From Saccharicrinis fermentans DSM 9555 = JCM 21142 (GTDB lineage Bacteria; Bacteroidota; Bacteroidia; Bacteroidales; Marinilabiliaceae), in assembly GCF_000517085.1 (NCBI RefSeq), contig NZ_KI912107.1, forward strand, positions 5,329,980 through 5,393,979: 64,000 nucleotides of DNA, given 5' to 3'. Positions 1-64,000 of this stretch are shown piece after piece; position 1 is the stretch's first letter; each line of letters opens with the position of its first letter. The translations under genes were made by a program, and so were the position numbers. The notes beneath the pieces were generated by a model. It did not search any database. It saw nothing but the letters and a program-made list of their open reading frames with translations, and was not told the DNA's origin.

Positions 1-2
1 GT

Positions 3-632
3 AATATATTTCCAGGGGCTGTCATTTCTGCAATACCGCAGGATTTAAAGTTTGCTGGCGAAGATACCGTTGCTATAATAGGAGATAATACTACCATTAG
101 AGAATGTGTGACTGTTAACAGAGGTACTGCATCCAAAGGAAAGACGGTGGTGGGTAATAATTGTTTGTTGATGGCATACGTGCATATCGCACATGATGTT
201 ATTGTTGGAAATAATGTGATAATTGCCAATGCTACACAGGTGGCCGGTGAGGTGCGTATTGATGATTATGCTATCATGGGTGGATCGTCAGCGATTCATC
301 AGTTTGTGCACGTTGGGGCACATGTGATGGTGCAGGGAGGTGCTCTCCTGAGTAAAGACGTTCCTCCGTATGTGAAAGTAGGTAATACTAAAATGTCATA
401 TGGTGGTATCAATTCTATCGGTTTAAGAAGAAGGGGTTATACCAATGAGCAAATTAATGGTATACAAAATATTTATAGGGTGCTTTATCAAAGTGGATTG
501 AATAATTCGGATGCCACAGAAAAGATTGAAGCAGAACTGCCCGCATCGAAAGAACGTGACGAGATTGTTCTTTTTGTGAAAAATTCTCAACGTGGTATCA
601 TAAAAGGATATTCCGCAAGTAGTGATAGATAA
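3..632 (+). CDS. lpxA: Acyl-ACP--UDP-N-acetylglucosamine O-acyltransferase (5' end outside window)
   Basis: LpxA transfers a hydroxyacyl chain from ACP to UDP-GlcNAc, the first step of lipid A synthesis in the cytoplasm. The reading frame is open from base 3, where it already encodes hexapeptide-repeat sequence (IFPGAVISAIPQDLKF), so the true start lies upstream. The IRECVTVNRGT stretch, the HIAHDVIVGNN segment carrying the usual catalytic His, and the GALLSKDVPPYVKVG segment are typical of LpxA left-handed beta-helix proteins. The C-terminal helical part (NEQINGIQNIYRVLYQSGL) is complete and ends at a TAA. An internal GTG at 108 is not the start, since family motifs precede it. A strong terminator follows. 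Family assignment is secure; only the N-terminus is missing. Confidence 0.93.
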   Translation, partial: NIFPGAVISAIPQDLKFAGEDTVAIIGDNTTIRECVTVNRGTASKGKTVVGNNCLLMAYVHIAHDVIVGNNVIIANATQVAGEVRIDDYAIMGGSSAIHQFVHVGAHVMVQGGALLSKDVPPYVKVGNTKMSYGGINSIGLRRRGYTNEQINGIQNIYRVLYQSGLNNSDATEKIEAELPASKERDEIVLFVKNSQRGIIKGYSASSDR

Positions 633-653
633 CTACCCAATGTTATAAAAAGT

Positions 654-692
654 AAAAAAAACGATCTAATGAAAATTAGATCGTTTTTTTTT
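654..692 (+). terminator. Rho-independent terminator after lpxA
   Basis: A perfect stem, CGATCTAAT/ATTAGATCG with a GAAA loop, is flanked by an A-run and followed by nine T. With the A/T flanks paired the stem is 17 bp. It ends the lpxA transcript 20-60 bases after the stop codon. Confidence 0.9.
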
Positions 693-892
693 ATCTTATT
701 TGTAACTTTCTTTGTGTTGGGTCGTCATCAGAATGATGTGTTAGAATTTCGTCATGAGAATAGAAAGTGCCATCTATCAAGAACTTATTCAAATAAAGCA
801 TAGCATCGCTATGGTGAATAGAAGCAAGCTAGCTGGCAATTTGAATGGCAATCTTATTAAAAATTGAACTTAACCTGTTAGCGAGTTAAATT

Positions 893-3244
893 ATGAACTA
901 TAAAATTTTAATCCTTTTAGTATGCTTTATTTTTGTTGGAGGATATCGTGTAAAGGGTGATTCTAAAGTGACGGCCGATAAGGATTTGGTGGTGCTGAGT
1001 GGACATATAAAAGATGGGGATACGGGGGAGCTACTGATTGCTGCTTCAGTTCTTTTTAAGAATCTTAAAACCGGTACCGTTTCTAATCTTTATGGCTTTT
1101 ATTCTTATAGTGTTAAACCCGGTACTTACCAGGTCGAGTTTGTATATCTGGGTTATAAGAGGCTGGTGAAAACCATTGAGATTACAAAAGATATTACATT
1201 GAATGTGGAACTTTTTGAGGACACAGAAACTATTGAAGAGGTGGTGGTGAGCTCCAAAAAGGCGGATGCCCATGTGCGCGATCCTCAAATGAGTGTTCAG
1301 AAATTACAAAATAAGGATATTAAGGCTGTGCCTGCTCTGATGGGAGAGGTGGATGTGATAAAAGTGCTTCAGATGATGCCCGGGGTTCAGGCTTCGAGTG
1401 AGGGATCCAGTGGTTTCAGTGTGCGTGGGGGTAACCCTGATCAAAATCTTATCTTGTTGGATGAGGCTATCGTATATAATGCAGGGCATATGTTGGGGTT
1501 TTTCTCCGTATTTAATAATGATGCCATTAAAGATGTGCAATTATTCAAGGGCGATATACCTGCTAGTAATGGTGGACGCCTGGCCTCGCTTGTGGATGTG
1601 CGGATGAACGATGGAAATAATAAAAAATGGGAAGGAAACGGTGGTATCGGTATTATATCTTCCAGGTTAACATTGCAAGGTCCCATCGTAAAAGATAAAA
1701 CGTCTGTTATTTTGAGTGCTCGGCGTACTTATGCTGACATGTTTCTGCCTTTGTTGGGCGATGAGGATAATAAGGATAATAAAATATTCTTTTATGATAT
1801 TAATGCCAAAATAAAACATGTGATTAATAATAATAACCGTTTGTATTTTAGCTTTTACAATGGACGGGATGTTTTTAAAGAAACACGCTCCAGTATTGAC
1901 TACGGCAATCGTACTTTTACCCTTAGATGGAATCATGTGTATAGCCCAAAATTATTTTCTAATGTTACCGTGATAAACAGTAATTATGATTATCATCTGG
2001 AAGCCAATGATGAGACCTCAGGTTTTCAATGGGATAGTAAGCTTACCGATTATAGTCTGAAAATAGATTTTAATTATTACTTGAATCCACATAATACGCT
2101 TAGCTTTGGAGGACAGACCATCTATCATGGGATGGTGCCCGCAACGGCTATGGGGACTGGAGAAAATGCCTTGATGGACAGGATTGAAGTGCCGGACGCC
2201 AATGCCCTGGAGCATGCTTTGTATGTGGCTAATGCCCAAAGTTTTGGTAGATGGGGCTTGCGTTATGGTTTGCGGTTTTCTGGCTTGCAAAATATGGGGC
2301 GTGGTACCGTATTCGAATTTGATGAAAACTACGAGGAGATCGATAAAAAAGAATATGGCTCCGGAGATATTTTTAATAGTTATTGGGGACTGGAACCTCG
2401 GTTAGGCCTGTCTTATATGCTCAATCAGACGACGTCATTAAAAGGTAGTTATGCCCGCACACGTCAGTATTTGCACCTGGCTAGTAATTCAACATCGGGA
2501 ACGCCATTGGATGTTTGGTTTATGTCATCACCTAATATAGAACCTCAGATCAGTGATCAGTTCTCAGTGGGGTATTTTAAAAATTTGTCCTCCAATACCA
2601 TTGAAACTTCGGTAGAACTCTTTTATAAAGATATGCAGAATACCATCGATTTTAAGGATCATCCTGATTTGCTTTTGAATGAAAAAATGGAGGGAGAGTT
2701 ACGCATAGGGAGGTCGTGGGCCTATGGTGCAGAACTGTTGCTAAAGGTGAATAAGGATAAATACAGTGGTTGGATTGGATATACCTGGAGTAGGTCGTGG
2801 AGGGAGATTCCGGAAATAAATGAAGGAAACAAATATCTCTCACCCTATAGCAGGAATCATGATATTTCGCTGGTATTAAACCGAAAGATAGGTAAGCGGG
2901 GACGTATTGGAATGAATTGGATATATACCAGCGGCTCGCCTATGACTGCACCCACGGGTAGAATGTTTGTTGGAGGTGATATAATCCCTATCTATTCTTC
3001 TCGAAACAAAGAAAATATGCCTGATTATCACCGTCTGGATATATCATATACACTTCAAACGAAGAATAAAAATAATAGAAAATGGCAAGGGGAATGGAAC
3101 TTTTCCTTGTATAATGCCTACGGGCGCAAAAACGCCTGGTCTATTTATTATGAGCAAGATGACGACAACCCCTATGAAATAAAGGCACAAAAAACTTATT
3201 TGTTTCAATATGTTCCGTCGATCACTTATAACTTTAAATTTTAA
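893..3244 (+). CDS. TonB-dependent receptor with carboxypeptidase-regulatory-like N-terminal domain
   Basis: Outer-membrane receptor expected to import a ligand using TonB energy. A signal peptide (about residues 1-22) is followed by a CarboxypepD_reg-like beta-sandwich (about 33-115) ending in the typical EEVVVSS segment. Next comes a plug domain with VLQMMPGVQ, FSVRGGNPDQNLILLDEA and the GRLASLVDVRM strand, and then a beta-barrel to the C-terminal NFKF. The length of 783 residues is normal for the group. Three bases separate it from a DUF4249 lipoprotein, a pairing common in Bacteroidota, so the two are probably cotranscribed and act together. The substrate is not predictable. The 200 bases upstream show no clear promoter box. 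Confidence 0.9.
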   Translation: MNYKILILLVCFIFVGGYRVKGDSKVTADKDLVVLSGHIKDGDTGELLIAASVLFKNLKTGTVSNLYGFYSYSVKPGTYQVEFVYLGYKRLVKTIEITKDITLNVELFEDTETIEEVVVSSKKADAHVRDPQMSVQKLQNKDIKAVPALMGEVDVIKVLQMMPGVQASSEGSSGFSVRGGNPDQNLILLDEAIVYNAGHMLGFFSVFNNDAIKDVQLFKGDIPASNGGRLASLVDVRMNDGNNKKWEGNGGIGIISSRLTLQGPIVKDKTSVILSARRTYADMFLPLLGDEDNKDNKIFFYDINAKIKHVINNNNRLYFSFYNGRDVFKETRSSIDYGNRTFTLRWNHVYSPKLFSNVTVINSNYDYHLEANDETSGFQWDSKLTDYSLKIDFNYYLNPHNTLSFGGQTIYHGMVPATAMGTGENALMDRIEVPDANALEHALYVANAQSFGRWGLRYGLRFSGLQNMGRGTVFEFDENYEEIDKKEYGSGDIFNSYWGLEPRLGLSYMLNQTTSLKGSYARTRQYLHLASNSTSGTPLDVWFMSSPNIEPQISDQFSVGYFKNLSSNTIETSVELFYKDMQNTIDFKDHPDLLLNEKMEGELRIGRSWAYGAELLLKVNKDKYSGWIGYTWSRSWREIPEINEGNKYLSPYSRNHDISLVLNRKIGKRGRIGMNWIYTSGSPMTAPTGRMFVGGDIIPIYSSRNKENMPDYHRLDISYTLQTKNKNNRKWQGEWNFSLYNAYGRKNAWSIYYEQDDDNPYEIKAQKTYLFQYVPSITYNFKF

Positions 3245-3247
3245 GAT

Positions 3248-4141
3248 ATGAATAAAATTCAAGCTTATATAAACATTCTCTTGCTCTTTATTCTATTGGG
3301 GGCTTGCACCGAAGAAATAGAGATGGATTTTAAAACAGATAGACCGCAACTGGTGGTGGACGGTTATTTTACGAATCAACACCAGGATCATTTTGTTCAG
3401 CTATCTGTTACTTCTGCGTTTCAGAGTGATCAAGAAAGCCCTTCGGTATCGGGTGCGGTGCTTTCCTTAACGGATGGGCAAAATAATATTGTTTTAAACG
3501 AACTTACGGAGCTGCCGGGTAGCTATGTGATTCCTTCATCTTATGTTGGAATTCCCGGAAATACCTATACCCTGAGTATTTCTAATGTGGATGTGAATGG
3601 GGATGGGATTACGGAAACCTATGAGGCCAGTAATGTGATGAATCCTATTGTGCCTATTGATTCCATAAGTTTAGACTGGACTACCACGCAGGGGCAAAAG
3701 CAATGGCAAATACTACTTTTTACCCAGGAGCCTGAAGATACCAAAGAATACTATGCCTTTATTGCCTATTTGAACAATGCGTTGATTACTCCCAAATTAT
3801 CAGATATTGAATATGCCGATGATAAGTTTTTTAATGGGAATGAAGTGAATGGAGTATGGGTGCAGAGTGTGGTGGAGGAGGATAGTGATGGTGATATGAC
3901 AGATTATATCCTACAAAAAGGAGACTGGGTGAAGTTGGAGATGCAGAGTATTAACAAAGACTATTATGACTTTTTGTTGGCAGTGGATGAAGAAACCGGT
4001 TTGCAGATTCCTTTGTTTAGTGGTCCGCCTGCTAATGTGCCTACAAATGTGAGTAATGATGGGAGAGGTTTTTTTAGGGTGTATTCGTTAACCCAGGATT
4101 CTATTCAAGTGACTGAGGATATTTTGAAAAGAAAAGAGTGA
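3248..4141 (+). CDS. DUF4249 family lipoprotein
   Basis: A lipoprotein signal peptide ends in a LGAC lipobox (Cys near residue 19). The protein continues with the segment RPQLVVDGYFTNQ, typical of DUF4249 proteins, and is mostly beta-strand. The family is restricted to Bacteroidota and is regularly encoded directly downstream of a TonB receptor of the type seen here. The gap of three bases indicates one transcript. It is probably an outer-membrane-anchored partner of the receptor, but no biochemical role is established that I can name. Length is 297 residues. Confidence 0.85.
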   Translation: MNKIQAYINILLLFILLGACTEEIEMDFKTDRPQLVVDGYFTNQHQDHFVQLSVTSAFQSDQESPSVSGAVLSLTDGQNNIVLNELTELPGSYVIPSSYVGIPGNTYTLSISNVDVNGDGITETYEASNVMNPIVPIDSISLDWTTTQGQKQWQILLFTQEPEDTKEYYAFIAYLNNALITPKLSDIEYADDKFFNGNEVNGVWVQSVVEEDSDGDMTDYILQKGDWVKLEMQSINKDYYDFLLAVDEETGLQIPLFSGPPANVPTNVSNDGRGFFRVYSLTQDSIQVTEDILKRKE

Positions 4142-4302
4142 TTCAAGGGTAAATTTCCCATGTCTAGTTTTTGTCCTGTTTGGTTTATAACTCGTTGGGA
4201 TTTTGTTCAGATCGGTTATAGAGGCATATCCATTGTCTTTCTCTATTATTGTATGGTTGAATAACGAGTAATCAATTAATAAACCATATTAACGAATAGA
4301 AA

Positions 4303-6828
4303 ATGATGAAGTACATATTATGGGTGTTCACCATTGTCTTTATTTCATGTCAGACACATGAAGATAAAGTAGAACGAGAGACAGATTTTAATTTTGGATG
4401 GAAATTTGCCTTGCAAAATGATACCGCTAAACCTACTCAGATTCCCATGGAGGATGACCAATGGCGCCAGGTTCGTTTGCCTCATGATTGGAGTGTGGAA
4501 GCCTCCTTTGATTCTACACTTGAAGGCTGTACCGGATACCTTCCCGGTGGTGTAGGTGTTTACCAAAAGCATTTTGCTACACCGGCTCCTCAAGACCAAA
4601 AAAGTACCTTTGTATTGTTTGATGGTGTGTATAATAATGCCACTTATTGGTTAAATGGTAAGCTGTTGGGTGAAAATCCTTATGGGTATTCACCTGTGTA
4701 TTGGGATTTGACTGATTATTTGACAAGTGATGGAAAAGACAACGTATTAACGGTACACGTTGATCATTCGCGCTATGCCGATAGCCGCTGGTATACCGGA
4801 AGCGGTATTTATCGTCACGTGAAGCTTATTACTCTGAATAAATTACGTATACCCATTTGGGGAACTTATCTCACAACGCCCGAGGTATCGGAGCATCATG
4901 CCAAGGTTAAGCTGGAAGTGACTGTGGAGAACGACCAGGATACCGAAAGCTCCTTTATCATCACAACCTCCTTGCTGGATGCCAATGGAGCTGCCGTTGC
5001 CAGTGCAAATACAGATTGTGTGTTGGATAAAAATAATAAGGATGTTTTTGTTCAAAATTTTGAAGTCGATCAACCCGCTCTTTGGTCGCCGGATATGCCC
5101 GAAATGTATAAAGCCCTCACAAAGGTGATTAAAGACGGTGTTGTAGTGGATGAGTATACTACTCCATTTGGTATTAGAAGTGTGCGTTTTGAGGCGGGTA
5201 AAGGATTCTTTTTGAATGATAAATTTACGGATGTAAAGGGGGTGTGTTTACACCATGATGGAGGACTGGTTGGCGCTGCCGTGCCTAGAGGTGTTTGGGT
5301 GCGTCGTTTAAAGGAACTAAAGGCTTGTGGAGTAAATGCTATACGAACAGCTCACAATCCTTATTCTAAGGAATTTTTGGATCTGTGCGATGAAATGGGC
5401 TTTTTGGTTCAAAATGAGATTTTCGATGAGTTTGATTATGCCAAGGATAAACGTCAGAATTATCATGATCGTCATGATGACTATATTACACGTGGGTATG
5501 TGGAACACTTCAGAAAATGGGCCAAGAGTGATTTGACACGTCAGGTGCTTCGTGACCGTAATCACCCTAGTGTTTTTATGTGGAGTATTGGTAACGAGAT
5601 TGAGTGGACTTATTTGAACTACCGCTATGTGACTGGTTTCTGGAAAGATCCTGATGATCCTCAAAACTCTGGTAACTATTGGGGGAGTGGACCTATGTTT
5701 TCACCCGAGGAGTTGAAGAAACGATATGATGAATCGGAGAAGGGAGACTATATACTTACCGAAACGGCTGAGCGCTTGAATAAATGGGTGAAGGAGTTGG
5801 ATCCCAGTAGAACTACTACCGCTAACTTGGTAGTGCCACAGACAAGTATGGTTAGTGGTTATGCGGATGCTGTAGATGTGGTCGGATTTAGTTATCGAAA
5901 CAAGGATATTGCATGGGCGCAAAAATATTTTCCGCATAAGCAAGTTACCATCAACGAAAATCCAGGTACCTGGGACGATTGGAAACAGGTACTGGAAAAT
6001 CCGGGCGTGTTTAGTAATTTTATGTGGACAGGAATTGGTTATATTGGTGAACGACATGGCGATTGGCCCTCCAAGAGCGGGTGGTCTGATTTATTGGATA
6101 TTGCAGGCTTTAGGGTGCAGGGATGGAATTATTTTAAGAGCATATGGATTAATAAACCACATATTTCAATAGGAACCTTACCAATTAAGGAGTCGGGTTT
6201 TAAAATAACAGGATTTTCGGCACAGCAGCTTCCCAATAATAATGGATCGTATCGCTGGAGAGATTCCAGAATGCACTGGAATTATAAAGAGGGAGAACTG
6301 GTGATGGTTGAAGTTTGTTCTAATCATACAATTGTGGAGTTGCTGTTGAATGGTCGTACTTTGGGAAGAAAGAGTATGTCAGAGTGTCCGGATCGGATTT
6401 TCCGTTGGACAGTGCCTTTTGAAGCAGGGACTCTTACGGCAAAAGCCGGTTTTGATGGACAGGAGATCATCGCAGAATTGCATACGACCACGCAACCTGT
6501 GGGAATAACTTTAACAACAGACAAAAATGAGTTGTTGGCCGATGCTTATGATGTGGCTCACCTGGTGGTTCAATTGGTAGACAAAGAGGGACGTGCCATT
6601 AAAACCGAGAATGTAAAGGTGGAGTTTGAAATAGAAGGGGAAGCACGCCTGTTAGGGGTTGATACTGGTGCAGACGATAATACCCAGGATTTTCAATCCA
6701 ATAGCATCCTTACCAATAAGGGGAGGTGTTTGGCCATTATACAGTCAACAAAAAAGAAAGGTAATGTAACGGTAAAAGCTAAAGTGCAGGGTTTTGATAC
6801 CCAGCAAGTAGTGCTTCGAATGAACTAG
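4303..6828 (+). CDS. Glycoside hydrolase family 2 protein (beta-galactosidase-like), lipoprotein
   Basis: Predicted secreted or surface glycosidase that removes beta-linked sugars from glycans. The signal peptide has a lipobox-like FISC. The domains in order are a GH2 sugar-binding jelly roll (about 25-190, with SRWYTGSGIYRHV), an Ig-like domain (190-295), the TIM barrel (about 300-600), a DUF4982-like segment (620-690) and a C-terminal Ig/Big-like domain (715-840). The likely acid/base is Glu432 in WSIGNEIEW. Glu552 in TINENPGTW is the candidate nucleophile, although its surrounding motif is less canonical. The total of 841 residues fits bacterial GH2 enzymes of this architecture. The natural substrate (galactoside, glucuronide or other) cannot be fixed from sequence. 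It stands alone between non-coding stretches and is followed by a terminator. Confidence 0.88.
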   Translation: MMKYILWVFTIVFISCQTHEDKVERETDFNFGWKFALQNDTAKPTQIPMEDDQWRQVRLPHDWSVEASFDSTLEGCTGYLPGGVGVYQKHFATPAPQDQKSTFVLFDGVYNNATYWLNGKLLGENPYGYSPVYWDLTDYLTSDGKDNVLTVHVDHSRYADSRWYTGSGIYRHVKLITLNKLRIPIWGTYLTTPEVSEHHAKVKLEVTVENDQDTESSFIITTSLLDANGAAVASANTDCVLDKNNKDVFVQNFEVDQPALWSPDMPEMYKALTKVIKDGVVVDEYTTPFGIRSVRFEAGKGFFLNDKFTDVKGVCLHHDGGLVGAAVPRGVWVRRLKELKACGVNAIRTAHNPYSKEFLDLCDEMGFLVQNEIFDEFDYAKDKRQNYHDRHDDYITRGYVEHFRKWAKSDLTRQVLRDRNHPSVFMWSIGNEIEWTYLNYRYVTGFWKDPDDPQNSGNYWGSGPMFSPEELKKRYDESEKGDYILTETAERLNKWVKELDPSRTTTANLVVPQTSMVSGYADAVDVVGFSYRNKDIAWAQKYFPHKQVTINENPGTWDDWKQVLENPGVFSNFMWTGIGYIGERHGDWPSKSGWSDLLDIAGFRVQGWNYFKSIWINKPHISIGTLPIKESGFKITGFSAQQLPNNNGSYRWRDSRMHWNYKEGELVMVEVCSNHTIVELLLNGRTLGRKSMSECPDRIFRWTVPFEAGTLTAKAGFDGQEIIAELHTTTQPVGITLTTDKNELLADAYDVAHLVVQLVDKEGRAIKTENVKVEFEIEGEARLLGVDTGADDNTQDFQSNSILTNKGRCLAIIQSTKKKGNVTVKAKVQGFDTQQVVLRMN

Positions 6829-6846
6829 ATGAGCTTATGAATAAAC

Positions 6847-6885
6847 AAAAGCCAGATGAACGCCTGTTGTTTATCTGGCTTTTTT
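6847..6885 (+). terminator. Rho-independent terminator after the GH2 gene
   Basis: The stem AAAAGCCAGATGAAC pairs with GTTTATCTGGCTTTT across a 7-base loop, with one G-T pair, and is followed by a T-run. It begins 18 bases after the stop codon and lies between convergent genes. Confidence 0.85.
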
Positions 6886-6970
6886 GTGCCGCACCTTCTG
6901 TGGGAGTAGTATTTATATCTGGAAATGCATTAGAAAATTTTATGACAAAGCTTTATTGCATCATCTCAAC

Positions 6971-7678
6971 TTATTCGAATTTCCTTTTCATTTTTTCGTT
7001 ATAGCTGGATATCAGATATTCCCATTCGGCTTGGGTGATGTATGCCCTGTGGGGTTTCTGCAATTTCTTCATTTTAGAACGCTCTTTTTCTTTAGCGATG
7101 GAAACATTACTTATTCCTACTATTTGAGATGGTTTAATTTGTGTTTGATAGGCTATGTCGTTTGATCGGGCCTGGATAAAGTTTTTTTGATTCATTTCAG
7201 CATCCCACTTGGTGACAGGTTGTGTCTTGGCTTGGTAGGTCGACATGGCCATATTGTTCTGTGCAGTTACGTCATCTGTGGTGCTTAATAGTGGCATATT
7301 ACGGGCAATGGCGTTGGGATTAACCCTTTGAGGAATAATAACTACTTCGGATAATTGGATGGTGTCACGGCTTAAAAAAACACCCATTAAGTAATTTTCG
7401 TTGGCAAGACTATCATTCACCTGGATATAAAGGGGTTTGAATCCAACATATGAAAATTGTACAAAATCTCCTATTTTAGCCCAGAATGAGAACTGTCCTG
7501 CTTCATTGGCTGTATACCCGGATTTATTGTTGATAATATATTTAGCATAGGGGAGGGAGAATAAGCTGTCACCTTCCATAATAACACCTCTAAACAGTAG
7601 AGAGTCTCGTGTTACCTGTGCTGAACTTAGTGAGCCAAGAATAAGCAATAAAACGGGTAGAATTCTTTTTAAGTTCAT
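6971..7678 (-). CDS. Secreted protein with carboxypeptidase-regulatory-like domain
   Basis: The protein has a signal peptide (MNLKRILPVLLLILGSLSSA). A beta-sandwich of the CarboxypepD_reg-like type follows (about 28-115), with GVIMEGDSLFSLPYAKYIIN, GYTANEAGQFSFW and FVQFSYVGFKPLYI, ending in an IQLSEVVIIPQ strand. The remaining 120 residues are polar and end in a Lys-rich helix. This resembles the small periplasmic or outer-membrane accessory proteins with this domain that are common in Bacteroidota. No catalytic motif is visible and the role is unknown. It is convergent with the GH2 gene. Confidence 0.7.
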   Translation of the reverse strand: MNLKRILPVLLLILGSLSSAQVTRDSLLFRGVIMEGDSLFSLPYAKYIINNKSGYTANEAGQFSFWAKIGDFVQFSYVGFKPLYIQVNDSLANENYLMGVFLSRDTIQLSEVVIIPQRVNPNAIARNMPLLSTTDDVTAQNNMAMSTYQAKTQPVTKWDAEMNQKNFIQARSNDIAYQTQIKPSQIVGISNVSIAKEKERSKMKKLQKPHRAYITQAEWEYLISSYNEKMKRKFE

Positions 7679-7772
7679 GGTATGAATGTAGTTAAGGATG
7701 AAACATTATTCTCTAAGGTAAGAACATTTTTTATAGAAGATCGCCTGTGTGTATTATTTTGCACTAGTAAAG

Positions 7773-7811
7773 AACGATTCTTTATATCCATTTAGGAAAT
7801 AAAGAATCGTT
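7773..7811 (-). terminator. Hairpin downstream of the nitroreductase gene
   Basis: A perfect 13-bp inverted repeat (AACGATTCTTTAT / ATAAAGAATCGTT) has a 13-base loop and begins 10 bases after the nitroreductase stop codon on the minus strand. The T-tract after the 3' arm is weak, so termination is inferred mainly from position. Confidence 0.5.
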
Positions 7812-7820
7812 TTGGAAGAA

Positions 7821-8387
7821 TTATATTTTTACAATAATATCATGAATATTACGCTTAGGTACATGGTGTACTTCTTTCAAGTCGCGCCAGTACTTATAGT
7901 CTTTGTCTAATTCTTCAATGACCACTTCTTCTTTAGGAACACCTAAAGCAATAACCTGAACAATCTTAAGATGAGTGGGGATGTCCAACTCTCTTTGTAA
8001 TTGAAGACGCTCAACAGATCCAATAATACAGCCGCCATAGCCTTTTTCCACAGCTCCTAACAAAATGCTTTGTGAAGCAATGCCATTATCGCTAAAAAAA
8101 TTGCTCGATATGGATGTGTCATTCACCATGATGATATATGCAGACGGACGTTCTCCTTCTTTGGGTCCGTGCCAATCGCTCAGATAGCCTGCCCAGGATA
8201 AATATTTGAAGACAATACTATTTTTTTCGGGCGTGTGTACCAAAACATATTTGAGCGGTTGGGCATTTCTGGCAGAAGGTGAAAGACGAGCCAGATTGAC
8301 AAACTCAATCAACTCATCCTCACCTATTTCCTTTTCTTGATGAAATCGTCTGTAGCTCCTGTTTTTTAATATCAGATCTTTAAGCAT
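7821..8387 (-). CDS. Nitroreductase family protein (FMN-dependent)
   Basis: Predicted cytoplasmic FMN flavoprotein that reduces nitro compounds or other electron acceptors with NAD(P)H. The N-terminal SYRRFHQ segment is the usual phosphate/FMN-contacting start of the family. SPSARNAQPLKYVLV is the second flavin-contact region. The C-terminal GGCIIGSVER and IVQVIALGVPKEE segments complete the fold. Its 188 residues are usual for the short single-domain subgroup. It lies 52 bases downstream of the superoxide dismutase gene in the same direction, so the two may share a transcript and an oxidative-stress context. The physiological substrate is unknown. Confidence 0.87.
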   Translation of the reverse strand: MLKDLILKNRSYRRFHQEKEIGEDELIEFVNLARLSPSARNAQPLKYVLVHTPEKNSIVFKYLSWAGYLSDWHGPKEGERPSAYIIMVNDTSISSNFFSDNGIASQSILLGAVEKGYGGCIIGSVERLQLQRELDIPTHLKIVQVIALGVPKEEVVIEELDKDYKYWRDLKEVHHVPKRNIHDIIVKI

Positions 8388-8439
8388 AATAAGGATTTTT
8401 TTATTGAAATAATATGGTAGATTTTTTTTCAGATTAGTC

Positions 8440-9015
8440 TTAGAATCTATCAGCCACTATTTTCCAATCAACCAGCTTCCAGAAGTTGGCAATGTAATCA
8501 GGACGTTTGTTTTGATAGTCTAAATAATAGGCATGTTCCCATACATCACAAGTTAGTATAGGGCTCAAACCTTCGGTCATTGGATTTCCAGCGTTGTTGG
8601 TCTGTACAATTTTTAGTTGTCCTTCGCTGTCTTTTACTAGCCAGGCCCATCCTGACCCAAATAAGGTGGCCGCTGCTTTTGCAAAAGCTTCTTTAAAGGC
8701 ATCAAAAGAACCAAAGGCTTTATTGATAGCCTCGCTTAAGTTACCAGTTGGTGCTCCTCCTCCTTGGGGTGAAAAGGATGTGAAATAAAATGTGTGATTC
8801 CATACTTGAGCAGCATTGTTGAAAATTCCACCTTCAGCCTTTTTAATGATGGTTTCTAAATCTGCATTTTCAAATTCAGTGCCGGCAATTAGGTTGTTTA
8901 GGTTGTTTACATAGGCTTGATGGTGTTTTCCGTAGTGGAATTCAATGGTGTTTTTGCTAATAATGGGCGCAAGGGCATCGGCTGCATAAGGCAGTGCTGG
9001 TAATTCAAATTTCAT
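8440..9015 (-). CDS. sodB: Superoxide dismutase, Fe-type (Fe/Mn family)
   Basis: Converts superoxide to hydrogen peroxide and oxygen in the cytoplasm. All four metal ligands are present at the expected positions: His27 (FHYGKHHQAY), His74 (VWNHTFYF), Asp157 and His161 (DVWEHAYYLDY). Gln70 in NNAAQVWNH marks the iron-type arrangement of the active-site glutamine, although enzymes of this group in Bacteroides can be cambialistic. Its 191 residues match the family. A TAAATTTG box lies about 75 bases upstream of the ATG. The nitroreductase gene follows after 52 bases. Confidence 0.96.
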   Translation of the reverse strand: MKFELPALPYAADALAPIISKNTIEFHYGKHHQAYVNNLNNLIAGTEFENADLETIIKKAEGGIFNNAAQVWNHTFYFTSFSPQGGGAPTGNLSEAINKAFGSFDAFKEAFAKAAATLFGSGWAWLVKDSEGQLKIVQTNNAGNPMTEGLSPILTCDVWEHAYYLDYQNKRPDYIANFWKLVDWKIVADRF

Positions 9016-9088
9016 GATAGTTTGTTTTAAAAATTGTCATTAATAATGTTGTGTTTTTTACAATATGAGTTGCTTGAAACACCATTAG

Positions 9089-9096
9089 CAAATTTA
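9089..9096 (-). promoter_or_regulatory. Putative -7 box for the sod-nitroreductase genes
   Basis: Read on the minus strand the sequence is TAAATTTG, an exact match to the Bacteroidota TAnnTTTG -7 element. No good TTG is seen 19-21 bases upstream. The start codon is about 75 bases downstream. Confidence 0.35.
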
Positions 9097-9259
9097 AAAA
9101 ATCCAACATGAAATCCTAATGATATTACAGATATTTGCCTCAATAAATGATGCTTTATTTTTCATACTGTTCGTTGTTGTTTTTTATCTTTCTATGGAAT
9201 TATAGACTCATTTGGTAAACCGTATCGGACAATTCCTTTGTCGTCATAGTACTATGAAC

Positions 9260-9290
9260 TTGTGTTACAGTAAAAAATAAATTAGATTTG
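9260..9290 (+). promoter_or_regulatory. Bacteroidota-type promoter for the histidine kinase gene
   Basis: TTG (9260-9262) is separated by 20 bases from TAGATTTG (9283-9290), which matches the TTG / TAnnTTTG consensus of the Bacteroidota primary sigma factor. Transcription would start a few bases before the ATG at 9315, leaving a short leader. Confidence 0.6.
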
Positions 9291-9314
9291 TTGTATATAC
9301 CAATATAATCTCTA

Positions 9315-10961
9315 ATGCGTAACCCCGTTGTTATCATCTTGCTCATTGTCCTATTTACTGCCAATAGGCTCGATGGACAGTATAAAATAGCATTCAGTAA
9401 CAACTATCCACCTTATCAGTTTATGGATGAGTCGGGTGAATTGGTAGGGTTTAATGTGGATATATTAAAAGCCATTAATGATGTTTATAAAGCAAACTTG
9501 TACATTATTGGTGGCGAGTGGCATGCGATAAAGCAGGACCTGGACAAGGGGGAGGTGAATGCAGTGGGCGGTATTCATTATCCGGGGAGTCCGGATAGTC
9601 GTTATATTTATACGAGATCCGTTATTAATACATCGCATTGTTTTTTCTACAATAGTAATTACCATAAAAAATTTTCACTGGAGGTGTTTAGGTCTTTGCA
9701 CGCCCCCAAGGTGGCAATGTGGAAAAATGATGTGCTTTCTCATTATATCACCTCTATTAATCCTACGGTGGATATATTGTACATTAATAATTACGGTGGT
9801 TTAATTCCAGCTCTGGATAGTGAGGAGGTTACCTGTGTGTTTGCTCAGAGAGTGGGTGGTATGTATCAGGTTAAGAAACTGGGTAAGAATTATATTAAAA
9901 CCTTGGATCAGCGCATATTGGAAAGGAATATGGGCTTTAGGGTGGACAAAGATGTTCCGGAATTGGCGCAATTGTTAGACCATGGACTGGAAATTCTATT
10001 GGCCAATGGTACTTATCAGGATATTTATGACAAGTGGATTGGCGTATATGAGCAGAAAGAGAAACATTGGTACTACAGTGGTAGAAATATTGTGCTTGCA
10101 GGTAGTATTATATTGGTTTTAATACTGCTGTTGTTGATTATTAACCAGGTGCTGAATGCCAAGGTGAAAAGTAAAACCAAAGACCTTTTGCTTCAGCTTG
10201 AGTTGAATTCGAACATGATGAAGGAGCTGGAACGGCAAAAGGTGAGAGCGGAGGATAGTGAGAAGATGAAGACGGCTTTTTTGGCTAATATGAGCCACGA
10301 AATAAGAACGCCTATGAATGGGATCTTAGGCTTTACCGAACTCCTGAAAACAGTTGAATATTCCTCCGAAGAACAAATGAATTTTATAAAGATTATTGAA
10401 CAAAGTGGTAACCGTATGTTGGGAACCATCAATAATATTATTGATGTTTCAAAATTGGAGTCTGGTTTGGAAGAGCCGAGTTATCAAGAGGTGGATATTA
10501 GAGGCATATTGATACAGCTTCGTTCTTTTTTTAAACAGGAAACAAATCTTAAGGGGATAGCATTGAAGATAATTGAAGAGGGGGTCATGGCGTCAGAAAG
10601 CTTTGTGACCGATGAGTATAAGCTTAATTCGATTCTTACTAATTTAATAAAGAATGGAATTAAGTTTACCAAAGAAGGGTTTGTTTCAGTCACCTACTCG
10701 GTGTCTAGTGATCTTGCTCAATTTTGGATTGAAGATACAGGTATTGGCATTGCTGAGAGTAGGCAGTCCGATATTTTTGATCAATTTGTTCAGGAAGATA
10801 CTTCTTATTCCAGAAATTTCGAAGGCTCAGGTCTGGGATTATCTATTAGTAGAGGGTATGTGAATTTATTGGGTGGTAAAATAACCCTGAAATCTGAACC
10901 CCAAAAAGGTACCGTCTTTTATTTTTGTATTCCTAATCATAAGCCACCATTTGATGCTTAG
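9315..10961 (+). CDS. Hybrid-sensor histidine kinase with periplasmic solute-binding domain
   Basis: Membrane sensor kinase. An N-terminal signal/TM segment is followed by a bacterial extracellular solute-binding family 3 domain (about 22-245, with YPPYQFMDESGELVGFNVDI). A transmembrane helix (about 257-277) and a short coiled linker come next. The HisKA domain carries His328 in NMSHEIRTPMNG. The HATPase_c domain has N-box NLIKNGIKFT, G1 DTGIGIAE and G2 GSGLGLSI. There is no receiver domain and no response regulator beside it, so the partner is encoded elsewhere. The binding domain suggests direct sensing of an amino acid or other small ligand. Length is 548 residues. Confidence 0.9.
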   Translation: MRNPVVIILLIVLFTANRLDGQYKIAFSNNYPPYQFMDESGELVGFNVDILKAINDVYKANLYIIGGEWHAIKQDLDKGEVNAVGGIHYPGSPDSRYIYTRSVINTSHCFFYNSNYHKKFSLEVFRSLHAPKVAMWKNDVLSHYITSINPTVDILYINNYGGLIPALDSEEVTCVFAQRVGGMYQVKKLGKNYIKTLDQRILERNMGFRVDKDVPELAQLLDHGLEILLANGTYQDIYDKWIGVYEQKEKHWYYSGRNIVLAGSIILVLILLLLIINQVLNAKVKSKTKDLLLQLELNSNMMKELERQKVRAEDSEKMKTAFLANMSHEIRTPMNGILGFTELLKTVEYSSEEQMNFIKIIEQSGNRMLGTINNIIDVSKLESGLEEPSYQEVDIRGILIQLRSFFKQETNLKGIALKIIEEGVMASESFVTDEYKLNSILTNLIKNGIKFTKEGFVSVTYSVSSDLAQFWIEDTGIGIAESRQSDIFDQFVQEDTSYSRNFEGSGLGLSISRGYVNLLGGKITLKSEPQKGTVFYFCIPNHKPPFDA

Positions 10962-11096
10962 GTTTTCTAATTTTTCTAGCAGCTATGTATTGCTAAATAA
11001 TGATGAATCGGCAGATTTTATAGCAAAGATCGTTAATGTCGGTTTTGATGCCCTTGGTTTGATTAGCTTCTATTTGTGAGGAATTCATAGAGTTTA

Positions 11097-11126
11097 TTGT
11101 CTCTTATATAATATTCCATATCTTTG
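11097..11126 (+). promoter_or_regulatory. Bacteroidota-type promoter for the small [2Fe-2S] protein gene
   Basis: TTG (11097-11099) is followed after 19 bases by TATCTTTG (11119-11126), an exact -33/-7 arrangement. The start codon is at 11150, giving a leader of about 20 bases. Confidence 0.65.
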
Positions 11127-11149
11127 CTCCACTACTAAAATGTTGTATA

Positions 11150-11389
11150 ATGCAAGAAGATATTATTTGTTATTGCCGTAAGGTAAGCAGAGCCACTGTT
11201 CAACAAGCCATTGAGAAAGGCGCAAAATCATTGGAAGATATTCGTTGGAGCACTGATGCTTGTAAAGATAATCAATGTGAAAAAACGCACCCCAACGGAA
11301 TAAGCTGTGAAGAAGAGGTGAAGCAAATGATTATGGCATATCATGGACATATTGAAGGACCTAAATGTAGCTGTGGTTGTTGTTCGTAA
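11150..11389 (+). CDS. BFD-like (2Fe-2S)-binding protein
   Basis: Small cytoplasmic protein of 79 residues. A CYC motif at residues 7-9, a helix, and a Cys pair in TDACKDNQC match the bacterioferritin-associated ferredoxin-like [2Fe-2S] domain. It differs in its C-terminal tail, CSCGCCS, which adds further cysteines that may bind metal. The family carries an iron-sulfur cluster for electron transfer or iron mobilisation. Here the gene has its own promoter and no functionally linked neighbour. The exact partner is unknown. Confidence 0.75.
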   Translation: MQEDIICYCRKVSRATVQQAIEKGAKSLEDIRWSTDACKDNQCEKTHPNGISCEEEVKQMIMAYHGHIEGPKCSCGCCS

Positions 11390-11400
11390 CCTGCTAAAAA

Positions 11401-12762
11401 TCATGGGTTTTGTATGTGAGTCGATTTCATGGATCGTTTTAGTTCTTCTAATGAGATAAGACCATCTTTGTTGGTATCTATTTTCTCAAAGCGTTGTTGT
11501 GCTTTTTCTCTGGTTGGCGTTTTACCTTGTCTTTTCTTTATCTTATTGTAGAATTCATCGAAGGAAACAAAGCCATCCTTGGAGGTATCCATGTTGATCA
11601 TGCGTCTACTTGCTGTTTTTGAAGGATTGGATTTGTGGGCCGACTGTCCTTTGTTCATTCCAAAGGTTCTGGCGCCACGATTTTGATTTTCTATTTTTAT
11701 CGTATACTGTTGTGATAGCGGGAAACATTTATCTGAAGTGCAGGCGTAGTAATTCATGGTTAATTCCAATGAATCAAAGGGCTTGCTGGATGATATATCT
11801 ACCCAGAATTGACGTGGTTGTGTATCGCTATCTCCAGGACCTTTTTGTGCTGTTGCTGTTGCAGGTGAAGCACTGACTCCTTCTGGCAGTGAGAGCGTGT
11901 ACTGCATGGGCGGAGCCAGGTTATTCCAGTGAACATCATGGATGGGGTCGGGGTAGAATCCAAGAAAAAGTCGTCCATTGCCAGTTTTAAGCAAGGAATC
12001 GTTGGCTTCTGCACGTAGCTTGACATAGTAGGTGTCTTCAGCTATGGAGGGTGTAGTGTTTAGTATGGTGAGTCCATCGGGACGTGCGACTCTTAGTTCC
12101 GAATCTATATTTGTAAGTTGTGGAGCTCTACCTATGTGTGGTAGATTTAGTTCACTGGCTTGGGTTGTATGAACTGGTGGACCAACGGCTTTCGTTAATG
12201 CACTGCGTAAACCTTTTGCGTCGATGCGACCCGAACCGTAGAGTACTTCTCCTTCTGGGGATATTAGGAAGACAGACCAGGAACCAGATCGCAAACCAAT
12301 GCGAATATCATCATCCATCGTATCAGCAATCCAAGGAACCTTCGTTTTTAACTTCTTGCGAGCTTCGGTTAATTGAAGTAAGCGTTCTTTTATATTTTGA
12401 GCCTGTACATAGCCATTCATTTCAGGATGGCGTAGAGATTTGTAAAAATAAAAAAACTGAACATCTTTATGGGCATAATCCACATAGGCTGCTTCAATTT
12501 CAGGGTAGTTCTGATGAAATAATGGACAGGTTAAACATCCTGCTGCAAGTACGGTATATTTTCCTTTGCACAGTTCAGTAACACTGATAGGTGTGCCGTC
12601 TGCGGTATAGGCATGCATGGTTGGAATGGGTCCGCTATCCAGTACCCCTTCTTCCGGGACATTTCTGTTGAGTCTGGTGTTTTTTTGTTGTATGGTTTGT
12701 GATTGAAGCCATATTGGTAAACCAATAAAGCAAAGAATGGTGAAGACGAAGCGTTGAGTCAT
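11401..12762 (-). CDS. Deiodinase-like thioredoxin-fold protein with C-terminal EF-hands
   Basis: Predicted secreted protein of 453 residues. A signal peptide (MTQRFVFTILCFIGLPIWLQS) precedes a thioredoxin-fold domain (about 45-190). The active-site region reads AGCLTCPLF, with Cys76 and Cys79. This and the later WIADTMDD and FLISPEGEVLYGSGRID segments resemble iodothyronine-deiodinase-like proteins, with Cys79 where animal enzymes have selenocysteine. A beta-rich middle domain (about 225-365) contains YYACTSDKCFPL, like the N-terminal domain of DsbD-type reductases. The C-terminus carries two canonical EF-hand loops, DTSKDGFVSFDE and DTNKDGLISLEE. I chose the ATG at 12762 over a GTG at 12777 because it opens the signal peptide. 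The gene follows the LytTR regulator at a short interval and is probably in its operon. The redox role is inferred; deiodination is not implied. Confidence 0.75.
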   Translation of the reverse strand: MTQRFVFTILCFIGLPIWLQSQTIQQKNTRLNRNVPEEGVLDSGPIPTMHAYTADGTPISVTELCKGKYTVLAAGCLTCPLFHQNYPEIEAAYVDYAHKDVQFFYFYKSLRHPEMNGYVQAQNIKERLLQLTEARKKLKTKVPWIADTMDDDIRIGLRSGSWSVFLISPEGEVLYGSGRIDAKGLRSALTKAVGPPVHTTQASELNLPHIGRAPQLTNIDSELRVARPDGLTILNTTPSIAEDTYYVKLRAEANDSLLKTGNGRLFLGFYPDPIHDVHWNNLAPPMQYTLSLPEGVSASPATATAQKGPGDSDTQPRQFWVDISSSKPFDSLELTMNYYACTSDKCFPLSQQYTIKIENQNRGARTFGMNKGQSAHKSNPSKTASRRMINMDTSKDGFVSFDEFYNKIKKRQGKTPTREKAQQRFEKIDTNKDGLISLEELKRSMKSTHIQNP

Positions 12763-12803
12763 GGTATTGAATTTCACAAGGTAAGCGTTGATGCTATAGG
12801 TGG

Positions 12804-13517
12804 TTAGAGAATGAAATTGTCGTCGATGTAAGCTTGTAGTTTTTCTTTATATTGCTCGCTGACAGGTATGCGTACCTTGTCAAAAATGATTTTAGAACGT
12901 TCGATCATGGTTATTTTTTTTAGGTTAACCAAATAGGATCGGTGCACACGAATGAACTGATTGGAAGGTAGCTTTTCTTCAATTTTTTTCATGCTTAACA
13001 ACGTCATAATGGGTTTTCCCTGGGCTAGGAAAAAACGTAAATACCCTCTGTTGCCCTCTACGTAAAGTATGTTATCTAATTCAATTCTTATAAGTTTATA
13101 CTCCGATTTGATGAAGATATGATGGGGATCAGAACTTAGTGCTTCTCTTTGGTGTTCGGTTAGCTTAAAGTAATTCAGTGCTTTGTTGGATGCTTTTAAG
13201 AATGATGGGTAGTCCAGTGGTTTTAATAAATAATCTAAAGCATCCAGTTTAAAGCCGTCAATGGCATAGTCACTGTAGGCGGTGGTGAATATTATTTGAG
13301 GTTGCTGGTGTAATGCTTTAACCAGGTCTAATCCGTTTAATTTAGGCATCTGAATATCTACAAATATTAAATCTACATGGTGACTGTTAAGGAAGTCCAG
13401 TGCATCCAAAGCATTCCTGAAGGATCCCTGTAAGTCTAGAAAAGATGTCTCTTTAATATAGGCTTCAATCTGTTGGATGGCCAACGGTTCGTCATCAATG
13501 GCTATACATTTAATCAT
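12804..13517 (-). CDS. LytTR-family response regulator
   Basis: Cytoplasmic transcription regulator. The receiver domain (1-120) has acidic residues Asp8/Asp9, phosphoacceptor Asp54 in LIFVDIQMPKLNG, and the conserved Lys in LLKPLDY. The LytTR DNA-binding domain (about 135-235) shows IRIELDNILYVEGNRGYLRF and FIRVHRSYLVNLKKI. Its 237 residues are standard. The start overlaps the end of the kinase gene by 8 bases, which indicates translational coupling with its cognate sensor. Likely targets include the operon it sits in. Confidence 0.93.
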   Translation of the reverse strand: MIKCIAIDDEPLAIQQIEAYIKETSFLDLQGSFRNALDALDFLNSHHVDLIFVDIQMPKLNGLDLVKALHQQPQIIFTTAYSDYAIDGFKLDALDYLLKPLDYPSFLKASNKALNYFKLTEHQREALSSDPHHIFIKSEYKLIRIELDNILYVEGNRGYLRFFLAQGKPIMTLLSMKKIEEKLPSNQFIRVHRSYLVNLKKITMIERSKIIFDKVRIPVSEQYKEKLQAYIDDNFIL

Positions 13518-14562
13518 TGTTCAAAGGGATTTTAAGGTTAACACAGTAAGTTTTTTCTCTATCTTCAATGGCTAAGCTGTAGTTTGTGCCATATAGCAGT
13601 ACCAATTGTTTTTCCAGATTAATAAGCCCTAATCCAGTTTTTTCTCTTTTATTTTCTAAGGACTCGTGTTTGCTATTGGCAATCTCAAACAATAGCTCGT
13701 TATCTTTAATATGGGCTGATACTGTTACGAAGGACTCCTTGGTATCATCGATGCCATATTTAAAGGCATTTTCTACCAGTGAGGTAAAGAGTAATGAAGG
13801 TATTGTTTTATTACTTTGCTCCACTTCTAAATGGAGATTGATGTGAACATTATCGTAATAGCGTATACGCATCAGATGGATATATGAACGTATAAATGCA
13901 AACTCGTCTTTGATGGTAGATGTCCCTGCTTGAGAGTCGTTTAATAGATGTCGCATCAGTGTGGATAGCTGTATGATTGACTTTTGAGCCTGGCCTGTAT
14001 CAAAGCTGATTAATGCATGAATATTATTTAAGGTATTCATGAAAAAGTGAGGACTAATTTGATTCCTTAAAAAAGAAAGTTCTGTTTGTAAATGTGTTTT
14101 GTCTTTTTGTTCACGTAGCTTCTCTTCTTTTTCTCTGAGTATGAGTAGTTTGATGGTGTTGTTGAATCCAATGACTAAAAATGAAATCAATACGTTGGTG
14201 GCCATTTTGTATTCGAGAGATCTACCTGATATTCTACGAGGATTGATTCGTTGTATTTGGTCAAAAGATTCAAACACCATGTGCTGAATATATTTTAAAT
14301 AAGGGCTTGCTGTTGTAACGATGATTACTAATACAAACACCAAGGAGAGATAGCGTAGGTTTTGTTTTTTCAGTAAGAAATGAGGAACAAGAATGCTGTT
14401 ATTGACCATGAAAATAAGTAGGAAGGGAATGAGTCGAATCCATTCCATATATACTTTTGTATGGCTAAAATCTCGTGCGCCTTGCAAGGTGTAAACTGGT
14501 AAGGCTATTACAATGCACCAGATAATTAAATATGCTATATTTTCTCCCTTGTATTTGTTCAT
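13510..14562 (-). CDS. LytS-type membrane sensor histidine kinase
   Basis: Inner-membrane kinase with about four hydrophobic segments in the first 150 residues. A His_kinase domain carries the phosphorylatable His in QISPHFFMNTLNNIHAL, and an HATPase domain has N-box SLVENAFKYGID and the glycine-rich TGLGLINLEKQL. This is the usual architecture of LytS/YehU-like partners of LytTR regulators. There is no extracellular sensing domain, so the signal is probably read by the membrane part. I chose the ATG at 14562 because the longer start at 14595 would overlap the upstream DUF1566 gene. It overlaps the regulator gene by 8 bases. Confidence 0.9.
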   Translation of the reverse strand: MNKYKGENIAYLIIWCIVIALPVYTLQGARDFSHTKVYMEWIRLIPFLLIFMVNNSILVPHFLLKKQNLRYLSLVFVLVIIVTTASPYLKYIQHMVFESFDQIQRINPRRISGRSLEYKMATNVLISFLVIGFNNTIKLLILREKEEKLREQKDKTHLQTELSFLRNQISPHFFMNTLNNIHALISFDTGQAQKSIIQLSTLMRHLLNDSQAGTSTIKDEFAFIRSYIHLMRIRYYDNVHINLHLEVEQSNKTIPSLLFTSLVENAFKYGIDDTKESFVTVSAHIKDNELLFEIANSKHESLENKREKTGLGLINLEKQLVLLYGTNYSLAIEDREKTYCVNLKIPLNND

Positions 14563-14569
14563 GCCTTTA

Positions 14570-15781
14570 TTATAAGTTACGAACCATTCGTACATAATTG
14601 TAAATGCGTATTACGTCGCCCTGGGGGCCATGTCCTTGTGGATAATCATCGGGGTCTCCAACTTTGGGATCGCTACGTTGGGCTCCGGCTCCATGTACGT
14701 CCATTAGTTCAGTCGTATTTGAACGGCGGTTCTTCATGAAGCCCAATGCTTCTCCAAAGCAAATATAGATAGCCTGTTGTCCTCCTCTTTGTCCTGCCAA
14801 CGTTGTTGAGGACCAGAAAAATGGATAATTGTCGTTTTGAGCCTCGTCCTTGATCTTGGTTATTTTAAATAAGGGATGAATGGCGGCTTGGTGGTTATAC
14901 TGAGGAGCGTTGGAATAATCTAGTATACTATGTAACTCCTTGGCATTGGGTAGTCTCCAGTCGTTGTAGCCTAAGTAGTTTTCTTTGTTTCTTTCTGAAA
15001 CCCAAGCCAATGCTTCCTCCCAGTTCATGCCTTTTTTACTGTCGGTCTGTTGCCACATTAGTTGAGTTGATAAATCGGAGATGGTACCATCGCCATTGTC
15101 CTCGAAATTATTTATCCCGTAATGCGAATTGCCTCGAACAAATCTGACCGTGTGTTTTTTGTCGCCGCGTGGTGTGCTTACCGGATATCCTTTTATGCGA
15201 CCGTCGGCTAGGTTAACGCCAAAAACGGTGGTGTTATTACCCATCGTCTTTCCTTTGTAGATGGTGGATGACATCATCTGTGTATCGATAATACGATCGC
15301 CGTTGGCTCCATATTCAAAATCGAAATAGTCGGTGTTTACAAAGGGCTTAGCGCTTGGTGGTACCTGATTCATTTGGCGGCTGCTGGCGTCAACACCACT
15401 ATAAAGCATTAATGAATAGGCCTCTTTTATGCTTGGAATACGCCAGTCGGTATGGTTGGCCAAATTAAATGATTTTACTTTTGTCAATGCCTGCTCATAA
15501 GTCATGGCTTCGAACCCCTTTTGCCACATTAGTCCTGTTACATTATCTGTAATGGTTCCATCTCCATTGTCGGTATAGGACGGTTGATTACCGTTGAATT
15601 GTGCATCTTGTCCGTAAAAGGCCTTCCCGGGTTCTGGTGGTGTAACTTCTCTTTGGTTATCGTAGCATTTTTGTTGATCGGTGTCAACTATTTTATATTG
15701 ACCCGCCGAGGGTGTTGTCTGTGCGTATGTGTTTACCATACCTAGGCTAATGACGAGGGGTAGTATGAATAACTTTTTCAT
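14570..15781 (-). CDS. Secreted DUF1566 (Lcl C-terminal-like) domain protein
   Basis: The protein has a signal peptide (MKKLFILPLVISLGMVNTYA) and two copies of a DUF1566-type module. Each begins with a D-N-GDGTI segment followed by a T-x-LMWQ motif (TDNVTGLMWQKG, SDLSTQLMWQQT) and contains a DWRLP/DWRIP motif (TDWRIPSIKEA, NDWRLPNAKEL). The first copy spans about residues 65-215, the second about 225-400. The family is related to FGE-sulfatase/C-type-lectin-like folds and is secreted, but its function is not established. It is encoded between a secreted MBL hydrolase and a LytS/LytTR pair, 7 bases from the kinase. I used the ATG at 15781, which opens the signal peptide, rather than the upstream in-frame start at 15844. 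Confidence 0.82.
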   Translation of the reverse strand: MKKLFILPLVISLGMVNTYAQTTPSAGQYKIVDTDQQKCYDNQREVTPPEPGKAFYGQDAQFNGNQPSYTDNGDGTITDNVTGLMWQKGFEAMTYEQALTKVKSFNLANHTDWRIPSIKEAYSLMLYSGVDASSRQMNQVPPSAKPFVNTDYFDFEYGANGDRIIDTQMMSSTIYKGKTMGNNTTVFGVNLADGRIKGYPVSTPRGDKKHTVRFVRGNSHYGINNFEDNGDGTISDLSTQLMWQQTDSKKGMNWEEALAWVSERNKENYLGYNDWRLPNAKELHSILDYSNAPQYNHQAAIHPLFKITKIKDEAQNDNYPFFWSSTTLAGQRGGQQAIYICFGEALGFMKNRRSNTTELMDVHGAGAQRSDPKVGDPDDYPQGHGPQGDVIRIYNYVRMVRNL

Positions 15782-15815
15782 ATTTGTTTTACTTAAAAAT
15801 ATGTCTTTTTGTTTT

Positions 15816-16811
15816 TTATTGAAGCATAAATACTTTTCCATCACATGTGATGGTTAAGAAGTCTTGGGCCAGAATGACAGTTCCTTTAAACTGTTCTGCT
15901 ATTTTTGCTTTGGTGGCTACCTCATCAATATTTACATTGGAAAGGTGGGTGATGACAAGAGTTTTGACCCCTGCTTCTGCCGCCATACGGGCACCTTCTT
16001 CAATGCTAGCATGTGCACTGTTTCCTTTTTTGTTTCGAGAAGCGTTTGTTGGTCTCTTCGATTTGGCCCCCTTGCGAATTACCTGACAGTCTAGAACTAG
16101 TATATCTGCACCCTTTGCTAGCTTGGCTAAGTGAGGGGTGTAGGTAAGATCTCCTGAGATAACAATGGATTTGCCATTGGCGTCAAAGCGGTAGGAAAGG
16201 GTGTAAATGGAATGTGGTACTTCTGTGGTGGAGATGTTTACATCCTTATAGCTGAACGAATTGTCACCTTGTAACTCCTTTATTATTGCGTTGGTTTTAT
16301 CTTCGTTGAATGTTTGACCTTTGTTCTTCATTCGGTATTGAAGGTCTTCTCGATAAAACTCAGTGACGTAATCGGTCATTTTTTTTATGGGAGCAGGCCC
16401 GGCTACTAAGAACTCTCCTGGCATCATCAACTTTTGGTGAACCATAGGTATGAACTCCTCGTTATGATCCATGTGGTGATGGGTGAGAAAAAGTGCATCA
16501 GGACTGTTGCGTCTCGTATATCCCAGTTTCTCCAGTTGTTCACGGGTTCCATTTCCCATGTCTACCAGAAATTTTGTTCCATTGTACTGAACCAGTGCTG
16601 AAGGACTGGAACGGTGACTGTTATATTGTGGATTGCCCGATCCGATGATGGTGACACTAAATTTAGTATGGTCTATTTTTCCTGTGGGATAGGATATTTC
16701 TGCGGGCTTGTCTTTGTGGACTATTTTTGCCTTTGGTAGTTCTTGTGCGTTTAAATGACACACGATTAAAATGGTGCTTAAAAAAGTTATTAGGTATTTC
16801 ATCCTTCCCAT
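15816..16811 (-). CDS. Secreted MBL-fold metallohydrolase
   Basis: Metallo-beta-lactamase-fold hydrolase of the RNase Z/arylsulfatase-like branch. The metal-binding motif is THHHMDHNEE, and later ligand regions include SGDLTYTPHLAKL and an H-A-S-I-E-E-G / VITHLS pair. An N-terminal signal peptide (MKYLITFLSTILIVCHLNA, starting three codons inside the ORF) predicts export to the periplasm. Both ATGs, at 16811 and 16802, are possible. Length is about 330 residues. It is the first gene of a five-gene minus-strand run, 34 bases before the DUF1566 gene. The substrate is unknown. Confidence 0.83.
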   Translation of the reverse strand: MGRMKYLITFLSTILIVCHLNAQELPKAKIVHKDKPAEISYPTGKIDHTKFSVTIIGSGNPQYNSHRSSPSALVQYNGTKFLVDMGNGTREQLEKLGYTRRNSPDALFLTHHHMDHNEEFIPMVHQKLMMPGEFLVAGPAPIKKMTDYVTEFYREDLQYRMKNKGQTFNEDKTNAIIKELQGDNSFSYKDVNISTTEVPHSIYTLSYRFDANGKSIVISGDLTYTPHLAKLAKGADILVLDCQVIRKGAKSKRPTNASRNKKGNSAHASIEEGARMAAEAGVKTLVITHLSNVNIDEVATKAKIAEQFKGTVILAQDFLTITCDGKVFMLQ

Positions 16812-16970
16812 GTTTTGGTTTTTACTTTTACAAACAACGTATTTTTGTGAATAAATAAAAACTTAAACTGATGTTTGTGGGTTTTTTATCAACAAACAGG
16901 GGTTTTTAAGTGAATTTTAGGTTTTGTTATATGTGCGTAGGTTTTATCCTGTAGCTGAGGATGGATTAGT

Positions 16971-17975
16971 TCATAGTTCCTTGCCGCTTTGTAATTCATT
17001 ACCAACCCTAAAGAAGTCTTTGGTTTTCTGTAAAGTACTGTCGAGGGCCTCTAACTCTTTATAATAAGCTTTTTCAAGGCTGTTGGTCTTGATCACTTTT
17101 TCCATGCCTCCATTTTTTATGACTACACGTTTGTCAGCCAATAATATAAGTAAAGGGTCATGAGTAGCCATAAGTACAATTTTATCTTTGTTTACCAATA
17201 GATTGAGTGCCTTTTTTTTATTTACGCCGGCATTTTCAATTTCGTCAATTAGCACAATGGGCGCTTGTCCAATGCAGGCTACGTCAGCGATCATTAAAGC
17301 CCTGGATTGTCCGCCACTTAAAAAGGTAACCGCCGTGTTTTTTTCGAAAGGTTCACCAGATAGTTCGTTGGCTAAGGAGATGACTTCTTTTACCATTTGT
17401 TCAGCATTGGGTAAGAAACGACTTTGGGCATGTAGCATCAAAAAGTTTTCCACATCCATGTCGAGTACAAAGTTCATGTTTTGTGTTATTTGAGCGATCA
17501 ATTTCCCGCCAAAGAGAGCGGCAGTGTCATCGTTGGCCTCCCGACCGTTGATTAAAACTTTTCGCTGGGTAGGCGTGTCCATTTGAGCTAACCATTCGAT
17601 ATCTGCCAGTAAACGACTTTTGCCGGATCCTGTAGGGCCTACAATACAAGTAATTTCTCCGGTTTGCAGATGGAGACTACATTTTTCAGGCTCTTTCAAC
17701 TTGTTTACGCCAGCCAGAACATCCAGGTTTTCTATTTTTGTTTGGCTGTCAGCTGCGCATATTCCATTTATAAATTCTATAAAAAGCGTAGTTAGTTCTT
17801 GGCGTGAACAAGCTCTTTCTTCCCAAAATGCTTCGTTCATTTGATCCATTAGTTCAATAAATGATTTGCTTTCCTCTTGAGCATCTATATGAAAAGAGTG
17901 GAAGAAATCTGTAAAAATGGGGTTGTCGATTACAATTTCTTTTAAAGGTTTGTGTAATATTATTTCCGGATCCAT
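16971..17975 (-). CDS. Soluble ABC ATPase with ScdA_N-like N-terminal domain
   Basis: ATP-binding cassette protein with Walker A (GPTGSGKS), ABC signature (LSGGQSRAL), Walker B (IVLIDEIEN) and switch His (MATHD). Before the cassette lie about 70 helical residues (LKEIVIDNPIFTDFFHSFHI, then SFIELMDQMNEAF) that resemble ScdA_N/DUF1858 domains but lack the CC pair of ScdA. Unlike transport ATPases it has no adjacent permease of its own. It sits 4 bases downstream of a GTPase gene. As the last gene of an eight-gene uptake locus it may energise transfer or release of cargo inside the cell. This role is inference. Its 334 residues are longer than a normal import ATPase because of the N-terminal domain. 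Confidence 0.75.
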   Translation of the reverse strand: MDPEIILHKPLKEIVIDNPIFTDFFHSFHIDAQEESKSFIELMDQMNEAFWEERACSRQELTTLFIEFINGICAADSQTKIENLDVLAGVNKLKEPEKCSLHLQTGEITCIVGPTGSGKSRLLADIEWLAQMDTPTQRKVLINGREANDDTAALFGGKLIAQITQNMNFVLDMDVENFLMLHAQSRFLPNAEQMVKEVISLANELSGEPFEKNTAVTFLSGGQSRALMIADVACIGQAPIVLIDEIENAGVNKKKALNLLVNKDKIVLMATHDPLLILLADKRVVIKNGGMEKVIKTNSLEKAYYKELEALDSTLQKTKDFFRVGNELQSGKEL

Positions 17976-17979
17976 ATTT

Positions 17980-18669
17980 TTATAGTTTAATTTTTCGGTT
18001 GATTCCTATTTGAAAATCTTGGTCCACACGGGTTTCGCCTAAACAATATGAGCACAATGCAGTAGGCATGGAGAAACGTAGCTTTAAGTTATCGGTGTTT
18101 TCAAATCCCTTGGCTGATGAGGTGAGCGTAGCTAATCTGTCGGCTCCTTGTCCTGTGATGCCATTTATAAATAGTACTTTGCATTTTGAGTTAACTTGCT
18201 GAATTTTGAAGCGGAACACCTCACGCTCGGCTTGAGAAACTAGGTCGCTTTTGGTAACTACTACAATATCTGCCATCTTAACCATGGGGCCTGTTTTTAA
18301 GGGAGTATTAATGCCACTTAGGTTATCCAGCACGCAGATAGCGAGCACTTCTTTTAGATGAGGAGCGCAGCGGTTACATAAACCTGCACTCTCTGTGATG
18401 AGGGTAGAGAACTTGTTTTGTTTTGCCCACGAAAAGCAAGCATCGATATTAGATATAAAGTAATGGTCAGGGCATAAATTACCTGCGAGGCCCGTTTTAG
18501 CTGTAATGCCATTTCTTTGGTATTGTTCTTCGTCAAGAGAACTGATGCAGTCGAACTTAATCACACCACAATGGTTTTTGAAGCCCGGTTGACTTTCGAT
18601 CATCTTTATAATTACCGATGTTTTACCCGAGGACGGTGGTCCTGCTATGGTTATTAGTTTTGTTTTCAT
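17980..18669 (-). CDS. HypB/UreG/CobW-type GTPase with Cys motifs
   Basis: Cytoplasmic P-loop protein of 229 residues in the SIMIBI group. It has a P-loop GPPSSGKTS near residue 10, a conserved acidic Glu in TLITESAG, and a guanine-specificity motif TKSD. These resemble nickel-insertion GTPases HypB and UreG and the CobW family. Cysteines form probable metal sites: CNRC just after the ESAG motif, and CSYC near the C-terminus. HypB/UreG-type proteins deliver metal to enzymes. Here no hydrogenase or urease gene is nearby. Instead the gene sits 4 bases from both the binding-protein homologue and the ABC ATPase. The cargo (Ni, Co, another metal or a cofactor) is not determined. Confidence 0.72.
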   Translation of the reverse strand: MKTKLITIAGPPSSGKTSVIIKMIESQPGFKNHCGVIKFDCISSLDEEQYQRNGITAKTGLAGNLCPDHYFISNIDACFSWAKQNKFSTLITESAGLCNRCAPHLKEVLAICVLDNLSGINTPLKTGPMVKMADIVVVTKSDLVSQAEREVFRFKIQQVNSKCKVLFINGITGQGADRLATLTSSAKGFENTDNLKLRFSMPTALCSYCLGETRVDQDFQIGINRKIKL

Positions 18670-18673
18670 TAGT

Positions 18674-19870
18674 TTATTTTTTGTCCCACTCTTTCATGAA
18701 TTCGGTTCTAATATCTTCTTTAAGTTTTCCTATATCGTATTTGTAGATGAAATCCCAGCCGAGCCATTTAATCATTTTAGGGAAACTACTATTGGGTACC
18801 TTGGGATGCGTGCTTGGAAAGAAACGGTTTTCGAGCATTTCTCCAGTCTCTTGGCTTAAAAGAAAATTCAGAAAATGCTGGTGTTGATTTATCTTATCCT
18901 TTTTTACCAATAAGAATACGGGACTAGCAATGGCTCCGTCGTTGGGCCAAACAATTTTTATATGTTTGTTATTGATGCGCTGAGAGAAAAACCAAGGCAT
19001 GATATAAACAGCGGCTCCTTGTGTATTGGGTTGATTAGCCAGCTTTACCATTTGGGCAGGGTGCAAACCACTTTTAATATTTTGAGCCAGTGTTTTAATT
19101 GAATCCATTCCAGCATCTTTGTAAAAAGGTAGCATTACTGCATTGCAAAAAAAGTCATCTTCGCCACGCATGATGATATCGTTTTTAAAGGAAGGATCTA
19201 GTAGGTCGCTCCATGTTGTAGGTGCTTTTCGATGCCCCAATCTTTCCATATCGACAACTATTACCAGCATATTGGCAGTGTACATGGTAAAATGTTGATG
19301 GGGGTCGGCATATTGTACCTGTTCTAAATACTTATTTAAGGCATTGGCTTGGTAGCTTTCGAAAATACCAGTATGAATAAATCGTTTCATAAAGGGTTCG
19401 TGGAAAAAATTATTTATATCAGAAGCCATGATGATGTCGGGTAATTCGTCGGAGTTGTGTATATTGTCAAGAAGAGGGTAGTAGGATAATTCATGGTTTA
19501 CATTGCCCTCTATTAAATAATTAAAATTCGTAAAAGAGTTAGGGTTGTTTTGAATAAATTTTTCAGTAAATTCTTTGAATGGATTGCGTAAACCACATGG
19601 CAGCATGGCCGAAAAGTGTAAGTTTTCTTGGCGGGTCATGTGGGTTTCTGCATTTTGAAGGGTTTCATTTTGTAATTGATTTAAGGTTTCGATAAATGAT
19701 TCCGCATCTAGGTGATTTGTTTTTAATAGGGTGTTGAGTCGGGTAAAACGACCTATTCGGTTTAAATTTTCTTGTTTAAAGTAATTACCCAATCCGTGCT
19801 TTTCAAATACAGCAATAAACGCCTTGTTCATTTCTGCTATTTGTAATAAATTTTCGCTACCTGTTATCAT
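18674..19870 (-). CDS. Cytoplasmic ABC solute-binding-protein homologue with helical N-terminal domain
   Basis: 398 residues. The first 75 are helical (LLQIAEMNKAFIAVFEKHGL, later SFIETLNQL), resembling DUF1858/ScdA_N domains and the N-terminus of the ATPase two genes downstream. From about residue 90 the sequence follows an iron-type (Fbp/AfuA-like) bilobal solute-binding protein, with TMYTANMLVIVVDMERLG, TWSDLLDPSFKNDIIM, GAAVYIMPWFF and LLSQETGEMLENRFFPSTH. No signal peptide or lipobox is present, so it should stay in the cytoplasm, which is unusual for this fold. It may act as a carrier or chaperone for the imported ligand. Its position, coupled at 4 bases to the GTPase gene, supports this, but the role is inferred. 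Confidence 0.68.
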   Translation of the reverse strand: MITGSENLLQIAEMNKAFIAVFEKHGLGNYFKQENLNRIGRFTRLNTLLKTNHLDAESFIETLNQLQNETLQNAETHMTRQENLHFSAMLPCGLRNPFKEFTEKFIQNNPNSFTNFNYLIEGNVNHELSYYPLLDNIHNSDELPDIIMASDINNFFHEPFMKRFIHTGIFESYQANALNKYLEQVQYADPHQHFTMYTANMLVIVVDMERLGHRKAPTTWSDLLDPSFKNDIIMRGEDDFFCNAVMLPFYKDAGMDSIKTLAQNIKSGLHPAQMVKLANQPNTQGAAVYIMPWFFSQRINNKHIKIVWPNDGAIASPVFLLVKKDKINQHQHFLNFLLSQETGEMLENRFFPSTHPKVPNSSFPKMIKWLGWDFIYKYDIGKLKEDIRTEFMKEWDKK

Positions 19871-19895
19871 AATTTTATATTTTCAGTTGTTAATG

Positions 19896-20672
19896 TTAGC
19901 TTGAAATGCACACTTTGCATGTATGGCCATGTGAACTTTTGGCCTCCACCAGTTCTATATTAGCATTGTATATGTCTGATATGATTTGGCTGTCTATGAT
20001 TTCCTCGGGCTTTCCTGTGGCAGCGATACGACCATCTTTGAGTAATATGACATGGTTGGCATAGTTGATGGCTTGTTCTGGAGAATGGGTATTCATTATG
20101 ATGCCATAACCTTTGTCTCTGAGCCTCTTTGCCATATTCATCACTTTGATGCTATTGCCCATATCTAAATTAGAGGTAGGCTCATCCATCGCTATATATT
20201 TGGGTTGTTGTGCCAGTGCCCTTGCAATCAATACCATTTGTTTTTGACCTCCGCTTAACTTAGAAAAAGTCTGGTGACTTAGTTCTTCTAGGCCTAAAAA
20301 TGCCATACATTGTATAGCCACTTGCTTTGCTTTTTTTGTGGGTTGTCCAAAAAAACCTTTCGTATGGGTTAAATGCCCCATCAATACTACGTCAAAGACA
20401 GTAAATGAGAAAGGAGAACCATGAGCTTGGGGAACATAGCTGATTTCTTTGGCCAATTCATGTTGGGAATACGTGCGTATATTTTTCCCTTCCAGATTTA
20501 AGCTTCCTTTTTGCGGAGGAACTAGTCCCAGTATGGTTTTAAAGAGTGTTGTTTTTCCAACGCCATTTTTGCCTAATATGCATGTGATTTCGCCTTGTTG
20601 AATGGTGGCGTTAATTTGAAAAAGAATTCGTTTTTTCCCATAGCCACATTGTAGGTTGTTCATCTCTATCAT
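19896..20672 (-). CDS. FecE/BtuD-type ABC transporter ATPase
   Basis: Import ATPase for siderophore, heme or cobalamin-type substrates, at the inner face of the cytoplasmic membrane. Walker A is GKNGVGKTT, the Q-loop region SYVPQAHGSPFSF, the signature KLSGGQKQM, Walker B YIAMDEPTSNLD, and the switch His lies in MNTHS. Its 258 residues are typical. The C-terminus ends in His/Cys-containing residues (SSHGHTCKVC), which might bind metal but could be incidental. It is encoded 5 bases after the FecCD permease gene and belongs to the same transporter. Confidence 0.9.
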   Translation of the reverse strand: MIEMNNLQCGYGKKRILFQINATIQQGEITCILGKNGVGKTTLFKTILGLVPPQKGSLNLEGKNIRTYSQHELAKEISYVPQAHGSPFSFTVFDVVLMGHLTHTKGFFGQPTKKAKQVAIQCMAFLGLEELSHQTFSKLSGGQKQMVLIARALAQQPKYIAMDEPTSNLDMGNSIKVMNMAKRLRDKGYGIIMNTHSPEQAINYANHVILLKDGRIAATGKPEEIIDSQIISDIYNANIELVEAKSSHGHTCKVCISS

Positions 20673-20677
20673 AGCTT

Positions 20678-21646
20678 TTATCTTTTACTTGTTTTCATGA
20701 GTATAATTATAAAAAAGGGTGCTCCAATGAGCGAAGTGGTAATACCTAAAGGTATTTCCATGGATGATATACTACGTGAAAAATCATCCACAATCATTAA
20801 AAATGAACTACCAATAAGGAAGGAGGCAGGCAAGAGTACACTATTTTTAGGTCCGATGAGCAAACGTGCTATATGGGGGATTAATAATCCTATCCATCCA
20901 ATAATGCCACTGATACTGACCGCTGAAGCAGTCATTAGCGTGGCGACAGAAATCACCAAAAGGCGAAGCCGATCTACATGTACACCTATGCTTTTAGCCT
21001 CTTCGTCCCCAAAGGATAATACGTCTAGTTTCCATCCAGAAAGGGTTAGGGTGATTAATCCCGGAATGGATATCATGGCGATGTATTTGAGGTCTCCCAT
21101 TTCGATGTCGGTTAATCCGCCCATTAACCAATATACGATGGATGGGAGGGTGTCATATGGATCAGCGATGTATTTTAGTATCGAAATAAGTGCAGTAAAT
21201 ACGGTGGCGACAATCATTCCGGAAAGAATAAGGGTAAGACATTTGTCGTGCTTTTTGCCAGTAGACAGACTGATCATATATACGGCCACAACTGCTATGA
21301 TTCCAAAAATAAATGAAAAGGATTGTGTTGCCAGACTACCTAAAGCTAGCAGTATTGCCAAGGCAGCTCCAAATCCTGCTCCTGCTGATACGCCAAGTAT
21401 AGAAGGCGATACCATGGGGTTCCGAAACATGCCTTGGTAAGCAGCTCCTGTTAAAGAGAGTGTGCCTCCTACCAAGAAAGCCGCCAGTATTCTGGGTAGA
21501 CGAATATCGATATAAATGGTGCTTAACTGTGCTATTGATTCGTTACCTGAAAAGGAATACCGTCCTAAAGTTAATGAGACTGCTGCGATGGCAATGTTCA
21601 ATAATATCAGTATGATAAATAGTAGTGATGAAGGCGCTCGTTTCAT
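20678..21646 (-). CDS. FecCD-family ABC transporter permease
   Basis: Inner-membrane permease with about ten hydrophobic segments. The family motifs include RLPRILAAFLVGGTLSLTGA (TM2-3), GLLIPHIARLLIG and GITTSLIGAPFF near the end. It pairs with the FecE-type ATPase 5 bases downstream and the binding protein upstream. I place the start at the ATG at 21646 (MKRAPSS), directly before the first membrane segment. The frame is also open to an ATG at 21733, adding 29 residues. That extension is encoded by an inserted short repeat element whose left junction retains the likely original ATG-AAA start. Which of the two starts is used cannot be told from sequence. Confidence 0.9.
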   Translation of the reverse strand: MKRAPSSLLFIILILLNIAIAAVSLTLGRYSFSGNESIAQLSTIYIDIRLPRILAAFLVGGTLSLTGAAYQGMFRNPMVSPSILGVSAGAGFGAALAILLALGSLATQSFSFIFGIIAVVAVYMISLSTGKKHDKCLTLILSGMIVATVFTALISILKYIADPYDTLPSIVYWLMGGLTDIEMGDLKYIAMISIPGLITLTLSGWKLDVLSFGDEEAKSIGVHVDRLRLLVISVATLMTASAVSISGIIGWIGLLIPHIARLLIGPKNSVLLPASFLIGSSFLMIVDDFSRSISSMEIPLGITTSLIGAPFFIIILMKTSKR

Positions 21647-21727
21647 ATGTTTATTTTTTTTCAAAGGCCATATGGAACTCGCTGAAGCTACTTGTCTCCC
21701 TGCGTGCGAAACAATTCCCAAGGCTCG
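21645..21727 (-). mobile_element. Short start-codon element, copy A (83 bp)
   Basis: One of four related 83-97 bp elements. On the minus strand it runs from CGAGCCTTGGGAATT to AAACATAT and contains the shared block AGTTCCATATG. TTTC flanks both sides (21641-21644 and 21728-21731 on the plus strand). The element separates the probable original ATG-AAA of the permease from the present start, which is formed by its terminal AT plus GAAA. Unlike the other copies it is open throughout in the permease frame. Confidence 0.7.
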
Positions 21728-21787
21728 TTTCATAGTTTTTTAAAATGTAGGTGAACAAGTTGGTTTGCGACATAAATGGCAGTAATA

Positions 21788-22816
21788 TCAATTTGTATTA
21801 GATGCTTCTAATGTATTTTCTGGCCTAAAGATTAATTCATATTCCGTTTTGTTTAGCTTATACTGGTAAAATAGCTCGTAAAATTCGATAATTTTAGCTC
21901 GGGTGATGGCTGCGGATTGCCCGTAAAAAAGCTGACACATCCAAATGACACCAGGTATCCTGTTGATGGACGGAGGATGATCGAACCAACCCAATGGTTG
22001 CCCCGGTATTTTATACAGCTGTTTTTCTTTCACGGCTTTAATATGAGCCCATTTTTTGCTTTTGCTGATGGTTGTGTATGCATTTTGTTCTCCTCTAAAT
22101 CCTGCACAGAATATGTAGTCCGGATTCCAGAGGATGACTTGTTCCATGTTTACTTTGGCATGTCCTCCTGATGGTAAGTCTATTTGGGCAACATTGGGGA
22201 TGCCTAAGTAACTAAGTACTTCTGTATGCTTAGATCCTGAAGGATCTGTTAGCAAACCGGATGCACCAATGGTATAATAAACTTTCGCGTTTGGTTTTGG
22301 GCTGTTTCTTTTTAGCGAGTCTACATCCTGATATAATTGGTGTAAAAAATGGCTGTATGAAATACTTTTGGGGGTTTTGTTGAGTAATTTTCCTATAAAT
22401 AGATAGGTTTGATCTAAGCGATTAATGGAGAGATCAATCGTGACTATCGGTATGTTTAAACGACGCTCGAGTTTATGTAGCTTTTCTGTTTGAATAGGTT
22501 TACCGTGATATCCGGCTATAATTATTTGGGGCTTGGCAGTCAGCACTTCTTCAATATTGTTCATGTCGATGCCAGGTATTTTTTCGTATTTGTCTGAAAT
22601 AAAATTATATGTTTTTTTGCCTGGAAGTATGCCTTTGGCTACCATTTCATGAGATGCTAGCGGAAAGAGAAGTATGGAGGTTTTTGCATCGTATGGGATG
22701 ATACGTGTGATGTTATCGGGTACATGGATCACCCTTCCGCTCATATCGTTTATTGTTTTGGCATTGATAAGTTGGCCTATAAAAAGGATACCTGTTAGTA
22801 GGATGCTAGCTTTCAT
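21788..22816 (-). CDS. Periplasmic binding protein of the FecB/BtuF type
   Basis: The protein has a signal peptide (MKASILLTGILFIGQLINA). A class III metal-siderophore/cobalamin-type binding fold follows: MSGRVIHVPDNITRIIP, then EEVLTAKPQIIIAGYHG in the first lobe, a long backbone helix, and VILWNPDYIFCAGF with KQLYKIPGQPLGWFDHPPS in the second lobe. The GWFDHPPS-x-NR motif belongs to a subset of these proteins found with metal or siderophore importers. Its 342 residues are usual. The gene lies between the TonB receptor (12 bases) and the permease, and the protein is expected to pass the ligand from the periplasm to the permease. Confidence 0.88.
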   Translation of the reverse strand: MKASILLTGILFIGQLINAKTINDMSGRVIHVPDNITRIIPYDAKTSILLFPLASHEMVAKGILPGKKTYNFISDKYEKIPGIDMNNIEEVLTAKPQIIIAGYHGKPIQTEKLHKLERRLNIPIVTIDLSINRLDQTYLFIGKLLNKTPKSISYSHFLHQLYQDVDSLKRNSPKPNAKVYYTIGASGLLTDPSGSKHTEVLSYLGIPNVAQIDLPSGGHAKVNMEQVILWNPDYIFCAGFRGEQNAYTTISKSKKWAHIKAVKEKQLYKIPGQPLGWFDHPPSINRIPGVIWMCQLFYGQSAAITRAKIIEFYELFYQYKLNKTEYELIFRPENTLEASNTN

Positions 22817-22828
22817 ATATGATTAAAT

Positions 22829-25081
22829 TTAATTTAGATGAAAGGTTAAAAAAAATCTGATGGCTCGCCCTTCTCCAGGTAGGTACGACAAGTAACTGTA
22901 GTACTCTTTGTTAGAGAGGTTATGGGCGCTTATATTGAGTGTTGGCTTAGTGATGATATGTGGAAGTTGCAGTCTGAGTGTCGATCCTAAAATTAAGTAT
23001 GAGGGAGTGGTATATTTCGATTCTCCCAAACGTTGTTGTTCGGAGTAAAATATAGAACGAAGCGCTAATTTGAGTCTTGCCTTATTCTTAATGGTGCAGG
23101 AATAAGCTATTTCTGATTTCATATTCAGGGGTGGCGTGTAATCCAGAGGTGTGCCATCGTCCAATACAGAATTCGAATGGCTCAGGTCGGTTCCATTGAG
23201 GTAGGCCAGACCAACACTTAGGTTGAGGTGATCTGTATTTTTGATGATGTGGTTTAGGTTTAGTACACCACTTACTTCGCCTCCAAAGAGTCGTGTTTTA
23301 CCAATGTTTACATAGGTGTAATTGGTGCCTGGCATACCAGTCACCTCCTCCTTACTAATCATATTGTTCATGTACCAGAAGAAAGGACTGATTTCCATTG
23401 TAAATAATTTTGTTGTGAGTGTATAAGCTATGTCTATACTATGGCAAAATTCGGGTTGTAGCTCCGAATTGCTGTAGAGGATTCCGTTGGATGTATAATT
23501 ATCCGAGTACAATTCGCTGGTTGCAGGCATCCGAAAGGATCGGGCAAGGTTTAGTTTTAGTTTAGTTTTATTGTTTAGTCTGAATTGGCTTGCTATATTG
23601 CCGGTGAGGGCTGATTTACTTGAATTGCGTTCTTCTATTTGTTCTAAACTATAGGCATCTCCCTCGTAAAGAGATCCGTAATTATAACGAATACCCCAAA
23701 GTATTTTTATATTTGGTTTATATTGCCAACTGTGTTCCATAAAAATGCCAGATGTAAAAGACCGGGCATTGTCGCTCACTCTATTGTTGAATTCAAAGGC
23801 TTCGATATAGTCTACTGCGTCTGTAGGGGTGGAGATATGAAATTGGGAAAACTCTCCGCCAGTAGTGATGCGGTATGCCGGACTTACTTTTATATTTCCT
23901 TTTAGAAGAGTTCCATAGTAGTAATCAGAAAAATAGGTTGTCTCGGTGTATGAAAGCATATATGCAGCTGCGGTATAGTAGTTTTTAATGAATTCTCTAC
24001 TTTCGTTGGAATAATAGGCATTGAGTTCAATGTCATTCCAAATGCCTGCTTGTGGCTGTTTGTATTTCAGAGAATAATTATTTGTTTTTTCTTTATGCGT
24101 TTGTACGCGCATGTAATTGGTGCCATTGAATCCAAGGGGTTTGCCCCATGGTCCGCCATCATGCAGGTCGGCTGTGAATGTGAGTTGTTGTAAACGATCG
24201 GATTGATAAGCTGCTGTAAACCATAGTTCTTTGTCGGAATAAAAGCTGTTTTCTGCTACTTTCCCATTGGGGTAGAGAAAGTTGTCAGCATCACGATAAC
24301 GGACGCTGGCTTTAATGCCCAGTTTTCCATTGCTCCATCCACCACAGGTCAATAAGGTTTTTTCGTTATTTATGGTACCGTAACCGACTGTGCATTTTGC
24401 ATCGTAGCCATTCTGAGAGAAGGGTGATTTGTCAATTAGGTTGATAATACCTGCCATGGCAGAGGCTCCATGAACTACCGATGAGGCACCTTTTTCTACC
24501 TCTATGCGTTCAAGATCATATACATTAATGGTATGTGACATGACACCTGCTGTATAGGAACTGAAACGTCGGTTACCATTTCGGAGTATCAAAATTCTTT
24601 TCCCAGATAATCCACGTAAGGTAATGGGAGCTTGATAGCTGGTTTTATTGGTAAAGCCAGGTTTTGTTTGTAAGACCTCATTTATATTTTGTGGGTTTAG
24701 TTGTATTATTTCTTTCTGAAGGGTCGTAAATGCTGATACTGTACTTTTGCTTTCAATTTTACGATCGGTTATTATATCTATCGGTGTAATGCGGTAGGTG
24801 TTTTTTCTTAAACGGACAGTGATTTGGTTTGTGTTATTAGCCAATGAAAGTGTATCTGTATGATATCCTAATGATTGGATATAAATGGTATTTTCATTGG
24901 AGGGTACTTCAAAACTGAAGTACCCCAATGAATCACAATTAGTCCATAATCCCGACGGGGTATATACTGATGCAAATACAGTGTGCCCCCTATCATTTAC
25001 CACAATACCATTTACTTGTTTTTGTGCGAGCATAGGTATACAAGACAAGCAGAGATAGGTAAATAACAAATGTCGGTTCAT
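22829..25081 (-). CDS. TonB-dependent receptor for metal/heme/cofactor uptake
   Basis: Outer-membrane receptor of 750 residues. It has a signal peptide, a short CarboxypepD_reg-like domain (about 20-95), and a plug with NINEVLQTKPG, APITLRGLSGKRILILRNGN and VYDLERIEVEKGASSVVHGA. A 22-strand-type barrel ends in FFLTFHLN. Within the barrel, FRMPATSEL followed by NSEL recalls the FRAP...NPNL region of heme and vitamin receptors, but that region is also present in other TonB receptors. It is encoded directly upstream of a complete binding-protein/permease/ATPase importer, so it supplies the outer-membrane step. The ligand is undetermined: heme, corrinoid and metal chelates are all possible. Confidence 0.9.
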   Translation of the reverse strand: MNRHLLFTYLCLSCIPMLAQKQVNGIVVNDRGHTVFASVYTPSGLWTNCDSLGYFSFEVPSNENTIYIQSLGYHTDTLSLANNTNQITVRLRKNTYRITPIDIITDRKIESKSTVSAFTTLQKEIIQLNPQNINEVLQTKPGFTNKTSYQAPITLRGLSGKRILILRNGNRRFSSYTAGVMSHTINVYDLERIEVEKGASSVVHGASAMAGIINLIDKSPFSQNGYDAKCTVGYGTINNEKTLLTCGGWSNGKLGIKASVRYRDADNFLYPNGKVAENSFYSDKELWFTAAYQSDRLQQLTFTADLHDGGPWGKPLGFNGTNYMRVQTHKEKTNNYSLKYKQPQAGIWNDIELNAYYSNESREFIKNYYTAAAYMLSYTETTYFSDYYYGTLLKGNIKVSPAYRITTGGEFSQFHISTPTDAVDYIEAFEFNNRVSDNARSFTSGIFMEHSWQYKPNIKILWGIRYNYGSLYEGDAYSLEQIEERNSSKSALTGNIASQFRLNNKTKLKLNLARSFRMPATSELYSDNYTSNGILYSNSELQPEFCHSIDIAYTLTTKLFTMEISPFFWYMNNMISKEEVTGMPGTNYTYVNIGKTRLFGGEVSGVLNLNHIIKNTDHLNLSVGLAYLNGTDLSHSNSVLDDGTPLDYTPPLNMKSEIAYSCTIKNKARLKLALRSIFYSEQQRLGESKYTTPSYLILGSTLRLQLPHIITKPTLNISAHNLSNKEYYSYLSYLPGEGRAIRFFLTFHLN

Positions 25082-25126
25082 GAAGTTAGTTATAGAGAAA
25101 GAAAAATTGAATGCGATGAAAAATAT

Positions 25127-25816
25127 TTATTTGTTGATGACCTGCCAGCGTACAAGTGTTTGCTTTTCGTTCGGCTTATCTGGTTTAAATCGTCGTACCA
25201 TAAATTTCACATAAGCACCTTCGATTGTTTTGATAAGATAAACAGCTTGTACTTCTTCTTCTGTTTTTCCTTCTGGAACAACAAGTATATTGCTTCTGAA
25301 TGATTGTCCTATTATGCAGGCATCTAAAGCGGCGGAAAGATTTTCTTGTTCGTAAAATCCTGTTTCTGAATCTTTATAAAGGCTGTAGTCAATGGGAGAT
25401 TCGTAGACTAGCTCACCGGTTATTGCTTCGCTTATGGTTCTTATGGAGTCGAAATAGCTGATCCCTTCGCCTATCTTACATGCCTGTGTTGTGGGGGCGA
25501 GTAAAATAGCGGGCGTTCCTTCGCTTTGCAAGTCTCCATTTTCGCTATAAGAATAGGCCTTCACAGTGTAAAATTTAATGTCGTAAGAAAAGGTGTCTGA
25601 TTCGGTCAAATAGGCATAGTCTAAATCTGTTTCAGTTAGTTCGGACTCGCTGTGCACGAAATCTATTCCTGCCCCCCAGACATTCACTTTAGGATCGCGT
25701 TCTAGATAATATTCTTTTACAGGGTAGTCTCCTTGTGTAATGGGGATTATTGCTTCGTCCTTGTCGCATGAAGACAGTATTACTGCTAGTGTAAAAATTG
25801 ATAACTTAAGTTTCAT
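25127..25816 (-). CDS. HmuY-like lipoprotein
   Basis: The lipobox is VILSSC, with Cys near residue 17. The remaining 210 residues are mainly beta-strand. The segment SYDIKFYTVKAYSYSENGD and the C-terminal AVYLIKTIEGAYVKFMVRRF resemble the repeated strands of HmuY-family heme-binding lipoproteins of Bacteroidota, but the match is by eye and partial. It is the first gene of the uptake locus, 45 bases before the TonB receptor, the position in which HmuY-type proteins are often found. A heme-carrier role is therefore possible but unproven. Confidence 0.5.
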   Translation of the reverse strand: MKLKLSIFTLAVILSSCDKDEAIIPITQGDYPVKEYYLERDPKVNVWGAGIDFVHSESELTETDLDYAYLTESDTFSYDIKFYTVKAYSYSENGDLQSEGTPAILLAPTTQACKIGEGISYFDSIRTISEAITGELVYESPIDYSLYKDSETGFYEQENLSAALDACIIGQSFRSNILVVPEGKTEEEVQAVYLIKTIEGAYVKFMVRRFKPDKPNEKQTLVRWQVINK

Positions 25817-26163
25817 ATGTTTATAGTTTGTTTTTTTACGTTTCTATAATTGTCCTTTTAAGAAATCTTTTCTATGGCATATTTTTTTCTCGAAATACTT
25901 AATTAGTATAACGACGATATACTTTTATCAGATAACGTGCCATTTGAATGTTTATGAGGGGTGCTTTGTTGTAGTGTTTTATTAATCAGTAACTTGTTGA
26001 TTGTCTTGTGTGGTGGGGGACTTATTTGTAGCTTACAAAAATGTAGAATAAATGTATTTTTGCTTACAAAAATGAAGGTATAAGCTTCTACTGTGGAGGT
26101 AACTAGAATCGCCAAAGTAGAAGCTTAGGAATAAAATGGTGTTATGTTCGTGAAATATGGAAT
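25817..26163. promoter_or_regulatory. Leader of the uptake locus: direct repeats and a hairpin
   Basis: 347 bases without a gene. A perfect 11-bp inverted repeat (TAAGCTTCTAC at 26081-26091, GTAGAAGCTTA at 26117-26127, 25-base loop) lies after the DUF6051 gene and could end that transcript. Two copies of GCTTACAAAAATG (26031-26043 and 26062-26074) lie just upstream of the uptake genes and could be operator half-sites. No cobalamin-riboswitch landmarks were seen. The remaining 200 bases before the HmuY-like gene show nothing recognisable. Confidence 0.35.
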
Positions 26164-27327
26164 TTATTTAGTATTGTAAAAGTTACAAAAACGCTTAAAT
26201 ACATTGTTTAATTCACTCTCACTTTGAGCTGCTGATTTTTTGTTGGTGGGGAAAGGATTTTCGTGCGTGTATTCTCTGTCAAAATCAATCTCGTCAACCG
26301 GGATGTTAATATCTCGGTATGCACCTTTTAAAGTATTGATGACTTCGAAAGAGGGTATAACCGTATCTTTTTTTAGGGTGATGGCATAAAAGTGGTTTTC
26401 ATGTCTTTTTAAAAGTTTTTCTCTCAGTTCCCGACCTTTTTTATAATCGAGCATAGCATAGAACACCTCTCCCTCCAGGTGATCTTCTTGCATGTAGTGA
26501 CGAAGTAAGTTGTCTTTTTGTATAAATTTATCCAAGTGTTCTACTAAATATGAGTATAATGCAACATTTGCTTCACTGTCTAAGATGAATTTAGAAACGG
26601 GAGATAAACGGTTAAATGTGGCACCACTGCAAAATAGTCCCACCTTTGCATGGGAGAAGTACTGCTTGTGATTGGTTAGTTTAAGTATCTGAGCAAGGAA
26701 CCCACCTATTGAATAAGCCAGAATGTTAAATTCAAAATCTTTATGGATATAGGGATGCTTGCCTTCTTTGCATTGTTCAATAAACTGAATAACATCATAG
26801 TAAGTTTGTAATCCTGACCATATGAAGCGTTGGGGCATAGCGTGTAGGCGCATACTAATGGCTACGTTGGATAAGGTAGAGTTTAAGACATTGGGGTATC
26901 TCTTTTTTCTTCTTTCACTGAGAAGATACATTTCTCTTTTACTGCTCCAATCCTTAGGCGCACGTTGCATATGAAAAGCCATGGGGAATAATACAATGCT
27001 GCTTCCTGTACCTTGGCAAATTGTTTTTGCCCAAGGAACATATTTTGTCCAATCTTTTTCATTGAAGCCGTGAAATAAAAATATTATTTTCTTTGTGCGC
27101 AGCTTATTGCCCGGTGTTATAATGTGATATGAAAAAGACTTGTTTTCTGGCACAAAAATGTCTTTGATGTGGATGTCGTCTTTAATGGTACCAACATCTG
27201 TATAGAAAGAGTATTTGTGAACTAAATCTAAATGGTGCTTTGTGCAATAATAATCAGTGGTTCCGGGTAGGATTTTATAAGATGATGATTCAAAATTGTA
27301 CTCCTTGCTATCTACTTCGTTTTTCAT
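26164..27327 (-). CDS. Alpha/beta-hydrolase-fold protein, DUF6051-like
   Basis: 387 residues with no signal peptide. An oxyanion-type segment IIFLFHGFNEKDW, a nucleophile elbow AYSIGG (Ser in the GxSxG-like position) and downstream acidic and His residues (ITLKKDTVIPS, EYTHENPFP) fit an alpha/beta hydrolase. The FHGFNEKDWTKYVPWAK region is what I recall from the Bacteroidota DUF6051 family; this assignment is from memory. I chose the ATG at 27327. The longer frame begins at a TTG inside an inserted repeat element. It lies upstream of, and in the same direction as, the uptake locus, separated by a hairpin. The substrate is unknown. Confidence 0.65.
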   Translation of the reverse strand: MKNEVDSKEYNFESSSYKILPGTTDYYCTKHHLDLVHKYSFYTDVGTIKDDIHIKDIFVPENKSFSYHIITPGNKLRTKKIIFLFHGFNEKDWTKYVPWAKTICQGTGSSIVLFPMAFHMQRAPKDWSSKREMYLLSERRKKRYPNVLNSTLSNVAISMRLHAMPQRFIWSGLQTYYDVIQFIEQCKEGKHPYIHKDFEFNILAYSIGGFLAQILKLTNHKQYFSHAKVGLFCSGATFNRLSPVSKFILDSEANVALYSYLVEHLDKFIQKDNLLRHYMQEDHLEGEVFYAMLDYKKGRELREKLLKRHENHFYAITLKKDTVIPSFEVINTLKGAYRDINIPVDEIDFDREYTHENPFPTNKKSAAQSESELNNVFKRFCNFYNTK

Positions 27328-27410
27328 ATATTTAAATTTGTCTTTCAATGGTCATATGGAACTCACCAAGTTTTATTATCTCCAGTGTGTGAATCCATTC
27401 TCATGGCTCG
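27326..27410 (-). mobile_element. Short start-codon element, copy B (85 bp)
   Basis: On the minus strand it runs from CGAGCCATGAGAATG to TTTAAATATAT, with the shared block AGTTCCATATGACCATTGAAA. TTTC is present at both junctions (27322-27325 and 27411-27414). The left flank still reads ATATGAAA, an apparent former start codon, and the right junction forms the present ATG of the DUF6051-like gene. Starting from the former ATG, a 17-codon frame (MKRAMRMDSHTGDNKTW) ends inside the element. Confidence 0.75.
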
Positions 27411-27690
27411 TTTCATATGTATAAATTTATTTTTTAATGCCTTTTCGCGGTAGTTTTGTTTAAATCATTGGTCTTGGAGCAAGTCAGCACTAATGGTTTT
27501 ATGCTAACTGACGTAAGCTATACCGAGTGGCATTTTGTCAAATATTTGTTTCCTCCTGAGCGTGTCAGTCAATTTTACGAGTAGTTAAAAATACAAATTT
27601 GTTTAATTATAGTAGCTGTTTTTAAGCAGTATTTAACGGAGAGCCAACAATGTTATTGTTTTTTAATATTCTCTATTATTATAAATAGCT

Positions 27691-27698
27691 TACTTTTG
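27691..27698 (+). promoter_or_regulatory. Putative -7 box for nudC
   Basis: TACTTTTG matches TAnnTTTG exactly, about 105 bases before the nudC start. No TTG at the right distance upstream supports it. The surrounding 27415-27802 stretch, AT-rich and without a gene, shows nothing else I can name. Confidence 0.35.
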
Positions 27699-27802
27699 CA
27701 TTTATGTATATATCATTAGGTATGCCTTCATTAGCGGGCATAATTCTTCGATAAAAACTGTTAAGAGACAGATTTTGTTTTACTTAAAGAGAAAGAGAAA
27801 CG

Positions 27803-28633
27803 ATGATTCAAGATATTTATCCACATCGGTTTGAGAATGGTTTTGTGGCCGGGTTAACATTAAACGCGAATGATTATGTTTTTTGTTTTAAGGGCAATGC
27901 TTTGCTGATGAAACGCAATCATGAAGGTTTAGCAATTCCTCAACGAAAGCATTTAGATATTGAAGTGGGCAAGTCGGTGTATTTATTTGCGATAGATGGA
28001 AAGCATTGTTTTTTAATATGGGATAGTCCAGATGTGTGTGAAGCTGAATTTGTCTATCATGAGATTCACTTTCGTCATCCTTTTGACAGTGTGGAATTAG
28101 ATTGGCTGAGCAGTGTGGCCTTACAGTTGAAGAACTGGTATGGAGATCATAGATATTGTGGGAAGTGTGGAGCTGCTACCATTCCTTCTGTTGAAGAAAG
28201 AGCGATTGCTTGTCCCTCTTGTAAGCGTATTGAATACCCTATTATAGCACCTGCTATTATTGTTGCAATTATCAGTCATGATACATTATTACTGGCCAGA
28301 GGAGCACAATTCCCTGAAGGATTTTATTCTTTGGTGGCCGGGTATGTTGATATAGGAGAGTCCATAGAGGAGACTGTTGTGCGTGAAGTACGTGAAGAGG
28401 TGGGAATAGCGGTGAAAAATATTCGTTATTACAAAAGTCAGCCATGGCCTTTTTCGGGGTCAATGATGATGGGTTTTGTGGCGGAGGCAGTGGAGGGGCA
28501 AAAGATACAAGTGGATAATCATGAAATTTTAGAAGCCGGATGGTATCATCGCCATGACTTGCCTAGTCATCCTTCGGAGAGGAGTATTGCCGGTGAGATG
28601 ATCGAGAAATTCAGGAGGGGAGAACTGGGATAG
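27803..28633 (+). CDS. nudC: NAD(+) diphosphatase
   Basis: Nudix enzyme that hydrolyses NAD(H) to NMN(H) and AMP and in some bacteria removes NAD caps from RNA. An N-terminal domain (1-110) is followed by a zinc ribbon (CGKCGAA ... CPSCKR). The Nudix box is GYVDIGESIEETVVREVREE followed by VGI. The family signature SQPWPF is present, followed here by SGSMMMGF instead of the usual P-x-S. Its 276 residues match NudC. The gene stands alone and is convergent with groEL. Confidence 0.95.
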   Translation: MIQDIYPHRFENGFVAGLTLNANDYVFCFKGNALLMKRNHEGLAIPQRKHLDIEVGKSVYLFAIDGKHCFLIWDSPDVCEAEFVYHEIHFRHPFDSVELDWLSSVALQLKNWYGDHRYCGKCGAATIPSVEERAIACPSCKRIEYPIIAPAIIVAIISHDTLLLARGAQFPEGFYSLVAGYVDIGESIEETVVREVREEVGIAVKNIRYYKSQPWPFSGSMMMGFVAEAVEGQKIQVDNHEILEAGWYHRHDLPSHPSERSIAGEMIEKFRRGELG

Positions 28634-28659
28634 TGGATGCCAGTCACTTGCTTCCATTA

Positions 28660-28692
28660 GAATAAAAAAGCCGATGCATTTTAGCATCGGCT
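28660..28692 (-). terminator. Rho-independent terminator of groESL
   Basis: The stem AGCCGATGC/GCATCGGCT has a 6-base loop. Read on the minus strand it is followed by TTTTTTATT. It lies about 50 bases after the groEL stop codon. On the plus strand it also lies just after nudC but lacks a T-run there. Confidence 0.85.
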
Positions 28693-28742
28693 CTATCTGG
28701 TTGCAGACTTCTATAAGTCTTGTATCTCCATCTAAAAAAGAT

Positions 28743-30392
<1,650 letters not shown>

Positions 30393-30414
30393 TTAAGCTT
30401 TAACTGTTACTTAA

Positions 30415-30693
30415 TTATTTAATGAATAATACGTCTGATTGAGAAATTAAAAGATAATCCGTACCGTCAACATTTAATTCTGTTCCGGCATATTTACCGT
30501 AAAGAACAACATCGCCTACGGCTACTTCCATCTTCTCATCTGCTTTTTCAGCACCTACTAAAACTACCTCACCTTGTAGAGGCTTTTCTTTAGCCGAATC
30601 AGGAATAATGATTCCACTTGCTGTTTTTGTTTCTGCCGCCTGAGGCTTAACCAAAATTTTTCCGGCTAGAATCTTTCCTTGTACTTGTGACAT
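30415..30693 (-). CDS. groS: Co-chaperonin GroES
   Basis: 92 residues. The GroES fold is evident from GKILVKPQAAETKTASGIII (the mobile loop region) and VGDVVLYGKYAGTEL. It caps the GroEL ring. It is the first gene of the groESL operon and has its own upstream regulatory region with TGTCA repeats. Confidence 0.98.
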   Translation of the reverse strand: MSQVQGKILAGKILVKPQAAETKTASGIIIPDSAKEKPLQGEVVLVGAEKADEKMEVAVGDVVLYGKYAGTELNVDGTDYLLISQSDVLFIK

Positions 30694-30751
30694 ATTTTAA
30701 ATGATTTAAAAGTTAAACTGTTTTTATTGCGAGTTGTGTTTTCCATAAACT

Positions 30752-30846
30752 GTGCCAAGTGAGTTTTGAGCCTATTTTGCAGTTTCATGCTGACATTATT
30801 TCATAATCACCCTGACAAGGGCTGACAGGATATGTAGGTAGTGACA
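30752..30846 (-). promoter_or_regulatory. groESL upstream region: four TGTCA boxes and a sigma-54-like TGGCAC
   Basis: On the minus strand four TGTCA boxes (plus-strand TGACA at 30791, 30813, 30823 and 30842) precede a TGGCAC (30752-30757). The latter starts a partial match to the sigma-54 -24/-12 pattern, with ATGG where TTGC is expected at -12. The box starts lie 22, 10 and 19 bases apart, close to helical phasing. The arrangement suggests activator binding sites upstream of a heat-shock promoter. No CIRCE element is visible. Confidence 0.4.
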
Positions 30847-30976
30847 TTTTAACGCGGCATATGTGTTGTTTCTTCGTTATGAAAACATGGAGGATCACAA
30901 CAGAATAAAAAATACTAGATGAAGTTTATTGTTATTGAGGGAGGAAATGGAGTGCCATCGTATTTGCTATGGCAAG

Positions 30977-31016
30977 TAAAAAAAAAGTGTCGGCATATTT
31001 TTATATGCCGACACTT
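30977..31016 (-). terminator. Rho-independent terminator after secG
   Basis: A perfect 14-bp stem (AAGTGTCGGCATAT / ATATGCCGACACTT) has a TTTT loop. Read on the minus strand it is followed by a run of T. It lies 25-65 bases after the secG stop. Confidence 0.92.
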
Positions 31017-31041
31017 AAATATTTTAAAAGCGAATACTGTC

Positions 31042-31398
31042 TTACTCTTCAGAACCGCTATTTTCGTCTGTGCTTGCATCAGTACCTGCGGCAGGAAAGC
31101 TAGGTAATTCTGATTGTACTGGAGCCAATTGATTTAGTTTCTCATCAAGCTCAGTATCGCCGGAAGCAACACCTGGTTTTTCAATAACCGATACTGCTAT
31201 CAATGACAAAACCAAAAGTCCACCTGCTAAATACCAAGTTGCTTTTCCTAAAAAGTCGGTAGTTTTTCTTACTCCCATAATTTGGTTTGATGCAGAAAAG
31301 TTGGAAGCTAAACCACCCCCTTTAGAATCTTGAACCAAAACAATAAGTATTAATAATATACTTACAACAATTACTAGTACAGATACAACTGGATACAT
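31042..31398 (-). CDS. secG: Preprotein translocase subunit SecG
   Basis: Inner-membrane component of the SecYEG channel. Two transmembrane helices (about 4-24 and 55-75) flank the conserved cytoplasmic loop VQDSKGGGLASNF and the FLGKATWYLAG segment. The 118 residues include an acidic, Ser-rich C-terminal tail common in Bacteroidota SecG. It follows the TPR gene by 20 bases and ends with a strong terminator. Confidence 0.95.
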   Translation of the reverse strand: MYPVVSVLVIVVSILLILIVLVQDSKGGGLASNFSASNQIMGVRKTTDFLGKATWYLAGGLLVLSLIAVSVIEKPGVASGDTELDEKLNQLAPVQSELPSFPAAGTDASTDENSGSEE

Positions 31399-31418
31399 AT
31401 CTTATTATTATTTAATTT

Positions 31419-32333
31419 TTAATTTTCTTTTAACTCTTTAATTCGACGTGCAAAGTAAACACTTTTTTCAGGATATTTCAAGCGTAATTTTTCGAAAATT
31501 GCAATCGCTTTGTTTTTGTGTCCCTGTTTGATATGTATTTTCGCCAATGTTTCTGTTAAAATGTCATCCTGTGTGTGGGTGCTTTTCTCGGCCAGATCTA
31601 CTTCTTTGGGTTTTTTGGCCGGGTCAGGAACTATTTGTGGATTGGAATTTAAGAAGTTGTCAATTAATTCCATCCCTTTGTTTTTGCGCTCAGGTTCTTC
31701 GGTTTTTTTAGGTGGGGATGAGTAATGCATGATGTGTAACCAATCTGAAAAAGAGCGGTTGTCTTCTGAATGAACGTCTTTGACTTCTTCTATACTCGGT
31801 AAGGTATAGCCCGATGAAGAGGACATCTCATAGTCCAATAGGTCAGCCGCAGGTAGAACAATGTCTTGAACTTCGTTTTTTTCTTCGGCTGGTACCTTTT
31901 GCTTTGCTGCAAAATTATAGATGGTTCCATCGTCATCCGAAAAATCATCGGATGCATTTAGGTAATTATCGGTAAGGGTTAGTGATGATTGTTTGTCTTT
32001 AGAGTGTTCCTCGGCTTCTTTAGAGCTGTCATGTTCTACGACCTCCGGAATCATTTTATTTTCTACTGTTTCTGCTTGTTTTGTTTCCGAAACGGTTTGG
32101 CCAATTGCATTGATTAGCTGAAATAGCTTGCTTCGGTCGGGAATATAAGCCGCCGAATTTTTCAATTCACTGTTGTATTTTATATTATCCAGCTTGTGAA
32201 GGTTTTTTAACCAAAGCATCCTGCCAATTTGAAAAAAAGGATACTCATCAATAATTTCCTTGATTCCTCGAAGGGTATCTTTGTTCAAGGATTCCGGTTG
32301 TTTTAATATGTCACCAAACTGTGTTTTGTTCAT
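31419..32333 (-). CDS. TPR-containing protein of unknown function
   Basis: 304 residues with no signal peptide. The N-terminal 75 residues (LRGIKEIIDEYPFFQIGRML) are helical and of a type conserved beside secG and lptE in Bacteroidota. The middle is acidic and probably disordered. The C-terminus contains a TPR-like helix pair (TETLAKIHIKQGHKNKAIAI, then FEKLRLKYPEKSVYF). Its place between lptE and secG suggests a link to envelope biogenesis, but no function can be named. Confidence 0.7.
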   Translation of the reverse strand: MNKTQFGDILKQPESLNKDTLRGIKEIIDEYPFFQIGRMLWLKNLHKLDNIKYNSELKNSAAYIPDRSKLFQLINAIGQTVSETKQAETVENKMIPEVVEHDSSKEAEEHSKDKQSSLTLTDNYLNASDDFSDDDGTIYNFAAKQKVPAEEKNEVQDIVLPAADLLDYEMSSSSGYTLPSIEEVKDVHSEDNRSFSDWLHIMHYSSPPKKTEEPERKNKGMELIDNFLNSNPQIVPDPAKKPKEVDLAEKSTHTQDDILTETLAKIHIKQGHKNKAIAIFEKLRLKYPEKSVYFARRIKELKEN

Positions 32334-32440
32334 GTTCTAATGCTATCATTCGGTTATCACTGTCTATTTGAATATGACAGGATGGATTTAGCAAGAAAAT
32401 TTAATTCAACCATAGGAGAACCAAGAATCTTATGGTATAT

Positions 32441-32596
32441 AGTCTTTGCAAGAAAACTCCAAATACTGCGTTATTCTCATTTTTGAAACAGTCATTTACC
32501 ATCAGTAAACTCCTTGGTTTCAAAAATATCGAAAGCCTTGTCTTTGAAGCTTTCTTATCAAAGACAGAAAAAATAGTCGTTTTCTTGCAGCCACTA
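32441..32596. repeat. 156-bp hairpin-rich repeat, intact copy
   Basis: Outer arms TGCAAGAAAAC (32447-32457) and GTTTTCTTGCA (32579-32589) enclose two inner hairpins. One is TTTTGAAAC/GTTTCAAAA (32481-32489, 32517-32525), which itself holds TTTAC/GTAAA. The other is GTCTTTGA/TCAAAGAC (32540-32547, 32558-32565). A second copy at 41661-41917 differs at five positions and is split by an insertion. Here it lies between lptE and the TPR gene. It could be a MITE-like element or a structured RNA. Confidence 0.8.
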
Positions 32597-32636
32597 TATA
32601 TGAATATATTATTTGCTCACTCCTTATTATTATTTG

Positions 32637-33146
32637 CTACCAGTCAGAAAATGCTTTATTAAAGATGTCTTCTGTTATTTGTTCTACAATCAATGTAACC
32701 AACTCCTCTTCGACGTCGTTGATGTTTTGCTCGCTGGAGTAATCTTCATAGGCTTTGAATTGTGATTCCCAGTTATCTTTGGGGCTTTTGAAGTTTCTAT
32801 ATCTAACTTTTACTGTTACGGTAAGCCGTGTCTCTGCCGAAATAGCATCCGCCTGAATAGCCATTGGTTTGATGCTATAACCGGTGATTTCTCCGGAGAA
32901 ATCGATGTCTCCGTTTTGCGATTCCAATACCAGTCTGGATTCATTGGTGATTCTGTCCTTCAAAGCCTCAGTGAAGGTTTGGCTCAGTATGGGGTTAATC
33001 AAAGGAGCCCTGTTTTCAAAGTACTGAACAGTAAATGTTTTTAGGTTGTCGGGTACCGAGGCTCCGTTTAGTGTGAGCCTGACAGAACAGGCTGAGAGCC
33101 CTATTATCAGAGCCAGATATATCCATAATTTATTCATCATCATCAT
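32637..33146 (-). CDS. lptE: LptE-family LPS assembly lipoprotein
   Basis: Outer-membrane lipoprotein predicted to plug and assist LptD in lipopolysaccharide insertion. The lipobox is GLSAC. The core IKTFTV-like strand (LKTFTVQYFENRAPLINPIL), the FTEALKDRI helix and DIDFSGEITGYSI are typical of the Bacteroidota LptE family. Length is 169 residues. The start is one of four consecutive ATGs, and which is used cannot be told. It lies between a sigma-54 activator and the TPR gene, an order often conserved in the phylum. Confidence 0.85.
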   Translation of the reverse strand: MMMMNKLWIYLALIIGLSACSVRLTLNGASVPDNLKTFTVQYFENRAPLINPILSQTFTEALKDRITNESRLVLESQNGDIDFSGEITGYSIKPMAIQADAISAETRLTVTVKVRYRNFKSPKDNWESQFKAYEDYSSEQNINDVEEELVTLIVEQITEDIFNKAFSDW

Positions 33147-33237
33147 CGTCTTATAAGCAATATTCAGAAAAATGCTAAGTCTTGTTTTAAAGCAGGCCTA
33201 TCAATTTGTGTATTGTTAACTGCCTGCTTTATCATGT

Positions 33238-34494
33238 TTAATTGGTAATGTTATATTCTTTTATTTTACGGTAAAGGGTTCGTTCAGATATACCCAATTC
33301 TTGTGCCGCATATTTACGTTTGCCATTATATTTATCCAATGCTTTTTTTATCAGTTCTATTTCTTTGTCTTCCAGAGATAAGGATTCCTCAACGAACTCC
33401 TCGGTATCTTCAATGCCATGGTGGATGTTGTTGGGTGAAGTCCCTTTTTTTATGATCACCGGAGCTTCTTGTTTAGGTGGTCTGCTATGGCCAAAATCAG
33501 TATCCTGATCGTATAGTTTTTGTATGATATGGGCATGTTCTCCTTGAACATTAATGGTGCCATCCTGCTGTATTACTTCAAGAACCAATTTCTTTAAATC
33601 ACCCATATCTTTTTTCATATCGAACAGTACTTTATAAAGTATTTCTCTTTCGTTGGCAAAAGAACTATCATTGCTTTTATGGGGATCCATGACAGCAGGC
33701 AAATGATCGCCACTACTGTACGGAATGTAATTGCGCATGGTATCTCCTGTAATTTCTCTGTTTTCTTCAATGACAGAAACCTGTTCGGTAATATTTTTTA
33801 GCTGACGGATGTTTCCGGGCCAGCGGTATCGCTTAATAATTTCCCGTGCTTCGGGCTGTAGTTTAATGGCAGGCATTCGGTAGCGATCTGCAAAATCGTG
33901 GGCAAACTTGCGGAAGAGTAGGTATATGTCATCAGCTCTTTCTCTCAGGGGAGGAATGCTGATGGGCACACTACTTAAACGATAAAATAAATCTTCGCGG
34001 AACTTACCTTCGCGGGTCGCTTTTTCCATCATTACATTGGTGGCAGCAACCACACGAACATTGGTTTTTAATACTTTAGATGAGCCAACCTTCATAAACT
34101 CACCTGCTTCCAATACCCGCAATAGTCGAACCTGGGTCGATAGGGGTAACTCTCCTATCTCATCCAGAAAAATAGTGCCGTTGTCCGCTTCTTCGAAATA
34201 ACCTTTTCTGTCAGACATAGCTCCTGTAAATGCCCCTTTTTCGTGACCAAAGAGTTCGGAGTCAATGGTTCCTTCTGGTATGGCACCGCAGTTGACGGCT
34301 ATGTAAGGACCGTGTTTGCGGGCACTAAATTGATGAATTATTTTTGGAAAGACCTCTTTACCGGTTCCGCTTTCCCCAGTTATTAAAACAGATAAATCGG
34401 TAGGAGCCACTTGCACAGCAATGTCAATGGCACGGTTTAATCCAAATGAATTTCCAATTATCCCAAAGCGCTGTTTTATATGCTGTAAGTCCAT
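33238..34494 (-). CDS. Sigma-54-dependent transcriptional activator without a receiver domain
   Basis: 418 residues. The AAA+ domain begins almost at the N-terminus (Walker A GESGTGKE). It includes the sigma-54-contacting GAFTGA loop, Walker B GTIFLDEIGELP and the R-finger region FREDLFYRLS. A linker is followed by a Fis-type HTH (KYAAQELGISERTLYRKIKE). There is no N-terminal receiver, PAS or GAF domain, so activity is probably set by expression or a partner protein. It is the first gene of the lptE-TPR-secG run. A TAACTTTG box lies about 105 bases upstream. Confidence 0.92.
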   Translation of the reverse strand: MDLQHIKQRFGIIGNSFGLNRAIDIAVQVAPTDLSVLITGESGTGKEVFPKIIHQFSARKHGPYIAVNCGAIPEGTIDSELFGHEKGAFTGAMSDRKGYFEEADNGTIFLDEIGELPLSTQVRLLRVLEAGEFMKVGSSKVLKTNVRVVAATNVMMEKATREGKFREDLFYRLSSVPISIPPLRERADDIYLLFRKFAHDFADRYRMPAIKLQPEAREIIKRYRWPGNIRQLKNITEQVSVIEENREITGDTMRNYIPYSSGDHLPAVMDPHKSNDSSFANEREILYKVLFDMKKDMGDLKKLVLEVIQQDGTINVQGEHAHIIQKLYDQDTDFGHSRPPKQEAPVIIKKGTSPNNIHHGIEDTEEFVEESLSLEDKEIELIKKALDKYNGKRKYAAQELGISERTLYRKIKEYNITN

Positions 34495-34599
34495 ATCTAA
34501 TAATTTATTTTAACTAAGGTGGTTTGCTAACCATCTGTAAATTAGTATTCTTTGCCCCCTTGGGACATCGAGGTATGAAAAAATTTCAGTAAACCATGA

Positions 34600-34607
34600 C
34601 AAAGTTA
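34600..34607 (-). promoter_or_regulatory. Putative -7 box for the sigma-54 activator operon
   Basis: TAACTTTG on the minus strand matches TAnnTTTG. No TTG lies at 19-21 bases. The 288-base gap to glgB holds nothing else I can identify; glgB has no clear box. Confidence 0.3.
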
Positions 34608-34782
34608 CAATTCTCAAAACAAAAATAGAGCTTAATAAACCATCAAATTTTTTTAATTTATAGGTGGTATGCCAAATACTGTTGTTATATTAGTGCTATC
34701 AGCCATTACCTAAATGATGAAAAGACTTTCCGTATGTTCACATCCATTTCAAAAATAACAAAGGACATCTAACTTTATTAAT

Positions 34783-36798
34783 ATGGAGACACCAGTTTTT
34801 GTTAAAAACGATCCTTGGTTACAACCGTTTGAAGAGTCTATTCGAGCCAGGATATCCCATTATCAGAATAAACTTAATTATATTCATGATATATTCGGCG
34901 ACTTGTATCATATGGCTGCTGGGTTCGATTACTATGGTTTGCACGACGAAGGGGATGCTTACCGACTTAGAGAGTGGGCACCTAATGCTACAAAAATATT
35001 TTTAACGGGTGATTTTAGTCAATGGAAATGCAATGATAGATACCAGTTTATAAAGAAGGATAATGGCAATTGGGAAATTTATATTTCCAAGTCGGTGCTC
35101 AAGCATGGTGATTTGTTTAAACTTCATGTGTTTTGGGAAGGTGGAGATGGTTTGCGTTTGCCATCGTATGTGCAGCGTGTGGTTCAGGATCCGCAGACGA
35201 AAATATTTAGTGCGCAGGTTTGGCATGTGGAAAATGAATTTCAATGGGAGGATGAGGGATTTAAGCCACAGATTAACCCCCTGTTGATATACGAAGGACA
35301 TGTAGGTATGTCATCTGAAGATGAAAAAGTGAGTTCGTATTCTGAATTTAAAAGTCATGTGTTGCCAAGAATCATCAAGGCCGGGTATACCACCATCCAG
35401 CTGATGGCTATTCAAGAACATCCATACTATGGTAGCTTCGGTTATCATGTGTCTAATTTTTTTGCCGTGTCTTCACGTTTTGGAACACCGGAGGAACTGA
35501 AGGATTTAATTAATGAGGCGCATAAAAATGGGATAGCCGTAATTATGGATATGGTGCATTCGCATGCTGTAAAAAATGAAGTAGAAGGGCTGGGACGCTT
35601 TGATGGTACTGTATATCAGTATTTTCATGATGGAGCAAAAGGAGAGCATCCGGCTTGGGACAGCAAGTGTTTTAATTACGGCAAAACCGAAGTGCTTCAA
35701 TTTTTGCTTTCCAACTGTCGTTATTGGATGGAGGAATTTCATTTTGATGGATTTCGTTTTGATGGGGTAACCAGTATGTTGTATGTTCATCATGGTTTGG
35801 AATACTCCTTTTCGTCTTATGCTGATTATTATAATGGAACAGAAGATATGGATGCCATTACTTATCTGACCATGGCTAACCAGTTGATTCACCATATCAA
35901 TCCCCACGCAATCACCATAGCGGAAGATATGAGTGGTATGCCTGGATTGGCTGATACCATTGAGCATGGTGGTGTCGGTTTTAATTATCGCTTATCAATG
36001 GGCGTTCCTGATTTTTGGATTAAGATGATTAAGGAAAAGAGTGACGAGCATTGGAATGTGGGTCAAATGTTTCACGAATTATCACAGCATCGTTTCGGAG
36101 AAAAAACGATTGCCTATGCCGAATCTCATGACCAGGCTTTGGTGGGAGATAAGACTATTTTTTTTCGTCTGGTAGATAAAGAAATGTATGATAAAATGGA
36201 TCTGGCTTCCGAGAGCTTAATAATTGATCGGGGGCTGGCCTTGCATAAGATGATTCGATTGGTGACTTTGGCAACAGCTTATGGTGGATATTTGAATTTT
36301 ATGGGTAATGAATTTGGCCATCCCGAGTGGATTGATTTTCCCCGTGAAGGAAATGGCTGGTCGCATAAATATGCCCGCCGTCAATGGAGTTTGATGGAGA
36401 ATCCAAATCTGAAATTTAAATTCTTATCTAACTTTGATAAGGCGATGATTGACAAAGCCAAGTCTGCTTACCTGGTGAACAACCAACCTTGTTATGGCGT
36501 AAATATTAATGAGGCAGACCAGGTGATGTGTTTTAAAAGAGGTGATTTTTACTTCGTATTTAATTTTTCACCCACGAATTCATATACAGATTATGGTATT
36601 TTTACCGATGCTGGAAAGTATAAGATTATTTTAAGTACAGATAATCCTGATTTTGGTGGGTTTGGAAATGTGGATGAATCCCTGATATATTACGCACAAC
36701 GTATGCCATTTAATAACAATCAGTTTCAATTAAAATTATATATACCGGCACGTACGGCCTTTGTGATGGAGCGCATTCCGCCCATTCGGGTGCATTAA
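34783..36798 (+). CDS. glgB: 1,4-alpha-glucan branching enzyme (GH13)
   Basis: Introduces alpha-1,6 branches into glycogen. An N-terminal CBM48 (about 45-140, with LREWAPNATKIFLTGDFSQW) is followed by the GH13 barrel. The catalytic residues are nucleophile Asp327 (GFRFDGV), acid/base Glu381 (TIAEDMSG) and Asp450 (AESHDQAL). A C-terminal beta domain ends near VMERIPP. The 671-residue length and the HPYYGSFGYHVSNFFAVSSR region match the eukaryote-like branching-enzyme subgroup seen in many Bacteroidota. It converges on the glycogen synthase/phosphorylase fusion gene, with a shared hairpin between them. Confidence 0.94.
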   Translation: METPVFVKNDPWLQPFEESIRARISHYQNKLNYIHDIFGDLYHMAAGFDYYGLHDEGDAYRLREWAPNATKIFLTGDFSQWKCNDRYQFIKKDNGNWEIYISKSVLKHGDLFKLHVFWEGGDGLRLPSYVQRVVQDPQTKIFSAQVWHVENEFQWEDEGFKPQINPLLIYEGHVGMSSEDEKVSSYSEFKSHVLPRIIKAGYTTIQLMAIQEHPYYGSFGYHVSNFFAVSSRFGTPEELKDLINEAHKNGIAVIMDMVHSHAVKNEVEGLGRFDGTVYQYFHDGAKGEHPAWDSKCFNYGKTEVLQFLLSNCRYWMEEFHFDGFRFDGVTSMLYVHHGLEYSFSSYADYYNGTEDMDAITYLTMANQLIHHINPHAITIAEDMSGMPGLADTIEHGGVGFNYRLSMGVPDFWIKMIKEKSDEHWNVGQMFHELSQHRFGEKTIAYAESHDQALVGDKTIFFRLVDKEMYDKMDLASESLIIDRGLALHKMIRLVTLATAYGGYLNFMGNEFGHPEWIDFPREGNGWSHKYARRQWSLMENPNLKFKFLSNFDKAMIDKAKSAYLVNNQPCYGVNINEADQVMCFKRGDFYFVFNFSPTNSYTDYGIFTDAGKYKIILSTDNPDFGGFGNVDESLIYYAQRMPFNNNQFQLKLYIPARTAFVMERIPPIRVH

Positions 36799-36846
36799 AA
36801 AAGAAATCTTAAAAATAAGAAGCATACATAACTTTTTTCAATAATA

Positions 36847-36899
36847 ATTACCGGGTCAGAGAGTGCCCTTAAAGAGCCTCTCTATCTTTGCCCGGTAAT
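36847..36899. terminator. Hairpin between convergent glgB and the synthase/phosphorylase gene
   Basis: Arms ATTACCGGG and CCCGGTAAT are perfect, with an inner GAGAG/CTCTC pair. The hairpin lies midway between the two convergent stop codons, so it may serve both strands. T-tracts are short on each side. Confidence 0.6.
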
Positions 36900-36923
36900 G
36901 TTTTAGTTAAGTCTCTTATTGTT

Positions 36924-39900
36924 TTAAATCCATCTTACACAGCACATATCCGTTTCAACGGACAAATCTTTATAGACAGGAAACATACGAATGCCAAAAT
37001 TGTATACCCCAGGTATATTCAGTTTGTGATTCAGAGAGTAGTACAGTTTTGAGCCTTCTGTTTTTTCCAGTACAAATTGCTCCAGGTTTAGCATTCTGGC
37101 ACTACCATCATCGTTGATGTCTGCAAAGATGGCCTGCACCGACAAATCGATGCCTTCCAGTGCTTTTAAATCAATGACCATGTTAATTTGATAAGTCTCG
37201 CCAATACCCAATTCGCGTGCATATATATCAGGCATTTCAACCTTTACCACTTCAACTTCGTTCCAGCTGGATTTAACTCTACGTTTCCAGTTGGTAATGT
37301 CATGCACCTTCATACAGTCATCTGCTACCAGTTGTTTCAGCTTACTGTCCATTTTTAAATAGAAACGCTCCATGTAATCATCCATCATACGTTTGGTAGT
37401 ATATGTTGGCGCAATTTCTGAGATGGAATTTTTTATGTATCGAATCCATTCGGTGGAGACGCCATATTCGTTCTTATTATAAAAAGAAGGAATAATTTCA
37501 TTCTCAAGTATGCTGTAAATGGTGGCAGCATCCAACTCATCCTGAAAGTTTTGGTCGTCATAGATTCGTTTGTCAGACAGGGCCCATCCGGCACCTTCTC
37601 GGTAACCTTCGTACCACCATCCGTCCAATACGCTAAAGTTAAGCACTCCGTTCATCTCGGCTTTTTCCCCACTGGTGCCCGAAGCTTCAAGTGGTCGGGT
37701 AGGGGTATTCAGCCAGATATCTACTCCACTCACCAATCTTTTGGCCAATTCCATATCGTAATTTTCAAGGAAAATAATCTTACCCAGGAACTCTGGTTTT
37801 TGAGATATCTCCACAATATGTTTGATCAGTGCTTGGCCACCTCCGTCAGCGGGGTGTGCCTTGCCAGCAAAGATAAACTGTACCGGTTTTTCCGGGTTGT
37901 TGACAATCTCTGATAAACGTTTTTCATCGGTAAATAAAAGGTGTGCTCTTTTGTAGGTGGCAAAGCGGCGGGCAAAGCCAATGGTTAAGGCGTTGTTGTC
38001 AATGGAATCCAGTACCTCCAGTATATGGGAGGGGTCGGAATGGCTGTTTGCCATGTTTTTTTCCATCCTGTTTTTAACAAAGTCCATCAGTTTGGTACGA
38101 AGGCCGGTTCTCACTTTCCAAATATCTTCGTCGGGTACATGCTGTATCTGGCGCCAGTAGTCTTTATTGGATAGGTCAGATTTAAAGGCAGGGTCGAACT
38201 TATCTTCATACAGTCTTTGCCAATCACTGGATGTCCAGGTGCCAAAGTGGACACCATTGGTTACGTGGCCAATGGGTACCTCTTCAGGAAAGAACCCTTT
38301 CCATAGACCTCCAAACATTTTTCTGGACACCTCGCCATGCAGCCAGCTTACTCCATTGATTTGTTGTGATGTTTTTACGGCCAACACGCTCATGGAGAAT
38401 TTCTCATGCTCATCTTCCGGATTTTCTTTTCCTAGAGCCATAAACTCTTCCCATGAAATCTGAAGTCTTTCTGGGATATGACGGAAATATACGCGGATTA
38501 AATCTTCATCAAATTTATCATGACCGGCAGGAACAGGAGTATGTGTTGTGAATAATGAAGAGGCTCTGACTAACTCTAGTGCTTCATAGAAGGAATACTC
38601 CGCGTTGACATATTTCATTAATCGTGAAATATTGATCAGGGCTGCATGTCCTTCGTTACAATGAAACAGGTTGGTTGTTATACCTAAAGTATCCAGAAGC
38701 TGAATGCCACCCATGCCCAGCAATATTTCTTGTTTTAATCTGTTCTCCCAATCGCCGCCATACAGGCTGTGGGTAATCTGCCGATCGCCTTCGCTGTTTG
38801 AATCTAGATCTGTATCCAGCAGATATAATGGTATTTTACCCACGTCGGCCCGCCAAACACGCACATGAACAGTTCGTCCCGGCGCAGACATATGCAATAT
38901 TAAAGGAGTACCATCTTTGCTTTTGACTTCGGTGATAGGCAGACTGGAAAATTCCTGTTTGTCGAAGTTGGCTTGTTGATCGCCATTAACACTTAGGGAT
39001 TGTCGAAAATAGCCATATTTATACAGGAGACCTATGGCAGTCATATTCACATTGGAATCGCTGGCTTCTTTAAGGTAGTCACCGGCCAGTACACCTAAAC
39101 CTCCCGAATATATTTTCAGAACATCGTTGATTCCATACTCCATACTAAAATAGGCAATGGATGGATCACTTTGTGCTGGTCGATCCATATAGCTGCGGAA
39201 CATGGCGTATACTTTATCCAGTTCTTCTACAAAATCAGTGGTCTCAGCCAACTCAACCAAATAATCATAATTAACACGTTCCAGTAATTTGATGGGATCT
39301 TTACCGCAGCTGATCCATATTTCCTTATCGATTGATTCAAATAATTCAGTCGCCTGATAATTCCATGTCCACCATAGATTTTGAGACAGGTCACGTAGAT
39401 GCTGAATTCTCTCTGGTAGTTTGGACTTTACGAAAAGTCTTTTCCAAATGGGTAATGATGATTTTTCAGCTTTTACATGAATACGTTTTTCTTGTTTAAT
39501 TTCTCCTATCTGATCCTGACGGTTTTGAACAGCATGCAGTGCCACATCGTAAGATTGCAAATAGTAATCTATGAAAGTATGCCATTCTACTTTAGAAGAG
39601 ATTTTCTGCGCTTTTAGTCGCATTTGCTTTATCTCCGTTTCCGGTTTTTCTGCAAATTCACATATGGATTCCGCTATGTTTAAGGCAGCCTCCTTGTCAT
39701 TATGATCGTTGCGTTCAATGACGGCAACTCCTTCGTTTATTTTGCTGGAATATTGGGTAACCCATATTCCAAACCCGGCCAGGTTTGTGGTAATGGTGGG
39801 AATGTGAAAAGCGAGGCTTTCAAGTGGAGTGTAGCCCCAAGGTTCATAATAGGATGGAAATACGGTTAAATCCATTCCTATGAGGATGTCGTAATAGGAT

Positions 39901-41153
39901 AGATTAAAAATGCCATCGTTGCCATTGAGATAGGCCGGAACAAAGATCAGCTTGATATTATCTTCCTGATCGTTGTTCAGATGAATGTCTTGTAATTTAT
40001 TGATAATAGGGTCGTAGCCCAAATCGTTAAGCCCATGTGTTAAAAAAGGATTCTCCAGTTTTTCTGTGCTGTTATCATTGAGTTTGGCCATTAGGTCTTT
40101 ACGTGCACCATAGTTGTTGGCAGGTATAAGAATGAAAACGACTTTTTCACGGGATGTATCTGTTTTTTCGTTCAGGTGTTGTAATGCGTCCAGAAAAATG
40201 TCGATTCCTTTGTTTCTGTATTCGTATCTGCCACTATGTGTAATAAAAAGTGCATCGTCGGCCAGCTTATATCCAAGTAAGGCTTCTGATACTTTTTTTA
40301 ATTTTTCGCGGGCTTTTGTTCGTTGGGTATCAAAGTCTTCTCCAGTGGGAACAAAATTGTTTTCGAAACCATTGGGTGTAATGAGGTCAACTTTTCGCTC
40401 CATGAATTGGGCACACTCTTGGGCGGTAATGTCTGATACTGTTGTAAAACAGTCAACATTTACCGCACATTTTTTTTCAACAGAATGTTTGGCCACAACA
40501 CCTAGGTCATGAGAGAGGAGGTCTGCATTGAAAGTGAGCAGGTCGTCGTATAAATGTGCACCATTACCCGCCAATGAACGACCAACAACAGTGGCGTGGG
40601 TTGTGAAGATAGTGCCTATCTGAGGTAGTCCGTTCTTCAGATAAAGAGCACCACTTCCTGTCATCCATTCATTAAAATGGGCGATTACCTTATGATTGAT
40701 ATTGAGGTGACATTTATAAAAGCTTTCGATCACTTTACCCACCGAAAAACCAAATAGCATTGATTCAATATAATCCCACTGTCCCGATAGTGAGTCTACT
40801 TTGTATAGTTCCCAAAATTGAGAAAGAATATCATTTTTTTGAGGAATGAAGGTGCTAAAGTCAACAAGAAGCGTAATGGGGCTTCCCAATACTTTCCATC
40901 TCCCTGTTCTGACTCTCAGGCCTTCGTTTTTTAGCATTTCTTTCCATTCAGGAAACAGAGAGTCGTCGGCCTCAAACTCCCTGTTTTTTCCACTGCCTAG
41001 AAAATCAGGACCGATAAAAATCATATGATCACCGAATTTCTCTACTAAGGTTAATGCTTTGGTAGATAGTACGGTATGTATGCCGCCCATCTTATTGCAT
41101 ACTTCCCAGCTTGTTTCAAAAACATAGTCTGGTTTTAAATAGTTGTTACTCAT
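36924..41153 (-). CDS. Glycogen synthase (GT3-like) fused to alpha-glucan phosphorylase (GT35)
   Basis: 1409 residues with two enzymatic halves of opposite direction. Residues 1-545 resemble eukaryote-type glycogen synthase (FETSWEVCNKMGGIHTVL at the N-terminus, THATVVGRSLAG, FPSYYEPWGYTPLE near the C-terminal site). Residues of about 570-1409 form an alpha-glucan phosphorylase. A DUF3417 segment (LPERIQHLRDLSQNLWWTWN) is followed by the catalytic domain, with the pyridoxal-phosphate Lys1164 in SGTSGEKAEMNG. The Glu before that Lys fits the short-phosphorylase family rather than classical GlgP. Annotations often name only the phosphorylase half. It lies with the branching, debranching, GH57 and GT4 genes, so it acts in storage glycogen turnover. 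Confidence 0.92.
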   Translation of the reverse strand: MSNNYLKPDYVFETSWEVCNKMGGIHTVLSTKALTLVEKFGDHMIFIGPDFLGSGKNREFEADDSLFPEWKEMLKNEGLRVRTGRWKVLGSPITLLVDFSTFIPQKNDILSQFWELYKVDSLSGQWDYIESMLFGFSVGKVIESFYKCHLNINHKVIAHFNEWMTGSGALYLKNGLPQIGTIFTTHATVVGRSLAGNGAHLYDDLLTFNADLLSHDLGVVAKHSVEKKCAVNVDCFTTVSDITAQECAQFMERKVDLITPNGFENNFVPTGEDFDTQRTKAREKLKKVSEALLGYKLADDALFITHSGRYEYRNKGIDIFLDALQHLNEKTDTSREKVVFILIPANNYGARKDLMAKLNDNSTEKLENPFLTHGLNDLGYDPIINKLQDIHLNNDQEDNIKLIFVPAYLNGNDGIFNLSYYDILIGMDLTVFPSYYEPWGYTPLESLAFHIPTITTNLAGFGIWVTQYSSKINEGVAVIERNDHNDKEAALNIAESICEFAEKPETEIKQMRLKAQKISSKVEWHTFIDYYLQSYDVALHAVQNRQDQIGEIKQEKRIHVKAEKSSLPIWKRLFVKSKLPERIQHLRDLSQNLWWTWNYQATELFESIDKEIWISCGKDPIKLLERVNYDYLVELAETTDFVEELDKVYAMFRSYMDRPAQSDPSIAYFSMEYGINDVLKIYSGGLGVLAGDYLKEASDSNVNMTAIGLLYKYGYFRQSLSVNGDQQANFDKQEFSSLPITEVKSKDGTPLILHMSAPGRTVHVRVWRADVGKIPLYLLDTDLDSNSEGDRQITHSLYGGDWENRLKQEILLGMGGIQLLDTLGITTNLFHCNEGHAALINISRLMKYVNAEYSFYEALELVRASSLFTTHTPVPAGHDKFDEDLIRVYFRHIPERLQISWEEFMALGKENPEDEHEKFSMSVLAVKTSQQINGVSWLHGEVSRKMFGGLWKGFFPEEVPIGHVTNGVHFGTWTSSDWQRLYEDKFDPAFKSDLSNKDYWRQIQHVPDEDIWKVRTGLRTKLMDFVKNRMEKNMANSHSDPSHILEVLDSIDNNALTIGFARRFATYKRAHLLFTDEKRLSEIVNNPEKPVQFIFAGKAHPADGGGQALIKHIVEISQKPEFLGKIIFLENYDMELAKRLVSGVDIWLNTPTRPLEASGTSGEKAEMNGVLNFSVLDGWWYEGYREGAGWALSDKRIYDDQNFQDELDAATIYSILENEIIPSFYNKNEYGVSTEWIRYIKNSISEIAPTYTTKRMMDDYMERFYLKMDSKLKQLVADDCMKVHDITNWKRRVKSSWNEVEVVKVEMPDIYARELGIGETYQINMVIDLKALEGIDLSVQAIFADINDDGSARMLNLEQFVLEKTEGSKLYYSLNHKLNIPGVYNFGIRMFPVYKDLSVETDMCCVRWI

Positions 41154-41307
41154 TTTTACATCAGATAAAAAAGTAATTGTGGTTTATGCTGTATAAAAAA
41201 TAGAAATTGCCGCTTGTTATGTAGGCATGGTATTTTCTAAACTAAATTTTACTTAGTATGTATAGGTTTTTGGTTGTAATATATCTCTTTCATTTAAAAT
41301 GAATCTA

Positions 41308-41622
41308 TTATAATTGCAACACACTGTTTTTGTCAGCATTGCCCATGCCTGCATCTATAAAGCTATCTGCGTCTTGGTCGTTTAACCATATACTGTCATT
41401 CACCAGATAACGAAATTGTATTTGTGAACCGCTAGGCAGATAAATGGTTTGTGTATGATCGCCCGATTTCAATTGCTTCATGGGGTCGGTTTGCTGGTTC
41501 CAATCGTTAAAATTACCCACAACTTTAACGCTTGTAGGGCTTAGGTCTGCTCTTTTCTCGAACTTAAAGGTTACCTTGCATTCAGGCTTGCTTTTTAGAA
41601 ACTGTTTTTTAATACTCATCAT
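41308..41622 (-). CDS. Small CBM48 (isoamylase N-terminal / AMPK-beta-like) glycogen-binding protein
   Basis: 104 residues forming one CBM48-type beta-sandwich: VKVVGNFNDWN, a PSGSQIQFRYLVND strand and WLNDQDADSFI. Such free-standing modules bind alpha-glucan and may target enzymes to glycogen. No catalytic residues are expected. It lies upstream of the synthase/phosphorylase fusion in the same direction and downstream of the GH57 gene. Two consecutive ATGs could serve as start. Confidence 0.85.
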   Translation of the reverse strand: MMSIKKQFLKSKPECKVTFKFEKRADLSPTSVKVVGNFNDWNQQTDPMKQLKSGDHTQTIYLPSGSQIQFRYLVNDSIWLNDQDADSFIDAGMGNADKNSVLQL

Positions 41623-41660
41623 TTTTACATTTAAGAGTTGACAAAAAATGATTGTTAGTT

Positions 41661-41917
41661 AGTCATTGCAAGAAAACTCCAAATACTGCGTTATTCTCAT
41701 TTTTGCAACAGTCATTTACAATCAGTAAACTCCTTGGTTTCAAAAATATTGAAAGCCTTGTCTTTGAAGCTTTCATATGATTATAATTTGTCTTTCAATG
41801 GTCATATGGAACTCCCGATGAATTTTAATCATTCTTCTGTGTGTATTTTAGAATGCTAAAATTCATGTTCGTTTCTTATCAAAGACAGAAAAAACAGTCG
41901 TTTTCTTGCAGCCACTA
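41661..41917. repeat. 156-bp hairpin-rich repeat, copy interrupted by a short mobile element
   Basis: Same sequence as 32441-32596 with five substitutions, but split after position 41774 by a 97-bp insertion plus a duplicated TTTC. Removing 41775-41875 restores 156 bp collinear with the intact copy. It fills most of the 307-base gap between the GH57 and CBM48 genes. Confidence 0.85.
41775..41871 (-). mobile_element. Short start-codon element, copy C (97 bp), nested in the 156-bp repeat
   Basis: It is flanked by TTTC at 41771-41774 and 41872-41875. The intact repeat at 32.5 kb has a single TTTC at this point, so the boundaries and the 4-bp duplication are read directly. On the minus strand it runs from CGAACATGAATTTTAG to AATCATAT. 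The block AGTTCCATATGACCATTGAAA is identical to that of copies B and D. Confidence 0.85.
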
Positions 41918-41929
41918 GTTAAAGGTGTA

Positions 41930-43249
41930 CTATTGTTTTTTTTTCTTTTTGGTTCTTAGTTTATTTACCCGTGCCTCCAGTTTAGCAATCATTTCTTCTT
42001 TCTCTTTTAGAATATGCGTTAGGTGTGAAATGGATTCTTCCTCTGAATTTTCAGGAACAGCTGCATTCAGGCGTAAGCTAAAATCACTTAATATATTCAT
42101 ATAGTTGATAAATGCCTGATAAGGGGATTCATAGGGGTTGAAATAGGCATGTACTGCTCCGTCGGAAAAATATTTGGTGCACATATAATAAAAGTGGTCG
42201 CTTGTTTGTAGATAGATCCAATCGTCATTTAAGGTTGGATCATCACATTTTTCCATCTTAGGAAGCAAGGCATATAGTTTGTCAAAGGCTTCTTGTTGCA
42301 TCTCGTTGCCAAGCCAAGCTGTCAGGTCGCGTTCTTCATCAGCCCACGAAATAGGGTAAGGAACGCTAATGCTCGATACGGGTTGTAGGTGGTCAGCCAC
42401 CTCCGAAGGGGTAGAAAAGGAGAAGCCGGGTTCCTTAAGCAACTCCTTGGGTAAGCCTTCCAGAAAATCAAAAATACCCGTTTCTTTCCATTGATGCTCA
42501 CCAAATGTTTCGTAGTCCATGAATAAATTAATTACTTCGGCATTGGGTTCAATGTTTTTTAACCATTGGGTATATTTTTGGGGCGTAAGTGGCCATTCAC
42601 TCCAGTCTCTGTTTCCAAAACGGAAGGCAATGTCGTCGCTGAGTACGAAGTTTTTAAGTAATACTTTTAGTTTGGGGTTAATGCTGTTGCAATATAGATA
42701 GTTGGGACTTTTCCATCCTAACACATGCTTGGCTCCTTCGGTGAGCATTGCTTTATAGCCCATCTTGCTCACCATACTTCCCATTTCATCGGAGTAAATT
42801 AGCTCGGTGTTTCTGAATACACTGGGTTGTTGGTTAAATAATTCTTTGATGACATCGTCGTGCATCTTAACCTGACGCGCAAACTCTTTCTTATCTTTTA
42901 AAGCCACCAGTGAGTGACAATAGGTCTCTGCCAGGAATTCTACCTGACCGGTGGCAGCTAGTTTCTGAAAACTTTCAATGACTTCGGGAGCGTAGAGTTG
43001 AAATTGTTTCATAGCCACCCCTGACAAAGAAAAGGCTACTTTAAATTTACCCTTATTTTCATGAATCAATTTGAGTAGTATCTCGTTGGTTGGTAAATAG
43101 CTTTTTTCGCATACCTTTTTAAGAATGCTTTCGTTTGAATAGTCATCGTAATAATAATGGTCGTTACCAATGTCAAAGAAACGATAACGACGAAAACGAA
43201 ATGGCTGGTGAACCTGAAAATATAAACAGATGGTTTTCATGGGATGCAT
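41930..43249 (-). CDS. Glycoside hydrolase family 57 (alpha-amylase/branching-type)
   Basis: Cytoplasmic alpha-glucan-active enzyme of 439 residues. The GH57 landmarks are HQPFRFRR near the N-terminus, nucleophile Glu149 in FRNTELIYSDE, and Asp245 in LFMDYETFGEH as general acid. The last 35 residues are a Lys/Glu-rich coiled coil ending in KKKKKQ. It sits 10 bases after the GT4 gene and belongs to the glycogen cluster. Whether it is an amylase, a 4-alpha-glucanotransferase or a branching enzyme is not resolved. Confidence 0.88.
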   Translation of the reverse strand: MHPMKTICLYFQVHQPFRFRRYRFFDIGNDHYYYDDYSNESILKKVCEKSYLPTNEILLKLIHENKGKFKVAFSLSGVAMKQFQLYAPEVIESFQKLAATGQVEFLAETYCHSLVALKDKKEFARQVKMHDDVIKELFNQQPSVFRNTELIYSDEMGSMVSKMGYKAMLTEGAKHVLGWKSPNYLYCNSINPKLKVLLKNFVLSDDIAFRFGNRDWSEWPLTPQKYTQWLKNIEPNAEVINLFMDYETFGEHQWKETGIFDFLEGLPKELLKEPGFSFSTPSEVADHLQPVSSISVPYPISWADEERDLTAWLGNEMQQEAFDKLYALLPKMEKCDDPTLNDDWIYLQTSDHFYYMCTKYFSDGAVHAYFNPYESPYQAFINYMNILSDFSLRLNAAVPENSEEESISHLTHILKEKEEMIAKLEARVNKLRTKKKKKQ

Positions 43250-43259
43250 AGTTTTTAGG

Positions 43260-44558
43260 TTAGTTATTGTCTGAATGTGTTACAGCGTTATATACTTCTT
43301 TTACTTTAAGGGCGGAATCTTCCCACTTTAAAGATTCTACTTCGCTTTTTCCATGTTGGATAAACATTTTGGACAAAGAGGGGTATTTCAATACACCGTA
43401 TATAGCATCGGCCATAGCATCAATGTCCCAGAAATTGGTTTTTATGGCATGGTTTAATATTTCAGCTACTCCAGACTGATAAGAGATAAGTACGGGTACA
43501 TTGCTTTGCATGGCCTCCAGTGGCGAGATGCCAAATGGTTCGGATACCGACGGCATGACATACAAGTCGCTCATACGAAGCATAGAAAATACATCGTCAC
43601 CTTTTAGGAAGCCTGTAAAATGAAATTTGTCGCTGATTTTAAGGGCTGCGGCACGACGTATCATTTTTTCCATCATGTCGCCACTGCCTGCCATCACAAA
43701 GCGCACATTGTCCATCTTTTGTAATACGCGATACGCTGCCTCGATGAAATATTCAGGTCCTTTTTGCATGGTGATCCGCCCTAGAAATGTAACTATCTTT
43801 TCGTTTTTGTTTTTTCTAAATGGTATCTCCGATTCCATTTGCTTGGGCTCAACAGCATTGTAAACGGTAACTACCTTATCGGGGTTGATACCGTATTTTT
43901 CGATGACGATGGCTCGGGTGAGGTTGCTAACCGTAATAATACGGTCGGCAGTGTCTAATCCTCTTTTCTCAATTTCATAAACCGTAGGGTTAACGCTTCC
44001 TCCACTGCGGTCAAAGTCGGTAGCATGAACATGCACAACAAGGGGTTTTCCGGATGCTTCTTTAGCTGCTATCCCAGCAGGATATGCCAACCAGTCGTGG
44101 GCGTGAATTACGTCGAAGTCGTTATCTTGAGCTATTACGCTGGAAACCAATGCGTAGTTAGTAATCTCTTGCAGGAGGTCTGCCCCGTACTTTCCTGAGA
44201 AGTCAATTTTACCTTCTTCGTTGGTTTGAACAATCTTTTTTTCGCCCTCAACTTTTACCTTGGTTAGTTTCCAATATTCTTCAGGATCTACATAGGGGAT
44301 GATGTGGGTATCTACCTCTATATAATCCATTTCTTTTTTAAATTTTTTCAAGTCGATTTTTCGCTGACGAATTGATATGTTATTGGCCCCCATTAACTTG
44401 ATGGCACTTTGGTCTTCGTCACCATAGGCCTTAGGTACCACAAATAAAACATCTACATCATCTATATGTGATAAACCTCTTGTTAGTCCGTAGCAAGCTG
44501 TGCCGAGTCCACCTGTAATATGAGGCGGAAATTCCCAGCCAAACATTAATACCCTCAT
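43260..44558 (-). CDS. Glycosyltransferase family 4 (starch-synthase-like)
   Basis: GT-B enzyme with an N-terminal glucan-synthase-type start, MFGWEFPPHITGGLGTACYG, including the nucleotide-sugar loop GGLG. The second Rossmann domain contains FLGRITMQKGPEYFIEA and the E-x7-E motif region EPFGISPLEAMQSNVPVL. It probably adds glucose in glycogen or a related glucan. The ATG at 44558 follows the stop of the debranching gene by one base (TAATATG). A longer TTG start at 44576 is less likely because the conserved domain starts at MRVLMF. Confidence 0.88.
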   Translation of the reverse strand: MRVLMFGWEFPPHITGGLGTACYGLTRGLSHIDDVDVLFVVPKAYGDEDQSAIKLMGANNISIRQRKIDLKKFKKEMDYIEVDTHIIPYVDPEEYWKLTKVKVEGEKKIVQTNEEGKIDFSGKYGADLLQEITNYALVSSVIAQDNDFDVIHAHDWLAYPAGIAAKEASGKPLVVHVHATDFDRSGGSVNPTVYEIEKRGLDTADRIITVSNLTRAIVIEKYGINPDKVVTVYNAVEPKQMESEIPFRKNKNEKIVTFLGRITMQKGPEYFIEAAYRVLQKMDNVRFVMAGSGDMMEKMIRRAAALKISDKFHFTGFLKGDDVFSMLRMSDLYVMPSVSEPFGISPLEAMQSNVPVLISYQSGVAEILNHAIKTNFWDIDAMADAIYGVLKYPSLSKMFIQHGKSEVESLKWEDSALKVKEVYNAVTHSDNN

Positions 44559-44559
44559 A

Positions 44560-46488
44560 TTAGCTGTATTTTTCAATTAGTTTAAGAATTTTAAGAACAC
44601 CGGCCACATTCCAAGCCATGCTAATGGCTCCTTTGCCCATGTGTGGCGGGTTGCCGTCGTAATATTCAGATAAGGTACCCACACAGTGGTTTACCATTTC
44701 ATCTTCAAAATTGTCTGCTAGCCTTTTGATATGACTAACTCCTCCTTCTTTATGAAGTTTCAAATACCCTTCGGCATAGAAAGAAGCCAGCCAAGGCCAT
44801 ACAGCACCCTGATGAATACCTAATTCGCGTATATTGGCGAAGCCATCGGTTATTCCTTTGTATTTAGGATCCTGAGGCGACAGCGTTCTTAAGCCCTTGG
44901 GTGTGATCAATTGACTTTTTGTTATATCAATCACATGCTTTTTTTGTTCGTTGCTCAAGGGTGAATATTCAAAGGCTGTTGTAAATACCTGGTTGGGTCT
45001 GATTGACATGTCTTTGGTCTTACCATCCACATAATCATATAAGTACTTCTCTTCATCGTACCAAAAAGTGGCGATAAAAGATTCTTTTATTTGTTGGGCC
45101 AGAGGTTCCAACTCGGCAACTAAGTGATGGTCGTTGCTTGTGTTGGCAAGTTCTATTGTGAGACATAAGGCATTATACCATAGGGCATTCACTTCTACGC
45201 ACATGCCGTTGCGGGGGGTGACTGGTTTTCCATCACAAACTCCATTCATCCAGGTTAGAGGTTGCTGCTCGTCATGCGCATAGAGAAGGCCATTGGAATG
45301 CATACCCACATTGCTATACCTGTTGCTTTTGTATGCTTCGATAATGGATATCAGCACATCTTTATATTGTTTCCAACAGTCTTTGAGACAAGATGTGCCC
45401 CAGCATTGCTGAAGCGTCCAAAAAAACCACAAGGGTGTATCGACCTCTTTGATAGTGGAAGACGTCTTTTCATGAAGGATGTCTTTGATTTCTTTAGCGG
45501 CCGAGGCCAGTACTTTATTAAATAATGCTGCGTCATCTAAAGCCTCTGTTAGTAGAGGGGCTGAGATCAATGTGTCGCGTAGGCGTTTTTTATACCAGTG
45601 GTACCCGGCTACCATGGTTGTTGCTTTTCCTTTGTGTACGAAAAATTGAGATGCGGCGTTCAAAAGATTATTGTACATGCCATCACGGGGTATGCGGCTT
45701 TTAACTTCTTTGTTGAATTTAGCCTTGAATCCTCCGGATTTTTGTTCTTTGGTAGAGGCTGATACAATAACACTTTCGCCAGTTTTAATTTCTACTTCAA
45801 AATAACCAGGCACATAAAGATCTTCTTTGAAATCGTATCCACGCTTTTCTTCTTTAAAATACTCGATGCCTCTGAACCAATCCGGAACAGCCACAAATTC
45901 GTTTTCTTTTGATAATTGAATCGATAATCGTGGAAGTGTGGGGTACATCTGTATGCTGATGCCATTTTGAATTTTTTGGTACTTGGTGTTGGCATGCAGG
46001 TTCTGGCAGGTGAGTTCATGTACGCTCCGATTGGCTAAAAAAGGTTTTAGCTTGAGTGTCGTTTTTGAATGACCTTCTAATAATGTATATCTAACCAGTA
46101 CTTGTTCTTCTTTAGCCACAAGAACTTCTTCTACCGAGAGGATCACTCCTCCCACCCGATATAACTTGCGGGGGATAATGTCAAAGTCGAGCTCACGGAT
46201 GTATTTATGTCCTTTAGGTTCATAATGACTGGCGTGGTATTTTCTAATGCCTAGGTTAAATTCTTTTTCGTGTTGAACGATGCTTGCGTCAATGGAACTC
46301 ACAAGTACATGACGGGTCATGTCAAATGCAGGAATGGGACATACTAACAGTCCGTGGTATTTTCGGGTATGGCAACCCACAATACTTGAACTGGAATATG
46401 AACCAGCGCGGTTGGTTCGGAGAATCTCTTTGAAAAGAGATTGCTCGAGGTTGATTAATTTGGACTTTTCAAATGCTAAATAGGACAT
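44560..46488 (-). CDS. Glycogen debranching enzyme (amylo-alpha-1,6-glucosidase, GH133-like)
   Basis: 642 residues. The N-terminal beta domain (NRAGSYSSSSIVGCHTRKYH) is followed by an (alpha/alpha)6 barrel with TPRNGMCVEVNALWYNAL and HQGAVWPWLASF, the conserved region of bacterial GDE-C enzymes. It removes alpha-1,6 branch points of glycogen in the cytoplasm. It is the first gene of the minus-strand glycogen cluster and nearly overlaps the GT4 gene. No TAnnTTTG box was found in the 187 bases upstream. Confidence 0.92.
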   Translation of the reverse strand: MSYLAFEKSKLINLEQSLFKEILRTNRAGSYSSSSIVGCHTRKYHGLLVCPIPAFDMTRHVLVSSIDASIVQHEKEFNLGIRKYHASHYEPKGHKYIRELDFDIIPRKLYRVGGVILSVEEVLVAKEEQVLVRYTLLEGHSKTTLKLKPFLANRSVHELTCQNLHANTKYQKIQNGISIQMYPTLPRLSIQLSKENEFVAVPDWFRGIEYFKEEKRGYDFKEDLYVPGYFEVEIKTGESVIVSASTKEQKSGGFKAKFNKEVKSRIPRDGMYNNLLNAASQFFVHKGKATTMVAGYHWYKKRLRDTLISAPLLTEALDDAALFNKVLASAAKEIKDILHEKTSSTIKEVDTPLWFFWTLQQCWGTSCLKDCWKQYKDVLISIIEAYKSNRYSNVGMHSNGLLYAHDEQQPLTWMNGVCDGKPVTPRNGMCVEVNALWYNALCLTIELANTSNDHHLVAELEPLAQQIKESFIATFWYDEEKYLYDYVDGKTKDMSIRPNQVFTTAFEYSPLSNEQKKHVIDITKSQLITPKGLRTLSPQDPKYKGITDGFANIRELGIHQGAVWPWLASFYAEGYLKLHKEGGVSHIKRLADNFEDEMVNHCVGTLSEYYDGNPPHMGKGAISMAWNVAGVLKILKLIEKYS

Positions 46489-46675
46489 TAGTAGTTCGGG
46501 TTTATTGCATGAGAAATAGGTTTACTGTATCATAATACTCAATAAAATAGTTGCGGTTGGGTACTATGTGATAATTGTAATTGCTATTCCAATATAGGAA
46601 CAAATGGTGTTAAAACAGAATGGTTTAGGGTTAAATAATTTTAATTTTGAATTAATATTGATTTGTTATTGTAAT

Positions 46676-47662
46676 TTATATAATGTTTGCTCGGAGTTGA
46701 ACCAAATCCTTTTCGAAATTCGTGTTCGGATATTTTTTTTTCAACCTTTCAATTTTTTCAATTTGATTTTTTAGAAAGCGCTGGTGTTGCTCCGTGGCGG
46801 GGTTAAAAGCTCTATGCTTAACTGCCTTTTCTAATTTACGCATCTCATTCCTATATTCCAAGGTACGAATGGAAAAAAAGCTTTTTTCGAATTTATCCCA
46901 AATATATTCAATAGCAGTGCTATTGGGATGCAACATGTCTTCTGCATAAAAACGATAGTCTCTTAAATCGTCAATGAGCAGCTCGTAAGCAGGGAAGTAG
47001 TGACAGTTATTGAATTGCCCGCAAAGCTTATTGATGGCCAGTAATAGTGTTGCCTTGCTGATCTGGTTTCCATGGGCTCCGTCTTTCCAATGGCGCACAG
47101 GACTAACAGTGAATACTATTTTTAAATGGGGGTTAAAGGCTAAGAGTTCAGTGAGCACTTGTTGGTAGGTAGCTATTATTTTTTCAATATCAAGCATGTA
47201 GCGGTGAAAGTGTCCGCTAGGGTATTTATGACAATTGGCAACGATCTGGTCATTTTCTTTTAGTTGGTAAACCCAGGCAGTACCGAAGGTGATAAATAAA
47301 AAATCACTTTCCTTTAAAATATGATGAGATATTCTACATTGGTCATTGATCAACTGCAGGGTTTCTTCTTTTTTGTTTTTAGAAAATGATCCATGGTGGT
47401 CAAAACTCAGCCAAACCTCGTTATGGTAATGTAAATCTTCCTGGGTGTAGCTTATGTTGTGGATAATCGATTTTAAGACCTTGGCTACACTCAAGGGGTT
47501 GTAGATGACACCAAAGGGGTTGGTTAATGCCGGCAGTCTGCATTCTTTGAATTTGTGGCCCATATTATCCGCAAAGCAAGAGCCTAGAAATGTGACTTGC
47601 GTATCGTACTCAATTTTATGAATAGATTCATCCACATTTATTTCAGTCCTGAAGTTGCTCAT
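46676..47662 (-). CDS. GSCFA-domain protein
   Basis: 328 residues, named for the motif seen here as FLGSCFADNMG. Other conserved parts are LTNPFGVIYNP, WLSFDHHGSF, FITFGTAWVY, TVSPVRHWKDG and the C-terminal DMLHPN. The GSCFA fold is related to SGNH hydrolases, but its reaction is not known. The start at 47662 (MSNFRTEIN) matches family N-termini and overlaps the upstream hydrolase gene by 20 bases, so the two are coupled. Confidence 0.88.
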   Translation of the reverse strand: MSNFRTEINVDESIHKIEYDTQVTFLGSCFADNMGHKFKECRLPALTNPFGVIYNPLSVAKVLKSIIHNISYTQEDLHYHNEVWLSFDHHGSFSKNKKEETLQLINDQCRISHHILKESDFLFITFGTAWVYQLKENDQIVANCHKYPSGHFHRYMLDIEKIIATYQQVLTELLAFNPHLKIVFTVSPVRHWKDGAHGNQISKATLLLAINKLCGQFNNCHYFPAYELLIDDLRDYRFYAEDMLHPNSTAIEYIWDKFEKSFFSIRTLEYRNEMRKLEKAVKHRAFNPATEQHQRFLKNQIEKIERLKKKYPNTNFEKDLVQLRANII

Positions 47663-48503
47663 GAGCCATTCGTATTTTATTGATATGTCTTTGTACTTCT
47701 TTAAATACCGCATTGTTTTCTTCAAAGGGAACTTCGTGCGAAGGGTCTTCTAAGCTCACCAGTTTGCAGGAAAGTTTGTGTTTATTGCACAATTCCAAAC
47801 TGCTTTCATAGGCCGTTATCGGATCATTTTTACTGTGTAGAACCAAGGTAGGAAGGTAACAATCGGCTTTTTTTAATAATAGGTTTCCTAAGTGATGCAT
47901 GATCATTAGCAAGCGGGGTGTAATTTGCTTATGAATGAGCGTATCGTTTTCCACCGCTTGTTTTTGTTGGTCTTCGTCTGGCTTTTGAGGAGGCCTTACT
48001 TTTGATGAGAAAGTAATTGTAGGGGCTATTTTATTGAGGATGGCCATGAATGCTAATTTGACCCTGGATATGGGAGTGGTTAATCTAATCCATGGTGCAG
48101 TTAAGATAACACCTGAAAAAATAGCTTTGTGCTTCATGCTGTAATACAATGCGATGGCACCTCCCATGCTGTTACCCATCATTAACTTGGGCAAATGAGT
48201 AGGAAAAAGATGTTGACTGTATTTGATACAGGCGTCTATGTCTTCAACATATTTATCAAGACTTTCGGTGTAGCCTCTCTTGCCTTCGGAGCGTCCGTTA
48301 CCTCTTAAGTCAATGCCTATGGAAGCGATGCTGTTTTTTGCTAACAGGGATGCGGGCTGCTGAAATCGTCCGGAATGTCCTCCCAGACCGTGGATAAAAT
48401 ATATAACAGCTACAGGGGCTGTGTGTGGCATTTGATAATGACCATGTAATTGAGTTCCATCTTTTGATGTGGTAGTGAAACTTGTGAGTGTATTGTCGTG
48501 CAT
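47643..48503 (-). CDS. Alpha/beta hydrolase (monoacylglycerol-lipase-like)
   Basis: 286-residue serine hydrolase. The oxyanion segment is FIHGLGGHSGR, followed by GIDLRGNGRSEG. Nucleophile Ser lies in GNSMGGA, Asp in LHSKNDPIT and His in DPSHEVPFE, giving a complete catalytic triad. It resembles Hydrolase_4-type lysophospholipase and monoacylglycerol lipase proteins. It has no signal peptide. The gene overlaps the GSCFA gene by 20 bases. Confidence 0.88.
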   Translation of the reverse strand: MHDNTLTSFTTTSKDGTQLHGHYQMPHTAPVAVIYFIHGLGGHSGRFQQPASLLAKNSIASIGIDLRGNGRSEGKRGYTESLDKYVEDIDACIKYSQHLFPTHLPKLMMGNSMGGAIALYYSMKHKAIFSGVILTAPWIRLTTPISRVKLAFMAILNKIAPTITFSSKVRPPQKPDEDQQKQAVENDTLIHKQITPRLLMIMHHLGNLLLKKADCYLPTLVLHSKNDPITAYESSLELCNKHKLSCKLVSLEDPSHEVPFEENNAVFKEVQRHINKIRMAHEQLQD

Positions 48504-48538
48504 AAATTAAAGGATACAAATCTGGTAATCTATGCTTC

Positions 48539-48546
48539 CAAATTTA
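48539..48546 (-). promoter_or_regulatory. Putative -7 box for the hydrolase-GSCFA pair
   Basis: TAAATTTG on the minus strand, about 36 bases before the hydrolase ATG, matches TAnnTTTG. No clear -33 TTG accompanies it. Confidence 0.35.
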
Positions 48547-48578
48547 ATATTTTATGTATAAAAGTAAGGGTGAGGGTA

Positions 48579-49517
48579 TTATTTTTTTGACAGTAAGAAT
48601 TCTATATTTCTTTTTAATCCTGTGTATTTGGCTCTTTTAACGGCTGATTTCCTGAATATTTCACTGAATTCTTCAGCTGTTAGTTCTTGCCATCTTTCTT
48701 TGGTGAGTTCTAATATTTTGGTGACTGCTTTTAGTTTTTCGTTGGTGTGAGGTCGGGATTTCCAAGTCCATGGGCATACTTCCTGACAGATATCGCAACC
48801 GAAAACCCTATTTTCCATTTTTCCCGAGAATTCTTGTGGGATGCTTTCTTTGTTTTCAATGGTAAGGTAGGAGATGCATTTGCGTGCGTCGAGTGTTTGC
48901 GGACTTGTTAATGCTTGCGTTGGGCAGGCATCTATGCAGCGGGTGCAACCGCCACATGCTTCTTTGATAGGTTCGGATGGAGGAAGTGTGAGGTTGATGA
49001 TGAGTTCGGATATAAAAACATAGCTGCCCAGTTTTTTATGTATGAGGTGGGTGTTTTTACCTATCCATCCTAACCCTGCCCTTACAGCTAAGCTGCGTTC
49101 CAGAACCGGTGCTGAGTCTACAAAATAACGTCCTTCTAATGAAGGATATATTTCGTCCTTAATATAGGAATAAAGTTGTTTGAGTTGATCCTTTATGACA
49201 TAATGATAATCCTGGCCGTATGCGTATCTGGCAATAATAGGTGCGTCCGGATGACTTTGTTTTTCCTTGGGGGTATAGTTGGTTAAAAGCACAATTACCG
49301 TTTTTGCTCCTTCTACCAGTTTGGACGGATTTACCCTTTTTTCGAAATGGTTGGCCATATAGTGCATGTTGCCATGCATATGATTATCCAACCATTTTTT
49401 TAGTATTTCTTTTTCGGCTGTTAACTCTTCAGCTTGGGTAAAACCACATGCGTCAAAACCCAGGTCTTTGGCCTTGCTTTCTATTAATTGACTATATGTC
49501 CCCTTTAGTACGTCCAC
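48579..49517 (-). CDS. queG: Epoxyqueuosine reductase
   Basis: Catalyses the last step of queuosine synthesis, reducing epoxyqueuosine in tRNA. The N-terminal cobalamin-dependent part contains RYAYGQDYHYVIKDQL and RAGLGWIGKNTHL. Two [4Fe-4S] motifs follow, CGGCTRCIDACP and CDICQEVCPW. The 312 residues match the short form lacking a C-terminal HEAT domain. It depends on cobalamin and Fe-S clusters, which gives it a loose link to the neighbouring suf genes. It lies 25 bases downstream of the sufT-like gene. Confidence 0.95.
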   Translation of the reverse strand: MDVLKGTYSQLIESKAKDLGFDACGFTQAEELTAEKEILKKWLDNHMHGNMHYMANHFEKRVNPSKLVEGAKTVIVLLTNYTPKEKQSHPDAPIIARYAYGQDYHYVIKDQLKQLYSYIKDEIYPSLEGRYFVDSAPVLERSLAVRAGLGWIGKNTHLIHKKLGSYVFISELIINLTLPPSEPIKEACGGCTRCIDACPTQALTSPQTLDARKCISYLTIENKESIPQEFSGKMENRVFGCDICQEVCPWTWKSRPHTNEKLKAVTKILELTKERWQELTAEEFSEIFRKSAVKRAKYTGLKRNIEFLLSKK

Positions 49518-49542
49518 TTGCTATGATGTCAAAGAAAGGGCC

Positions 49543-49860
49543 TTATAGAAGGCCTAGTTCTAGTAGTGCTTCCTCAGAAAGCATATCTTTTGTCCAAGGT
49601 GGATCAAAGGTTAAGTTAACATCTACATGGCTAATGCCGTCAATATCACTCACCTTGTCAAATACTTCCTCAGGCATAGATTCTGCAACCGGGCAGTTAG
49701 GTGATGTTAGGGTCATCACTATGTTGGCTTTCCCTTCATCGTTAACATTTACCTCGTATATAAGTCCCAAATCGTATATGTTCACCGGTATTTCTGGATC
49801 AAATATGGTTTTTAAGGTGTTAACTATCTCTTCTTCTTTTGATAAAAATTCGTTGTTCAT
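49543..49860 (-). CDS. SUF-associated DUF59/MIP18-family protein
   Basis: 105 residues. The DUF59 core reads KTIFDPEIPVNIYDLGLIYE, then TLTSPNCPVAES with the conserved Cys, and VDVNLTFDPPWTKDMLSEEA. Such SufT-like proteins assist Fe-S cluster assembly or delivery. It lies in the minus-strand suf gene run between sufE and queG. Confidence 0.88.
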   Translation of the reverse strand: MNNEFLSKEEEIVNTLKTIFDPEIPVNIYDLGLIYEVNVNDEGKANIVMTLTSPNCPVAESMPEEVFDKVSDIDGISHVDVNLTFDPPWTKDMLSEEALLELGLL

Positions 49861-49963
49861 GAGTTTTAGTATCAGTTATCATGCCTTACCCAATGTTGTT
49901 TAACTTTATATGGATGGCTCAATAAGTATTTGTATTTTTAGAACAGCTTATTGTTGCGAATGT

Positions 49964-50386
49964 TTAGGCTTGTTGTGCTTTAAAAGCAATGGCAAACAGA
50001 CGCATTTGTTTAATCATGGCTACTAAGCCATTGGATCGGGTAGGAGAAAGGTGTTCTTTTAATCCAATTTCGTCAATAAACGACAGGTCGCTATCAATGA
50101 TGTCTTGTGGGCTTTGTCCGGATAAAGCTCTGATCATCAGGGCTACAATGCCTTTTACAATGATAGCATCGCTATCTCCCATATAATATACCTTACCATC
50201 TTCCATCCATGCATGCAACCAAACTTTTGATTGACATCCTTCTAGAATATTTTGTTCAACCCGGTATTGGTCATTATAGGGTTCCAAATCGTTACCCAGC
50301 TCAATCAAGTATGCGTATTTATCCATCCACTCTTCAAATGAGCTGAACTCTTCAACTATTTCGTCTTGTATTTCTTTAATTGTCAT
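49964..50386 (-). CDS. sufE: SufE family sulfur acceptor
   Basis: 140 residues. The conserved sulfur-accepting Cys lies in ILEGCQSKVWL. The family sequence DLSFIDEIGLKEHLSPTRSN follows. SufE takes persulfide sulfur from SufS and passes it to the SufBCD scaffold. It is encoded 61 bases after sufS. Confidence 0.95.
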   Translation of the reverse strand: MTIKEIQDEIVEEFSSFEEWMDKYAYLIELGNDLEPYNDQYRVEQNILEGCQSKVWLHAWMEDGKVYYMGDSDAIIVKGIVALMIRALSGQSPQDIIDSDLSFIDEIGLKEHLSPTRSNGLVAMIKQMRLFAIAFKAQQA

Positions 50387-50447
50387 TTTTGTATGGTGTG
50401 TTATTTATTCACAAAAGTAAGATAGGCACAAAGATGGGAAAAATATA

Positions 50448-51671
50448 TTATCCGAACATCTGGGCTACTTTTGTTATTCCGGCAACCAAACGGTCAATCT
50501 CTTCTTTAGTATTGTATACAGCTATGGATGCCCTGAGTGTTCCTGGAATACCAAAATAGTCGATGATAGGTTGTGTGCAATGGTGCCCTGTTCTAACCGC
50601 TAAACCCATCTTATCTAATAGGGTGCCCATGTCAAAGGGATGAATGTCGTTGACTAAAAATGAGATGACACTGGCTTTTTTGCTGGCAGTGCCAAAGATT
50701 CTCATCCCTGGTATTTGTAAGAATTGTTCTGTGGCATAGTTAAGCAGTTCGTCTTCGTATTCAGCAATGTTTTCAATGCCTAATTCAGAAACAAAATCAA
50801 TAGCCTCTCCTAAGGCGATGGATCCGGCAATATTAGGAGTGCCTGCCTCAAATTTAAAGGGGAGCTCATTGTAAGTGGTTTGCTCGAATGATACATTCTT
50901 TATCATTTCGCCACCTCCTTGCCAAGGTTCCATTTCGTTCAGTAGTTTTTCTTTTCCATATAAAACACCGGTTCCGGTAGGCCCATATATCTTATGTCCT
51001 GAAAATACTAGAAAATCGGTATCCATTGTTTTGACATCTACCTTTAAATGCTGAACTGCTTGAGATGCATCCACCATCATCAATGAATTGTTGGCATGTG
51101 TTTTTTCTATGATTTCTTCAATGGGATTTACGGTTCCTAAGGTGTTGGAAACATAGGTAACTGCTACCAGTTTTGTTTTTGTTGAGAGCAGTTTCTCGAA
51201 TTCGTCTAATAGAAGCTCTCCATGGGAGTTGATGGGTATCACTTTTAACAGCGCCTTTTTTCGCTTGCACACCATTTGCCAGGGAACAATATTTGAATGA
51301 TGTTCCATGTGCGAGATGATGATTTCATCGCCTTCAGAAAGATAGGTGTCAGCAAATGAATTGGCCAATAGGTTAATAGCTCCTGTGGCTCCAGATGTAA
51401 AAATGACCTCGTGAGAATGCGCAGCATTAATAAATATTTGTACTTTATTACGCGCCTGTTCGTAGGCCATGGTTGCCTGATTGCTCAAGTAGTGTACTCC
51501 TCGGTGAATGTTACTGTTCATCGATTCGTACACTTCTTTTATTTTTCGTACAACTCTGTCCGGCTTATGGGTAGTAGCCGCATTGTCAAAATAGGCCAAT
51601 GGTTTACCGTATACGGTACACTTTAATATGGGAAACTGTTCCCGTATTTGATGGATGTTTATTTTGCTCAT
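50448..51671 (-). CDS. sufS: Cysteine desulfurase SufS
   Basis: Pyridoxal-phosphate enzyme that takes sulfur from cysteine for Fe-S assembly. The PLP Lys lies in FSGHKIYGPTGTGVLYG, the preceding Asp/Gln pair in MVDASQAVQH, and the catalytic Cys in VRTGHHCTQP, which is the type II (SufS) active-site loop. Its 407 residues are standard. It lies 18 bases after sufD. Confidence 0.97.
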   Translation of the reverse strand: MSKINIHQIREQFPILKCTVYGKPLAYFDNAATTHKPDRVVRKIKEVYESMNSNIHRGVHYLSNQATMAYEQARNKVQIFINAAHSHEVIFTSGATGAINLLANSFADTYLSEGDEIIISHMEHHSNIVPWQMVCKRKKALLKVIPINSHGELLLDEFEKLLSTKTKLVAVTYVSNTLGTVNPIEEIIEKTHANNSLMMVDASQAVQHLKVDVKTMDTDFLVFSGHKIYGPTGTGVLYGKEKLLNEMEPWQGGGEMIKNVSFEQTTYNELPFKFEAGTPNIAGSIALGEAIDFVSELGIENIAEYEDELLNYATEQFLQIPGMRIFGTASKKASVISFLVNDIHPFDMGTLLDKMGLAVRTGHHCTQPIIDYFGIPGTLRASIAVYNTKEEIDRLVAGITKVAQMFG

Positions 51672-51689
51672 GGAATAGATATCGTTTGT

Positions 51690-53084
51690 TTACATGCAAG
51701 TATACCCCGGAGCCTCTGATTGTCCGCATAGTACGCAAGAATTGCATTTGTCCAATTCACCGCGAAACACCTGTTCAACTAGTTCTTTTATTTTTTCACG
51801 AACAGCTTCTACTCTTATTTTTTCAACCGCTTCGTAAGCAAAGGCATACATCAATAGCATGCGGGCTTCATCTTGGCCAATTCCTCTTGAACGAAGATAG
51901 AACATAGCCTTATTGTCTAATTGACCAACGGTGGCACCATGCGAACATTTCACGTCGTCTGCATAAATTTCCAGCATAGGTTTGGTGTTCATTTTTGCGG
52001 TGTCGGAAAGCAGTAAATTGTCGTTGCGCTGAAAAGCGTTGGTCTTTTGTGCATCGGGACGTACCATTATCTTGCCTGCAAAAGCCCCTGTGGCAGAATC
52101 GTCCAGTACGCCCTTAAAGAGCTCTTCGCTATAACAGTTGGGCTGTGCATGATCAATGAATGAAAAGTTATCAACGTGTTGGTTTTTATCCGAAATGAAT
52201 AAACCATATACGTACGCTTCACAATGTTCATCATCCATGTGTATGTGGATGTTGTTTCTGGTTATTCCGGTGTGCAGTGTGAGATGATGCGTAAGCACGC
52301 TGGAATGCGCTTTCTGCGATACAAATAGAGAGGATATATTGGTGCTTAGGTTGTGCTGGTTTTGTATGTTGTACATGTCAAATACCGCATTTTCAGCCAC
52401 ATATGCTTCTGTTACCCCTGAGAGTAAATATTTTTTGTCGGTAATAGTGTGCTCGCAAAGTAGAATCTTAGCTTGTGCATTTTCTTCAATGACGACCAGG
52501 TTACGAGGAAAGGCCATTAAATCTTCCTTGCCATCCATGATGTTTACAATCTGAATGGGTTGCTCAATAATAACTCCCTTGGGTATATAAATAAAAAAGC
52601 CGTCCTGTGCAAAAGCGGTATTTAAGGCAACCAGACTATCTTCTTCATTTTTTGCGTATTGGTTGTAATGGGTCTTAAAAAGTTCGGTATGTGATTTTGA
52701 ACATTCTGCCAGACTACCGATAATAACACCTTGGGGAAGATGGGATGGGACTTGGTTTTTGCGATAATACCATCCGTTGATAAGGTAGATGGTAGTTGCC
52801 TCCAAATCATGTACGTTACAATTAAATACCTCAGATAAATCCTGATTAAATATGGCGTGTTCAAAATCGTAGCCATAATCCTCCTCAAATACAGGACGCA
52901 TATTGGTATACTTGTAGTTTTCTACCCTTTTGTTGGGAATTCCCATCGCCTCAAATGATTGAATGGCTTTTTCTCTTTGCGAAGAGATGACGTCGGAAAC
53001 CCATAAGTTAAGCTTGCCCTTTTGTTCTGCAAAAAGAGAAGTATATTTTTGTTCTATTTTTAAATCTGTGCTCACCATGCTCAT
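51690..53084 (-). CDS. sufD: Fe-S assembly protein SufD
   Basis: 464 residues with the SufBD core (right-handed beta-helix) and conserved LNTAFAQDGFFIYIPKGV, CSHGATVGQLD and YLRSRGI near the C-terminus. It forms the SufBC2D scaffold with SufB and SufC. I start at the ATG at 53084 because residues upstream of it do not look like family sequence. An ATG at 53078 is also possible. Confidence 0.95.
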   Translation of the reverse strand: MSMVSTDLKIEQKYTSLFAEQKGKLNLWVSDVISSQREKAIQSFEAMGIPNKRVENYKYTNMRPVFEEDYGYDFEHAIFNQDLSEVFNCNVHDLEATTIYLINGWYYRKNQVPSHLPQGVIIGSLAECSKSHTELFKTHYNQYAKNEEDSLVALNTAFAQDGFFIYIPKGVIIEQPIQIVNIMDGKEDLMAFPRNLVVIEENAQAKILLCEHTITDKKYLLSGVTEAYVAENAVFDMYNIQNQHNLSTNISSLFVSQKAHSSVLTHHLTLHTGITRNNIHIHMDDEHCEAYVYGLFISDKNQHVDNFSFIDHAQPNCYSEELFKGVLDDSATGAFAGKIMVRPDAQKTNAFQRNDNLLLSDTAKMNTKPMLEIYADDVKCSHGATVGQLDNKAMFYLRSRGIGQDEARMLLMYAFAYEAVEKIRVEAVREKIKELVEQVFRGELDKCNSCVLCGQSEAPGYTCM

Positions 53085-53297
53085 TGTCAAATCTTTTTTG
53101 TGATGTTCAAGAAATAGATGGCTCCATTCGTAGACGACTGAGGCCTCTTTTCTTTTGTGTCTGGTCAACCATTGCAACCGGGCACTTATTGCTGACTGCT
53201 GAAGACAGATCTTTTTTTTTCTGTTAGACCTGCTTCGTGCTTAAAAAATCAATGAAGTGTATGGACTCTCCTTTTCGTGTTGTAGGACAGCTTTGTC

Positions 53298-54050
53298 TTA
53301 GTCTTCGAATTGTTTTTTTATCCAGTCGTATCCTTTCTTTTCCAGTTCGTGTGCCAGTTCTTTTCCAGCCGACATAACGATTCTCCCTTTGTACAACACA
53401 TGCACGTAATCAGGTACAATATAATCTAAAAGTCGTTGGTAGTGGGTGATAATAATAGTGGAATTATCTTTGGATTTTAATTTATTAACGCCATTGGCTA
53501 CGATACGTAAGGCGTCAATATCCAATCCAGAATCTGTTTCGTCGAGGATAGCTACTTTGGGTTGTAGCATAGCCATCTGAAAAATTTCGTTTTTCTTTTT
53601 CTCTCCTCCCGAGAATCCTTCGTTTACGGAACGGTTGGTGAGTTTAGAATCTATCTCAACGAGTTTCTTTTTTTCTCGCATGAGCTTTAAGAACTCACTG
53701 GCTGTGTATGGTTTCTGTTCATTGTACTTGCGGTGTTCATTGACTGCTGTACGCATGAAGTTTACCATGCTAACACCGGGTATTTCCACCGGATATTGAA
53801 AACTATAGAATAAACCTTCACGTGCCCGGTCTTCTGCTGGCATTTCTAAAAAATTCTTGCCATAGAAGTTGGCCGAACCTTCGGATACTTCATAAACATC
53901 GCTTCCAGCAAGTACGGATGATAAGGTACTTTTTCCGGATCCATTGGGCCCCATGATAGCATGAACCTCACCAGGTTTGATGGTGAGATTGATGCCTCTA
54001 AGTATTTCTTTGTCCTCTATTTTTGCGTGTAAATTTTTTATTTCTAGCAT
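53298..54050 (-). CDS. sufC: Fe-S assembly ATPase SufC
   Basis: 250-residue ABC-type ATPase of the SUF scaffold. It has Walker A GPNGSGKST, the signature region NEGFSGGEKKKNEIFQM, Walker B VAILDETDSGLD and a switch His in IITHYQRLL. It drives SufBC2D rearrangement. It is spaced about 115 bases from sufB and 213 from the sufD start. Confidence 0.97.
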   Translation of the reverse strand: MLEIKNLHAKIEDKEILRGINLTIKPGEVHAIMGPNGSGKSTLSSVLAGSDVYEVSEGSANFYGKNFLEMPAEDRAREGLFYSFQYPVEIPGVSMVNFMRTAVNEHRKYNEQKPYTASEFLKLMREKKKLVEIDSKLTNRSVNEGFSGGEKKKNEIFQMAMLQPKVAILDETDSGLDIDALRIVANGVNKLKSKDNSTIIITHYQRLLDYIVPDYVHVLYKGRIVMSAGKELAHELEKKGYDWIKKQFED

Positions 54051-54063
54051 GCTGTTCTATTTA

Positions 54064-54104
54064 GTATCAAGATGCAAGTATCAAGATCTATTCTGATGAT
54101 CTTG
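54064..54104. repeat. Short direct and inverted repeats between sufB and sufC
   Basis: GTATCAAGAT occurs twice 14 bases apart (54064 and 54078). It is followed by a hairpin CAAGATC/GATCTTG (54082-54088, 54098-54104). It may be an RNA stability element within the suf transcript or a remnant of an intergenic repeat. Confidence 0.4.
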
Positions 54105-54164
54105 TTACTCCTGATTAGTTCTGTTATTTTTACTACCTTATTTCCTTTTGCTTACTCATTGGTA

Positions 54165-55613
54165 TTAACCAACACTGCCTTCCAGACTTATCTGTAATAG
54201 CTTCTGTGCTTCTACGGCAAATTCCATGGGTAATTGATTGATCACCTCTTTTACATAGCCATTAACGATGAGGCCAACGGCATCTTCGGTTGATAGTCCA
54301 CGGGTGTTGCAATAGAAAATTTGGTCTTCGCCAATTTTTGAAGTGGTAGCCTCGTGTTCTACTATTGCAGAATTATTATTTATTTCCAGATAAGGAAAGG
54401 TGTGTGCTCCACATTCATCTCCCATTAATAGGGAATCGCATTGGGAAAAGTTACGCGCATTCTCCGCTTTTTTATTGACCCTAACAAGTCCTCGATAACT
54501 GTTTTGGCTTTTGCCGGCAGAAACACCTTTTGATACAATGACACTGCGGGTGTTTTTTCCAATGTGAATCATCTTTGTACCTGTATCGGCCTGTTGGTAA
54601 TTATTGGTAACCGCAACTGAGTAAAATTCTCCTACAGAATGATTGCCCATGAGTATGCAGCTTGGGTATTTCCAGGTAATGGCTGAGCCTGTTTCTACTT
54701 GCGTCCACATTACTTTCGAATAATCACCTTTGCACAGGGCTCTTTTGGTCACGAAATTATAAATACCTCCTTTGCCGTTCTTATCACCCGGATACCAGTT
54801 TTGTACGGTGGAGTATTTGACTTCTGCTCTGTCCATGGTCACTATCTCAACAATAGCCGCATGCAATTGGTTTTCGTCCCGTTGTGGCGCTGTACAGCCT
54901 TCTAGGTAGCTAACGTAACTGTCTTCCTCGGCCACAATCAATGTGCGCTCAAATTGACCTGTATTCATGGCGTTGATCCGAAAATAGGTCGACAATTCAA
55001 TGGGGCATCTTACTCCTTTGGGAATAAAAACAAAGGATCCATCACTAAAAACGGCGTTGTTAAGAGCTCCAAAAAAGTTGTCGGTGTAGGGAACAACAGA
55101 TCCCATATATTTTTTTACCAAGTCGGGATATTCTTGCACTGCTTCACTAAAACTACAGAAGATAATTCCCTTTTCAGCGAGGGTCTCCTTAAAGGTAGTT
55201 TTAACCGAAATACTATCCATTACAGCATCAACGGCTACTCCGGAAAGAATTTTCTGTTCTTCCAACGGAATCCCTAGTTTGTCGAATGTCGCTTTTAGTT
55301 CGGGATCAACATCGTCCAAACTATCTAATTGTGGCTTCTGTTTGGGAGCAGCATAATATATGATGTCCTGAAAGTCGATCGCAGGAATCTTTAGTTTTGC
55401 CCACTCTGGTTGTTCCATCGTTTTCCAGTATGCATAGGCTTTTAATCTGTACTCAAGCATCCACTCGGGTTCTTTCTTCTTGGCCGATATCAGGCGAACA
55501 ACATCTTCGCTTAATCCTTTGGGAATAGTTTCTGTTTCAATATCGCTACTGAAACCGTATTTATATTCGTTACCGGTAACTTCTTCTAATATTTTATCTT
55601 GATCTTCTACCAT
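54165..55613 (-). CDS. sufB: Fe-S assembly protein SufB
   Basis: 482 residues. SufB hallmarks include [35 protein letters not shown] with the conserved Cys, [20 protein letters not shown] and [16 protein letters not shown]. It is the main scaffold protein on which clusters form. It is the first gene of the minus-strand sufBCDSE-(sufT-like)-queG run. Its leader holds an inverted repeat and a -7 box. Confidence 0.98.
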
Positions 55614-55636
55614 AATCTCTCCTATAGTTGTACCCC

Positions 55637-55661
55637 CTTAACAAGTTGTAACAGTTAAGGT
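55637..55661 (-). promoter_or_regulatory. Inverted repeat in the suf leader
   Basis: CCTTAAC (55637-55643) and GTTAAGG (55655-55661) form a 7-bp perfect palindrome with an 11-base centre, 24 bases before the sufB ATG and downstream of the -7 box. It could be an operator for an iron or Fe-S regulator, or a leader hairpin. Confidence 0.4.
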
Positions 55662-55713
55662 TCATTACTGATTAATAGAGTCCAATTAATTTTCCAATTA
55701 TTTTAAGAATGTG

Positions 55714-55721
55714 CAAAATTA
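55714..55721 (-). promoter_or_regulatory. Putative -7 box of the suf operon
   Basis: TAATTTTG on the minus strand matches TAnnTTTG, about 100 bases before sufB. No TTG at 19-21 bases was found. Confidence 0.35.
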
Positions 55722-55777
55722 GCAAACTATTTAGATTAAATAAAATTAAGCTGTTCTAAATTACAGTCCGTTTAATT

Positions 55778-55887
55778 ATCTTCACCCTCAATGTGATAAA
55801 TTAAGTACTTAATATGCTTAATAAATAAGGGTGCGCAATTTTCACACATCGTAAGGCCTGAAATTGCATCAAATATGAGGTGAAGAT
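55778..55887. ncRNA. Candidate structured RNA between sufB and aroA
   Basis: A long-range closing stem (ATCTTCACCCTCA at 55778-55790 with TGAGGTGAAGAT at 55876-55887, one bulge) encloses a second hairpin, GCAATTTTCA/TGAAATTGC (55835-55844, 55859-55867), and a small palindrome, ATTAAGTACTTAAT. It lies in a 410-base gap without a gene. The strand and transcription are unknown, and no known RNA family was recognised. Confidence 0.3.
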
Positions 55888-56004
55888 TTGACTGGCGTAT
55901 TACAATGTGTTTGTAGGTGGTATGTGAATAGTAAAAATAGGTAATTATACTTTAGGTCGTATATGATCAGGTGTTAATAGTTGGATATTTATATATTTTT
56001 AAGA

Positions 56005-56028
56005 AATAACCCCTGTGTGGGGGTTATT
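56005..56028 (-). terminator. Hairpin at the end of aroA
   Basis: AATAACCCC/GGGGTTATT with a 6-base loop overlaps the aroA stop codon on the minus strand. The following T-tract (TTCTTAAAAA) is weak. Confidence 0.5.
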
Positions 56029-57253
56029 CTTTGGTAGAAAACTCAAAGCCGTATGCTTTAAGATGTTCCCAGTACTTGGGGTAGGATTTAGAAACCACAG
56101 CGGGATCTTCTATTTGTAAAGAACCAATGGATGAGGCTGCGGGAGCAAAAGCCATGGCCATACGATGGTCTTTATAGGTGGCTATGCAAGGTGTTTCTTC
56201 TTTGTCACAGGTTGTTCCATCCCATATCAAATTGTCTACCTGGTTGGAGGAGAGTATAAACCCCATCTTTTTAAGCTCTGTGATAAGGGCATTAATGCGA
56301 TCTGTTTCTTTGATTTTGAGGGTTTGTAAACCGGTGAAATGAAAAGGGATTCCTAAACAACAACATGTTACAGCAAAGGTTTGTGCCAGATCGGGTTGTT
56401 CTATGAAGTTGTAATTGAAATTTTTGGCAGTGTTACCTGTATTTCTTAAAAGTAAACCTTTCTGAGAAAATTTGTGGCTTACTCCTAATTGATCAAAAAG
56501 CGTTGCTACTTTAGCGTCACCTTGTTCGCTGTAGCGCTTTACGCCCTGTAAGTTGAGCTCACACCCTTTGTTGAGAGCTGCTACTTCAAACCAGTATGAT
56601 GCTGCACTCCAGTCCGCTTCTACGGTAAAGCTTGTGGATTGATAAACTCCTGAAGGTACGGATATTACATTTCCTTTCCATTGTGATTGTATACCATATG
56701 TTTCCATCATTTGTAAGGTCAGATGTATGTATGGTCGTGAAATGATATCTCCTGTTAAGGTCAATTGAAGGCCGTTTTTCATGGAGGGACCAATCATTAG
56801 CAAGGCAGATATGTACTGACTGCTTACATTACCAGGTAGCTCAAGAGCTCCTCCTTCCATGGCGCTGCCAAAAATTCGTAGCGGTGGATAGCCTTCTTTT
56901 TCGATGTATTCTATTTTTGCTCCGAGCTGATTTAATGCTTCTACTAAAATTTTAATGGGACGTTCTTTCATGCGCGCAGACCCGGTGATGGTCCATTGTC
57001 CCACTATCTTTGATAAAAAGGCAGTGAGAAAGCGCATTGTCGTGCCTGCTGCTCCTACATCAAAGGTGTTGCTGTTGGATTGTAAAGCCTTTAGCATGAG
57101 TTGTGTGTCGTCACTATCGGAGAGGTTTTTGATAGGCTGGGCACTGTAAGCTAGCGCATTTAGTATGAGTGCGCGATTACTGATGCTCTTGGATGTGGGT
57201 AGGGCAACTTTATATGGTTTTATATTGGTCGGTGCTGAAATAGTGTATTTCAT
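56024..57253 (-). CDS. aroA: 3-phosphoshikimate 1-carboxyvinyltransferase (EPSP synthase)
   Basis: Sixth step of the shikimate pathway to chorismate. Motifs include the N-terminal LPTSKSISNRALIL, the GAAGTTMRFLTAFL loop, SARMKERPI, and the C-terminal KETDRINAL and YKDHRMAMAF. The 409 residues are somewhat short but complete. The start codon abuts a short repeat element whose end supplies the AT of the ATG. It lies downstream of aroB in the same direction. Confidence 0.95.
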   Translation of the reverse strand: MKYTISAPTNIKPYKVALPTSKSISNRALILNALAYSAQPIKNLSDSDDTQLMLKALQSNSNTFDVGAAGTTMRFLTAFLSKIVGQWTITGSARMKERPIKILVEALNQLGAKIEYIEKEGYPPLRIFGSAMEGGALELPGNVSSQYISALLMIGPSMKNGLQLTLTGDIISRPYIHLTLQMMETYGIQSQWKGNVISVPSGVYQSTSFTVEADWSAASYWFEVAALNKGCELNLQGVKRYSEQGDAKVATLFDQLGVSHKFSQKGLLLRNTGNTAKNFNYNFIEQPDLAQTFAVTCCCLGIPFHFTGLQTLKIKETDRINALITELKKMGFILSSNQVDNLIWDGTTCDKEETPCIATYKDHRMAMAFAPAASSIGSLQIEDPAVVSKSYPKYWEHLKAYGFEFSTKE

Positions 57254-57343
57254 CTGTTAATAATTTTATTTTCAATGGTCATATGGAACTTGTCAAAATT
57301 AATCATTCCCCTCTCCTGTGAGTGAAATAATTCTCATGGCCCG
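57252..57343 (-). mobile_element. Short start-codon element, copy D (92 bp)
   Basis: On the minus strand it runs from CGGGCCATGAGAATTATTTC to ATTAACAGAT and contains AGTTCCATATGACCATTGAAA. It ends in AT followed by GAAA, forming the present aroA start codon. The right-hand repeat is TTTC (57248-57251 on the plus strand), but the other flank reads TCTT, so the target duplication is imperfect and this insertion is probably older. Confidence 0.7.
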
Positions 57344-57422
57344 TCTTATGTGTCCTAAATAGTATTTTTTAGGGTGCAAGAACCCGGTATCATCGTGCTT
57401 GGTTAGACGTGTTAATATTGAA

Positions 57423-58490
57423 TTATTGATTTAAATAAAATTCAAGAGCTTCAAAAATCTCCTCCTTAGTGCAGGTTTGGTTGATCTTTATTTGACCAAT
57501 GTCTTCCAGCAGGGTGAAGTTAATTTTATTTTTCTCGTTTTTCTTGTCGTGGGTCATCAAATAGAACAATGATTCAAAGTCCTTTTGAGAGAATGTAAAA
57601 TGACCATAAATGGCACTCAGAATTCGGTTTATTTCCTGAAGTTTAGACAAAGGAAAACCACAGTTTTTATGTCCGAGGTATAGTTCCACAATCATGCCAT
57701 AGGCCACTGCAAAGCCATGTAAGATGGGCGTATTGTTTTGCATGGCAAAGCTTTCGAAAGCATGCCCAATGGTATGCCCGAAGTTCAATGATTTTCTTAC
57801 GTTTTGTTCGGTAGGATCTGCTTTAACAAAGTGCTCTTTTATATGTATAGAGTTAATAACAAGCGGTTTTAGTGCATCTATGTTCGTGTTACGAATGTCA
57901 AATACCTTTAGTTGATTCCATGTGTCCTCTGAAAAGATAAGTGCATGTTTGATCATCTCGGCAAAGCCCGAAAATATATTTTGTTGATCCTGGGTTTTTA
58001 TAAAGTCATTGCATACCAATACTGATACAGCATGTTTAAAAACGCCTATCTCATTTTTAAAACTGTGAAAATTGATGCCTGTTTTTCCTCCTACACTGGC
58101 ATCGACCTGACTAAGTAGCGTGGTGGGTATGTTGATGAAATCAATTCCTCTTTTAAAGGTGGCTGCTGCAAAGCCACCTAAATCACATGGCATACCTCCA
58201 GCTAGGTTGATGAGGAGTGATTTTCTGTCGGCACCATTGGTGCTTAAAAAATGCCATACCTTAGCAATTGTTTCTATATTCTTGTGATGATCACCCTGCT
58301 CAATGATCATTATATTATTGGTATCAATTTCTGGTATTTCCTTAATTTTGGGATAGCAGTGTTGGTGCGATCCTGTATCCATTAAAAGGAAAACTTTGCC
58401 TCGGCTGTACTTATTTATTAGTTCAGAAAGATCTTTCTTTATGTCATCGGCTCCATACACCTTTGATTCGCTATCTTCAATTACTTGCAT
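57423..58490 (-). CDS. aroB: 3-dehydroquinate synthase
   Basis: Second step of the shikimate pathway, NAD- and metal-dependent. Recognisable parts are GGMPCDLGGFAAATFKRGI, IPTTLLSQVDASVGGKTGIN, the metal-site Glu in FAEMIKHALIF, and NFGHTIGHAFES with the conserved His. The 355 residues are typical. aroA follows after 169 bases, including the mobile element, so the two probably form one transcription unit. Confidence 0.95.
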   Translation of the reverse strand: MQVIEDSESKVYGADDIKKDLSELINKYSRGKVFLLMDTGSHQHCYPKIKEIPEIDTNNIMIIEQGDHHKNIETIAKVWHFLSTNGADRKSLLINLAGGMPCDLGGFAAATFKRGIDFINIPTTLLSQVDASVGGKTGINFHSFKNEIGVFKHAVSVLVCNDFIKTQDQQNIFSGFAEMIKHALIFSEDTWNQLKVFDIRNTNIDALKPLVINSIHIKEHFVKADPTEQNVRKSLNFGHTIGHAFESFAMQNNTPILHGFAVAYGMIVELYLGHKNCGFPLSKLQEINRILSAIYGHFTFSQKDFESLFYLMTHDKKNEKNKINFTLLEDIGQIKINQTCTKEEIFEALEFYLNQ

Positions 58491-58785
58491 TAATTCTATA
58501 TGTTTGCGTTGAATTTAAACTCGTCAAAAATAATTAAAAAAGGTTGCCTTGCTATAAAAAGTATATGAAAATGTGACAAATGTTTGGTTATGGGTGTGTG
58601 GGTCTGACTGTTGTAATATTAAATAGGTGGCTTTAAAAGGTGTGTAAATGGAAAGCTATTGTGGTAATATATTGGTAATGAGGTGTTAGTAGATGTGTAC
58701 TGAAGGAGTCCTTTTGTTTAGTAAGATGTGGTGGTTTTGCGGTTTGGTCAATTTTATTTTAATTTACTGTAAAATATAGACAACT

Positions 58786-59241
58786 ATGAATAATAAAAAG
58801 ACGGCCAGCAATATTCAAATGATATTCACCTTTTTAGTGGTTTTACTGATCGCACTTTTTTTATGTTCGCTTACTGTTGAACTTTTGACGTATGCTTGGT
58901 TGCAATGGATAAGTGGTATTGTAATGATTGGTGCAATTGTGACTTTTATGAGTGGTGGGTATTTTTATTGTGAAATGAATACTTCTGGTGATGATGTGGA
59001 AGTGAAGTTTTATAATGTATTTCCTTTTGGTAGAGAATATAAAATGTTTCGGATACCTATTGCAGCATTGGTTAAGTATGAAATTAAAGGTAATAGGTTT
59101 TATCGGAGAAAACTTGTTCTATTTCAGACGTCTTCTGGTCAGTTAACCAGATATCCGCCTATTTTTATTGCTGCTTTTTCGAAGCAGGATATGCGGGATT
59201 TTAAATTGTATTATGATGCATTGAAGTCAAACTCCAAATAA
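58786..59241 (+). CDS. Small membrane protein of unknown function
   Basis: 151 residues with two transmembrane helices (about 12-34 and 39-57), followed by a cytoplasmic beta-rich part (VEVKFYNVFPFGREYKMFRI, then YRRKLVLFQTSSGQ) that resembles a short PH-like domain. The family is not recognised. It stands alone 150 bases upstream of dprA. The 295 bases before it hold no promoter box I can identify. Confidence 0.6.
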   Translation: MNNKKTASNIQMIFTFLVVLLIALFLCSLTVELLTYAWLQWISGIVMIGAIVTFMSGGYFYCEMNTSGDDVEVKFYNVFPFGREYKMFRIPIAALVKYEIKGNRFYRRKLVLFQTSSGQLTRYPPIFIAAFSKQDMRDFKLYYDALKSNSK

Positions 59242-59367
59242 TAGTATTGTACTGTTTTTTTTGACCAAATGACATTATTTTTCCATTAGTTGGAAATGTG
59301 TTTAAAATGTAAAATGATTGTTGGTATTTGTTGGTTGTATTTATTAGGTTAAATAGAACTTTATTTT

Positions 59368-59375
59368 TATTTTTG
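59368..59375 (+). promoter_or_regulatory. Putative -7 box for dprA
   Basis: TATTTTTG matches TAnnTTTG and lies about 25 bases before the dprA start, which would give a very short leader. No -33 TTG was seen at the right distance. Confidence 0.35.
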
Positions 59376-59393
59376 CTGCGCTGAAAAAAAACC

Positions 59394-60506
59394 TTGGTTT
59401 TGGATAGTCTGTTAAAATATAAAATCGCCATTAGTCTGGTGAAAGGTTTAGGGCCACGGCTAATTAGGAATGTGATTGCCTATCTTGGAAGTATAGAAGC
59501 TGTTTTTACGGAGAAGGAGCGAGTGTTGGCTAAAATTCCTGGGGTAGGTGAAAAACAGGCTTCTGTTATTTCTAACTCTCATGTGATGGAGCGTGCAGAA
59601 GAGGAGATTGAGTTTGTTCTAAAAAATAATATCAGGACCCATTTTTTTTTGGACGATGGTTTTCCTGCCCGTTTGAATAATTGTGATGATGGGCCAGTGA
59701 TGCTATATAGTAAAGGAAAGCATGCGTTAACAGGAAAGAGAATGTTGGCCGTAGTAGGTACTCGAAAGGTAACAGAGGATGGTAAACGTAATTGCCGGAA
59801 TTTTATTTGTGAATTGTCTAAAAACAACCCATCTATTACTATCGTAAGTGGGTTGGCTTATGGGGTTGACATTTGTGCACATAGAGCAGCTTTAGAGTTT
59901 GGTTTGCCTACTATTGCTGTTTTGGCCCACGGTTTAGATCGCATTTATCCTAAAATGCATACGCCGGAGACAGAGGAGTTGATGACAGATGGTGCTTTAT
60001 TGACTGAATATAGAAGTGGAACGGTACCGGATAAACCGAATTTTGTAAAGCGAAACCGTATTGTGGCAGGTTTAACTGATGCTACATTGGTGGTAGAGTC
60101 AGCCATTAAAGGTGGGGCATTGATTACCGCTTACCTGGCGCAATCGTATAACAGGGATGTGTTGGCCCTACCCGGTAGGGTGGATGATGAGTTCAGTAAG
60201 GGGTGTAACAAGTTAATCAAGTCACAAGTGGCTGCGATGGTGGAGAATGCGGAGGATTTGCTTTATGCCTTGAATTGGGAACCGGAGAATGGGTACAAGG
60301 CTGCGGAGCAACTGTCGCTGTTCGAGGAACCAACGGGGGAGGCGGGGCTGATTTATAAGTTGATTAAAAGGGAAAAAGAGGTCTCTGTTAATTTTTTAAG
60401 TGTTTCGTCTGGAATACCAGTGTCTCGAGTATCTTCACTGCTGCTAAAACTCGAGTTTGATGGACTATTAAAATCTTTACCTGGAAACCGATATAGGTGC
60501 TTATAG
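59394..60506 (+). CDS. dprA: DNA-processing protein DprA (TTG start)
   Basis: Loads RecA on incoming single-stranded DNA during transformation. An N-terminal helix-hairpin-helix-like region (KGLGPRLIRNVIAYLG, VGEKQASVI) is followed by the DprA Rossmann fold: VVGTRKVTEDGKRNC, IVSGLAYGVDICAHRAAL, RNRIVAGLTDATLVVESAIK and ALPGRVDDEFSKGCN. A C-terminal winged helix ends the protein. In frame, TGA at 59382 is followed only by TTG codons (59394 and 59400) before the conserved domain, so the gene must start at TTG. Its 370 residues match the family. Confidence 0.94.
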   Translation: MVLDSLLKYKIAISLVKGLGPRLIRNVIAYLGSIEAVFTEKERVLAKIPGVGEKQASVISNSHVMERAEEEIEFVLKNNIRTHFFLDDGFPARLNNCDDGPVMLYSKGKHALTGKRMLAVVGTRKVTEDGKRNCRNFICELSKNNPSITIVSGLAYGVDICAHRAALEFGLPTIAVLAHGLDRIYPKMHTPETEELMTDGALLTEYRSGTVPDKPNFVKRNRIVAGLTDATLVVESAIKGGALITAYLAQSYNRDVLALPGRVDDEFSKGCNKLIKSQVAAMVENAEDLLYALNWEPENGYKAAEQLSLFEEPTGEAGLIYKLIKREKEVSVNFLSVSSGIPVSRVSSLLLKLEFDGLLKSLPGNRYRCL

Positions 60507-60619
60507 TCAGTAGAACTTATTTGTGGATAATTCTAAACTAGTGAGAGGGCTGCAAATAGTCCTGACTCAGATAGTTGCCAGTGAGTGCTTTAATAAATCG
60601 ACATAAAATGATGGGGACA

Positions 60620-60642
60620 GCTTAAATTAATTGAATTTAAGC
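60620..60642 (+). terminator. AT-rich hairpin after dprA
   Basis: GCTTAAATT/AATTTAAGC with a 5-base loop is followed by a short T-run (TTTTTT at 60648-60653). It lies about 115 bases after dprA. The stem has low stability. Confidence 0.35.
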
Positions 60643-60675
60643 GAACATTTTTTACATAAAAGACGTAGAAATGGA

Positions 60676-60683
60676 TAGATTTG
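60676..60683 (+). promoter_or_regulatory. Putative -7 box for the giant surface-protein gene
   Basis: TAGATTTG matches TAnnTTTG, 37 bases before the ATG at 60720. A clear TTG at -33 is lacking. Confidence 0.35.
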
Positions 60684-60719
60684 TTTTTGAACGAATCTAA
60701 GGGGACTAAAATTACATAT

Positions 60720-63700
60720 ATGGTGAACGATCAAACACACAACCTAAAAAGAGCCAGACTTGGAGGAGAAACACTTTTCCGGAGTCTTATTTTTGTATTT
60801 GTTTTTATTGGATTATCTATCAGTGCTTATTCCCAAATAGTTTATACTTGTGGGAACACAACAGTAAGCGGTGCCGATGCGCTGGATGCTGTTGCTATTA
60901 TACCTGCAGATTTGGCGAATGGGGCATGGACGAATGATGCCGGTTTAACGATCAATGACAATGGAACTGCGACAGCAAGTGATGACGTAATATTTGGATA
61001 TTCGTTAGCTGGGAGTCCGTATACCTTAGAATGGACAGCTGATGGGGGAACGGTATACTCCGTTGACTTAGTTGTAAACACTGATTTTCCTTCGGTAGAT
61101 TCTTTTGTGACTGATAATCCTACACCCTGTGGGCCTTATCAGCCCACTATTAAGATTGAAGTGAGCGGCGGACTGAGTCCGTATGAGGTAGATTTTCAGG
61201 AAGATGGTTCCTCGGTTAGTAGTTCTCCGTTCTCTATTAGCGGTAATACTACCATTCCAATTAATCATGGAGACGCGGATCGTGTGGCAGATATTTCTGT
61301 TCAACTTATCAGTGTTACAGATGGTAATGGATGTAAGGCTGATTTATCGAGTGTTGCAGATGTAACCTTCGTATATACAGATGTTCCCAAGGAGGTTGTT
61401 GTTAGTGGTAATAATTTATGTCTACCTAGTTCCTTGGGTATTAGTATTTCAGATGCAAATGCGGAAGCTGGCGTAACGTATTATTTAGCAGAAGGAGGAA
61501 CAAAGGTTGCAGGTAGTGAAATAAGTACTTCTCCCTATAACTGGAGTCCCAGTACGGTAGGATCTTATACCGTATACGCCGAAAACCCTTGTGATCCAGC
61601 TGCACCTATATTAATGAATGGAGGGCCTTTTGTATTATCAGATTCACCTGTTACCACTTATGCGATTGGTTTTGTTGAGTCTGGCCCTTATTGTGTAGGA
61701 AATAGTTTTACTGTTGATATGGCAAATTCTGAAGCAGGCGTTACTTATTCATTGGTGAACCCTTCTGGCGTAACGATTGATTCAGAAACCAGTATTAGTG
61801 GAGGAGCTCTGCAATTTTCATCAGGGGGAGTGATGCTAAGTGAAGCAGGTACCTACACTATAGAGGCTGATAACGGATTATGTGCTGCTGTGAATATGGA
61901 TGCTACTATCGAAGTAGAGGATGTTCCAAATGTTGTCACAGTGAGTGGATCGGATAATTGTACACCAAATGCTTTGAGTATTAGTATATCCGCTGGCGAT
62001 GCCCAATCAGGGGTAACCTATTATTTGTATGAAGCCTCAAGTGGACGCGTAGCAGGAAGTGATATTAGCAGTTCTCCCTATATGTGGAACCCGGCGACAC
62101 CAGGAACATATTCTGTGTATGCCGAGAGTTCTTGCGGAAGTGACCTACTTATGAATGGAGGTCCATATGTGTTATCGCAGGCGCCCAATGCCTATAGTAT
62201 CAGTTTTGTAGAAAGCGGACCTTATTGCCCGGGATCTAGTTATACCATTGAATTAGCTAATTCTGATGTGGGCGTCACCTATTCCTTATTGGATCCTACT
62301 AATACGCAGGTGGGCGTTTCGCAAACCTCCGTGGTGGCTGGTTCTATTAATTTTGGTCCACAGACACTAACGGTTCCTGGTGAATATAAAATTGTTGCTT
62401 CGAATGGTAGCTGTGCCAGTGTAGCAATGAGCAATACGGTATCGCTCGGTACCACTCCGCTCGTATATAGTATTAATACAAGTACGGTATGTGAAGGGAC
62501 CGATTTAACAGTGAAGCTGCTAAATAGTACAGTCGGAATGGACTATATATTAAAGTATGATGACGGTATAAATCCGGTGAGCGACGTTAGAACTATTTCA
62601 AGTTCTCCGGGAGGAGCATTGTCTTTTACACCTGTAGTTACTGCCATAGGTACTTATTATGTAGTGGCTCAGGATGCGTCAGGTTGTACATCTACTATGA
62701 GTGGCACTGCAACCATTAGTCCGCAACCGAAAGATGTACCTTTAAACATAACAGGCACAGTGTGTCCTTCGGGTGAGATTTCTATAGGAACGGTTGCTAA
62801 TCCCGCAGAGGCTTCTGTGGAGTATGTTCTATTAAGAGATGGGGTTCCTGTGTTAACAAAACAAGGAAACGACGCTGATGCTAATGGGGTGTTAAGTTTT
62901 GGAGATCAAGTGACTGAAGGTATTTATACCGTGAGGGCAGTCAGTGGCTCATGTACGCGTGTAATGACAGGTTCTCTAAAGGTTTATGAGGAACCTGATG
63001 TATTGATTTTATCCGCTAATAAAACAAAGTATTGTAAATCGGAGTCCTTAAGTGATGTGAATTTTACATTAAGCAGTGTGGAATCTTCTGCAGGATACCA
63101 ATTGCAAAAATTTAATGGTGTCGATTGGGATGATGAAGGTGCTGTGAGGTATGGTGCTGACGGAAGTGACATTGTTTGGAGTAATAAAAAAGAAGGCATT
63201 TATAGGGTAATGGCAAGTGTTGGTTCCGGTGCTTGTGAGGTTGAAATGTCTAATAGGATTACGGTTGAAGAAGTGGTAGAGCCGAGTGCAGCCATATCTG
63301 CTATCATGCCTAATAGACGATGCGCAAATGAGTCTAGCAATTTTACTTTAAGTGTCCTTTTGACGGGTAATGCGCCTTTTAATTTTGATATTGTTGATGA
63401 TAAGGGTAATACGATTGTAAATGCTGTTAACTATAGTTTGGGTACTTATACTATTACGGTAAATCCCAGTGACGCGCAGACTATTTATCATGTTGAGAAT
63501 TTAACTGATGCAGCGAGTTGTTCTCCTGTAGATCCAGTAGGAACAGCTACTATTTATGTGGATCCGGTTCCGGTGATTAAATTTGATCCTGCTTCACCTG
63601 AAGTTTGTTTGGGTTCTTCTATCAGTATTTCAGCAGATGGTGCGGGAGCAGGAGGTAGTTATGTGTGGAGTGATGGCTTAGGAGCTAGTCAAACTATCGC

Positions 63701-64000
63701 TGTTCAACCAAGTGCTACCGATACTTATACGGTAACCGCTACTACTGACCAAGGTTGTGTGGCCAGTGATGATATAACTGTTATTGTAAACCCACTTCCA
63801 GTGTTGACCTTTGATACACCTGGTAGTGTTTATGAATTTTGTGAAGATGATGGTTTGGTTTCTTTGACTGGTAACCAAAGTGGTGCAACATTTAGTGGAC
63901 CAGGTGTGGCCATTGGGGGTAGTATCTTTAATCCGGATCCTTCCTCTACGGATGTATTAATTCCTGTAAAGGCTAGTATTGGTACTAACACCATTAAATA
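60720..64000 (+). CDS. Giant secreted repeat protein with Ig/PKD-like domains (3' end outside window)
   Basis: The frame stays open from the ATG at 60720 to the window end, at least 1093 residues. An N-terminal basic region and signal peptide (LIFVFVFIGLSISAYS) precede many modules of about 80-100 residues. Each begins with a Cys in a C-x-G/S-x-S/T context (PYCVGNSFTV, EVCLGSSISI) and ends in a TYTV-like strand. Residues 228-583 contain two tandem copies of a 180-residue block. The later modules, with SYVWSDGLGASQTI and TYTVTATTDQGC, resemble PKD/Ig-like domains of Bacteroidota surface adhesins, including gliding and type IX-secreted proteins. The missing C-terminus would show whether a type IX sorting domain is present. 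No enzymatic domain is visible in the part seen. Confidence 0.85.
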   Translation, partial: MVNDQTHNLKRARLGGETLFRSLIFVFVFIGLSISAYSQIVYTCGNTTVSGADALDAVAIIPADLANGAWTNDAGLTINDNGTATASDDVIFGYSLAGSPYTLEWTADGGTVYSVDLVVNTDFPSVDSFVTDNPTPCGPYQPTIKIEVSGGLSPYEVDFQEDGSSVSSSPFSISGNTTIPINHGDADRVADISVQLISVTDGNGCKADLSSVADVTFVYTDVPKEVVVSGNNLCLPSSLGISISDANAEAGVTYYLAEGGTKVAGSEISTSPYNWSPSTVGSYTVYAENPCDPAAPILMNGGPFVLSDSPVTTYAIGFVESGPYCVGNSFTVDMANSEAGVTYSLVNPSGVTIDSETSISGGALQFSSGGVMLSEAGTYTIEADNGLCAAVNMDATIEVEDVPNVVTVSGSDNCTPNALSISISAGDAQSGVTYYLYEASSGRVAGSDISSSPYMWNPATPGTYSVYAESSCGSDLLMNGGPYVLSQAPNAYSISFVESGPYCPGSSYTIELANSDVGVTYSLLDPTNTQVGVSQTSVVAGSINFGPQTLTVPGEYKIVASNGSCASVAMSNTVSLGTTPLVYSINTSTVCEGTDLTVKLLNSTVGMDYILKYDDGINPVSDVRTISSSPGGALSFTPVVTAIGTYYVVAQDASGCTSTMSGTATISPQPKDVPLNITGTVCPSGEISIGTVANPAEASVEYVLLRDGVPVLTKQGNDADANGVLSFGDQVTEGIYTVRAVSGSCTRVMTGSLKVYEEPDVLILSANKTKYCKSESLSDVNFTLSSVESSAGYQLQKFNGVDWDDEGAVRYGADGSDIVWSNKKEGIYRVMASVGSGACEVEMSNRITVEEVVEPSAAISAIMPNRRCANESSNFTLSVLLTGNAPFNFDIVDDKGNTIVNAVNYSLGTYTITVNPSDAQTIYHVENLTDAASCSPVDPVGTATIYVDPVPVIKFDPASPEVCLGSSISISADGAGAGGSYVWSDGLGASQTIAVQPSATDTYTVTATTDQGCVASDDITVIVNPLPVLTFDTPGSVYEFCEDDGLVSLTGNQSGATFSGPGVAIGGSIFNPDPSSTDVLIPVKASIGTNTIK
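61401..62466 (+). repeat. Two tandem ~530-540-bp coding repeats in the surface protein
   Basis: Unit 1 (61401-61940) and unit 2 (61941 to about 62466) encode similar blocks. Paired segments include GVTYYLAEGG with GVTYYLYEAS, LMNGGPFVLS with LMNGGPYVLS, and FVESGPYCVGNSFTVDMANS with FVESGPYCPGSSYTIELANS. DNA identity has decayed, so the duplication is old. More divergent modules follow. Confidence 0.75.

Follow-up and report, generated by a model that had tools for sequence, protein, structure and literature searches.

A family of short mobile DNA elements in Saccharicrinis fermentans and its relatives, with most copies at gene starts

The DNA that interrupts a 156-bp repeat in a 64,000-nucleotide stretch of the Saccharicrinis fermentans genome (the whole stretch analysed, hereafter the window) belongs to a family of mobile DNA of about 90-100 bp, numerous copies of which are found in this bacterium and in related ones. 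Our main reading, to which we give a probability of roughly 0.65, is that the family is a non-autonomous mobile element that inserts behind the ATG of ATGAAA, mostly at gene starts, and ends in a CnnATG of its own. Both the mobility of the element and the position of its copies at start codons are well supported. We treat as shown its insertion at a defined point, its growth in tandem, the placement of its right end on start codons and the covariation of CATnnG with CnnATG.

Insertion at a defined point and tandem growth

Comparison of the two repeats in the window, both given without strand, places the intact copy at 32441-32596 and the interrupted one at 41661-41917, the latter a 257-bp composite counting the insert. 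The net insertion is 101 bp (257 minus 156), in agreement with the 97 bp plus a second TTTC described in an earlier, sequence-only reading of the window, and the repeats, the interruption and three relatives of the insert all lie where that reading had placed them. The insert sits between GATAAG and AAAGCTTC. It can be written as a 101-nt element of the hairpin subfamily on the minus strand (41774-41874), running from 41874 to 41774 as AAACGAAC...CATATG and consisting, in that order, of AAACGAAC, a long hairpin, CGGGAGTTCCATATGACC, an A+T-rich stretch and the right end CATATG; its guide is TTCCATATG. The intact repeat, which is the empty site, reads AAG-AAA where the right end of the element reads ATG-AAA, so the right-end ATG was not copied from the target. 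ATGAAA is common to both ends of the element, and the insertion into the repeat allows a target duplication no longer than GAAA; the cuts would fall within the shared GAAA.

The 156-bp repeat is itself a high-copy MITE with a TANNTA duplication: an identical 6-bp flank, mostly TANNTA, surrounds 27 of 32 intact copies. In the window, the intact copy has TATATA at 32436-32441 and 32595-32600, and the composite lies between two copies of TAGTTA (TAACTA on the other strand) at 41656-41661 and 41916-41921. In the 1.044 Mb of this genome examined with a model of the unit (overlapping loci agreed without conflict), 35 near full-length repeats are intact and 12 are interrupted, all at one point; the 35 provide empty sites for the 12 composites. 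Both ends are readable in 10 composites, and 9 of these, the window copy included, have a perfect 6-bp TANNTA duplication outside the repeat; repeat and insert thus moved together. In the simplest view, the insert had entered the MITE in one older insertion and was then carried by it to 41774-41874. The insertion recognized in the sequence-only reading is thus real, but this copy need not have inserted where it is now found. One copy of the 156-bp repeat abuts a RAYT relic (L062).

Empty sites are also found at genes. For a glucokinase-like gene that carries the element here, the ATGAAA start stands without it in 8 of 8 congeners; an element-free orthologue exists in two congeners for a P450-like gene and in one for a cytochrome-b-like gene (all three names were read from translations), and no unit was seen in the 11 fetched stretches with these orthologues. 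In the empty orthologues the alignment begins at about the start codon, extending at most some 20 bases into the upstream DNA, and for this reason the precise left junction rests on the 156-bp repeat. At the compared genes the flanking ATGAAA is probably the old start codon. At 2.73 Mb, the same start is occupied by different units in paralogous genes.

Units also accumulate next to one another. Of two adjacent units, the one resembling the young sequence more closely lies towards the gene in 17 of 25 pairs and away from it in 2, with 6 pairs undecided; the two opposite pairs are a duplicated segment, whose gene-side unit comes from another subfamily. A second family (left end ATGAAACTGGCATGG, right end similar to AGTTTCGCTAATTTTTAAACATATGAAA) forms tandems with the first and gives 19 model matches in the 1.044 Mb; it, too, ends on gene starts (for example, at 870225 and 3476803 of the C3 contig of this genome).

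Family size and placement at gene starts

The pattern of the element's right-hand core has 228 matches (at most 3 mismatches) in the 5.98 Mb of the genome, as against 3 for the pattern read backwards, a control that rules out a chance repeat. In the 1.044 Mb, the unit model gives 162 matches at E<=1e-3. At least one core match is present in 66 of 100 genomes, our own included, single matches being within the range of the control, and at least 10 are present in 20 of the 99 other genomes, with a maximum of 107 in G041. Eight congeners have between 8 and 93 matches each; numbers vary strongly within the genus, from 228 core matches here (G000) to 8 in G001. A variant core is common in G020 (98 matches, compared with 7 for the first pattern). 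Among named records, in a search from which records very near our genome may be absent, the exact core occurs once each in Breznakibacter xylanolyticus and in one Bacteroidales MAG.

In the usual layout, a flanking ATG is followed by AAACGAGCC...GGCGAGTTCCATnnG...CnnATG and then by the AAA of the gene, the final three bases of the element being the start codon of that gene. The gene behind the element thus appears to keep its start, by way of the element's own replacement start codon. The three relatives pointed out in the sequence-only reading are of the same family: near 21645, 27326 and 57252, all on the minus strand, they are full members that end on gene start codons. In copy A (21644-21730; 87 nt) the last ATG, 21646-21644, starts a FecCD-type transport gene (20678-21646), with a flanking ATG at 21733-21731. 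Copy B (27325-27413; 89 nt) provides with its last ATG, 27327-27325, the start of a DUF6051 gene (26164-27327) and is flanked by ATG at 27416-27414. The last ATG of copy C (57251-57346; 96 nt), at 57253-57251, starts an EPSP synthase gene (56024-57253); its left flank is ATA, and its end, CAGATG, is incompletely matched to the guide CATATG. In copy A (window 20678-21733) the flanking ATG shares the reading frame of the gene and no stop interrupts the element; an annotation may therefore begin 29 codons too early.

Of 136 right ends in the 1.044 Mb, 74 supply with their terminal ATG the first codon of an ORF of at least 60 aa, 28 run directly into another unit and 12 lie in the 156-bp MITE; the remaining 22 (15 others and 7 without ATG) fit none of these classes and count against our main reading. 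In longer segments, 103 right ends comprise 52 at starts, 17 intergenic (6 of which precede another unit and 2 an ORF of 60-72 aa), 3 inside genes, 10 in tandem, 3 within the MITE and 18 without ATGAAA, the last of which also speak against our main reading, while the background of ATGAAA outside elements comprises 126 at starts, 180 intergenic and 1037 in genes. Starts thus make up 52 of 69 element ends at starts or between genes, as against 126 of 306 background sites (P ~8e-9), in segments picked around listed matches with at most 1 mismatch, where near-consensus copies are over-represented. Re-sorting by eye, with the result already known, gave 54/63 at starts (P 3e-13); the unsorted 52/69 is the figure we quote. 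Among 28 copies of the youngest subfamily, 23 open an ORF of 60 aa or longer, and 8 match the unit without any mismatch. Start codons may be chosen at insertion, or they may just be tolerated there and kept by selection. The idea that the element encodes a leader peptide was dropped: a stop at codon 14 is common to 46 of 71 units, mostly of one subfamily, and both ATGs are in frame in only 46 of the 71.

An internal guide and the right end

Two stems are suggested by the sequences of the units. One, AACGAG/CGAGTT, is extended by GCC/GGC, GCATG/CATGC or GTCCC/GGGAC and has a variable top; the other, CATnnG/CnnATG, contains the start codon. Folding of single units gave both stems in many of 34 units from other genomes, some folding otherwise with DNA parameters. 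Some units (L245, L246, L247; G041, G052) have small palindromes of other repeat families inserted in or beside the guide region.

The two variable bases of the guide follow those of the right end. Among the matches listed for five genomes (G065, G015, G020, G009 and G022, most from G020), the nn of the guide is the full complement of the right-end nn in 64 of 88 distinct sequences, with wobble pairing in 7 more, compared with a mean of 11.2 and a maximum of 22 in a shuffled control that ignores relatedness; exact duplicates, and 8 rows that had a displaced last ATGAAA or looked spurious, were left out of the 88. The fully matched pairs are of nine dinucleotide types. Across 33 units from other genomes, agreement with the guide is seen for the right nn in 27 cases and for the nn ahead of the left ATG in 5; the right end would accordingly belong with the element and the left flank with the target. 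As for guide and left flank, ATGAAACGAGCC and GGCGAGTTCCAT can pair, with mismatches, but scarcely vary, and the left nn does not follow the guide. In our own genome, the nn of 55 diverged copies changed on one side in 7 and on both sides in 4, an excess of one-sided changes that stands against our main reading.

We propose that the element inserts just 3' of the ATG in ATGAAA, and that its own CnnATG would keep the ATG-AAA start of the gene. The covariation, together with the likeness to IS608 described below, suggests that it moves as a folded single strand, in which the internal TTCCATnnG may pair once with the flanking ATGAAA and once with the element's own right end, and that an enzyme would act in trans. 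In a stronger form of this proposal, the CCAT of the guide reads ATG, and a DNA-guided element programmed to gene starts homes to start codons and regenerates them, grows arrays on the gene side and sets many unrelated genes behind one start-codon hairpin; this form we hold only tentatively, as the odds seem to lean against it.

Transposons of the IS200/IS605 family lack terminal inverted repeats and have folded ends. IS608, of this family, inserts 3' of a short sequence that is retained as its left flank; its internal guide sequences pair with the cleavage sites (PMC5934647). Our element, too, keeps a short left flank, lacks terminal inverted repeats, as noted in the sequence-only reading (its ends in the alignment are AAACGAG and CnnATG), has folded ends and has a guide that pairs with the right cleavage site, in the 64 of 88 sequences from five genomes (shuffled maximum 22). 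It differs in that, at about 90-100 bp, it has no transposase gene between its ends in the DNA examined, which the sequence-only reading had noted; in that one internal guide seems to serve both ends; in that its site is ATGAAA, mostly at gene starts; and in that no Y1 (HUH) transposase moving it was found in our genome or in the fetched loci of relatives. That reading had offered either a plain 4-bp duplication or an IS200/IS605-like element, of which the latter fits better and the former less well; the GAAA it saw at both ends is present, but is only part of the site, the usual flank being ATGAAA at a gene start.

The likeness to other short repeats is more limited. REPs and BIMEs are also high-copy short folded repeats, thought to be moved in trans, but our element has (ATG)AAACGAG in the alignment instead of a GTAG or GTGG foot, and its copies, the pair in L168 apart, do not flank a cognate RAYT gene in the 54 Y1 loci scanned. 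It resembles MITEs, such as the 156-bp repeat around the window copy, in being short, non-autonomous and of high copy number, but has neither terminal inverted repeats nor a demonstrated duplication. Rickettsia palindromic elements are likewise short repeats tied to coding sequence (PMC10969869), but are reported to lie in frame inside genes, whereas our element replaces the start codon. In the literature searched, no description of a start-codon mobile element was found.

Could the copies be cis-regulatory RNA leaders, in which CATnnG pairs with CnnATG in the transcript and hides the start codon, the host keeping the copies and mobility being secondary? Such a leader would suit the start-codon position of most copies, the presence of the start codon within the guide-end stem, the folding of one young unit as RNA into both stems, and the scarcity of changes at the nn sites of diverged copies (6 and 11 of 110, against a mean of 21% elsewhere in the copy). 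We nevertheless think it unlikely: the genes served are diverse, copies occur in the MITE and at non-start sites, copy numbers differ strongly among congeners (228 in our genome, 8 in G001), and no Rfam match was found in the window (at gathering level) or in eight loci (at E<=1).

If the element were an ordinary short transposon, mobilized by a DDE enzyme and truly duplicating GAAA or ATGAAA at its target, this would explain why both ends have the same bases in most aligned copies. We regard this as quite improbable, given that the very ends lack terminal inverted repeats, that the right-end ATG is unlike the AAG of the empty 156-bp repeat, and that the hexamers differ in several copies, with TTGAAA, CTGAAA or GTGAAA on the left and ATGAAA on the right. 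The folded strand might instead be the substrate of a recombinase other than Y1, either a tyrosine recombinase acting on an attC-like hairpin or an enzyme not yet described. The tandem arrays and the imperfect AACGAG/CGAGTT stem with its variable top would be in keeping with this, as would the failure to find a cognate Y1 gene; the covariation of guide and end, on the other hand, recalls IS200/IS605 rather than attC and makes this alternative doubtful.

The search for an enzyme, and implications

Searches of our genome and its relatives with PF01797, and of our genome with a RAYT query, found no cognate transposase or other enzyme for the element, which weighs against our main reading. PF01797 has only four matches in our genome, all broken or partial; it has matches in 18 of 21 relatives, and G014, G022 and G047 carry the element without one. 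A full-length relative with a transposase between the same ends, which the sequence-only reading had proposed to look for, was not found in the DNA examined, nor did the fetched loci of relatives show a long element with such ends. An autonomous long form was rejected: a search for lone left and right ends in the DNA examined gave four lone left ends, three having the next right end 68-262 bases on and the fourth, weak, having it 8.3 kb away.

The RAYT query found in our genome further fragments and one intact 198-aa Y1-like gene. This gene (G000:C3:5296997-5297590; L275:3498-4091) is Y1/RAYT-like, with HFH and YIHNNP motifs, and belongs to a type I-B-like CRISPR-Cas operon, where its neighbours are cas3 and cas4; no unit occurs in the surrounding 7.5-kb stretch. 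It was rejected as the mover because its relatives do not track element number, with 0 matches in G041 (107 core matches) and 6 in G027 (19). In two RAYT remnants (C3:1082354-1082596 and 2480032-2480190) only the beginning and the end of the gene survive, as though its middle had been deleted. Among RAYT (TnpA-REP) enzymes the nearest parallel is the Bacteroidetes subclass 2.6, described as flanked by atypical structures (PMC6006769). As mover of our element RAYT was rejected, since the RAYT genes read carry other flanking palindromes, as do the Y1 genes read in relatives. In 54 Y1 loci scanned, copies at E<=1e-3 occur in three only (L063, L138 and L168). The two copies in L168 each overlap the 5' end of a RAYT gene, in reverse orientation and away from the start codon; two RAYT-adjacent copies in G009 lack a start codon, their ends being CAGAAGAAA with either TTCCTTCTG or TTCCCTCTG. 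Loci L280-L309 contain one copy only, in L284, about 1 kb away. No lagging-strand bias was seen, another point against our main reading: relative to an origin and a terminus estimated by GC skew, 77 of 132 elements are codirectional with replication, as against 308 of 573 ORFs.

Accounts of short mobile elements usually place them between genes or within them. An element that lies exactly at the start codon and supplies it would show how mobile DNA can enter important genes, shift the point at which translation begins in many genes at once and lead start-site annotation astray. The covarying guide makes the choice of target directly testable, and, if an enzyme is found, it would be a small, naturally start-codon-directed insertion system.
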